From assembly GCA_947629665.1 (NCBI GenBank), contig CANREJ010000012.1, positions 1 through 44,067 on the forward strand: 44,067 nucleotides of DNA, written 5' to 3'. This DNA comes from an uncultured Clostridia bacterium (GTDB lineage Bacteria; Bacillota; Clostridia; Christensenellales; Borkfalkiaceae). Positions 1 through 44,067 of this stretch are shown one piece after another. Numbering within the stretch: position 1 is the stretch's first letter; the number at the start of each line of letters is the position of its first letter. Below the pieces are notes generated by a model. That model saw nothing but the letters and a program-made list of their open reading frames with translations, had not been told where the DNA came from and searched no databases. The position numbers and the translations under genes were made by a program.

Positions 1-2
1 AC

Positions 3-491
3 CGCCGTTCTATGGAGGAACTCCCCGCAAGAAGGGAGGAAGTCGTCCATGCGGAGGAAGAGGGGATAATATTCGATTTACTGCGCAACCCCGTGGAAAT
101 TCTCGGCTACAACAATCCCAATGACCGCCGCGACCCTAAAAACGGCTTTGTGAGCGGCATAAAAATAATAAAGTGCGAACTCGGCGCACCCGACGAAAAG
201 GGGCGCCGCCGTCCCGTTGAAATTGCGGGGAGCGAGTACGTAATGGAGGCGGACTGCGTCATAATGGCAATAGGCACAAGTCCCAACCCGCTCATAAAAA
301 ACACCACCGAGGGTCTTAACATCAACAGCCACGGCGGAATAATAGTGGATGAAAGCACGGGCAAAACCTCAAAGGAGGGAGTATACGCCGGCGGAGACGC
401 CGTAACGGGCGCGGCAACGGTAATTCTGGCAATGGGCGCGGGCAAAACCGCCGCAAAAGCCATTGACGAATATATCTCCCCAAAGGCATAA
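3..491 (+). CDS. gltA: Glutamate synthase (NADPH) small subunit, C-terminal part (5' truncated by window edge)
   Basis: Frame open from the window start; 'RRSMEELPARREEVVHAEEEGI' and 'IMAIGTSPNPLI...GVYAGGDAVTGAATVILAMGAGKTAAKAI' are typical of the GltD/GltA oxidoreductase C-terminus. Confidence 0.93.
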   Translation, partial: RRSMEELPARREEVVHAEEEGIIFDLLRNPVEILGYNNPNDRRDPKNGFVSGIKIIKCELGAPDEKGRRRPVEIAGSEYVMEADCVIMAIGTSPNPLIKNTTEGLNINSHGGIIVDESTGKTSKEGVYAGGDAVTGAATVILAMGAGKTAAKAIDEYISPKA

Positions 492-520
492 AAAATTACA
501 ATTGGAAAAAAATAACGGAT

Positions 521-925
521 ATGGAAGCCACTATTCAGCAAGTAATCGACGAAGCAACCCAAATAGAAATTTACAACAACGGCTCGCAGGTAACTCTTCT
601 GCCCGCACAGATGGGCTTTAAGCTGGTTATAAACGGCTTTAAAAACATGGTTGAGTGGGCAAGGCAGATGCCCGCCTTCGGCGTCAGTTTGGATAGCGAC
701 ACTCGCGCGGCCATGGGAAGCGGTACGTGGGTGGAGTTTGTATTTGACAGCCAATTGTATTTTGCCGAAATGCCCTTCCAAAAATTGTTGTTGAAGGTAA
801 TTCCCGAATATACGGGGTTCAATATCGTCCGCTACAATGCAAAGAACGGCTATGCGGGCAGGTGTTATTATTTTGATTTGAACGGCGACATGAGCAGTTT
901 TTACAATATCGTAACGTCGGTATAA
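521..925 (+). CDS. Hypothetical protein (134 aa)
   Basis: Complete ORF right after gltA, followed by a strong hairpin; no family recognised. Confidence 0.75.
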   Translation: MEATIQQVIDEATQIEIYNNGSQVTLLPAQMGFKLVINGFKNMVEWARQMPAFGVSLDSDTRAAMGSGTWVEFVFDSQLYFAEMPFQKLLLKVIPEYTGFNIVRYNAKNGYAGRCYYFDLNGDMSSFYNIVTSV

Positions 926-930
926 GGCAT

Positions 931-996
931 GCGGCCGTGCGGGAATTTCCCCGCACGGCCGCAAATAAAAAAAGCGGGCAAACTGCCCGTTTTTTT
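931..996. terminator. Two consecutive hairpins between convergent genes
   Basis: GCGGCCGTGCGGG-gaattt-CCCGCACGGCCGC (931-962), then CGGGCA-aac-TGCCCG followed by a T run (975-996). Confidence 0.75.
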
Positions 997-1005
997 AATA
1001 TGTAT

Positions 1006-1272
1006 TCAGTTTTGCGGCGAAGTATGCGATTTTTTATATGCGGCAATCGCGCGGGAAAGCTGGTCGGGGCAGGAGGTGCCGTTGCGGCACTTAATTCCCG
1101 CCAGCAAGTTTTCAACCTCGTCCAAATCCCTGCCTTCCACAAGTTTTGCAACGCCCTGCAAATTCCCGTTGCAACCGCTTATAAATTTAACGTTGTACAA
1201 CTTATTGTCTCTAACTTCAAAAATTATCTGCCTCGAACATGTGCCCGATGTGTTGTAAGTAAACATTTCCAA
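1006..1272 (-). CDS. TSCPD domain-containing protein (TIGR03905-like)
   Basis: 88 aa 'MFTYNTSGTCSRQIIFEVRDNKLYNVKFISGCNGNLQGVAKLVEG...CRNGTSCPDQLSRAI', the pattern of this small clostridial family. Confidence 0.88.
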   Translation of the reverse strand: MEMFTYNTSGTCSRQIIFEVRDNKLYNVKFISGCNGNLQGVAKLVEGRDLDEVENLLAGIKCRNGTSCPDQLSRAIAAYKKSHTSPQN

Positions 1273-1275
1273 CTC

Positions 1276-1800
1276 CTAATCGCATAGATTTTCGTAAATA
1301 ACCGAATAGAGGTCCGCGGCCTTTTCTTCCCATTTTTTATAGATGGTCTTGGCCGTTTTTTTATCGGGCACAACAAATTTCAAATCCAAAAGCGGCTGTA
1401 CGGGCGCTAAAATTCTCAGCGCAACGGTGTAGGTGCCGTCCATATTCTGGTAGTAGTCGCTGTGGCACTCCTGGCGGTTTCTGTAACGCGCGCTGTTCTT
1501 TTTAACAAAAATGGAAATCTCTTCGCGCACGCTCTTGGGTATGTTTATGTAAAAGTTCGCCAGCGTTTCCCTTCCGTCGGGGGTGATAGTGTAAAGCGTG
1601 TCCTCATCTTCGTTTACGGCATAAATAAAATTATCGTCGATAAGTTTATGGATAACGTTTACGCAGTCCATATACCCCATCCAGGAGTTGGAGGAGGTAC
1701 ACATGTCCACGATTGTGCGCTCGGAAAGCGCGCTCTCCATTTTATCGAAAACAAATAAAATTATTAACTTGTTTACCGAAGTTTCGCCCGTATTCAACAT
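1276..1800 (-). CDS. DUF4364 family protein
   Basis: 174 aa; 'NKLIILFVFDKMESALSERTIVDMCTSSNSWMGYMDCVNVIHKLIDDNFI...YTITPDGRETLANFY', winged-helix-like DUF4364 pattern. Terminates with TAG. Confidence 0.85.
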   Translation of the reverse strand: MLNTGETSVNKLIILFVFDKMESALSERTIVDMCTSSNSWMGYMDCVNVIHKLIDDNFIYAVNEDEDTLYTITPDGRETLANFYINIPKSVREEISIFVKKNSARYRNRQECHSDYYQNMDGTYTVALRILAPVQPLLDLKFVVPDKKTAKTIYKKWEEKAADLYSVIYENLCD

Positions 1801-1945
1801 AATAATCTATATATTACCAAAAAACAAAGGTGAAAACATTATACATAATATTTTTGCGAAAATCAAGATATTTGTTTTAAAAAATAATTCAATTTTGGGC
1901 AAATATGTGCTATAATATAAAAAATCATTAAAACAGGGGAAAACT

Positions 1946-2686
1946 ATGGGCACAAAAGAGCAGGTTTTGGCTTTTTTTGAAAAATGCGAAGAACTTAAAA
2001 GTTGTAAATTTATAATGGCCACGTCAAAAATCAAGGACTTGTTGAAGTGTATCGTCAACTGTCCCGATATTTACGCGCTGTTTGCCGAAGTAACAAAAAA
2101 TTTCGATTATCCCGCCGCGCGTGCGCAGTGCCTTGTAACCAAAACGGACGGCGGCTACAAGCGTAGCTATTGCGTCCTTCCCCAACAGCTCGGCCCCAAA
2201 CTCGCCTTTTGTTTTTGCCTCTTTGTGGAGTTCGACAGGGAAACGATAGACTTTAACGAGTTTTTAAGAATCTATTTCCCTGAGGACGGCAGTTATTTTG
2301 CAAGCTATCACGCGTTTTGCAATACCGTTGTGCAGGGCTTGCAGGACGCTATGGCGGAAGTATTTTCGGAGGAACTCGGCAACACTGCCGAGCCGATAAA
2401 CGGCCTTGGGGTAAATTCCGCAAAGTCGGGGTTGATATCCGCAATCGAGCTTTCTATTAGCGAAGAGAAGCAATTTTTGGCGGCTTCCCGCGCCGTGCCC
2501 GAAGAGGAAAAGGAGGGCGGCATGGCAATGCTCACGCAGTTGTGCGAGGCGGTAAAAAACCAAAACGCACCGCTTATAAACGCCCTCATCTGCGGCTACA
2601 ACTACTTTGTGCTGTATTATAAATGCGTCAGCGAAGGCATAGCCACGCTTATACAGGAAATAACTTCCTTCGAGCAGCTTTTATGA
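1946..2686 (+). CDS. Hypothetical protein (246 aa)
   Basis: Complete ORF; TTCAAT-17-TATAAT promoter-like sequence upstream; stop overlaps the next start (ATGA). Confidence 0.8.
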   Translation: MGTKEQVLAFFEKCEELKSCKFIMATSKIKDLLKCIVNCPDIYALFAEVTKNFDYPAARAQCLVTKTDGGYKRSYCVLPQQLGPKLAFCFCLFVEFDRETIDFNEFLRIYFPEDGSYFASYHAFCNTVVQGLQDAMAEVFSEELGNTAEPINGLGVNSAKSGLISAIELSISEEKQFLAASRAVPEEEKEGGMAMLTQLCEAVKNQNAPLINALICGYNYFVLYYKCVSEGIATLIQEITSFEQLL

Positions 2687-3207
2687 GTTTTGAAGAAAAG
2701 AAAATAGACGGTAAAACCATTTACGGCGGCAAAATTTTAAATTTAACGCTGGACGACGTGCGCCTGCCAAACGGCGAAGTTGCCAAAAGGGAAATAGTCC
2801 GCCACGCAGGCGGCGCGGCCGCTCTGTTTGTAAAGGAAGGCGAAGTACTGCTCGTAAAACAGTTCAGGTACGCCTACGGCAGGGAAATGTATGAGATCCC
2901 CGCGGGAATGATAAACGCGGGCGAGGAACCCATCGCCGCGGCGGCAAGGGAACTTGTCGAAGAAACGGGCTATTCGGGCGAACTTTATTCCATTGGGTTT
3001 ATATATCCGTCGCCCGGTTACACCGACGAAATAATCCACCTGTTTGCCGTAAAAAACGCAACATATACCGCACAAAAGCTCGACGACGGCGAATTTTTAA
3101 ACGTTTCGTTTATATCTCTTGACAGGGTTTTGAAAATGATTGAAAGCGGCGAAATCGCCGACGCAAAAACAGTTGTTGCCATATATAAATACATCAACCG
3201 CAAATAA
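2683..3207 (+). CDS. NUDIX hydrolase (ADP-ribose pyrophosphatase type)
   Basis: Nudix box 'GMINAGEEPIAAAARELVEETGY'; start taken at 2683 (ATGA overlap) rather than the track start 2623. Confidence 0.92.
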   Translation: MSFEEKKIDGKTIYGGKILNLTLDDVRLPNGEVAKREIVRHAGGAAALFVKEGEVLLVKQFRYAYGREMYEIPAGMINAGEEPIAAAARELVEETGYSGELYSIGFIYPSPGYTDEIIHLFAVKNATYTAQKLDDGEFLNVSFISLDRVLKMIESGEIADAKTVVAIYKYINRK

Positions 3208-3212
3208 ATTAA

Positions 3213-3239
3213 AGGGGCGCCGTAAAGCGCCCCTTTTTT
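3213..3239 (+). terminator. Rho-independent terminator
   Basis: AGGGGCGC-cgtaaa-GCGCCCCT followed by a T run. Confidence 0.85.
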
Positions 3240-3260
3240 ACTTGTTCGGCGTGTGAACGG

Positions 3261-3482
3261 TTAGCCGTTGCAACCGCAACCGCAGCCGTTGTTGCTTCCG
3301 TAGAGCAAATTTGCAAGCGTACCGTTTTTCCACATGCTGTAAATAAGCGCAATAAGTATGGGCGTACAGCTTCCCGCGAGAACGCTCTCTATCCCGTTAC
3401 CGCTGCAACTTGCCGCAAGAAGTAACAGGATCAAAATCCAAAGGCATCCGTTGTTGCCGCAAAACTGCGAAAAAATGTTCAT
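3261..3482 (-). CDS. Small Cys/Gly-tailed membrane protein (HCB protein 13-like)
   Basis: 73 aa 'MNIFSQFCGNNGCLWILILLLLAASCSGNG...NNGCGCGCNG'; resembles small proteins annotated as 'chorion class high-cysteine HCB protein 13' in clostridia. Confidence 0.65.
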   Translation of the reverse strand: MNIFSQFCGNNGCLWILILLLLAASCSGNGIESVLAGSCTPILIALIYSMWKNGTLANLLYGSNNGCGCGCNG

Positions 3483-3599
3483 AATTCCTCCTTTGATAAA
3501 GCTGCACGGCGTATGTAATATTTTATGGGGTGCGTGCAGTATAGTTTATATTAAATAATATTTATTTTTTCGTTAAAATGTTACACCGCGCTCAATCGC

Positions 3600-3628
3600 T
3601 TGCCAAATAATTTTGTAAATGCTATAAT
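3600..3628 (+). promoter_or_regulatory. Sigma-A-type promoter
   Basis: TTGCCA (3600-3605), 17-nt spacer, TATAAT (3623-3628). Confidence 0.75.
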
Positions 3629-3649
3629 TATTTATAATTTTGGTACTTT

Positions 3650-3728
3650 CGGCTGGTATTCCAATTAAACCGGACCGTTTAAAAAGTATAATATTTTATT
3701 ACTGCGGGTATCCCACGGAACCCGACGG
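3650..3728 (+). promoter_or_regulatory. Tandem hairpin RNA leader, candidate cis-regulatory element for the ECF/coaX operon
   Basis: Hairpin 1 (3650-3677) and hairpin 2 (3702-3728) both fold as 3 bp + single bulged A on the 3' side + 5 bp; the second overlaps the GGAGG Shine-Dalgarno. Confidence 0.6.
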
Positions 3729-3736
3729 AGGTCTTT

Positions 3737-4381
3737 ATGAAAGGTGAAAAGAAATTCTTTTCGGCAAGAAACATAACCTATCTTGCAGTTTTGTTGGCTC
3801 TTGTTATTGTATTGCAGGTATTCAGCGGCTACTTTAAAGTAGGCACAACGTCATTGAGCTTTGTGCTTGTGCCCATAGTTTTGGGCGGCATGATTCTCGG
3901 CGTTGCAGGCGGCGCGATTTTAGGCTTTGCGTTCGGTCTGGTAGTTATATTCGACGCCTTGGGCGGTTTGGATCCGTTTACCTTCCTGTTGCTCACCGCC
4001 GGCCCCGCATCATGCGTACTCACGGTAATTTTATGTATAGTCAAGGGCACCGCGGCGGGCGTCGGTTCCGCGCTGATATTTAAAGTTTTGTGCAATAAAA
4101 ACAAATATATCGCCACTTTTGTTGCTTCGGCGGCGGCTCCCATTTTAAATACGGGTATATTTGTTATCGGTGCGCTCTGCATGGGCGGCACGCTCAACCA
4201 AACGTTTTCCGCACTCGGTCTGGACGTTACGGGCTATTCCGTATTCTATATAGTTTTCGTACTCTGCGTTGGAATCAATTTCTTTGTGGAGTTTGCAATA
4301 AACCTTATATGCGCCCCCGCGATTTACATTGTGGATAACGCCGTAGGCAAGCGCATAAGGGCGGCGAGAGGAGCAAAATGA
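3737..4381 (+). CDS. ECF transporter S component (possibly pantothenate, PanT-like)
   Basis: 214 aa, multi-TM, 'NITYLAVLLALVIVLQVFSG...LVPIVLGGMILGVAGGAILGFAFGLVVIFDALGG'; substrate suggested only by overlap with coaX. Confidence 0.85.
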   Translation: MKGEKKFFSARNITYLAVLLALVIVLQVFSGYFKVGTTSLSFVLVPIVLGGMILGVAGGAILGFAFGLVVIFDALGGLDPFTFLLLTAGPASCVLTVILCIVKGTAAGVGSALIFKVLCNKNKYIATFVASAAAPILNTGIFVIGALCMGGTLNQTFSALGLDVTGYSVFYIVFVLCVGINFFVEFAINLICAPAIYIVDNAVGKRIRAARGAK

Positions 4382-5160
4382 TACTTTGTCTTGACGTGGG
4401 CAACACCAATATCAAATATGCCGTGTTCGACGGCCAAACGCTTAAACTCAGTTTCCGCATAGCAACCGAGCATAAGCGTACGTCCGATGAATACGGCGGC
4501 CAGCTCATATCCATTTTGGGCAACAACGGCATAGACCCCGCCAAAATTACGGGCGGCATAATTTCCTCGGTTGTTCCCCAGCTGGACTATACTTTGGACA
4601 GAATGTGCCGGACGTATTTGAAATTCAAGCCGCTCATGCTCGGTCCGGGGCTTAAAACGGGGCTGAACTTAAAGGTTGACGACGCAAAGGAAGTGGGCGC
4701 GGACAGGGTTGTAAACAACGTTGCCGCAGTAAAAAAATACGGCAGCCCGCTCATAATAATCGACTTCGGCACGGCAACCACTTTTAACGTGATAGACGAA
4801 AAGGCGCAATTCATAGGCGGGGTAATCGCCCCCGGCATAAAGGGTTCGCTGGACAGCCTTGTAAACGGAACGGCAAAACTGCCGAGGGTGGAAATAGAGC
4901 GTCCCCAAAAAGTTATAGGCACCAACACCATAACAAACATGCAATCGGGAATATTTTTCGGCTTTGCGGGGCTTGTCGAATATATCGTCAAGCGCATAAA
5001 AAACGAAATGAAGTGCCAAAACATAAAGGTTATAGCAACGGGCGGCTTTTCCGAAGTTATAGCAAAAGAAATTTCCTGCATAGACGAAGTGGACAAACTG
5101 CTCACTTTAAACGGCTTGAATTATCTCTATAATCTTAATTGCACGGAGGCTAAAAGATGA
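4378..5160 (+). CDS. coaX: Type III pantothenate kinase
   Basis: 'MILCLDVGNTNIKYAVFDG', 'VGADRVVNNVAAVKKYGSPLIIIDFGTATTFNVID', 'FIGGVIAPGIKGSLDSL', diagnostic of CoaX. Confidence 0.96.
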   Translation: MILCLDVGNTNIKYAVFDGQTLKLSFRIATEHKRTSDEYGGQLISILGNNGIDPAKITGGIISSVVPQLDYTLDRMCRTYLKFKPLMLGPGLKTGLNLKVDDAKEVGADRVVNNVAAVKKYGSPLIIIDFGTATTFNVIDEKAQFIGGVIAPGIKGSLDSLVNGTAKLPRVEIERPQKVIGTNTITNMQSGIFFGFAGLVEYIVKRIKNEMKCQNIKVIATGGFSEVIAKEISCIDEVDKLLTLNGLNYLYNLNCTEAKR

Positions 5161-6440
5161 AAAAGGTCGGCGTGGCCATTTTAGGACTCGGCGTAGTCGG
5201 CGGCGGAACGTATAAAATTCTCACCGGACACAGGCAAAACTATATGAACGCCCACTGCGTTGACATTGTTGTTGAAAGCGTGCTTGAAACAAACAGGGAG
5301 CGCGCGCTTGCGTGCGGCGTGGAGGAAGGCAAACTTGCCTCCAACATATCCGAAATCTGCTCCAATCCCGAAGTCGATATAGTTGTGGAAACGATCGGCG
5401 GCGTGGAGCCCGCAAAATCCTACGTGCTTGCCGCACTCAATGCCGGCAAGTCGGTTGTAACTTCTAATAAGGAACTCTATTGCAAATACGGCCACGAGCT
5501 GGAAAAGGCGGCAAAGCACAACCACGTGGGGCTGTTTTACGAGGCAACCTGCGTCGGCGGCGTGCCCGTTATCCGCGCCCTTCTGGATAATTTGCAGGGC
5601 AACAACATAACCTCTATCATCGGCATAATCAACGGCACCACCAACTATATCCTCACAAAAATGACCAACGAGGGCAAGTCCTATGCCGACGTGTTAAAGG
5701 AGGCCCAGTCCCTCGGCTATGCCGAATCCGACCCCACATCAGACGTGGAGGGCTACGACGCCACTTATAAGCTGTCTATTTTGTCGGGCATATGCTTCAA
5801 TAAAAAAATCCCCTATTCCAATATTTACAGGGAAGGAATTTCAAACCTTTCGCCGGTGGATATCGCATACGGCAAAAAACTCGGCTATGTTATAAAACTG
5901 CTTGCAATCGGCAAGGATTCCTCAAAGGGTGTAGAAGTGCGCGTTCACCCCGCGTTTGTGCGCACAAGCCATCCCCTGGCGAGCGTAAACGACAACTACA
6001 ACGCAGTATATATAACGGGCGACAGCGTAGGCGACGTTATGTTCTACGGCAAGGGCGCGGGCGCAATGCCCACGGGCAGTGCGATAGTCGGCGACGTAAT
6101 TTATTGTGCAACCCACACCCAGCACAGGTATTCGACCTTCAACAACACGCAATCCGCCGCTCCCGACACAAAATTTGTAACCAATTTCGAAAGCGCCTAT
6201 TATTTGCGTTTTCTTGCCGCGGACAAGGCGGGCGAGCTTGCAAAAATTACGGCAATTTTGGGCAAATACGGCATAAGCGTTGCAAAGGTAGTGCAGGACA
6301 ACGAGGACGGTTGCAAAACGGAAGTAAACTTAATTTTGGTAACGCACTACACGCGCGAGGCCAACATTAAAAAAGCCGTAGCGGCAATCGGCAAGGATTT
6401 AGCCGACACTGCGGTTGAAGCTGTAATCCGCGTAATCTAA
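5157..6440 (+). CDS. hom: Homoserine dehydrogenase
   Basis: 'VGVAILGLGVVGGGTYKIL', 'VVTSNKELYCKYGHELEKAA', 'IIGIINGTTNYILTKMT', C-terminal ACT-like domain. Confidence 0.96.
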   Translation: MKKVGVAILGLGVVGGGTYKILTGHRQNYMNAHCVDIVVESVLETNRERALACGVEEGKLASNISEICSNPEVDIVVETIGGVEPAKSYVLAALNAGKSVVTSNKELYCKYGHELEKAAKHNHVGLFYEATCVGGVPVIRALLDNLQGNNITSIIGIINGTTNYILTKMTNEGKSYADVLKEAQSLGYAESDPTSDVEGYDATYKLSILSGICFNKKIPYSNIYREGISNLSPVDIAYGKKLGYVIKLLAIGKDSSKGVEVRVHPAFVRTSHPLASVNDNYNAVYITGDSVGDVMFYGKGAGAMPTGSAIVGDVIYCATHTQHRYSTFNNTQSAAPDTKFVTNFESAYYLRFLAADKAGELAKITAILGKYGISVAKVVQDNEDGCKTEVNLILVTHYTREANIKKAVAAIGKDLADTAVEAVIRVI

Positions 6441-6543
6441 CTCCCGCAAAATAAATTTTTTAAATTTACGTTTATATAATTGACTAACCGCATAAAATGA
6501 ATTATTATATTTATCGCAAAAAACAACAAAGTGGGGTATAATT

Positions 6544-7143
6544 ATGGAATGGTTAAACCAAAACAGCGGAATTATAATTTTAATTGCCTCTGTAATTTTG
6601 ATTTTTATGGTAGGGCTGACGATTTGGCTTTTGGTTCGCCTGCACAATAAACTTGCCGTCCAAAAACTTAATTTTTTGGGTTTTTACTCTATGGACGAAG
6701 AAACGCGTCAGCGTTTTGCGGGCATGACAATCGGCAACAAGTCGCTCAATGACGTAGGCATCGGCGAACTCGGCGTACAGAACGGAAAGGTCAACTTCCC
6801 GCTCACCGAAAAGTACAAGCGCGATAAAAACATGAAGAGCGACGCAAGAATAGTCCTCGAACAGAGGAGTTCCATAACGTTTTCGCTTTCTTGCGAAGAA
6901 TTGCGCACGCTTGTAACCGAAATCAAGGGTAAAAACGTAGTAAAAACCCTTCGTTTATACGCGGTCGATTTAACGGGCACGCTGTATCGCGGAAAAATCC
7001 CCGCAGTTAAAAAATTATTAAAGGAGATTCTTGCTGCCGAAAAGCAAGCCGCGCTTGCCGCTCCCGCGGAGGTTCCTGCTCCCGTGGCGGCGGAACCCGC
7101 AAAAACGGACGACAGCTCCACGGAAGGTGGCGAATCCGCATAA
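6544..7143 (+). CDS. Hypothetical membrane-anchored protein with Ala/Pro-rich tail
   Basis: 199 aa, one N-terminal TM segment, soluble domain, low-complexity AAPAEVPAPVAAEPAKT tail; terminator follows. Confidence 0.8.
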   Translation: MEWLNQNSGIIILIASVILIFMVGLTIWLLVRLHNKLAVQKLNFLGFYSMDEETRQRFAGMTIGNKSLNDVGIGELGVQNGKVNFPLTEKYKRDKNMKSDARIVLEQRSSITFSLSCEELRTLVTEIKGKNVVKTLRLYAVDLTGTLYRGKIPAVKKLLKEILAAEKQAALAAPAEVPAPVAAEPAKTDDSSTEGGESA

Positions 7144-7159
7144 CTTCATGGTAAAATAA

Positions 7160-7196
7160 ACGGCTTTGGGCAAATGTGCCCAAAGCCGTTTTTTTG
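7160..7196 (+). terminator. Rho-independent terminator
   Basis: ACGGCTTTGGGCA-aatg-TGCCCAAAGCCGT followed by TTTTTT. Confidence 0.9.
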
Positions 7197-7348
7197 CTCT
7201 CCGCAATTTCTAAATATGTACGCGGCTAATTACTCTTTGTCATTTTGAGTGAGAGCGAAGCGGTAAGCGAAATAATCCCCCGGTGGATTGGTCGAGGTTC
7301 GATGAAATAGCAACAAAAATTCCCGTTTGACGAGTATAAAAGTAAGTC

Positions 7349-7562
7349 AAGAACCAACGTAATAAAGAAACCCGGATGCAACGTAACGTTGCTTGACCTG
7401 CGCTGACCTTTGTTAAGAACCAACGCAATAAAGAAACTTGGGTGCAGCGACACGCTGCAAGAAACCCAGGTCAAGCGTTACGCTTCCCGTTTGACCTGCG
7501 CTGACCTTCGTCAAGAACCAACGCCATTAAGAAACCCAGGTCAAGCGTTACGCTTGCGTTGC
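7349..7562. repeat. Degenerate direct-repeat cluster with internal short palindromes
   Basis: AAGAACCAACG at 7349, 7415 and 7513; shared GACCTGCGCTGACCTT blocks; palindromic 13-15-mers at 7378-7392, 7444-7458, 7473-7485, 7542-7556. Confidence 0.8.
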
Positions 7563-7726
7563 ATGTTTCAGTTGCACAAATTAACATTTTAGCCTCTTTG
7601 TTTCACATATAATTATTGTTTAAACGTCTATTAATTCAACCAATAATTACATTTTTACATTTTATGTTATTATTTAACTTTGTTTAATAAATATTTGCAA
7701 ACCTTCAACAAATTTTTGGCAAATTA

Positions 7727-7754
7727 TTGACATTGGAAAAATTGGGTGTATAAT
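7727..7754 (+). promoter_or_regulatory. Sigma-A-type promoter for the giant surface protein
   Basis: TTGACA (7727-7732), 16-nt spacer, TATAAT (7749-7754). Confidence 0.75.
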
Positions 7755-7819
7755 GAACTATGTATGAGTGTGTACGCGCGTATTATAATATGTTTCACGC
7801 GCACGCAAGGGGGAACTTT

Positions 7820-10624
7820 ATGTCAAAGAGTGCAAAGAATATAGTCATTGCAATATTAAGCGTATTAATGGCGGTGTGCCTCACATTGGGGCTAACGCTC
7901 TATTTCCGGCAATCGCCGGTAGCTTTGGCTTCGGCAGACCCGTCGGCACAAACCGTAATAACCACAGAGGATGATTTTACCTATTCGACGGTAAACGGCT
8001 ACACGGTAATAACGGGCCTTACAGATACTTTTAAGGGGACTTATAACTCCGGACCGGATACTTATAACGTCTGCCTGGAAATTCCGGAAACACTTAAAAA
8101 TCCCCACGGCGCAATCCCTGCAAACACAAAGGTGGACTACGTTCAAGACGGCGCTTTTAATGGCAGTTATAAAGAAAATAGCGGAAAAATCACATTCCGC
8201 ATAACCGACGTCCACACCCCGGAGTCGGTTTATTGGCAGTCCAAATCCACCAAAAACGAAGGATATTTCGACCTCGCCAACTATGATGATACGCCGTTTT
8301 TAAGCAATACGGTTGTAGAAAACTCCTTGGACAAAAATTACATAACCTGGGTAAAAATGCTCGGCGCAAATGACGGCAACACCGCCACTGTTTACAACAT
8401 AGCGGAGAACTTGCCTGCAAACTTTATTGTGCCTTCCCCCATGTGGTACGATAATGACAACGACGGCAAAATGGACTCAGACGAGCTTTTTGCCAACGTT
8501 GAGTTGTTGGTTGACGAAACTGTAACAAGCCAAAACAGTCCCAACTTTAAAAACATGGTTATATCTTCGGGAGTAACCCGCTTTTTCAGCCCTTTGGCAA
8601 AGGATAAAAGAATTAAGCTGGAAGATACTTTCCGTTCATCGGACGGTAATGCGGCAAATCTCACAGGTATGCACTTTGCAACGGGCAGAACCACCGTTTT
8701 ATCAATCTACGGCTTGGCGTTCCAACGCTTCACAAATTTAAAAACCATAACCTTATCCGCAGGCGTTCTGCTTGCGGACGGCGTTCGTGCTTTCCAGGGC
8801 GACACGGGAGTAGAGCAACTTACAATTGCCAAGGAAAACAACTCCAACGTTCCCTCATTCTATGTTGAGGGCGATAACGGTGCAATCTACACCGACGATT
8901 ACCGTTATGATTATTACGACACGGCGGGCTATCGCAAATATCTCGTTTGGGATTATGCAACCCGCTACGGCTATAAACTCGGCGACGACGCTTTTTGGAA
9001 CAATACGGAAAATTGGTACGGCTCAAAACCTGACGTAAGCGCTCCTTCAACCGTGTCTCTTGCCTCTAACACAGAACCTTCCCCCGACAGCGGCATAGCC
9101 ACAATTGCCATAAACGACATAGCAATAAGTGATGCAGATGCTGTTCTATGGTTTGACGAACTAAATAACCAAAAAGCGATAGGGCAACTTTCGTCAAAAA
9201 ATGGAATAGTTCTGTTAAATTATGAAATAGAATTGGGTAAGTTATCTTCCACTCCAAAATATGAAGGACATTCTGGTTATAAGATTGATAGTGGTACTAA
9301 CAGAATTACCCTTACGGTTAATACAGATATAGAGTTATATGCTGTTGCATATGGTGATACTTTTAAATTGAATTCAACAGGTACTACACTCGGCAATGTT
9401 GATTCAACAAATCCTAATATTTATGTGTTTACTTCTGGTACAGAACCTTATGTTTTAAAAGCGGGTAGTTATAATATTGAAAGAGGAGATTCAAACTCTC
9501 GATTAATTGCTCTCCTTGTAAAAATACACAGCAAAGACGGCATAACCGCCGACCCTTCAAGCGTTAAAATAAACAAGGGAAAAACGGCAGAAATAACCGT
9601 AACCGCAACAGGTACGGCGGCAACAGAGCTTGGTACTATCCCAGAGCAAGTAGAGGCGCTTGAAATTGAAGGTGCCGAACATGTTAGTATAAAAAAAGCA
9701 TATCATACCGAGTCAAAATCCTATACTGTAACCTTAACGGCAAATACAGTCGGCAAAGATACGCTTGCAATAACTTTGACCACTGATGGCGGTACGGCAA
9801 GATCACCGTATACAACACAAGTGGAAGTAGAGGTGGTAGACCCCGACGTTCCCACCGCGCTCCGTTTGAACAGAACAAGAACAGTCATAGAAAAGGGCCG
9901 GGCAACCGAATTTACTGCGGAACTTGTGTTCGGCAATTCTACTACCGTACCCGCAAATCTTTTGGAAATGCTTGGAAATGTAGAGTGGAAGATTGAAGAT
10001 GGAAGCGCAGAAACAAAAAATTGGCTCTCCCCCAATAAAGGCAGAGTTACGGTTTTAACGGCGGCCGAAAAAGGTTCCTACACATTAACGGCAACCTATA
10101 ATGATTTAACCGCGACATGCGAAGTAAACGTAGTTGATGGCGTTGACCGTGTGTTATCCGTATCCGATTACCCTCAGCCCCAATTTACCGTACACGACCA
10201 ATTTGTGGCGTATCAAAAGCTCATCTATGTTCCCCCTCAATTAAAGGGCGCAGACGGCGAACTCTTAACTGAATTTACATTCGACTATGCCGCAACTACC
10301 ATAATAGGCAACTCCTCGTTCACGGCAACAAATATACAGGTTATCATTATTCCCGACAGAATTGCCGAAATCGAGGAATATGCCTTCCGTTACTCAAACG
10401 CGCTCCGCGTTGTATACTTGCCTTCCAACGCCACCTACGGCAACGCGGTATTCGGCGAATATAAAGATTTTGTTCCCGGTCATGCGGGAAGTGAAATAAC
10501 GGACGTTGACGTTTCCAAAAAAACGGATAATGATTATTATTTCCGCACGGGCTATAAAAATCTTGACTTTTTGCTTATAGCTTCTTCCCGTCAGTCGTAT
10601 GACGCGCTCCTCGGCGCCGGATAG
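7820..10624 (+). CDS. Giant surface protein, N-terminal part (signal peptide, LRR-like/BspA-like segments, Ig-like domains); ends at in-frame TAG
   Basis: Signal peptide 'MSKSAKNIVIAILSVLMAVCLTLGLTLYF' preceded by an AAGGGGGA Shine-Dalgarno (track start 7760 unlikely). LRR_5-like 'VIIIPDRIAEIEEYAFRYSNALRVVYLPSNA'. Same frame as the next ORF. Confidence 0.85.
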   Translation: MSKSAKNIVIAILSVLMAVCLTLGLTLYFRQSPVALASADPSAQTVITTEDDFTYSTVNGYTVITGLTDTFKGTYNSGPDTYNVCLEIPETLKNPHGAIPANTKVDYVQDGAFNGSYKENSGKITFRITDVHTPESVYWQSKSTKNEGYFDLANYDDTPFLSNTVVENSLDKNYITWVKMLGANDGNTATVYNIAENLPANFIVPSPMWYDNDNDGKMDSDELFANVELLVDETVTSQNSPNFKNMVISSGVTRFFSPLAKDKRIKLEDTFRSSDGNAANLTGMHFATGRTTVLSIYGLAFQRFTNLKTITLSAGVLLADGVRAFQGDTGVEQLTIAKENNSNVPSFYVEGDNGAIYTDDYRYDYYDTAGYRKYLVWDYATRYGYKLGDDAFWNNTENWYGSKPDVSAPSTVSLASNTEPSPDSGIATIAINDIAISDADAVLWFDELNNQKAIGQLSSKNGIVLLNYEIELGKLSSTPKYEGHSGYKIDSGTNRITLTVNTDIELYAVAYGDTFKLNSTGTTLGNVDSTNPNIYVFTSGTEPYVLKAGSYNIERGDSNSRLIALLVKIHSKDGITADPSSVKINKGKTAEITVTATGTAATELGTIPEQVEALEIEGAEHVSIKKAYHTESKSYTVTLTANTVGKDTLAITLTTDGGTARSPYTTQVEVEVVDPDVPTALRLNRTRTVIEKGRATEFTAELVFGNSTTVPANLLEMLGNVEWKIEDGSAETKNWLSPNKGRVTVLTAAEKGSYTLTATYNDLTATCEVNVVDGVDRVLSVSDYPQPQFTVHDQFVAYQKLIYVPPQLKGADGELLTEFTFDYAATTIIGNSSFTATNIQVIIIPDRIAEIEEYAFRYSNALRVVYLPSNATYGNAVFGEYKDFVPGHAGSEITDVDVSKKTDNDYYFRTGYKNLDFLLIASSRQSYDALLGAG

Positions 10625-13600
10625 ATGTTCAACAGCGCGCAGACTGATTTCAGCAGTGCGTTGAAAGAGGCGGGAATAACAGGTATTCAGTACGATTATC
10701 GTGCCATGCTCACCTACGAGGTGGAAATTGTTTTGCAAACCGCCGAAGGCAACAATTCCATAACCGTACTCTACAACCAAATGTACTACAACACAACAAA
10801 CAATAACTATTATCTTTATTATAAGGACGGTTTGGACTATAAGCACGATAAAACGTGGACTGAGCTTGTAGGCACCGGCCCCGTTTATTACGGTAAAGTT
10901 CAAATAACCGAAGACAATATCAAAGATTTTATAACGGGCAATTTAAGCAGTGTTGATTATTATGTTGACAACAACAATTCTATCGGTGTATTCACAAACA
11001 CCGATACAGATATTATCGATAGCTGGTTGACATCCGAATCGCCGCGTGATATTACAGACCCCAACAAGGGTTTAGATATAGGTAAAGAAGAAGATAAAGC
11101 TAAATGGTTTACGTTTAACTATAACCCCAACACAAACCGTTTGCCCGCTTCCATAACCCTTGTAACGAAGAATGAAGGCGGTCAAATCAACTCCACGGAC
11201 GTGGCAATGCCCACCTTCCAGCCCATAGGCGAGCAGGTTCCCGACGGTGAAAAGGAATACCCCGAAATAACCGTTATGTTCGACTTTGCGGGCTATCCTT
11301 ACTCGCGTATATTCGAGGGCTACGACGCCAACCGCATGACCGCAGACTATACCTATACCGGTATTGGCGGACATGATGTAAACGGCGGCAAGAATAAATC
11401 CACCGAAAAATCTACCGCCCCCTACGACGCAGGCACATATACAATCACTTTAAAGGTAAATGGCGGGCTCCATTGGTCGGGCACCTACAACGGCTTGCCC
11501 ATAGCGGAAAACACCTCGTCCGGCGCAGTTGCTACCGCGGCGGCAGATTCCGAAAGTTATACTTTTATCCTCAACATACAAAAGCGCGAAGTTCCCGTTC
11601 CGGGCAACCAACAGGTACTCTACACCGAAGCTACGGGCGCGGAAGTCAATGTTTTTGAAAACAACGCCTACTACAAAGTCGTTAAATATTCCCAAATGAT
11701 CAAAGAAAGCGAGCAGATAGGCGACATGGGCGTCCTTGACGCAAGTGGCAAAATCCATCCCTATCAAAGGGGTTCCTATTGGGTTGCCTTGGAGCTTGTT
11801 GACGACTACAACCTGCAATGGGTTGCGCAGGGCAACGCCGTTGTTACTGAAAGCAACGAAGAGTATTTTAAAGCGATAGGCGAAAACATAGAAACAAAGA
11901 ATACGAAAGACAAATTTGTAACTTGCATGCTTGTAATTTCCGACGAGCCTCAAATCGAGATGCCCAGCTGGACTACCGACAATAGCATAGGTCATGCCTA
12001 TGAGTCTACTTTCACGGCGGAATACCGCTTGCAGGGTTATGATTTTATCGATATTTTCTATGGCTATCAAAGCAACAGCATGCGCGCGGAAATTACGGCA
12101 TATACCCCTGCCGGCGGCAAAGCGGCAACGGCATTGCCCAACTCCATACTCAATGCGGGCAAATATACTGTAATATTCCGGCCTGCTCCCGGCTATTCCT
12201 GGGCGGAAGGAACTTCCGGTTGCGGCCAGGAAATGACCGAAAAAGACCAGCAACTTATTGTAACCGTAAATATCACACAAAAGATACTTGAAACTCCCCG
12301 TCAGCAAACACAATTCATAACGGAAGGGAAAGATATTGAATTTGTTCCGGCTTCGGATAATACCTGGACGGTTGTAGGCTACGGCGCAAAAGACGCTGAA
12401 ATCAGTAGCGGCGAAACCACAACTTTACCTAAAAATGCCGAAGGCAAGTACGAAGCGGGCACATATCAGGTTAAGGTGCAGCTTACCAATTCACAGAACT
12501 ACGCATGGCGCACTCCTATGGAGGCGGGTTCCGAATTTGCGATAACCGAGCTTATTGTCCGCGACATTAACTCCCTAACAATCGAAGTTCCCACCAATAA
12601 GGAGGGTACCAAAGCCACATACACGGGCAGCGATTTGCCTTCTGCAAATTATATTGATTACGACACGTCTTTAAAGCGCGCCGTTTCCGAATTTACTTAT
12701 GATACTTATAACGCCGGCGCTTACGGTACGGAAACGGCCACGGCTAATCCCGCCACGATAAAAGATGCCGGCAATTATCAAATTACATTCACATTGCCCG
12801 GTCCCGTTTCCGGTCAGTCTTACAAATGGTCGGATGAAAAGGGCGGAGATACCCGCACGGTTGAGTTGACTGTTGAAAAGCAGGAAATAACCAACGTCCG
12901 CGCAAACGCCACCATAGATGTTAAACTTAACAACGGCGTGGCGTGTTTGCCCAACGGCTATCTCAACCCCGAATTATACACCGTTACATATGCGCATAAC
13001 GGAGAAGAAATCGGCACGCCGAACGAAGAGGGCGTCTACACCGTAACCCTTGAATTGACTTCGGCGGCTTACCGCAACTACTATTTCAGCGGCACAACCA
13101 GGAGTATAGAGGGCAAATATTATCCCGCTAAAATAACCTTAACATTAAATGTTGGGCTTACAAGCGTTACTGCGCCTTCTTCAAAAATTGGCGATTACAC
13201 CTACGACGGCACTTCGCACACCTTTGACGATGCGCTCAATATTCCCACAGAGAGCCAGGAATTTATTGTTAGCAAGACATATAGCACTGTAACCTATCAC
13301 AAGTTCGGCGCAACGGAAACCGAAACGCCCACCCAAATTCTAAATGCGGGCGTGTATGAGTTTACGTTCAAGCTCACAAGTACTGACTACGCCTGGAACA
13401 TTGCCACGGACAATACTTCCGCCAAGGTCAATGAGGATGGCAACCTTGTTGTTACAATTACCGTCAACCAAGCCGAGCTTGAAATAGAGCTTACTGCGCG
13501 GGGAAAGCCCTACGACGGCACCAATACCGTCAAAGTAACGGGCAACATAACCGGCGAGCTTTATAGTGTGGACGGTGTAAAAGACGTTGTTACCGTGGGT

Positions 13601-16600
13601 GCAATTACTGCGCACTTTGAGGATGCCAACGCAGGCGAGAATAAGACCGTAAACGTTGACCCCATAACCCTCGGCGGCGACAAGGCCTACAATTACACGG
13701 CAATTTATTCCGAAACCCTCACTGCAACTATTTCCGCGCTCGATATTGAAATCACGTGGGAGAATGTAGAAAACCTTGTTTACAATGGGGAAGACCAGGT
13801 TCCTACGCCCAAACTTCCCACCACGGGTATTCCTTCGGTTGACAACACTTCCGATAAGTTATCCGTTTCGGCGAACGTAACGGGAGCACATAAAGATGCA
13901 GGCACGGGATACACTGCAACGGCAGAGCTCGGCGGAACCGCCGCGAAGAACTACAATATCACCGGCAGTGGCACTCAAACCTATGCAATAAAGCAGGCAA
14001 CCATAACTTTGCCCACTCCTGATAGCGTAACTTATAACGGCACCGAGCAGAAAGCTACTGCACTTAATACTTTACAGGGCGCAAATGAAACACTTACACT
14101 CGGCACGGATTACACGGTAAACTATGCGGCAGAAGGTTATAGCGGCACAACTGCCACCAATGCAGGCGAATACACCGTAACCGTTACGCTTACCTCTGAA
14201 AATGCGCACAAAAACTACACCATAGGAAGCGGCGCAACCGTGAAGTTCATTATTGCCAAGGCAAAAATCACTTTTGATAAGTCGACGGTAAGCCTTACCA
14301 AAGAGAAAACCTATGACGGGAATACTTCCGTAACGGGCGTCAGTGCAGACGGCAATGAAATCGGCATTTCGGGCGTCAATTCCGAACAGGTAAAGGGCAA
14401 GTATACCGCGGTATATAACAGTAAAGATGTTAATTCAGCAAATACAATAACCGTAAAATTAACATTGCAGAACGCCGCCAACTATGAGTTTAGCGAAAGT
14501 TCGGACAGTAGTTATACGCTTAATGAGGACGGCTCCATAACCTGGACAATAAACGGCGTTAAAATAACGCCCAAAACCTTGGACGTTGCATTTGATTCTG
14601 ACAGTCTTACGCAGACCTACAAGGGTTCCGCGCTTACTCCCACGGCAACCGCAACCGGCGTAAACGGAGAAAAGGTCATTCTTGACATAACTTTGTCTGG
14701 CGGCGCAGGTTACACAGGCACGCTCACAGGTACGCAAGCAATCAACGCCGGCACCTATGGGGCAACGGCAACAATTAACGCCGCTTTAAGTGCGGAAAAC
14801 GCTTCAACCAACTACACGCTTAACTCCGCCACCACGACCGAAACCTTCACAATTGCCAAGGCCGATTTGACCGTTGCTGTTTCGGATAACTCAAAAACCT
14901 ACAACGGTGAAAATCAATACGCAACCGTAACCGTTACCGGAGTAAACGGTAACCTCGCTGTAAACAGCGATTACACCGTAACCTATACAGGCAGAGTTAC
15001 GAAAGGCACAACGCCCGTAAACGCTGACACATACGACGTAACCGTTGCACTTATCGGCACGGCTAACCAGAACTATAAGCTCGGCGGTACCACGACCAAA
15101 ACCTTCACAATTGCCAAGGCCGATTTGACGGTAAGCGTTAATAGCGTTGATAGGGTTTATAACGACTCAACCGATTATGCTTCAAGCTATATTTTGGAAT
15201 GTGCCGTTTCGGCAGAACAGGCCGATGCTTCAATTAAAGTATACGGTATAGCCATAAATGCGGGCACTTATAAGTATGTATTGTCCAATGAAAGCGGCAC
15301 AGGTTATACGCCTCTTGTAGTTTCTCTCGGCGATAAAAAAGGAGCCTTCGACCCTGATAACTATCAACTTAAATTGGGTGCTTACGTACAGTTCACGGTT
15401 GCTCGCGCTACCATAACGGAAATTGAGTGGCTCGTGGATGAAGCTGAATTGTTACACAGATACACCTATGACGGCATCGAACACACCGTTAAAGCCAAAG
15501 GTATAGCGGGCTCGGCTCCCGACGTTGAACTCACTGTGTTAGACAGCAAATATAAGGACGTTAAGGCCGAAGGCTACAAATTCACGGCAAAGTTACCCGA
15601 TGGCCAAACCAATTATAAATTTGTCGATGGGTTCGATACAACCATTACGGTAAATGTACAGCCTAAGGAAATAACCGTAAACATAACGGCCGAAAAAGAT
15701 TACGATAACACCACAAAGATAGGCAAATATACATGGTCATTGAACGATATTTGTGATGGCGACAAGGAGCAAGTTTCTGTTGGATCGGTAGAGGGTAACT
15801 ATACAGATAAAACGGCAGGTGAGCGCAAAACCCTCAATATCACAAAGGTAACCCTTACAGGAGATCGCGCCCATAACTACACGGTTGAACCTTTCACGGA
15901 GACCGCAGGGAATAGCACTATTAACCAAGCCAGGGTTACCGTAAAAGGCACGCTTGATTTGTCAAGGCTGAGCGCCGATTTGCAGAAAGAACTTGCAGAG
16001 TATCTCACCTACAATAACAAGGTAAAAACGATTGCCATAACCAACTCGCCTCTTTCCCAGGTTCCCAAGGTGGATAAAGACAACAATGAAATAAAAGGAG
16101 AGTATCTTGATGAAAACGGCGGCGTAGGTATGGGAGGTTCGGCACCTTACTTCTATCTGCCCTTGACAAGTCTTACAGCGTACGGTTTAACAATATCCAA
16201 CTTCTACGGTATTGACTATGTCGGCAACGAATCCGACGGCGCAATAATCACCTTCATGTTTGCAACCCATTCAACAGGCGCAGGTGATTATTCCAAGTCG
16301 AAGAGTAACCTGTATATAGAAGCTAATATCGCAGGACGTACCCCTGAACAAATAGCCGCAAAATCAAATTACAGCGGCACCTCAACGGGAACGCAATCGC
16401 ATGGTTGGGAAGAGGGCAGTTGGCGTTATGCGGATTTCAGCGGCTTGAACGAAGCCCAAATAACAATTTCAAAGTTAGCTGTTTCACTTGATTGGGCGCA
16501 CAATATAAGCGGAGCAACCGATATAGTGGATAAAGACACTCACGAATATAAAGGCACAGACTATTCTGGCGAATATAAGGCTTCCTTTGTATCAGGTGAT

Positions 16601-19600
16601 GGTCATATAATCGATTTTGGCGACTACGGCACATATGAAATTAAAAAGGGTAGCGTAACGGTTAAAGAAATTAAGGACGTCGGGACATACATTATCACGG
16701 CGAAACCCGATTCAACCAAACTTCACAATCATGATGTAACGGGTAATTTAACGCTTACCGTCATTATAGAGCCCTACACCGTAAAGCAGGCAGATATTCA
16801 AAACTCAATTGCCGAAGGTTGGATAAATAAGGCGTCAAACCTTTTGCTCGCAAGCGGTAAGTACGATATTGGCGAAGCGGGAAGTCCCAATATGGTTAAC
16901 GCAAACAATGCGTTTGCTTGGCATAGAGCCGGAACTGATGCGGAAGTAGTACTCAATGAAACCAATTTTACATCGTCGTTGGGTAACAGCAGTAACAAAA
17001 TGTTTAATGTGGAGGCGGGCAGCTATACAAATAATAAGCAAAAGTCAAGCGGCGCAGGTTATCAAAAGAGCTATACCGCAACCGTAAATCTTGTCCTTAC
17101 AGACAGCACTAATTATCGCTGGGATTCCGCGGGTTACACAATAGCTAATCAAACGGTAGCAGTTAGTGGCGATAAACTTGTGGTAACAAAGCAGTGGTAC
17201 CTTGTTGAGGGCAACAGCACAAAAACTGACTTGCAAGTAAACGGTTCAACTGGTTATACTTGGGAGTTCGGTGAAGCTGTTAACATTTCAGAGCCTGAAC
17301 TTATGCATGAACGTGCAAAGGCAAGCTATAAATTGGAGTATAGAGGCCCCGTTACCGCCGCAACCACAGTTTGGAACATTTCGTTCAACAGTTCGGTGAA
17401 TGAATTATCCGCATATCTCAACTCGTCAACGCCTGTGGGCACATATTACCTTACGCTCACCATAGAAGAGTATGATGACGGCGATAAACAATATCCCAAA
17501 ACCGATATTATTTACATAATAACTGTTACCCCCAAAGATATTTCGGAAACCGTGAATATCAACGGGAACTATGAATATGACGGCACCGTTAAATTGCCCG
17601 TAGATCACTTCGATGAAATATTCAAGTTGGCTCCTACGGTAACACGCCAAGGCATTTGGGCTGGCTTGGCTTATGACGCTTATTTCAAGGGTCCCGAAGC
17701 AAGCGATATAACTTTTGCGCCTGCACCCAATAATAGTGCAGACAAGACAACGTTGCAGTACTACACTCAGGAAGAGTTGGTTCATATAAACGGCGCACCC
17801 ATAAATGTTCGCCTCACCGAACAAGAAATAGATGGGAAAATTCAATATGTAGAAGTCCCCTACAACATGTACTATAAGTTCACGGCGGCAAACTACGAGG
17901 CTTACTACGGCGAATTTAAAGTAACGGTTACAAGGAAGGTTATTGCCCCTAAGCTACAATCAACTGACGACAGAGTGCAGGTGGACAACGTCAATGGCAA
18001 TGTAACCTGGGCTTACGGCACCGAAGTTACGAGAGACATACTTAATTTAACCTTTGGGATAGATGGCAACCCTTCCATAGTAATGCGCTATAAACTATAT
18101 CTCCAAAGCGATACAAATTTTACAACGTTAATGGGCGAGGGTGTAACGAATGGCGAGTTCAGGTTGCCTACAACAGCCGGCGTTTATACCTGGATATTTA
18201 CCTTTGATAATTGGAACGATAGCGGCAATCAAAACAACAACTATACCCTTGACGGCGCCAACGGAACCTTTGACGAAACGATAGATGGCAAAACGTATAG
18301 TAAGCCGTACTATAAGATTACGCTCACCATTAACCGTGCGAATGCAACAGTGTCGGTTTCAAACACCTCAAAAACTTACAGCGGTAGCAATCAATTCGCA
18401 ACCGTAACCGTTAAGGGAGTAAGCGGTAACCTCGTCAATAGCGATTACACCGTAACGTATTTGGATAGCGCAAACACGGCCGTGAGCCCTAAAAATGTAG
18501 GGGTATATAAAGTTCAGGTTAACCTTAAAGGTTTGGCGGCCACAAACTATAATATCATAGGTTACGATACGCCTGAGGAATTTGAGATAACTCCCGCAAA
18601 AGTAACCGTGCAGTATACAGGCGTTACATCTTTCGTTTACAACGGCGATGATTGGTGGAAAGAAATATCTTCCAAGTTTGAGGCAAATGTTATCAATTCA
18701 GCTGCGGGTCTGCCTGAAATAACCTATACTGTGCTCTATAACGGCGCTCCCGTTCAAAACAATGAAATTATAGAGGTTGGCACGTACTCAATAACCGCAA
18801 GCATTGCCGATAGTAACTATGAATTAAATCTTGCAAACGGCAATGAAATTGTAACAATCAGCATAACGGGCAACGTTATTGAACGCATAGAGTGGATAGG
18901 CGATACAACGCACACCTATAACGGTAGCAACTTTACCAAACCTGCGGCGGTTGCAATTCTCGTCAGCGGTGCAAGGGAAGAGCTTACTGTAAACGGAAAG
19001 GTCGGCAGTGCGGTAGGTAGCTATGAATTTAGCGTTGTTAAAACCGCCGACTATATCTTCGGCGACGGACTGCAACTTTCCTTCACGGTAACCGTTAAAC
19101 CCGCGCAGGTAAGCATAGCCAAGGCGGTATTCAGGGAAGTATATACCGGCAAAGCGCATGCGCCCGAAATAACCCTTAAATGGGACGATGACAATTTGGA
19201 TAAGAGTTATTATACCGTAAGCGGCCCCGCAAACGCCGTTAACGCAGGCACATACAGATATACGGTTAAACTTACCAACAGCAACTTTACGTTCGCATTC
19301 GGGAATAATACAACAACCGCCACGCTGTATATATCGGCGGCAAGGGTAAATATCGCCCAAACGGAATATACCGAAGTATACAGCGGCGAAGCCAAGACAT
19401 TGCCTCAGCTCGGTTTAAGTTGGAGCGGCGGTGCGCTTACGTCCAATGACTACACAATAAGAGGCACGCAGGCGATAAACGCAGGCACGTATACCTACAC
19501 GGTAACGCTCAAATCCAAGAACTTCACGTTTGCAGGCGGCAACAGCGCAAAAGTAACAATTGTAATAACCAAGCTCGGCGTTCAAAAGCCGGCAGAGTCA

Positions 19601-20437
19601 ACCGTGGAATACACCTATAACGGACAGGAGCAAACTTACGACGTTGCCGAAAACAAGTATTACAGCGTAAGCAACGCAACGCGCACCAATGCAGGCACGC
19701 AAAACGTATATATAAGCCTTGCGGATAAGCGCAACACCGTATGGGCGGACGGTACCACAAAGGACGTTGTCTATGTATTCACCGTAGCCAAGGCGGAGGT
19801 AACGCTCAACGTGGAGGACGCTGAATTTACCTACGACGGCAAAGGGCACGGAGTAACGGCAACGGCAAGCGTAGAAGGACTTCCCGTAGTTATAACCTAC
19901 AACGGCTATGCGGTTGAACCCGTAAGTGCGGGCACATATCAAGTAGTGGCTTCCGTTCCGGAGACGGAGAACTATCTCGGCGTAACTGTAAGCGGCAAAA
20001 CGCTTGTAATCAACAAAAAGGTAGTAACCGCAAGTTGGAACAGTACAACGTCGTATGAACAAAACGGAGCTGCGCAGACGCCATTTGCGGGCATAGAGGG
20101 CGTACCTGCGAACGTTGTAAAGGTAACGTACAGGAAAGGCGACGTCATACTCGGCGGAGCGCCCATTGTTGCGGGCAGCTACACTATAACCGTTGAGATC
20201 TTGAACCAAAACTATGAGTTCGGCGGCGAGAACGTAAAGACGTTCACAATAGCCGAAAGCTCACAGCAAACGAACCCCGGCACTCCCGGAAATCCCGACG
20301 TAAACGAACCAAGCGAACCCGCCGAAAACGGTTTCAATTGGGATGTGGTTTGGTACATTATGATAGCCTTATCTGCGGCATGCTTAATCTTTGCGATTGT
20401 AAGCCTGGTAATATGGTCCGGGCGGAACAGGGCTTAA
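10625..20437 (+). CDS. Giant surface protein, C-terminal part: tandem MBG/YDG-like repeats plus C-terminal TM anchor
   Basis: 3270 aa with about 20 repeats of the 'xYxG...NAGxYxxTV' type (e.g. TYNGENQYATVTVTGV, TYDGKGHGVTATASV), Pro-rich linker 'NPGTPGNPDVNEPSEPAENG', TM 'VVWYIMIALSAACLIFAIVSLVIWSGRNRA'. No Shine-Dalgarno or signal peptide at its own ATG. Confidence 0.88.
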   Translation: MFNSAQTDFSSALKEAGITGIQYDYRAMLTYEVEIVLQTAEGNNSITVLYNQMYYNTTNNNYYLYYKDGLDYKHDKTWTELVGTGPVYYGKVQITEDNIKDFITGNLSSVDYYVDNNNSIGVFTNTDTDIIDSWLTSESPRDITDPNKGLDIGKEEDKAKWFTFNYNPNTNRLPASITLVTKNEGGQINSTDVAMPTFQPIGEQVPDGEKEYPEITVMFDFAGYPYSRIFEGYDANRMTADYTYTGIGGHDVNGGKNKSTEKSTAPYDAGTYTITLKVNGGLHWSGTYNGLPIAENTSSGAVATAAADSESYTFILNIQKREVPVPGNQQVLYTEATGAEVNVFENNAYYKVVKYSQMIKESEQIGDMGVLDASGKIHPYQRGSYWVALELVDDYNLQWVAQGNAVVTESNEEYFKAIGENIETKNTKDKFVTCMLVISDEPQIEMPSWTTDNSIGHAYESTFTAEYRLQGYDFIDIFYGYQSNSMRAEITAYTPAGGKAATALPNSILNAGKYTVIFRPAPGYSWAEGTSGCGQEMTEKDQQLIVTVNITQKILETPRQQTQFITEGKDIEFVPASDNTWTVVGYGAKDAEISSGETTTLPKNAEGKYEAGTYQVKVQLTNSQNYAWRTPMEAGSEFAITELIVRDINSLTIEVPTNKEGTKATYTGSDLPSANYIDYDTSLKRAVSEFTYDTYNAGAYGTETATANPATIKDAGNYQITFTLPGPVSGQSYKWSDEKGGDTRTVELTVEKQEITNVRANATIDVKLNNGVACLPNGYLNPELYTVTYAHNGEEIGTPNEEGVYTVTLELTSAAYRNYYFSGTTRSIEGKYYPAKITLTLNVGLTSVTAPSSKIGDYTYDGTSHTFDDALNIPTESQEFIVSKTYSTVTYHKFGATETETPTQILNAGVYEFTFKLTSTDYAWNIATDNTSAKVNEDGNLVVTITVNQAELEIELTARGKPYDGTNTVKVTGNITGELYSVDGVKDVVTVGAITAHFEDANAGENKTVNVDPITLGGDKAYNYTAIYSETLTATISALDIEITWENVENLVYNGEDQVPTPKLPTTGIPSVDNTSDKLSVSANVTGAHKDAGTGYTATAELGGTAAKNYNITGSGTQTYAIKQATITLPTPDSVTYNGTEQKATALNTLQGANETLTLGTDYTVNYAAEGYSGTTATNAGEYTVTVTLTSENAHKNYTIGSGATVKFIIAKAKITFDKSTVSLTKEKTYDGNTSVTGVSADGNEIGISGVNSEQVKGKYTAVYNSKDVNSANTITVKLTLQNAANYEFSESSDSSYTLNEDGSITWTINGVKITPKTLDVAFDSDSLTQTYKGSALTPTATATGVNGEKVILDITLSGGAGYTGTLTGTQAINAGTYGATATINAALSAENASTNYTLNSATTTETFTIAKADLTVAVSDNSKTYNGENQYATVTVTGVNGNLAVNSDYTVTYTGRVTKGTTPVNADTYDVTVALIGTANQNYKLGGTTTKTFTIAKADLTVSVNSVDRVYNDSTDYASSYILECAVSAEQADASIKVYGIAINAGTYKYVLSNESGTGYTPLVVSLGDKKGAFDPDNYQLKLGAYVQFTVARATITEIEWLVDEAELLHRYTYDGIEHTVKAKGIAGSAPDVELTVLDSKYKDVKAEGYKFTAKLPDGQTNYKFVDGFDTTITVNVQPKEITVNITAEKDYDNTTKIGKYTWSLNDICDGDKEQVSVGSVEGNYTDKTAGERKTLNITKVTLTGDRAHNYTVEPFTETAGNSTINQARVTVKGTLDLSRLSADLQKELAEYLTYNNKVKTIAITNSPLSQVPKVDKDNNEIKGEYLDENGGVGMGGSAPYFYLPLTSLTAYGLTISNFYGIDYVGNESDGAIITFMFATHSTGAGDYSKSKSNLYIEANIAGRTPEQIAAKSNYSGTSTGTQSHGWEEGSWRYADFSGLNEAQITISKLAVSLDWAHNISGATDIVDKDTHEYKGTDYSGEYKASFVSGDGHIIDFGDYGTYEIKKGSVTVKEIKDVGTYIITAKPDSTKLHNHDVTGNLTLTVIIEPYTVKQADIQNSIAEGWINKASNLLLASGKYDIGEAGSPNMVNANNAFAWHRAGTDAEVVLNETNFTSSLGNSSNKMFNVEAGSYTNNKQKSSGAGYQKSYTATVNLVLTDSTNYRWDSAGYTIANQTVAVSGDKLVVTKQWYLVEGNSTKTDLQVNGSTGYTWEFGEAVNISEPELMHERAKASYKLEYRGPVTAATTVWNISFNSSVNELSAYLNSSTPVGTYYLTLTIEEYDDGDKQYPKTDIIYIITVTPKDISETVNINGNYEYDGTVKLPVDHFDEIFKLAPTVTRQGIWAGLAYDAYFKGPEASDITFAPAPNNSADKTTLQYYTQEELVHINGAPINVRLTEQEIDGKIQYVEVPYNMYYKFTAANYEAYYGEFKVTVTRKVIAPKLQSTDDRVQVDNVNGNVTWAYGTEVTRDILNLTFGIDGNPSIVMRYKLYLQSDTNFTTLMGEGVTNGEFRLPTTAGVYTWIFTFDNWNDSGNQNNNYTLDGANGTFDETIDGKTYSKPYYKITLTINRANATVSVSNTSKTYSGSNQFATVTVKGVSGNLVNSDYTVTYLDSANTAVSPKNVGVYKVQVNLKGLAATNYNIIGYDTPEEFEITPAKVTVQYTGVTSFVYNGDDWWKEISSKFEANVINSAAGLPEITYTVLYNGAPVQNNEIIEVGTYSITASIADSNYELNLANGNEIVTISITGNVIERIEWIGDTTHTYNGSNFTKPAAVAILVSGAREELTVNGKVGSAVGSYEFSVVKTADYIFGDGLQLSFTVTVKPAQVSIAKAVFREVYTGKAHAPEITLKWDDDNLDKSYYTVSGPANAVNAGTYRYTVKLTNSNFTFAFGNNTTTATLYISAARVNIAQTEYTEVYSGEAKTLPQLGLSWSGGALTSNDYTIRGTQAINAGTYTYTVTLKSKNFTFAGGNSAKVTIVITKLGVQKPAESTVEYTYNGQEQTYDVAENKYYSVSNATRTNAGTQNVYISLADKRNTVWADGTTKDVVYVFTVAKAEVTLNVEDAEFTYDGKGHGVTATASVEGLPVVITYNGYAVEPVSAGTYQVVASVPETENYLGVTVSGKTLVINKKVVTASWNSTTSYEQNGAAQTPFAGIEGVPANVVKVTYRKGDVILGGAPIVAGSYTITVEILNQNYEFGGENVKTFTIAESSQQTNPGTPGNPDVNEPSEPAENGFNWDVVWYIMIALSAACLIFAIVSLVIWSGRNRA

Positions 20438-20470
20438 CGAACCGTAGTAAAACTTAATTCAAAACGTTGT

Positions 20471-20500
20471 GCCCGCAGGTGATTCCTGCGGGCATATTTT
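20471..20500 (+). terminator. Hairpin terminator after the giant gene
   Basis: GCCCGCAGG-tgatt-CCTGCGGGC followed by atatttt. Confidence 0.75.
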
Positions 20501-20559
20501 GCGGTTAAGAATTATAACCAAAAGATATAAATTCCCTCGGCGTTTTAATACAATATTGT

Positions 20560-21237
20560 ATGGCGCGCAAACACGGGGCTGTAAAAGCCAAAAACAAAAA
20601 ATTTCGCCGTTTTAAAGTGATTGTGGCAATCGTTTTATTGCTGTTGATATGCGTTTTAGTGTATTTCCAGCGCAACGTTACGCGCGTTTTAATTTCAATA
20701 AGCGAGGCAACTATCCGCTCCATAACCACAGTGGCCGTAAACGACGCAATTTACTACACGTTGAACGACGCGGTGCGCTACGAGGACCTCATAGATATAG
20801 AGAGGGATGAATACGGCAACGTAACGTCCATAACCACCGACAGCTTAAAAATTAACAGAATAGCAAGGGACACAGCATATTTATCGCAGGAAAATTTAAA
20901 CAGAATGAGTGCGGAGGGAATTATGGTACCGCTCGGCGCTTTGACGGGCATAGAGGCTCTTGCCGGTTTTGGTCGGCCGATAAACATAAAGATAATACCC
21001 ATATCCAATGTTGAGTGCCGTTTTGTGTCAAAATTTACCGAAGCGGGCATAAACCAAACCCTTCATTCGCTGTATCTTGAAATTGTTTCGGATATATCCA
21101 TAATAATGCCGTCAAAATCCACAAATCTCGCATCCACAACGGAAGTACTTATATGCGAAAGCGTAATAGCCGGGCACGTGCCCGAAGCGTACTTGCAGGC
21201 CTCGTGGGCGGGCGGAAACGGGGCGTTGGTTCCGTAA
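20560..21237 (+). CDS. yunB: Sporulation protein YunB
   Basis: 225 aa with N-terminal TM, 'NVTRVLISISEATIRSITTVAVNDAIYYTL...INRIARDTAYLSQENLNRM...VPLGALTGIEALAGFGRPINIKIIPI', YunB pattern. Confidence 0.9.
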   Translation: MARKHGAVKAKNKKFRRFKVIVAIVLLLLICVLVYFQRNVTRVLISISEATIRSITTVAVNDAIYYTLNDAVRYEDLIDIERDEYGNVTSITTDSLKINRIARDTAYLSQENLNRMSAEGIMVPLGALTGIEALAGFGRPINIKIIPISNVECRFVSKFTEAGINQTLHSLYLEIVSDISIIMPSKSTNLASTTEVLICESVIAGHVPEAYLQASWAGGNGALVP

Positions 21238-21243
21238 AAAGGA

Positions 21244-21273
21244 GCGGCGGGCGCAAATCTTTGCGCCCGCCGC
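21244..21273. terminator. Hairpin between convergent yunB and pheT
   Basis: GCGGCGGGCGCAA-atct-TTGCGCCCGCCGC. Confidence 0.75.
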
Positions 21274-21289
21274 ATATTATTTTTGCCGT

Positions 21290-23713
21290 TTATCTCAGTT
21301 CTATTCCCAAATTATATTTAAGATTGCCCAAAATCTTTTTAACAAAGCCGTCCACACGCGTGGTAATTTCTTCGTCTTTGGGCGTGAAAGTTACGGTAAA
21401 CGCCATCGATTTTTTACCTTCGCCAATCTGTCCGCCTTCGTAAACGTCAAAAAGTTTAACGTCCGTAACATATTTGCATGCGCCGAAAATCGCCTTTTCA
21501 ATCTCGCCGCAGGTAATTTTTTTGTCGCAAACAAGCGCAAGGTCGCGCGTTTCCACGGCAAATTTAGGCAGAGGGGAGTAGCGGAAGGGTTTTTGATGCT
21601 TTTTCAGCTCTTCGTAGTCGAGTTCGGCAATAAACGCCGCCCTGTCCAGAGCAAGCTCGCCCGCAATCTGCGGCGACACCATTCCCAAATAACCCACTTC
21701 AACCCCGTCGCACACGACCGAAGCGGTAATTCCGGGGTGTAAAAATTCCTTTTTGGTGGATGAGTATTCAAATTTTGTGTTCAGCGCGTCTGCAACCGTT
21801 TCAACCGCGCCCTTCAAATCAAAAAAGTCGCACTTGCCCCACATGCCTATCGCCAGCGTTGCGCGCTCTTCGGGGAATGATACAAGGGGCAGTTCTTTGG
21901 GAAGATAAATCTTTGCAAGCTCGTAAACCTTGCCCTCCATATTCCCGCGCCGTAAATTGCGCACTATAACCTGCATAACCGAGGGCGCAAGCGTGGTGCG
22001 CATAATGGATAACTCCTCGCTTATGGGGTTTAAAATGCGTATGGCGTTCCTGCGGCTGTCGCCTTCTGCAATATGCAACATATCCAAATCTTTTTGCGAG
22101 TAGAAGGAATAGGTTGAAATTTCGTAAAGCCCCTTTTCCGTAAGCGCGCGCTTTAATTTTATCTCCGCCTTCTGTTCGGGCGAATATCCGCCGTTCGTAA
22201 TGGATGCGGAGGGCATAAACGTGCCGTCTATGTGTTCATAGCCGTACAGCCTGATAACTTCCTCGGCAATATCGGGATATTGGTCTATATCCTCGCGCCA
22301 GCCGGGTGCGGTAAGGTGCAAACTGTCGCCTTCCTCCGCAACCTCAAAACACAAATTCTTTAAAATTTCAACTATTTTTTCGGTGGGCACCATAATTCCC
22401 AAAAGCTCGTTTATTTTTTTAACGCTCACCGTCATTTTTTTGTTTTCGGATTTTGAATACTCCGTTTTAACGTCCACATGAACGTCCGTTACGGTGCCGC
22501 AATTCAATGCCTGTATCAAATTTAAGGCCCTTGCCATCGCTCTTTCGGTGGTGTATTCGTTTACGCCCTTTTCAAACAGCGCAGAGCTGTCCGTGTGCAA
22601 ACCCAATGCCCGCGCCGTCTTTCTCACGCTGTCGCGGGCAAACTTCGCCGCCTCAAACAGCACTTCGTTTGTGTTTTGGGTAATTTCGCTGTTCAGTCCA
22701 CCCATAACGCCCGCAAGCGCAACGGGTTTTTCGCCGTCGCAAATTACAAGATTTTCCCCGTTCAGCTCAAACTCGCTGTTGTCAAGCGTTGTAATTTTTT
22801 CCTTTTCGCGCGCCCTGCGCACAACTATTTCCCGCCCGCCGAGCGTGTTTAAGTCAAACGCGTGCATCGGTTGCCCCATTTCGAGCAGTATAAAGTTTGT
22901 TATATCAACAACATTGCTTATTGAGCGCAACCCACACAGCGCAAGCCTCTTTCTCATCCACATGGGCGATGGTGCGATTTTTACGTCTTTAACATAGTGC
23001 CCTATATATCGGGGACATATTTCGGGCGCAAGATCGGTAATTTTTATTTCCTTATATTTGCCGGCAACGGGAGTGTAGGAGCAGTCGGGCTCCTTAACTT
23101 TTTTACCGAGTACGGCGGCAACCTCCCGCGCAATTCCCAAAACCGATTGGCAATCGGGGCGGTTCGCGGTTACGGCAATGTCAAAGATATAGTCGTCAAG
23201 CCCCAAAAGCGGTTTTACGTCCGCGCCGTTTTCAAATTCTTTGGGCAAGAGTAAAAGACCGCAATAATCTCCGCCCTCAAACAAATCTCCGTTCACGCCT
23301 ATTTCCACGCCCGAACAAAGCATACCGTCGCTTTCAATTCCGCGCAGTTTACCTTTTTTAATTGTCATCACGCCCTCAACGGTAACGTGGTCCTTGCCGG
23401 TTGCGTAAACGGTAGCCCCAACAAGCGCAACGGGAGCCTTTATGCCCTTTTCAACATTATCCGCCCCGCAACAAATCTGCAAAACGCCGTATTTTCCGCA
23501 GTCAACCTTGCAAACATGCAGGTGAGTTCCCTCAACGGGTTCGCACTCCACAACTTCGCCCACTACAACTCCGGAAATATCTTTGCCCACTTCAATCAGT
23601 TCTTCAACCTCGAACCCGCACGAAAACAACTTTTGCATAAGCTCTTCGGCGGGTATATCTATATCAACGTAATCTTTCAGCCAACTTAAAGGTGCTTTCA
23701 TATCAAACCTCAA
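21290..23713 (-). CDS. pheT: Phenylalanine--tRNA ligase beta subunit
   Basis: 807 aa; '[16 protein letters not shown]', tRNA-binding domain, '[14 protein letters not shown]', FDX-ACB C-terminus. Confidence 0.97.
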
Positions 23714-24738
23714 TCCTTAAACTGTTTTAAAAATCTCGTATCGCCCTCAAAGAGCAATTTCATATTGTTTATGCCGTATTTAAGCATTGCTATGCGCTCT
23801 ATGCCCATGCCGAAGGCAAATCCCGTATACACGTCTGGGTCAACGCCGCAGCCCTCCAAAACTCGCCTGTTTACCATGCCTGCGCCCAAAACTTCAATCC
23901 AGCCCGTGCCCTTGCACAGCCTGCAACCTTTGCCGCCGCACTCAAAACAGCTCACGTCAACTTCAACCGAAGGCTCGGTAAAGGGGAAGTAGGAGGGGCG
24001 TAAACGGGTTTTAACTCCCTCGCCAAACACTTTGCGCGCAAACTCGTCCAGCATGCCTTTAAGGTCGCATAGGGTTATGCCCTTGTCCACAACAAGGCCC
24101 TCCATCTGCGAAAACATAGGCGAGTGCGTTGCGTCGTCGTCGCTTCTGTAAACCTTACCGGGTGAAAGAATTTTAATCGGCGGCTTTTTATTTTCCATAA
24201 CGCGTATCTGCCCCGCCGAAGTCTGCGTCCTTAAAAGCAGGTCGGGAGCAAGATAAAACGTATCCTGCATATCCCTTGCAGGGTGATCCTTGGGGGTGTT
24301 CAAAGCGGTAAAGTTATAGTAATCGTTCTCGATTTCTGGCCCTTCGAACACTTCAAAACCCATTCCCGAAAATATCGAAACAAGCTCGTTTCTTATAAGC
24401 GTGTTGGGATGGAAGGAGCCGCTCTCCGCCTTTTTTGCGGGCATAGTAACGTCCACCGTCTCGGCGGCATACCGCTCTTCGAGTTCCTTTTCTTTAAGCT
24501 GGGAGTTCAACTCCTCAAAAACCCGCTCGGTGCGCGTTCTCAAATCATTCAAAAGCTGGCCGACTTCACGTTTTTTGTCGGGCGGAACTTCGCGCATGCC
24601 CTTCATCAGCTCGGATATTTCGCCCGATTTTCCAAGGAACTTCATTTTAATTTCCTGCAAGTGCTTGGAAAGTTTAACATTTTTAAGCGCTTCGGAAATT
24701 TTAGCTTCAATATCCTTTATTTTTTCGTTAATTTCCAT
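23710..24738 (-). CDS. pheS: Phenylalanine--tRNA ligase alpha subunit
   Basis: 342 aa; '[35 protein letters not shown]', '[18 protein letters not shown]', '[18 protein letters not shown]'. Confidence 0.97.
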
Positions 24739-24759
24739 AACTGCTCCTTAAATAAATAA

Positions 24760-25010
24760 TAAAAGCCCCGTGCAAAGCACAGGGCGAAATTTTCGCGGTA
24801 CCACCTGAATTCGCGGCAAAAGCCGCCTTATTGCCTTGTAACGCCAAGGATAAGCGGAGAGCGCTACTTGTTGCCTTTCACGCTTCGGCTCGCGGGTGAA
24901 TACCGGCCGCACTCCCATAAAAAACCTTTCAGCCCACGAATTTTTCTCTCTAAAAGGGAGTATTTGCGCCCGTCTGTCCCGTTCAACGCCAATATAAAGT
25001 TGTTTCACAA
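24760..25010 (-). promoter_or_regulatory. T-box riboswitch (Phe specific) upstream of pheST
   Basis: On the minus strand: T-box 'AATTCAGGTGGTACCGCG' (24794-24811), terminator GCCCTGTGCTTTGCACGGGGC + T run, AGAGAG/GGCTGAAAGG Stem I elements, candidate specifier UUC followed by A (TTC = complement of 24898-24900). Confidence 0.92.
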
Positions 25011-25246
25011 AAAGCTCGGCAAGCCGTGCCTGCGCTTTTTCGTGAGTTTTAGGGCTACTCGCCCTCTGCCTGCGATTTTTTAAAGGCTCACGATTATATA
25101 ATCGCAGGCATTCACCTCGCTCAGGCGAAAGTGTTCGCAAATTGAGTTGCGCTGGCGCAGGCATAGCCTGCTTGCGCCATTTATTATTTGGAAATGTTCA
25201 CAAAAATTTTCGTGCGGTTGCGCACACAACCAACAAAACCAATAAA

Positions 25247-25275
25247 ATTATATTTTAAATCCCGGCGGTTGTCAA
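25247..25275 (-). promoter_or_regulatory. Sigma-A-type promoter for the pheST leader
   Basis: Minus strand TTGACA (25275-25270), 17-nt spacer, TATAAT (25252-25247). Confidence 0.8.
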
Positions 25276-25359
25276 CTTATTTTTGGCGTCCGCGTCAATA
25301 TACAAATATTTTCCGCTTTCAGCCAATTTATTGTGCGACGTTATAATTTTATTATTTTT

Positions 25360-26436
25360 TTAAAACATAGAAAAAACGCAGGCAAGAATAAGCGCAACGG
25401 CAATGTACACGCACAGTAGCACGGCGTATTTTACGCCTATTTTAAAAGTTCTCCGCCAGGCAATGGTAGCCACTACGGCCGCAAGCACGGTAATGCACAC
25501 AAAAGCGGCTGAGTCTATCGTCGCTATTGCGCATATGATAATCAAATAGAACGGAATATACGTTTTATAGCAGAATAAACTCTCCGTAATCTGTTCGCAG
25601 TTTTCGGCGCGGCAGTTTTTTTCGGTTAAAAACATATACGCGGTAGCTGCGGCTGCAAGCAAAGTATATAATATTCCGCCCGAAAGTATCAAAATATTGT
25701 TCAGCGCGGGACCGGGATAAACGCCTCCCGCAAAACTCCATAACGCAATACCGTTTTTGAGGTACGCCGCTTCAAAGAGCGGTGCGAGCGCCTGCATAAT
25801 TCCGAACGGAGTAAACGAAATCAAATTAAAGGAATAGAAAAAGGAAAATACGGATGAGATGTCGTCTATCGCGTACATAAGCGCTATTCCGGCAAGGAAT
25901 CCGCCCAAAACGCCCACCACGCCGTCCGCCACGGTGTTTGCGCGGGTATATAAAAATGCGGCAATGGAGTAGCAGGTGAATATAGGCACAGGCAGGGCGA
26001 GATATGCGTAGAGGTAGTAAATAAGCCGCAACCGCCTTACCCGCGCGGCAATGGCGGCAAATCCCAGCCAATACGCAACGGTAGCCGCGGCGTAAATCCC
26101 CAAAAGCCCCGTCAAAAAATGCACTGCAAAAATTTTAGTGCGTGAGAGGGGCAGGGAGTAGAACATATCCGCGCTCCGCTTGTTCATTTTATAATTGAAC
26201 ACATATACGGGCGTTATCACAGCCATCAAAACCGCCTCAACCAAAAATTCGGCGTAGAACAGGTTTACGCGGTTTGCAAGGTAATCGGGATATCCCTCCG
26301 GCAGTGTTTCCGGGTTGTTCCAGCCCGAATAATTGTGCACTTCAATGGGCACAACGTACACAATTATTGCAAACACGGTGAGGATAATAAAGGGAAGAAT
26401 ACATTTTTTAAGATAATACAAAAAATATTTTTTCAT
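25360..26436 (-). CDS. ABC transporter permease (ABC-2 type)
   Basis: 358 aa, multi-TM, 'NKRSADMFYSLPLSRTKIFAVHFLTGLLGIY' typical of GntR-linked ABC-2 permeases. Confidence 0.85.
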   Translation of the reverse strand: MKKYFLYYLKKCILPFIILTVFAIIVYVVPIEVHNYSGWNNPETLPEGYPDYLANRVNLFYAEFLVEAVLMAVITPVYVFNYKMNKRSADMFYSLPLSRTKIFAVHFLTGLLGIYAAATVAYWLGFAAIAARVRRLRLIYYLYAYLALPVPIFTCYSIAAFLYTRANTVADGVVGVLGGFLAGIALMYAIDDISSVFSFFYSFNLISFTPFGIMQALAPLFEAAYLKNGIALWSFAGGVYPGPALNNILILSGGILYTLLAAAATAYMFLTEKNCRAENCEQITESLFCYKTYIPFYLIIICAIATIDSAAFVCITVLAAVVATIAWRRTFKIGVKYAVLLCVYIAVALILACVFSMF

Positions 26437-27308
26437 TTAAGATACCCCCGTTCGCCCACCTCGTAAATAAACATATCTTCAAAGTCCATGGGTATTTCAT
26501 CCATCACTAAGGGCTTCATATTCTCAATACAGGCGCGTATTGTTTGTGGATCGCCCTTTGCCACAAGCCTTATAACCCTGCCCGTCTTTTCAAAGTGCAG
26601 GCATTCAAATGGCATATCCTCCCGCAATTTATCGTCCTCAAACACAAGCTGGTACTTGCTTAACTTTGCAAGCTCTCCCTGTAAATTTCCGTAGGCCTTA
26701 ACCGTTTTATTGTCCAAAAGTGCAAAGCTGTCCGAAATATCTTCAAGCTCGCGGAGGGAGTGGGAGGCAATCAAAAATGTCGTCCCCTTTTCCGCAAGCT
26801 CTATTATCCCGCGCTTAAACTCCAACCTTGCCAAAGGGTCCAGACCGTCGAACGCTTCGTCCAAAAGCATATATTCGGGCTTGCAGGCAAGCGCCAGCGA
26901 AATAAATGTCTGCCGTTTCATTCCCTTTGAAAAATTTTTCAGCGGCTTTGATACGTTCAGCTTAAATTTGTCTGCGTAACTAAAAAACACTTCGTTGTCA
27001 AAGTCGTAAAAATTTTTATAAAACTCCGCCTGCGCCTTCGCCGTCAAATTAGTGGTATAGTAGGGGTCGTCTTGCAAAAAAAAGATTTTTTTCTTTACGT
27101 TTTCATTTTCGTATACCGGTTCCCCGTCTATCAAAATTTCTCCGCAGTCCGGCTTTAAAACGCCGGCTATCAGTCTTAAAAGCGTGCTCTTCCCCGCGCC
27201 GTTTATTCCTATAAGCCCGAACACCGAGCCATTCTCAACTCTTAACTCCGCGCCCGAAAGCACTTGTTTTTCGCCGAAGCTCTTTCCGAGATTTTTAATT
27301 TCAATCAT
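26433..27308 (-). CDS. ABC transporter ATP-binding protein
   Basis: Walker A 'GLIGINGAGKSTLLRLIAG', signature-like 'LKNFSKGMKRQTFISLALACKPEYMLLDEAFDGLDPLARLEF'. Confidence 0.95.
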   Translation of the reverse strand: MIEIKNLGKSFGEKQVLSGAELRVENGSVFGLIGINGAGKSTLLRLIAGVLKPDCGEILIDGEPVYENENVKKKIFFLQDDPYYTTNLTAKAQAEFYKNFYDFDNEVFFSYADKFKLNVSKPLKNFSKGMKRQTFISLALACKPEYMLLDEAFDGLDPLARLEFKRGIIELAEKGTTFLIASHSLRELEDISDSFALLDNKTVKAYGNLQGELAKLSKYQLVFEDDKLREDMPFECLHFEKTGRVIRLVAKGDPQTIRACIENMKPLVMDEIPMDFEDMFIYEVGERGYLK

Positions 27309-27645
27309 CTTCGTCCTCCCCGAACAGTTCGTTCAAAAGTTTCAAAAGGTGTTCTTTCAACATTCCTTCCGCCTTTAAAGCCTCCAACGCCCGCCTTGCG
27401 TGTTCCTCGGCGGAATCGTCCATCTTTTTATCCGCAACGTAAACGCCCTTTTTGGGCAGGGTATATATAAGCCCTTCACCTTCCAGCGCCGAATACGCCC
27501 TCTGCACCGTGTTCGGGTTCACGCCAAGCTTCAACGCCATTTCACGGCAGGACGGCAGCCTGTCGCCCTCCCGCAAAATGCCCAGCTCTATATCCCTTTT
27601 AATTCCGTTCACAATACTCTCGTAAACGTTCGGTCTACCGCCCAT
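27301..27645 (-). CDS. GntR family transcriptional regulator (YtrA-like)
   Basis: 'YESIVNGIKRDIELGILREGDRLPSCREMALKLGVNPNTVQRAYSALEGEGLIYTLPKKGVYVA', GntR wHTH. Start set to 27645 because the track start (27705) falls in the -35 element. Confidence 0.92.
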   Translation of the reverse strand: MGGRPNVYESIVNGIKRDIELGILREGDRLPSCREMALKLGVNPNTVQRAYSALEGEGLIYTLPKKGVYVADKKMDDSAEEHARRALEALKAEGMLKEHLLKLLNELFGEDEDD

Positions 27646-27676
27646 AATCAAGTCCAAATCTGTATTATCTGTATTA

Positions 27677-27705
27677 ATTATAATGTGTAAACCTGCAACT
27701 GTCAA
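27677..27705 (-). promoter_or_regulatory. Consensus sigma-A-type promoter for the gntR-ABC operon
   Basis: Minus strand TTGACA (27705-27700), 17-nt spacer, TATAAT (27682-27677); an ATACAGATAATACAG direct repeat follows just downstream. Confidence 0.8.
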
Positions 27706-27750
27706 CCCATTTTATAAAAATAATTTGTTTTTTATTCCGCATTTCACTTC

Positions 27751-27794
27751 GGCAAAAAGCCGCCTGCGCAAGTTTTGCGCAGGCGGCTTTTTGC
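27751..27794 (-). terminator. Strong terminator after the fumarase operon
   Basis: GGCAAAAAGCCGCCTGCGCA-agtt-TTGCGCAGGCGGCTTTTTGCC. Confidence 0.85.
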
Positions 27795-27815
27795 CATAAA
27801 TCCCAAAACATTAAC

Positions 27816-28334
27816 TCAATATATCGAATTTCCATCGCAGTCATAGGCGACAACGGCGGGAAAATCAACGACTTCCAGCCGATACACCGCCTCGGATAGG
27901 AGGTCGGCAAAGGCTATGCACTCGCTCTTTTTAATGGCGTTCCCGTAGAGTGCGCCCGCGCCTCCTATCGCCGCAAAATACACACACGTGTTGCGCTTTA
28001 TCGCCTCGCGAACCTCGCCGCTCATTTCGCCCTTACCAATCATTCCGCCAAGACCCATATCAAGAAGAGTAGGGGCAAAGCTATCCATTCTGGTGGAAGT
28101 GGTAGGCCCGCAGCTTCCCGAAGCCATACCGGGCTTTGCGGGGCAGGGGCCTGCATAATAAATAATCGCGTCTTTAAGTTCAAACGGCAGTTTTTTGCCC
28201 TCTTTTATGTACTCAAATATGCGTTTGTGCGCACAATCCCTTGCCGTCATTATTGTGCCGCTTATAAGCACGCTGTCGCCCGCTTTAAGGCTTTTTACTG
28301 TTTTTTTATCGAGCGGTAAAGTAAGTTTAATCAT
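27816..28334 (-). CDS. fumB: Fumarate hydratase class I, beta subunit (Fe-S type)
   Basis: 172 aa; 'LKAGDSVLISGTIMTARDCAHKRI', 'YYAGPCPAKPGMASGSCGPTTSTRMDSF', fumarase/tartrate dehydratase beta pattern. Confidence 0.93.
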   Translation of the reverse strand: MIKLTLPLDKKTVKSLKAGDSVLISGTIMTARDCAHKRIFEYIKEGKKLPFELKDAIIYYAGPCPAKPGMASGSCGPTTSTRMDSFAPTLLDMGLGGMIGKGEMSGEVREAIKRNTCVYFAAIGGAGALYGNAIKKSECIAFADLLSEAVYRLEVVDFPAVVAYDCDGNSIY

Positions 28335-29170
28335 ATAATCTCCTTTTCACAGCGCACGCAATGGCACTGGATATTCACCGCCACCGGCAACCCCGCAATG
28401 TGGGTGGGCGCACACTCGCAACTTACGCCTAACGCCGTTGTGTTGCCGTGGAATCCCTGACAGCCTATCCCCAGCGCGTTTATTCTCTTTAACGCCTCGC
28501 TTTCTATCTCTGCAATAACCTTGTCGGGATTTTTTTCGCCCACTTCCCGCGTAATTGCCTTTTTTGCAAGATATGCGCACGTGTCGAAGGAACCGCCTAT
28601 GCCCACGCCCACGTAAACGGGAGGGCAGGGGCGGGAGCCCGCCGACTTTACGGTTTCAACAATGGCGCCGATTATCCCCTCAACGCCCTGCGCCGGTTTA
28701 AGCATGTACAGCTTTGACATATTTTCACTCCCAAAACCCTTGGGAAGATATGTAATTTTGATTTTATCGCCCGCAACAATCTCCGTGTGAATGGCGGCAG
28801 GAGTATTGTCGCCGGTGTTTACGCGGGTAATCGGGTTGCATACGGACTTTCTGAAATATCCGTCGCTGTACGCCCTGCGCACGCCGTCGTTCACTGCGTC
28901 GGCCAAAAGACCGTCCTCCAAAAACACTTCCTGGCCTATTTCCAGCATCACAACCGCCATGCCCGTATCCTGGCACACGGGCATATTTTTTTCGCACGCC
29001 ACCTTGGCGTTTTGCAAAAGCGTTTCATATGCAAACTTTGCCGCCTCGCCGCTCTCTATTTCATGCGCTTCGTTTAAGGCTTTCAGACAGGAAGGCGTGA
29101 GGTTTACGCCTGCATGCAACGCCATTTTATACACTGTATCGGCAATTTTTTTTGTGTTTACAATACGCAT
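28331..29170 (-). CDS. fumA: Fumarate hydratase class I, alpha subunit
   Basis: 'PVCQDTGMAVVMLEIGQ', 'NTGDNTPAAIHTEIVAGD', 'GVGIGGSFDTCAYLAKKA', 'IGCQGFHGNTTALGVSCECAPTHIAGLPVAVNIQCH'. Start probably the internal ATG at 29170. Confidence 0.93.
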   Translation of the reverse strand: MRIVNTKKIADTVYKMALHAGVNLTPSCLKALNEAHEIESGEAAKFAYETLLQNAKVACEKNMPVCQDTGMAVVMLEIGQEVFLEDGLLADAVNDGVRRAYSDGYFRKSVCNPITRVNTGDNTPAAIHTEIVAGDKIKITYLPKGFGSENMSKLYMLKPAQGVEGIIGAIVETVKSAGSRPCPPVYVGVGIGGSFDTCAYLAKKAITREVGEKNPDKVIAEIESEALKRINALGIGCQGFHGNTTALGVSCECAPTHIAGLPVAVNIQCHCVRCEKEII

Positions 29171-29272
29171 ATGCCACTTCCATAAAAAATTCATTTACAT
29201 TGTAATACAATCGTAAAAAAAAGTAAATTAAAAACTGTTTACTAAATTTCCGTTTTAAGTTATAATTTAAAT

Positions 29273-30181
29273 ATGAACGAAGCAAATCCGAAACTTAATT
29301 CTGTAACTGCGGGCATGGCGTTTTCCGCAAACGTCCTTGTCTACGTTTTTGTCAGTTTTATAATATCCCTCATCGCCACGGGCACGGGAATGGGGGAAGA
29401 TACCGACGCCTATAAGTATTTAAGCTATCTTGCCGCACCCATGGCGCTTATGGTCGGTTGCGCGCTTACAATTGTTTTCGGCAACCAAAAACTCCGCGAC
29501 GTAGCCCCCGTTAAGTGCGATGTAAAATATTATATAATCGCCGCACTGATTATTTTCGGGTTACTGTTTGCCGTAAGCGAACTCAACATTCTCACACTGC
29601 AATTTTTAAAGTTATTCGGCTATACCCCCAGGGAACAAAGCTCCTATCTGCCTGATTTACACGGCGGCTTAATTGTGCCCGCGCTCCTTGTAATCGCCGT
29701 TTTGCCTGCGGTTATGGAGGAATTTTTATTCCGCGGCATAATACTTTCAAATACCCGCGCTTCAATGGGCGACGTCCGCGCGATTTTTATAGTCGGTTTC
29801 TGTTTTTCGCTCTTCCATGCCTCGCCCGAACAGACGGTTTACCAATTCATCTGCGGCTGTGCGTTTGCCCTTCTTGCCGTGCGTTCGGGCTCGTTATTGC
29901 CGTGCGTTTTAATACACTTTATAAACAACGCCCTTATAATTATTTTGTACGCCTGCGGCGTTACCGACGTAAACGGCAACCTTTCAATACCCATGGCGGC
30001 GGATATAGCCTTAACCGTAACGGCGGCAGTGGCGTTTGTTGCGGGCATGGCATGGCTCATTTTAGATAAAAAACCTTTCGCCAAAGGTCAAAAAGGCGGC
30101 GTTAAAAACTTTTTTATTACATCGTCCGTCGGCATAGCCATTCTTGCTGTAATGTGGATTCTTTCGTTTTTTATAAGGTAA
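29273..30181 (+). CDS. CPBP family intramembrane metalloprotease
   Basis: Multi-TM; motifs 'EEFLFRGIIL', 'FSLFHASPEQ', 'HFINNA'. Confidence 0.92.
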   Translation: MNEANPKLNSVTAGMAFSANVLVYVFVSFIISLIATGTGMGEDTDAYKYLSYLAAPMALMVGCALTIVFGNQKLRDVAPVKCDVKYYIIAALIIFGLLFAVSELNILTLQFLKLFGYTPREQSSYLPDLHGGLIVPALLVIAVLPAVMEEFLFRGIILSNTRASMGDVRAIFIVGFCFSLFHASPEQTVYQFICGCAFALLAVRSGSLLPCVLIHFINNALIIILYACGVTDVNGNLSIPMAADIALTVTAAVAFVAGMAWLILDKKPFAKGQKGGVKNFFITSSVGIAILAVMWILSFFIR

Positions 30182-30184
30182 ACA

Positions 30185-30622
30185 ATGCAAAAAATCAATA
30201 TAGTCTGCGTGGGAAAAATCAAAGAGGAGTATTTTCGTTCTGCCATAGCCGAGTATTTAAAACGTCTTTCACGCTTTGCGAAAGTGGAAATACGCGAACT
30301 GCCCGAAGGTAAGTCAATAAAAGCCGAGGCTGAGCCCGTTTTGCGTGCGGCGCACGGATATAAAATTGCGCTATGCGTTGAGGGCACAAGCCTTTCAAGC
30401 GAGGAATTTGCACAAAAAATCAAAGCGCTCTGCGACTTGGGCGAAGAAATCACCTTTATCATAGGTTCCTCTGACGGACTGGATAAAGAGGTAAAGGACA
30501 AAAGCGATTTAAAACTTTCCTTTTCACAAATGACGTTTCCCCACAGACTTATGCGCGTAATATTGCTCGAACAGATATACCGGGCCTTTATGATAAACTC
30601 CGGGAGTGAATATCACAAGTAA
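30185..30622 (+). CDS. rlmH: 23S rRNA (pseudouridine1915-N3)-methyltransferase RlmH
   Basis: 'INIVCVGKIKEEYFRSAIAEYLKRLSRF', 'FIIGSSDGLDKEV', 'LSFSQMTFPHRLMRVILLEQIYRAFMINSGSEYHK'. Confidence 0.96.
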   Translation: MQKINIVCVGKIKEEYFRSAIAEYLKRLSRFAKVEIRELPEGKSIKAEAEPVLRAAHGYKIALCVEGTSLSSEEFAQKIKALCDLGEEITFIIGSSDGLDKEVKDKSDLKLSFSQMTFPHRLMRVILLEQIYRAFMINSGSEYHK

Positions 30623-31370
30623 AACAATCATATTTTATTGTGTGATATTCGATGAAGTTAAACGTTTTTATTTAAGCTATTCGGGCAAAAAATGCGTAAT
30701 AGGTTACTCCGTCCGCGGAAGGGAAATTTTTGCCTTCCACGTGGGCGAAAACTTCGGCAAACAGTTTATCGCCGTATACGGGGTTCACGGTAGGGAGTGG
30801 ATAACATCCCGCCTTGCCTTAAAGCATATTAAAAAGGGCGTAAAACGGGGCGGAGGCTGGGTGGTTCCGCTCGTCAATCCCGACGGCGCATATCTCTGCG
30901 AAACAAAGGACGCAATGTGGAAAGCAAATGCCCGCGGCGTGGACATAAACTGCAACTTCGACGCCGATTGGGGTTGCGGCAGGCTGAACACAAAACTCCG
31001 CGGCAGTGAAAATTGCATTGGGGACAGCCCCTTTTCCGAACCCGAAACGACGGCCTTGCGCAACTTTACTTTAAAGGTCAAGCCCTACGTAACATTGAGT
31101 TTTCACACAAAGGGCGGCGAAATATACTATGAGTACGGCGGCAGGGGAGATATCCGCGGCGCCGAAATCATAGCAAATTGTACAGGCTATAAGGTACGCA
31201 AAATTTATGGCAGTTGCGGCGGCTATAAGGATTGGTGCATACAAAAACTGCGTATTCCCGCATATACTGTGGAGTGTGGTTCGGATAAACTCACGCACCC
31301 CATAAAAAGGTTGCGGCAATTAAAAAAGTGCTACAACGTGTTGAGTTATTTTACTTTGAATTATGGTTAA
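30606..31370 (+). CDS. M14 family zinc carboxypeptidase
   Basis: 'VYGVHGREWITSRLAL' (HxxE zinc ligands), 'VPLVNPDGAYL', 'GVDINCNFDADWG', 'LSFHTKGGEIYYEYG', 'AYTVECG'. Overlaps the rlmH 3' end; start uncertain (GTG at 30642 possible). Confidence 0.88.
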   Translation: MNITSKTIIFYCVIFDEVKRFYLSYSGKKCVIGYSVRGREIFAFHVGENFGKQFIAVYGVHGREWITSRLALKHIKKGVKRGGGWVVPLVNPDGAYLCETKDAMWKANARGVDINCNFDADWGCGRLNTKLRGSENCIGDSPFSEPETTALRNFTLKVKPYVTLSFHTKGGEIYYEYGGRGDIRGAEIIANCTGYKVRKIYGSCGGYKDWCIQKLRIPAYTVECGSDKLTHPIKRLRQLKKCYNVLSYFTLNYG

Positions 31371-31815
31371 TAAATATATGAAAGCCGCGCTCAAATGCGC
31401 GCAAACAGCCCTTGCCGAGGGCGAAGTGCCCATAGGTGCGGTGGTTGTTTTAAACGGCAAAATAATTGCCCGCGGGCACAACAGAAGAACAAAAAAGCAG
31501 ATAGCAACCGCACATGCGGAAGTGGAAGCGATTGAAAAGGCCTGCAAAAAATTAAAGAGCTGGCGTATACCGGAGTGCGAAATTTACGTTACTTTGGAAC
31601 CCTGCCCCATGTGTATGGGCGCCATGCTCAACGCACGCATAAAAAAGGTATATTTCGGCGCCTACGAGGCAAAGGGCAGATCTCTGACTTCACAAATCGC
31701 GGAAGCAAACCTTTTAAACCATAAAATAGAGGTTGAGGGCGGAGTGATGGAAGAGGAGTGCGCCGACATACTTTCAACTTTTTTTGCGGATATGCGCAAA
31801 AGGGAAAATAAGTAG
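31363..31815 (+). CDS. tadA: tRNA adenosine(34) deaminase
   Basis: 'HAEVEAIEKACKKL', 'LEPCPMCMGAMLNARIKKVYFGAYEAKGRSL'. Ends with TAG. Confidence 0.95.
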   Translation: MVNKYMKAALKCAQTALAEGEVPIGAVVVLNGKIIARGHNRRTKKQIATAHAEVEAIEKACKKLKSWRIPECEIYVTLEPCPMCMGAMLNARIKKVYFGAYEAKGRSLTSQIAEANLLNHKIEVEGGVMEEECADILSTFFADMRKRENK

Positions 31816-31900
31816 CCAAAAAATTTTTTTGGCCCTGTTTCGTTAATTTATAAAATTTATATGTGTGAATTTTTCAATTGCCAAAGTGATTGTTTTCAGG

Positions 31901-31928
31901 TTGACTTTACGTAGACTTACATTATAAA
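31901..31928 (+). promoter_or_regulatory. Promoter upstream of prs
   Basis: TTGACT (31901-31906), 16-nt spacer, TATAAA (31923-31928). Confidence 0.6.
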
Positions 31929-31995
31929 ATGTTATTGAGTTGGCTCTTGCGGGTAAACGCGGGCCGATACCAAAGAATTTGCAGGAGAACACCTA

Positions 31996-32943
31996 ATGAT
32001 CAACCACGGCAACGAAATTAAAATTTTCGCAGGCAACTCCAACATTCCCCTTGCGGAGGCAATTGCGGCGCGGCTGAACACCACACTCGGCAGAATGGAA
32101 GTAACCCATTTTTCCGACGGTGAAATTTATGTGCGCTTTGACGAAACCATACGCGGCATGGATGTGTTCCTCGTCCAGTCAACAAGCAATCCCGTAAACA
32201 CAAATTTAATGGAACTGCTCATAATGATTGACGCCGCCAAAAGGGCAAGCGCGGGCAGAATTACGGCGGTTATCCCCTATTTCGGCTATGCCCGTCAGGA
32301 CAGAAAGGCGCGCTCCCGCGAACCTATCACCGCCAAGCTCGTGGCAAATTTAATAACGAGCGCGGGTGCGGACAGGGTTCTCACAATGGATCTGCACTGT
32401 ATGCAAATCCAAGGATTTTTTGATATTCCCCTCGATAATCTCGTGGGCGGTCCCACGTTATATAATCATTTCAAACCCAAAGTTGACGAAAATTTTGTGG
32501 TTGTTTCCCCCGACATCGGTTCGGTATCCAGGGCAAGAAAGGTCGCCGCGAGAATGGACGCCAAAATGGCCATTATAGATAAGCGCCGCCCCAAGGCGAA
32601 CGTAATGGAAGTTATGAACATCATCGGCGACGTGAAGGATAAAAACTGCCTCATGGTCGACGATATGATAGACACGGCGGGCACAATCGTGGAGGGCGCA
32701 AAGGCGCTTAAAGCGGCCGGTGCAAAGGAAATTTACGCTTGCTGTTCCCATGGTGTTTTATCAGGCCCCGCAATCGAAAGGCTTGCGAATTCGCCCATAA
32801 CTGAGCTTGCCATGCTCGACACAATCAATGTTCCGCAGGAAAAAATGCTTCCAATAATGAAAATGATTTCAACGGCGCCCATTTTTGCCGCGGCAATCGA
32901 AAACGTGTATATGGACAAGTCAATGTCTAAAATTTACGATTAA
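31996..32943 (+). CDS. prs: Ribose-phosphate pyrophosphokinase
   Basis: 'KIFAGNSNIPLAEAIAARL', 'VVIPYFGYARQDRK'-type motif, PRPP loop 'CLMVDDMIDTAGTIVEGAKAL'. Confidence 0.97.
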   Translation: MINHGNEIKIFAGNSNIPLAEAIAARLNTTLGRMEVTHFSDGEIYVRFDETIRGMDVFLVQSTSNPVNTNLMELLIMIDAAKRASAGRITAVIPYFGYARQDRKARSREPITAKLVANLITSAGADRVLTMDLHCMQIQGFFDIPLDNLVGGPTLYNHFKPKVDENFVVVSPDIGSVSRARKVAARMDAKMAIIDKRRPKANVMEVMNIIGDVKDKNCLMVDDMIDTAGTIVEGAKALKAAGAKEIYACCSHGVLSGPAIERLANSPITELAMLDTINVPQEKMLPIMKMISTAPIFAAAIENVYMDKSMSKIYD

Positions 32944-32990
32944 CCATGTAAGCCGCAATCCTTTGCGGCTTTTAAAATACGGGTAACGCA

Positions 32991-33554
32991 ATGTATATAA
33001 TAGTAGGACTCGGCAATCCCGAGGAAAAATATTTAAAAACTTTTCACAACATGGGCTATATAGCGGCGGGCGACGTCGCGGCAAAGCTCGGCGTCAAATT
33101 CAAAAAAAAGGAGTGCGAGGCCTACGTTGCCGAAGCAAACCTCAACGGTCAAAAAATAATAATAGCCCGTCCCGTAACCTACATGAACAACTCCGGCAGG
33201 GCGGTTAAGCAACTTTTGGCAAAATATAAAGCCACGGCGGAAAATCTCGCGGTTATTTACGACGACTACGACCTCCCCAAAGGCCATGTGAGGATACGCC
33301 CTTCCGGCAGTGCGGGCACGCATAACGGTATGCGCTCGGTCATAGCCGAAACAGGCACGCAAAATTTTACCAGGATACGCATAGGCATACGCGACGAAGA
33401 GGTCAATATCCCGCTCATAAACTATGTTCTTTCGGAAGTAAAAAGGGAAGATTACGAGCTGTTTATTTCGGCTTGCACCAAGGCTGCCGAAGCCGCAATA
33501 CAAATTGCGGGCGGTAGGGCGGTGGAGGCCGTTATGACCGATTTTAACGGCTAA
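32991..33554 (+). CDS. pth: Peptidyl-tRNA hydrolase
   Basis: 'MYIIVGLGNPEEKYLKTFHNMGYIAAGDVA', 'PVTYMNNSGRAV', 'YDDYDLPKGHVRIRPSGSAGTHNGMRSV'. Confidence 0.97.
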   Translation: MYIIVGLGNPEEKYLKTFHNMGYIAAGDVAAKLGVKFKKKECEAYVAEANLNGQKIIIARPVTYMNNSGRAVKQLLAKYKATAENLAVIYDDYDLPKGHVRIRPSGSAGTHNGMRSVIAETGTQNFTRIRIGIRDEEVNIPLINYVLSEVKREDYELFISACTKAAEAAIQIAGGRAVEAVMTDFNG

Positions 33555-33609
33555 ACCGCAATACATATTGCAATTTTTGCTATTATTTTAATTATAACTA
33601 CCTCACGGT

Positions 33610-36600
33610 ATGGCATTGAAAAGGCAGTTTTTTACCTTTAAAAATTTAAACGACGACTACCCCGCCATTTCGGGGGAACTCCGCCTCGGCACGCCGACGG
33701 CGGCTTTTGGGCTGTCCGACGCCCAAAAATATCTCACTGCGGCCGCCGCAGAAGGCACGGTTTTATACATAACGGCGGATTCCGTTTCGGCACAACAGGC
33801 ATATGCGGCAATTTCAACGTTATCGGGGAAGAGTTGCGCGCTTTTATCCGCCAAGGACGAAGTGATATTGTATAAGGACGCGCTTTCCAAGGACGCGGTT
33901 TTCAAAAGAATATGCGCCCTGTCTCAAATTGAAAGCGGCGCCGAAATAACCGTCGCCGATATAGAAGCGCTTATGCAGCTCGCCCCGTCGCATATTGAAG
34001 AGATAAACTTAAAAAAAGGCGGCGAGTACGACTACCAATCCTTGCCGCAAAAGCTCGTTTTAATGGGCTATATAAGGGAGTATTCGGCAGAGAGCCGCGG
34101 CACGTTTGCAATCCGCGGCGACATACTCGACATTTACCCTGTCAATGCGGAAAACCCCGCACGTGTTGACTTTTTCGGCGACACGGTAGAAAAAATCCGC
34201 CCCTACGACCAAACGAGCGGGGAGAGATTGGAGGAGTGCGACTGCCTTAAAATTATATCGGCGGCAGATTTCACCTTTACAAACGGCGATGTGGACAGGG
34301 TGAAGGAGACGCTTGCGGCGGAACTCAAAAAATCCCCCAACGTGCAGGCATACGAAAGGGCGCGCGACATATCCTGCGAAATCAACGAAAAACTCGCCCT
34401 CGGCATACCGTTTGCCGGGCTGTCATTTGTTGCGCCCATTTTGGAAAATTCGCGTACAGTGTTGAGTTTTCTGCCCCCAAACACGTTGGTTATTCTTGAC
34501 GAGTGCAAACTTATCTCCGAGAGAATGGAAGGAATTTACCGCGAACATTTGGAGCGGGTAAACGACTTAAAAAAGGGCGGCGAGGCGTTCGGGTTTTCCG
34601 TAAACCAACTTCTTTCGCCGCAATATATGGTTGAAAGCATATCAAAATTCCGTAGTTTTGCGGTGCAGACGTTTACCTCCGCAATGGGCTTTTATGCGCC
34701 CTTAAAAACTTTCAACATACACTCAACGCCCGTGCCGTCCTATCTTAACTCCTTCCCGCAACTTGTGGCGGACGTTAAAAATTGGTTGCAAAACGGCTAC
34801 CGCATATTGATTTTTTGCGGCAGTACGGAGAGATACCAAAAGCTCTGCGACGCATTCACCGACGAATATTTGCCCGTCTATCCCGTGCCCGACAGGCTCG
34901 AAGCGTTGAGGGGCGTTGCCGTGTCGGCGGAAGAACTTGCCCACGGCTTTGTGTTGCACGGTTGCAAACTTGCGGTAATAGGCAGTTCCGATCTGTTTAC
35001 AAAGGCGGTTACAAAGCGCATAAAACGCCGCCGCGGAGATATGTTCGTCGCACCCGAAATAGGCGACTACTGCGTGCATGAAAAGCACGGCATAGGCAAA
35101 ATCACGGGCACAAAAAAAATCGAAACCATCGACGGCATAAAGGAGTACGTAGCCATAGAATATAAGGGCGGCGATACCCTCTACGTACCCGTCGAGCAAA
35201 TGGATATTCTCTCCAAGTATGTAGGCGACAGCGAACCGCCCCTTTCCAAAATAGGCGGGGCAGACTTCGAGCGGGTAAAGGAGCGGGTGCGCCAATCCAT
35301 AAAAAAACTTGCCTTTGACCTCAAAGAACTCTATGCCGAGCGGAGCGCGCAAAAGGGCTATGCGTTCCCAGAAAACGCCGCGATGATGCAGGAGTTTGAG
35401 GACAGCTTTGAATACGAGGAAACCCCCGACCAGCTCATTTCCATCGAAGAAATCAAGCGCGATATGTGTTCCCAAAAAGTCATGGACAGACTTCTCTGCG
35501 GCGACGTGGGGTACGGCAAAACGGAAATTGCCCTGCGGGCGGTATATCTGGCCGTTTTGGGCGGCAAGCAGGCCGCAATCATGTGTCCCAGCACGATATT
35601 GTCCGAACAGCATTACAACACGGCGGTTAAGAGGTTCGCCGAGTTTGGCGTAAGAGTTGATAAATTAAACCGCTTTAAAACTCCCGCACAGCAGGCGCAA
35701 ACGTTAAAGGCGCTTGCAAACGGCGACATAGACGTTATTATAGGCACTCACAGGCTTTTATCGAACGACGTAAAATTTTACGATTTGGGACTTTTGGTAC
35801 TCGACGAAGAACAGCGTTTCGGCGTTGAACACAAGGAGAAGATAAAGCACGTCAAAAAGGACGTGGACTGCCTCACCATGACGGCTACGCCCATACCCCG
35901 CACACTGCATATGTCGCTGGCGGGAATACGCGATATATCCACCATAAACACTCCGCCGCAGAAGCGTTTGCCCGTGCAAACTTATGTTGTGGAGGAGAGC
36001 GAAACGCTCATCCGCGACGCGGTAATCCGTGAAATTTCCCGCGGAGGGCAGGTATTTATTTTGTACAACAGAGTTGAAAGTATAGCTTCTTTCACCGCGC
36101 GTATCTGCGCCATAATTCCCGAAGCGAAAATCACCTACGCGCACGGCAGAATGGACAGGGACACGCTTGAAAATTCGGTATTTTCCTTTTACCGCGGCGA
36201 AAAGAACGTTCTTATAACAACCACTATCATCGAAAACGGCATAGACCTCCCCAACGCAAACACGCTAATCGTTATAGACAGCGACCGTCTCGGCATCTCC
36301 CAGCTCTACCAATTGAGGGGAAGAGTGGGCAGAAGTTCCCGCCTTGCGCAGGCATACTTTACTTTCAAGGGCGAAAAGGTACTCACCGCCTACGCAACCG
36401 AGCGGTTGAAGGCAATCATGCAGTTTACCGAACTCGGTTCGGGCTTTAAAATAGCCATGCGCGATTTGGAAATAAGGGGCGCTGGCAACGTTCTGGGCGC
36501 AGAACAGCACGGGCATATGGATAAGGTCGGCTACGAGTTGTACTCCAAACTCTTAAAAGAGGAACTCACGGGCGAGCCGCAGTTTGCCGCCGAACTCGAT

Positions 36601-37029
36601 ATACAAGTCTCCGCATATATTCCCGAAAATTATATAGAGAGCAGTGCGGGCAGGCTGGATTGCTACAAGCAAATTGCCGAAATACGCACGGTGGACGACT
36701 ATAAGCGCGTGTGCCGTTCCATAGAGGACAACTACGGCGAAATGCCGGAATCTGTTTTAAGCCTCTTGATTATCGCCGTATTGAAGTCTTACGCCCAAAA
36801 ATTCAACGTCAAAAAAATCTCGGTGGGCAGAGAAACCAACTATTTGGAGCTTCCTTCAATCAACTCGTTGGAGCATAAAGGGCTTAATTCTGCGCTGGAA
36901 CGCTTTAACGGCGACGTAACACTTTCCATGGCACGCGCGCCGCTCATAGTGTTCGGGAGTGGCTTACCTCCCAAAAAAACAATGCTCGGTATGACAAAAT
37001 TTTTAAAATTTGCGCTTCAAAACGCTTAA
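33610..37029 (+). CDS. mfd: Transcription-repair coupling factor
   Basis: 1139 aa; CarD-like RNAP interaction domain, 'RLLCGDVGYGKTEIALRAVYLAV', 'LLVLDEEQRFGVEHKEKIK', 'LRGRVGRS', TRCF C-terminal domain. Confidence 0.97.
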   Translation: MALKRQFFTFKNLNDDYPAISGELRLGTPTAAFGLSDAQKYLTAAAAEGTVLYITADSVSAQQAYAAISTLSGKSCALLSAKDEVILYKDALSKDAVFKRICALSQIESGAEITVADIEALMQLAPSHIEEINLKKGGEYDYQSLPQKLVLMGYIREYSAESRGTFAIRGDILDIYPVNAENPARVDFFGDTVEKIRPYDQTSGERLEECDCLKIISAADFTFTNGDVDRVKETLAAELKKSPNVQAYERARDISCEINEKLALGIPFAGLSFVAPILENSRTVLSFLPPNTLVILDECKLISERMEGIYREHLERVNDLKKGGEAFGFSVNQLLSPQYMVESISKFRSFAVQTFTSAMGFYAPLKTFNIHSTPVPSYLNSFPQLVADVKNWLQNGYRILIFCGSTERYQKLCDAFTDEYLPVYPVPDRLEALRGVAVSAEELAHGFVLHGCKLAVIGSSDLFTKAVTKRIKRRRGDMFVAPEIGDYCVHEKHGIGKITGTKKIETIDGIKEYVAIEYKGGDTLYVPVEQMDILSKYVGDSEPPLSKIGGADFERVKERVRQSIKKLAFDLKELYAERSAQKGYAFPENAAMMQEFEDSFEYEETPDQLISIEEIKRDMCSQKVMDRLLCGDVGYGKTEIALRAVYLAVLGGKQAAIMCPSTILSEQHYNTAVKRFAEFGVRVDKLNRFKTPAQQAQTLKALANGDIDVIIGTHRLLSNDVKFYDLGLLVLDEEQRFGVEHKEKIKHVKKDVDCLTMTATPIPRTLHMSLAGIRDISTINTPPQKRLPVQTYVVEESETLIRDAVIREISRGGQVFILYNRVESIASFTARICAIIPEAKITYAHGRMDRDTLENSVFSFYRGEKNVLITTTIIENGIDLPNANTLIVIDSDRLGISQLYQLRGRVGRSSRLAQAYFTFKGEKVLTAYATERLKAIMQFTELGSGFKIAMRDLEIRGAGNVLGAEQHGHMDKVGYELYSKLLKEELTGEPQFAAELDIQVSAYIPENYIESSAGRLDCYKQIAEIRTVDDYKRVCRSIEDNYGEMPESVLSLLIIAVLKSYAQKFNVKKISVGRETNYLELPSINSLEHKGLNSALERFNGDVTLSMARAPLIVFGSGLPPKKTMLGMTKFLKFALQNA

Positions 37030-37109
37030 AATCAATTGCTATAATATTTTAAATATTATATAATGGTAAAAGATTTTACTAAAACAAACCATTTTGGAGT
37101 TTTTTGTTT

Positions 37110-39326
37110 ATGAAACATAAAAGAATTGTCGGCGTCGCGTTGGCGTCGTCGATAGCATTGACCGCCGCATTTACGGGTTGTTCTCTCACAACTACCGACG
37201 TGGGGCTGGATATGAACAAGGTTGTAGCAACGGTAAATATATCCAACGCGGAAGGCACCGATCCCTTCGATACCGAACTTATAACTAACTTTAAGAGCGC
37301 CGTAGGCACAACCGAAATTTACAAGAGCGAGCTTGTGGCTTACTTTATAAACGTGGGCTCTTCCTACGTGAACAGCGGCTACTCGTATGCCGACGTGTTC
37401 AATATGTTGGTGGACGGGCTTGTGCAAAACGCCGTTATAACGCAGTATGCCGTAATGTATCTTTTAAACGACAAAGCGGGCACGGGCGCGGCTTCCACCG
37501 TCCTCGAAAAATATAACGCAAAGGAAACTTATATCGATAAGCTCGAATATCTTCTCACCGACGATAGCGCCGGTGCAGAAGACCCCGACAAGGATGTAAA
37601 GATTGCAAGATATAATTTTTACAGCTCCGTAAATTCGGCAATCGACTCCTATGAAACCGCTTTGCTTGAAGAAGAGGATGAAAACGCAGGTACGGAAACC
37701 CGCGACGTTCCCACGGGCGTCGATACCGAGGTTGAGGATTATTATCCCGCCGCAGCGGACAAGTCCTTGGACTACGGTATATACACGGGCTACAAGGGTA
37801 ACCTGATAGCCGACAGCGGCGTATACAAGGACGATATGCTCACGGGCTCCAACCAGATAACAAGGACCAAGGCATACAATAATTTTATCAGCGCGCTCAT
37901 AAACAACAATCTTGTGGATCCACAAAAGGACGCGCTACGCAACATTTACGGCGGAATAGACGGCGCGCACAAGGCCGAGGCGGGCATAGAGTATATGCAA
38001 AAGGAGTATATAAGCCAGCTTGAAAACCGCGTAGTCTATAAATATTACGATTTATACGAACAGGAGCAGGAGAGCAAGCTCACAGACGACAATAATTATG
38101 ATTATTTAAACGCCGTATATGAGAGCCAGCTCAACAGCCAGACGCAGAGCAACCAGAATTCGGGCTTCACAAGTACAATGGACAGCCTTTCCGATTCTTC
38201 CTTCATTCTCTACGCTCCCGACACGGAAGACGGCGGCACATACGGCTTTGTATACAACATATTGTTACCTTTCAGCGCAAAGCAGAGCGCCGCGCTCACA
38301 ACATTGCAAACCACGTATAAGGACGAAGACGAAGAGAGCGGCTACACCGCCGACTACTATATCAAGAGAAACGATTTGATGAAACAAATCGTTACCACCG
38401 ACCAGCGTTCGGCATGGTTCAACGGAACTACCGACTACGCATTCAACGCTTTGGAGGCGGGCATAGATTATTATAAGGGCACAGACGAAAACCGTTCCTA
38501 TCTGTTCTTTGAAAACAACCTTACAAACAACGGCCAATACGAAGAACTCGGCAAATATATAGGCAAGTATTCCTATAACGGCAAAGTTTACGAGCTTTCG
38601 GATGGCAAATACCAGCTTATTCCCAACAAACTTGATATCGACGGCATGCTTGCAGAGTTTAAGGCATATGTTGATTATGTACTCGGCGGCGAAAAGGTAA
38701 CGTTTTATAATTCTTACGACCCCGCAACGGTCAACGAGGCTTATTATACTTCGCTTACGAAAGAGAATCTCTATAAAGATTCCACTGCCGATAAAAAGGA
38801 AATCGACTACGGGAAATTCATTTACGCTTCGGGCGCCGTAGATCTCGGCGGCAGTACGGCTTCCAACCTTTTGTATGAGGGTAGCGAGCAATATAAAGCG
38901 CTTGCGGCGGTAAACGAACTTCAATATGCGTACACCACCGATACGGGTATTCTTTCCAAATATCTCGGCTATTCGGTGAATATCGGCAACAACACGGGCT
39001 ACATCAAGGAATTTGAATATGCAGCCCAGCAGGCAATAGCAAAAGGCGCAGGCTCGTTTACGGTTTGCGCGGGCGACTACGGCTGGCACCTGATATACGT
39101 TACCTACACTTATGGCAGCACAGGCGGCGCGGTTTATACTCCCGACTGGGCGGCAAACGTAAACGAAGAGGGCACGTTTGAAAATCTGTTCTACGAGTGG
39201 GTAAAGAGCAAGAATATATCTGAAATTTCCACAAAGAGAAGAACGCAAATAATGACGCAGTTCAATAAGGACAACACTGTCAATAAAATTCAAAAAGCCT
39301 ATCAGGACCTTTTGGATCTCGGCTGA
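37110..39326 (+). CDS. Large lipoprotein, divergent PrsA/SurA-like foldase candidate
   Basis: Lipoprotein signal 'MKHKRIVGVALASSIALTAAFTGC'; SurA_N-like 'YKSELVAYFINVGSSYVNSGYSYADVFNMLVDGLVQNAVITQYAV'; C-terminal 'FTVCAGDYGWHLIYVTYTY' reminiscent of the last parvulin strand; position right after mfd. Confidence 0.75.
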   Translation: MKHKRIVGVALASSIALTAAFTGCSLTTTDVGLDMNKVVATVNISNAEGTDPFDTELITNFKSAVGTTEIYKSELVAYFINVGSSYVNSGYSYADVFNMLVDGLVQNAVITQYAVMYLLNDKAGTGAASTVLEKYNAKETYIDKLEYLLTDDSAGAEDPDKDVKIARYNFYSSVNSAIDSYETALLEEEDENAGTETRDVPTGVDTEVEDYYPAAADKSLDYGIYTGYKGNLIADSGVYKDDMLTGSNQITRTKAYNNFISALINNNLVDPQKDALRNIYGGIDGAHKAEAGIEYMQKEYISQLENRVVYKYYDLYEQEQESKLTDDNNYDYLNAVYESQLNSQTQSNQNSGFTSTMDSLSDSSFILYAPDTEDGGTYGFVYNILLPFSAKQSAALTTLQTTYKDEDEESGYTADYYIKRNDLMKQIVTTDQRSAWFNGTTDYAFNALEAGIDYYKGTDENRSYLFFENNLTNNGQYEELGKYIGKYSYNGKVYELSDGKYQLIPNKLDIDGMLAEFKAYVDYVLGGEKVTFYNSYDPATVNEAYYTSLTKENLYKDSTADKKEIDYGKFIYASGAVDLGGSTASNLLYEGSEQYKALAAVNELQYAYTTDTGILSKYLGYSVNIGNNTGYIKEFEYAAQQAIAKGAGSFTVCAGDYGWHLIYVTYTYGSTGGAVYTPDWAANVNEEGTFENLFYEWVKSKNISEISTKRRTQIMTQFNKDNTVNKIQKAYQDLLDLG

Positions 39327-39340
39327 TAACAAGGTAGTCT

Positions 39341-40159
39341 ATGGAAATTTGGCAAGCGGCCGTTTTGGGGCTTGTTCAGGGGCTCACCGAGTTCCTTCCC
39401 GTATCATCTTCGGGACATCTCTCGTTTTTTCAAAACGTACTCAATGTAAGCAGTGAAAACGCCCAGTTCATATCCGTAATGTTGCATCTCGGAACGCTGG
39501 TCGCCGTCTGCATAGTATTCTTCAAAGATATTCTCGGTCTTTTCCGCAAGCCGTTTAAAACTCTCGGTTTTTTGGTTATAGCAACCGTACCTGCGGTAAT
39601 ATTCGGCGTTGTGGCGTCCGTTTTGGATTTGGATTACTATTTCTATGAATGGGAATGGGCGGCCGTGCTGTTGAGCGTATGCTTCCTTATCACGGCAACC
39701 GTGCTGTTCGTAACGGAAATGATTGCCAAAAAACGGCAAAACACACTGCCCATATGCTATAAAACGGCCATACCAATGGGTCTGGCGCAGGCAATCGCCA
39801 TTTTCCCCGGAATATCGAGGAGCGGCTCCACAATCTGTGCAGGCACGCTGGCGGGAGGGAAGAGCGAGGATATTGCAAAATTTTCCTTCCTCATGTCAAT
39901 CCCCGTAATTTTGGGCGGTTTTGCGCTCGAATTAATCAAGGGGCTTTACAAGGGAACTTTACAGGCCGAGTTTGCGCAATACGGCGGCAATTTCGGTTGG
40001 GCGATAGCCGTCGGCTTTATAACTTCGGCACTGGCAGGACTGTTTGCAATCAAAATAATGCTTAAAGTTATACAAAAAGCGGAATACAAGTGGTTCAGTT
40101 TGTATCTTGTTTTGCTTGCCGTAACCTGTATAATTTTAAAATGCGTAGGAAAATTTTAA
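39341..40159 (+). CDS. uppP: Undecaprenyl-diphosphatase
   Basis: 'LGLVQGLTEFLPVSSSGHL', 'AQAIAIFPGISRSGSTICAGTLAG', BacA/UppP signature motifs. Confidence 0.97.
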   Translation: MEIWQAAVLGLVQGLTEFLPVSSSGHLSFFQNVLNVSSENAQFISVMLHLGTLVAVCIVFFKDILGLFRKPFKTLGFLVIATVPAVIFGVVASVLDLDYYFYEWEWAAVLLSVCFLITATVLFVTEMIAKKRQNTLPICYKTAIPMGLAQAIAIFPGISRSGSTICAGTLAGGKSEDIAKFSFLMSIPVILGGFALELIKGLYKGTLQAEFAQYGGNFGWAIAVGFITSALAGLFAIKIMLKVIQKAEYKWFSLYLVLLAVTCIILKCVGKF

Positions 40160-40169
40160 AAATGAAGAG

Positions 40170-40190
40170 CGCCGCGGCAATGCCGCGGCG
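40170..40190. terminator. Hairpin after uppP
   Basis: CGCCGCGGC-aat-GCCGCGGCG followed by ttaaaata. Confidence 0.65.
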
Positions 40191-40228
40191 TTAAAATATT
40201 CTGGAAAAGTGTTAAATAAACGGCAAAA

Positions 40229-40258
40229 ATTATACGGCTACGGAAAACCCGTAGCCGT
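40229..40258 (-). terminator. Terminator of the SRP RNA gene
   Basis: Minus strand ACGGCTACGG-gtttt-CCGTAGCCGT followed by ataattttt. Confidence 0.75.
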
Positions 40259-40270
40259 TCTCTTCAAAAA

Positions 40271-40535
40271 GCTGTGCAGTCTTTTTTGCCGGAATATGCC
40301 GAAGCGTAAACCTTACAGGCGGCTCCTTCAAAGCTACCTTATGGCACACCGCTAAAACTGTTTAGTGCTGCTATATCCCTATCCTGACACGGTTCGCAGC
40401 CTGCGGTTGCATAAGACCTTGATATCAACGCTCCTTATAAGGCGCGGCCTTCCACATATTCCGTCGGGAAAGACGGTCGGTCCTGCTATTGCGGATTGCA
40501 GGTACAGGGCACCGCAAACTCCCCACCCAGCACAG
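40271..40535 (-). ncRNA. ffs: Signal recognition particle RNA, large bacterial type
   Basis: Minus strand 'CTGTGCTGGGTGGGGAG..GCGGTGCCCTGTACCTGCAATCCGC' Alu-type domain, 'ACCGTGTCAGG-ATA-GGGA-TAT-AGCAGCACT' domain IV, closing 5' CTGTGC / 3' GCACAG pairing; TTGCAA-17-TAAAAT promoter upstream. Confidence 0.93.
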
Positions 40536-40664
40536 TAAAATTATTTTAGCAGATATTTTTTTAATTTGCAACTAAAATGCTTTATAGCTTGACTTTTTTT
40601 TGCGCCCTATTTAAAATGAATATTAATAAATCGTCAAAACAAACTGTTATATATAAGGAGATTT

Positions 40665-41498
40665 ATGGCAGAAAATTGCAATAACGATTGCTCCTCGTGC
40701 GGCAAAAGCTGTCCTTCGCGGGATAAACAGAGCCTCTTAAAAAAGCCCCACCAAATGAGCGACATCAAAAAGGTAATAGCCGTAGTCAGCGGTAAAGGGG
40801 GAGTGGGCAAATCCATGACGTGCGCCCTTCTTGCGGCGGCGGCACAGGCAAGCGGCAAGGTAACGGCGGTAATGGACGCCGACATTACGGGCCCGTCTAT
40901 TCCAAAAATGTACGGCATACACGAGCGCGCAACGGGCACCGAACTCGGCATACTCCCCGTTGTTACCGAAAGCGGCATACAGGTTATGTCAATGAACGTA
41001 CTCCTCGAAAACGAAGCCGAACCCGTTGTTTGGCGCGGTTCGCTCATTTCGGGCACCGTAATGCAGTTCTGGACGGACGTAATATATACGGGCGTAGACA
41101 TTATGTTTATCGATATGCCTCCCGGCACGGGCGACGTGCCTCTCACGGTGTTCCAAAGTATCCCCATAGACGGCATAATAGTTGTAACTACTCCGCAGGA
41201 TCTGGTTGGAATGATAGTTAAAAAGGCCGTAAATATGGCAAACCTGATGAACATTCCCATTTTGGGCATAGTGGAAAATATGAGCTATATCACTTGCCCC
41301 GACTGCGGCAAAAAAATATCCGTATTCGGCGAAAGCGGAGTGGACGCCTTTGCCCTGGAATACGGTATTCCCGCCGTGGCAAAGTTGCCCATAGACCCCG
41401 AACTCACAAGGGCGGCGGATCTCGGCAGGCTGGAATATAAAACGGAAGTATTATCGGATTTTTTTGATAAAATAGCCGGCCAGCTCCAAAAAAAGTAA
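40665..41498 (+). CDS. Mrp/NBP35 family Fe-S carrier ATPase
   Basis: 'VIAVVSGKGGVGKSMTCALLAAAAQ', 'MFIDMPPGTGDVPLTVFQS', 'GIVENMSYITCPDCGKKISVFGESG', N-terminal 'CNNDCSSCGKSC'. Confidence 0.95.
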   Translation: MAENCNNDCSSCGKSCPSRDKQSLLKKPHQMSDIKKVIAVVSGKGGVGKSMTCALLAAAAQASGKVTAVMDADITGPSIPKMYGIHERATGTELGILPVVTESGIQVMSMNVLLENEAEPVVWRGSLISGTVMQFWTDVIYTGVDIMFIDMPPGTGDVPLTVFQSIPIDGIIVVTTPQDLVGMIVKKAVNMANLMNIPILGIVENMSYITCPDCGKKISVFGESGVDAFALEYGIPAVAKLPIDPELTRAADLGRLEYKTEVLSDFFDKIAGQLQKK

Positions 41499-41520
41499 CC
41501 GTTTAAAATATAATTAAAAT

Positions 41521-41552
41521 GCGCCCCCAAAAGTAAAGCCTTTTGGGGGCGC
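41521..41552. terminator. Bidirectional hairpin between convergent genes
   Basis: GCGCCCCCAAAAG-taaagc-CTTTTGGGGGCGC. Confidence 0.8.
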
Positions 41553-41574
41553 ATAAAATATGCCGGAATCTCGG

Positions 41575-42075
41575 TTATAAATCTATTTCGGTAACGCCGT
41601 CTTCTATAAGGTAGCACATTTCCTCATGCGTTTGCACGCCCTTCTGTATTTTTTGCGGGTCGAGCTTGATATATTTAATTATCCCGTTGGCAAGCACCTG
41701 CCCGTCGCGGTCGAGAATCCGTGTTTCGGCGGTCAAAAAATTGCCCGTGTCCTTAACTATTTTGCCCTGTCCCAAAAGTTCGACGCCGTAGGGCACGGGC
41801 TTGCGGTATTTGGTTTCAAGCGACATTGTAACGCCAAACGTTTTTTCGTCCATTTCCGTGGCCCACAGCGCCCTCAAACCCATTTCGTCGAGCATGGCTG
41901 TAATCAACCCGCCGTGTACCCTGCCGGGGTAACTTTGGTGCTGTTCCCTGTACGAAAATATTGTTGCAACGCTTCCGTCCTCCATGGAGTAGAAGGGCGC
42001 CCGCACACCGTATTCGTTATCCAACCCGCACATAATGCACATTTTGCTGTTTCTTTGCTTTTTTAAAACTTTCAT
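41575..42075 (-). CDS. PaaI/hotdog-fold thioesterase
   Basis: 'YPGRVHGGLITAMLDEMGLRALWATEM', 'TMSLETKYRKPVPYG', 'GNFLTAETRILDRDGQVLANGIIKYIKL'. Start set to the MKVLKK ATG. Confidence 0.88.
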   Translation of the reverse strand: MKVLKKQRNSKMCIMCGLDNEYGVRAPFYSMEDGSVATIFSYREQHQSYPGRVHGGLITAMLDEMGLRALWATEMDEKTFGVTMSLETKYRKPVPYGVELLGQGKIVKDTGNFLTAETRILDRDGQVLANGIIKYIKLDPQKIQKGVQTHEEMCYLIEDGVTEIDL

Positions 42076-42186
42076 AAAAATTATTCTATCACATACAAAT
42101 TTTTTTGTCAATTTAAAAATTATTTTTTAATTATGACAACTTCAGTCATATTAAAGTCCTATAATGTAATCAAAAGGGGCAAAGAT

Positions 42187-42576
42187 ATGGCAAACAAAAG
42201 AATTTCGGGTTTCAATAAGCGCATGCAGCAGTTCACGGAGATATCGTTTTCCACCCAAAAATTTCTCTGTTCGGTGAACATTGTGGTAAAGGTGGACGGA
42301 CAGCAGGTGGAGTATTATAAAAAGCACGTTACGGGCGAATTGAAGCCATTTTATGAGTTTGGCGACAAGAGCGATTTTTTGGCGGCGTTCAGTTGTTTGC
42401 AGGTGGGCAAATGGAAGAAGAGGTACGCGATAAGCGAGCGCAGTCTTAATTTGCGGAATTGGGAGCTGTCCATCAAATTTTCCGACGGCAAACAAATAAC
42501 ATATAGCGGTAAAAACGCCTATCCGGAAAATTTTTCGGCTCTCGATAAACTTCTCCGCACCGACTATGCGATATAA
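42187..42576 (+). CDS. Hypothetical protein
   Basis: Start at ATG 42187 (MANKRISGFNKRMQ) after an AAAGGGGC ribosome-binding-like site; no family recognised. Confidence 0.75.
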   Translation: MANKRISGFNKRMQQFTEISFSTQKFLCSVNIVVKVDGQQVEYYKKHVTGELKPFYEFGDKSDFLAAFSCLQVGKWKKRYAISERSLNLRNWELSIKFSDGKQITYSGKNAYPENFSALDKLLRTDYAI

Positions 42577-42692
42577 AACCCGCGCCTAAAATTTAAAATA
42601 AATTTATATGAGCGGTATTCAAAAACACTTGATTTTTTTAAATAAATTTTATATCATTAAATAGACGGGTTTGAACCGTGCCCGTCAACATT

Positions 42693-42783
42693 GCAGAGAT
42701 GGCTGAGCGGTTTAAGGCGCACGATTGGAAATCGTGTGGCGGCTGATACCCGTCCGGAGGTTCAAATCCTCTTCTCTGCGCCA
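42693..42783 (+). tRNA. tRNA-Ser (anticodon GGA), CCA encoded
   Basis: GCAGAGA...TCTCTGC acceptor pairing, 'CGATTGGAAATCG' anticodon arm, long variable arm, 'GGTTCAAATCC' T arm, encoded CCA. Confidence 0.97.
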
Positions 42784-42787
42784 AGTG

Positions 42788-42824
42788 GGACGTAAGTTGA
42801 ACAAAACTTGCGTCCCATTTTTAT
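42788..42824 (+). terminator. Terminator after tRNA-Ser
   Basis: GGGACGTAAGTT-gaacaa-AACTTGCGTCCC followed by ATTTTTATT. Confidence 0.88.
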
Positions 42825-42940
42825 TGTAAAAGACAGTGAGGGCATTTTCCCGCCCCGCTGTTTTCATTTCCAACGTAACTGCAAAAACAGCAACAGCCGC
42901 TTAAAGCGTCTTTTGGTAGCTTAAAGATTCCTTCCGTCAT
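42821..42940 (-). CDS. Candidate 39-aa Cys-rich microprotein
   Basis: Minus-strand ATG to TAA reading MTEGIFKLPKDALSGCCCFCSYVGNENSGAGKCPHCLLQ; no clear Shine-Dalgarno. Confidence 0.25.
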   Translation of the reverse strand: MTEGIFKLPKDALSGCCCFCSYVGNENSGAGKCPHCLLQ

Positions 42941-42945
42941 AGATA

Positions 42946-43071
42946 TTGACAAGCATATCGCTTTGTGCTATAATTCTACTAATCGTAGAGTTTTATTGTG
43001 TGGCGCACGGGAAACGGGCAAATCCACTCAAAAAGAAGTAGGTTTACTTTTTCGGCAAAAAAAGCTATAAT
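42946..43071 (+). promoter_or_regulatory. Two tandem sigma-A-type promoters upstream of the XRE regulator
   Basis: TTGACA (42946-42951)-17-TATAAT (42969-42974); TTTACT (43043-43048)-17-TATAAT (43066-43071). Confidence 0.75.
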
Positions 43072-43093
43072 GAGCCTACACAGGAGGACGTTT

Positions 43094-44067
43094 ATGGGTA
43101 TTTTTAGTAAAAAGCACAGTATCGGAAAAACGATTGCCGAGCTTCGCAAATCAAAAGGTTGGACGCAGGCGGAGCTTGCAGAAAAGTTGCAGGTCAGCGA
43201 TAAAGCGGTCAGTAAATGGGAAAAGGATAACGGCGCGCCAAGCATTGAATTTTTCCCCGCGATTGCAGAACTTTTCGGTGTGAGTATCGATTACATCATG
43301 ACGGGGAAAGAACCAGAAAGGGAAGTCATTACGATTTCCAAAGCCGAGCTTTGCGCCAAGAATGACAATCCAGCCATGCTCGACGGTATCGATATCAATC
43401 ATAAAGACGAGCAAGGAAAGTCGCTTGTGGATTACATTCTGCAATATCAGAGTTTTAAGGTCTTTGTAAAACTCTGCGAATCCCAAAAGGGAAATATCGC
43501 CAAATTTCCAATTCTCGATGCAATTAAGCTGTCGATTTTGACGAACCGCCTCGATTTACTGCGCGGAGAGCAATTTAGCGTTGGGAAAAGCTATTATCCA
43601 CGTTGGATATTTGAAACGGAAAAAGAGCTTTTAATGCTCCTTCCACAGGCGATAGCAGAGATTTTTAACCGTTCGGAACTTGCCAAAGTTAGAGATACCT
43701 GCATATTGACTGACGACATTTTTGAAACGATCGCCTGTGACAAGCGTATCAATGAAGATACTTTTGGTATCCTTTTGGGAAAGCAACCCAACCGTCAATG
43801 TGTTTGGTATCATGTTTTTCCGTATTTGATTCACCAAAGTTATCTTCACAACAATGAAAAAATGTTACGCAGGCTATTGACCCTCTCCGTTGAGAACAAT
43901 CAGTACGCCTATGATAGCATGAAATTGGTGCGTGACAGATATAATGGCGAATTAAATTATGCCCCGAATTTCTTCTTTATGGCGGCGGGTGGTAACAAGG
44001 GGCATGGATTAGTCCGAATTTTGGAAGAAACCATTAAGCTCGCGCTTGAAAAAGGCGATTTCGCTCT
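43094..44067 (+). CDS. XRE-family HTH regulator with large C-terminal domain (3' truncated by window edge)
   Basis: AGGAGG Shine-Dalgarno then 'MGIFSKKHSIGKTIAELRKSKGWTQAELAEKLQVSDKAVSKWEKDNGAPSIEFFPAIAELFGVSIDYIMTG'; frame open to the window end. Confidence 0.93.
   Translation, partial: MGIFSKKHSIGKTIAELRKSKGWTQAELAEKLQVSDKAVSKWEKDNGAPSIEFFPAIAELFGVSIDYIMTGKEPEREVITISKAELCAKNDNPAMLDGIDINHKDEQGKSLVDYILQYQSFKVFVKLCESQKGNIAKFPILDAIKLSILTNRLDLLRGEQFSVGKSYYPRWIFETEKELLMLLPQAIAEIFNRSELAKVRDTCILTDDIFETIACDKRINEDTFGILLGKQPNRQCVWYHVFPYLIHQSYLHNNEKMLRRLLTLSVENNQYAYDSMKLVRDRYNGELNYAPNFFFMAAGGNKGHGLVRILEETIKLALEKGDFA

Follow-up and report, generated by a model that had tools for sequence, protein, structure and literature searches.

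Our results reveal a giant surface-protein gene interrupted by a single in-frame TAG, a feature that is real and whose explanation is most likely an ordinary one, not a novel mode of translation, namely a lineage-specific nonsense codon, possibly just a strain or assembly variant. In the window (the whole 44,067-nucleotide stretch of DNA analyzed here), a single reading frame spans 7820-20437 (12.6 kb), and its sole interruption is the TAG at 10622-10624. An ATG at 10625 lies immediately 3' of this codon in the same frame, and the terminal stop is a TAA at 20435-20437. These coordinates agree exactly with the earlier note on this DNA, which had described two same-frame halves parted only by the TAG. 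For annotation, the lesson is that 7820-20437 is one gene, not two. The parts of the locus are as follows.

7727-7754, forward strand: sigma-A type promoter (TTGACA-16-TATAAT; consensus match 12/12).
7807-7813, forward strand: Shine-Dalgarno-like AAGGGGG, read directly from the sequence, preceding the ATG at 7820.
7820-10624, forward strand: upstream half (934 codons or amino acids), with a signal peptide and an LRR_5 block, terminating at the TAG.
10622-10624, forward strand: the in-frame TAG, which in the aligned relatives is always a sense position or a gap.
10625-20437, forward strand: downstream half (3270 codons or amino acids), with YDG and MBG_3 repeats and a C-terminal TM anchor, and with no signal peptide.

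Pfam profiles exceed their curated cut-offs in both halves, which identifies the product as an LRR_5/YDG/MBG surface protein. In the upstream product, whose N-terminus is 59% identical to that of the relative G169, a signal peptide stands at the start (by inspection), and the LRR_5 block occupies residues 817-874 (E 9.1e-10, 39 bits, cut-off 27.7). The downstream product carries YDG (E 4.1e-24, 85.1 bits, cut-off 25) and MBG_3 (E 1.6e-15, 57.4 bits, cut-off 25), with four stretches each matching both profiles, and it ends, as does G169, in a TM segment and a short basic tail. From signal peptide through LRR block and repeats to TM anchor, the parts follow one another as in the uninterrupted relatives, and the families (LRR_5, YDG, and MBG_3) are the same as in the BspA-type LRR_5 and YDG/MBG surface proteins of gut Firmicutes. 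Unlike in those relatives, a stop interrupts this copy, and this copy alone, such that the signal peptide and the anchor, which belong to one frame elsewhere, sit on opposite sides of the TAG. The earlier note had assigned the signal peptide to the upstream half only and the TM segment to the downstream half only, as inspection confirmed, the relatives having the same ends. Its further description of secreted and anchored halves is an overstatement, since an export signal is missing from the downstream half, which, if made at all, would not reach the surface.

Relatives were sought by whole-genome searches at the family and genus level, together with a profile search of named genomes. The whole-genome searches returned seven relatives, each a single uninterrupted open frame of 2871-6393 amino acids (G169, 6393; G299, 6291; G294, 5120; G149, 5006; G296, 4845; G025, 3954; and, in another genus, G042, 2871). 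The profile search yielded 15 distinct close relatives (L068-L082), every one of which comes from metagenome-assembled Clostridia of rabbit type ("Lapin"); 7 of the 15 coincide with the records named above, and weaker matches that share the LRR motif only (L083-L089) were left out of the count. In all 15, the open frame spans the conserved LRR block and extends a further 648 to 3333 residues before a stop or the limit of the examined DNA is reached. In the alignments, none of the 15 has a stop at the position equivalent to the TAG, where sense residues or gaps stand instead. Specifically, the TAG falls within a variable-length linker between two conserved blocks, LIAxSxQxYDxLL and GIxYDYRxxLTYEVEIV, around which the closest four relatives show roughly 45-58% protein identity; L068 is gap-free at the TAG and carries a sense residue in its place, while L071 has a Met directly after the equivalent position. 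The alignment of orthologues that the earlier note had proposed thus returned a single frame in 15/15 and separate genes for the two halves in none. Because the orthologues are open across the site, the ancestral gene was one uninterrupted frame.

Within the genus, searches of other species for a near-identical copy found diverged relatives only, the genome searches found no second genome of the same species, and a pattern scan of viral contigs gave no match to the locus. Further, 12 window proteins were unmatched in the examined flanks of the relatives, so the position of the gene is not conserved within the flank range examined. The open frames of L068-L082 that are uncut by a contig end range from 2349 to 6393 residues and keep the N-terminal and LRR blocks, which suggests that the repeat stack has undergone expansion and loss. 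Within the upstream half, the stretch 9140-9526 has a GC content of ~0.32-0.36, compared with ~0.45-0.48 around it, and a different codon choice; its protein was unmatched elsewhere in its own genome and in 92 other genomes of the genus (single-segment search), and a weak alignment with L069 and L070 was obtained for a longer segment (residues 396-640). This stretch may be a recently exchanged domain.

Given that the ancestral gene was uninterrupted, a nonsense mutation or a strain or assembly variant is favored among the options that the earlier note had listed without choosing. Programmed readthrough is disfavored. Metagenome assemblies can contribute spurious nonsense alleles, and the TAG could be a sequencing or consensus error that is absent from the living population. 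The genome comprises 94 contigs (91.09% complete, 3.09% contaminated), the remainder of the 7820-20437 frame is intact, and the relatives, themselves metagenome-assembled genomes, are all uninterrupted, as such an error would have it. Nevertheless, the TAG represents a substitution-type difference instead of a homopolymer indel, and the flanks show no misjoin, with the alignment to relatives running on both sides of the TAG. We therefore hold an assembly error to be unlikely, though not negligibly so.

We consider it probable that a recent nonsense codon has arisen in this giant surface-protein gene, either fixed in the strain or present as a polymorphic allele of the population. The stop is lineage-specific, and orthologues exist that are intact and uninterrupted, which fits a recently interrupted gene. 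The downstream 3270 codons contain no stop, compared with 206 and 242 in the remaining two forward frames and ~94 expected from shuffles that preserve base composition per codon position; hence, the open downstream frame is not due to chance. From the lack of stops in this frame, it follows that the break arose recently, is unfixed, or is not real, or else that the frame is still selected; the last of these appears the least likely, because the TAG is not conserved. Of every possible single-base change to the downstream frame, about 3.2% would create a stop (transition/transversion weight 3), and the neutral decay bound is fewer than ~94 substitutions in 9.8 kb, about 0.96% per site. This bound on age comes from rough, simple counting; indels, which the count leaves aside, would make it tighter. 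As a counterpoint, an intact downstream frame of 9.8 kb is also expected from selection with readthrough.

The machinery for termination at TAG is normal in this genome. The release factor 1 gene, prfA, is intact (506.6 bits), and TAG ends 3 of the 31 frames in the window, including the stop at 10622-10624. The other two are tadA and the DUF4364 gene, in which the Pfam model ends 2-5 residues from the TAG, in support of the earlier note's statements that TAG is a genuine stop elsewhere and that genome-wide recoding is unlikely. The search for suppressors that it had suggested was run: the best PylS match in this 91%-complete genome scored 23.9 bits against a cut-off of 178.15, such weak matches being what ordinary class II synthetases would give, and no CUA anticodon was seen among the about 19 tRNA loci recovered, which is weak evidence given that the tRNA set is incomplete. 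In pyrrolysine amber decoding (pylTSBCD), TAG would be read as an amino acid, but here PylS falls below its cut-off and ordinary window genes end at TAG. No stimulatory RNA structure was found at the TAG, where the folding z-score over 10600-10720 was +0.44, no better than shuffles. Taken together, the prfA, PylS, TAG usage, and RNA folding results mean that the TAG should act as a stop here.

These observations bear directly on programmed or constitutive amber readthrough, by which a minority of product would be full-length and anchored and the majority would be a secreted stub. The undamaged 3270-codon downstream frame is what readthrough would leave, and precedent exists, in that in-frame stops in bacteria have been reported to be common and sometimes read through, with retained constraint downstream (Belinky et al. 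2021; PMC7918605). The present gene resembles those cases in that its in-frame stop is followed by a frame that is otherwise intact; however, their case rests on dN/dS below 1 among related genomes, whereas here one genome has the stop. The same study sees many in-frame stops as brief and probably deleterious over longer times (PMC7918605), a view that the present case fits. With the TAG missing from 15/15 relatives, no RNA structure, PylS below cut-off, and prfA intact, we regard readthrough as highly improbable. A more specific conjecture, in which the species keeps the TAG as a leaky stop, with most of the protein secreted and a full-length minority anchored, as a species-specific dosage switch, seems very unlikely.

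Translation signals differ between the two halves. The start at 7820 has a purine-rich Shine-Dalgarno (AAGGGGGAACTTT), and the -35 and -10 elements of its promoter are kept upstream of four relatives (L068-L071). The sequence running directly into the ATG at 10625 (GGCGCCGGATAG) offers GGA alone, 3 nt away, and hence no usable Shine-Dalgarno, as the earlier note had observed. A separate promoter before 10625 was considered and rejected, the best promoter-like sites reaching 9/12 versus 12/12 for the promoter at 7727-7754. One could nonetheless suppose two cistrons, with ribosomes that stop at the TAG and reinitiate at the adjoining ATG to make a 3270-residue product, given that the TAG abuts the ATG and that coupled neighbors are common in the window (stops and starts overlap at 4378 and 5157, for instance). 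Against this stand the missing Shine-Dalgarno and signal peptide, the lack of any two-gene relative, and a product not exportable by the Sec route; further, the ATG is a mere in-frame codon, with L071 also having Met there. The cytosolic product that the earlier note had envisaged from reinitiation could occur, but bears no sign of selection, and a two-cistron arrangement seems very unlikely.

Under the favored reading, a recent nonsense codon, the ancestral gene would have encoded a Sec signal, a BspA-type LRR_5 block, a long YDG/MBG repeat stack, and a C-terminal TM anchor, and would recently have gained the stop in the variable linker. Translation would then stop at 10624, and the signal peptide would direct export of the 934-residue stub, which, having no anchor, the cell would lose, while the 3270-codon remainder would be untranslated or yield a low-level cytosolic product. 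The break thus probably yields a secreted, unanchored stub. Other LRR matches are numerous in the genome (45 in G000), and this redundancy of LRR proteins may make the loss tolerable.

A comparable event is known from premature-stop alleles of Listeria monocytogenes inlA, in which the truncated InlA is secreted, not anchored (PMC6558679). In both, a nonsense codon parts the signal peptide and LRR region from the anchor of a surface protein, although protein and organism are unrelated and the likeness is one of the kind of event, not of family; the population data and phenotype belong to inlA, whereas here the comparison draws on the sequence of one genome. The InlA anchor is of the cell-wall type (sortase, LPXTG), unlike the TM segment and basic tail here. 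Large, redundant surface proteins are known to acquire nonsense alleles as bacteria evolve, and the importance of this allele is little; it would become important only if several strains of the species keep the stop yet still make the full-length protein.

Elsewhere in the window, a 740-residue frame at 37104-39323 adjoins mfd and was without a match in the Pfam search, and a large bacterial SRP RNA lies at 40272-40535 on the minus strand (Rfam RF01854, 165.9 bits). A "pan motif" RNA at 3650-3732 (Rfam RF01749, 47.4 bits) is directly followed by an ECF-transporter substrate component at 3737-4381 and then by a frame at 4378-5160 that we read as a coaX-like pantothenate kinase, which suggests a pantothenate-related operon with the transporter under the pan motif.
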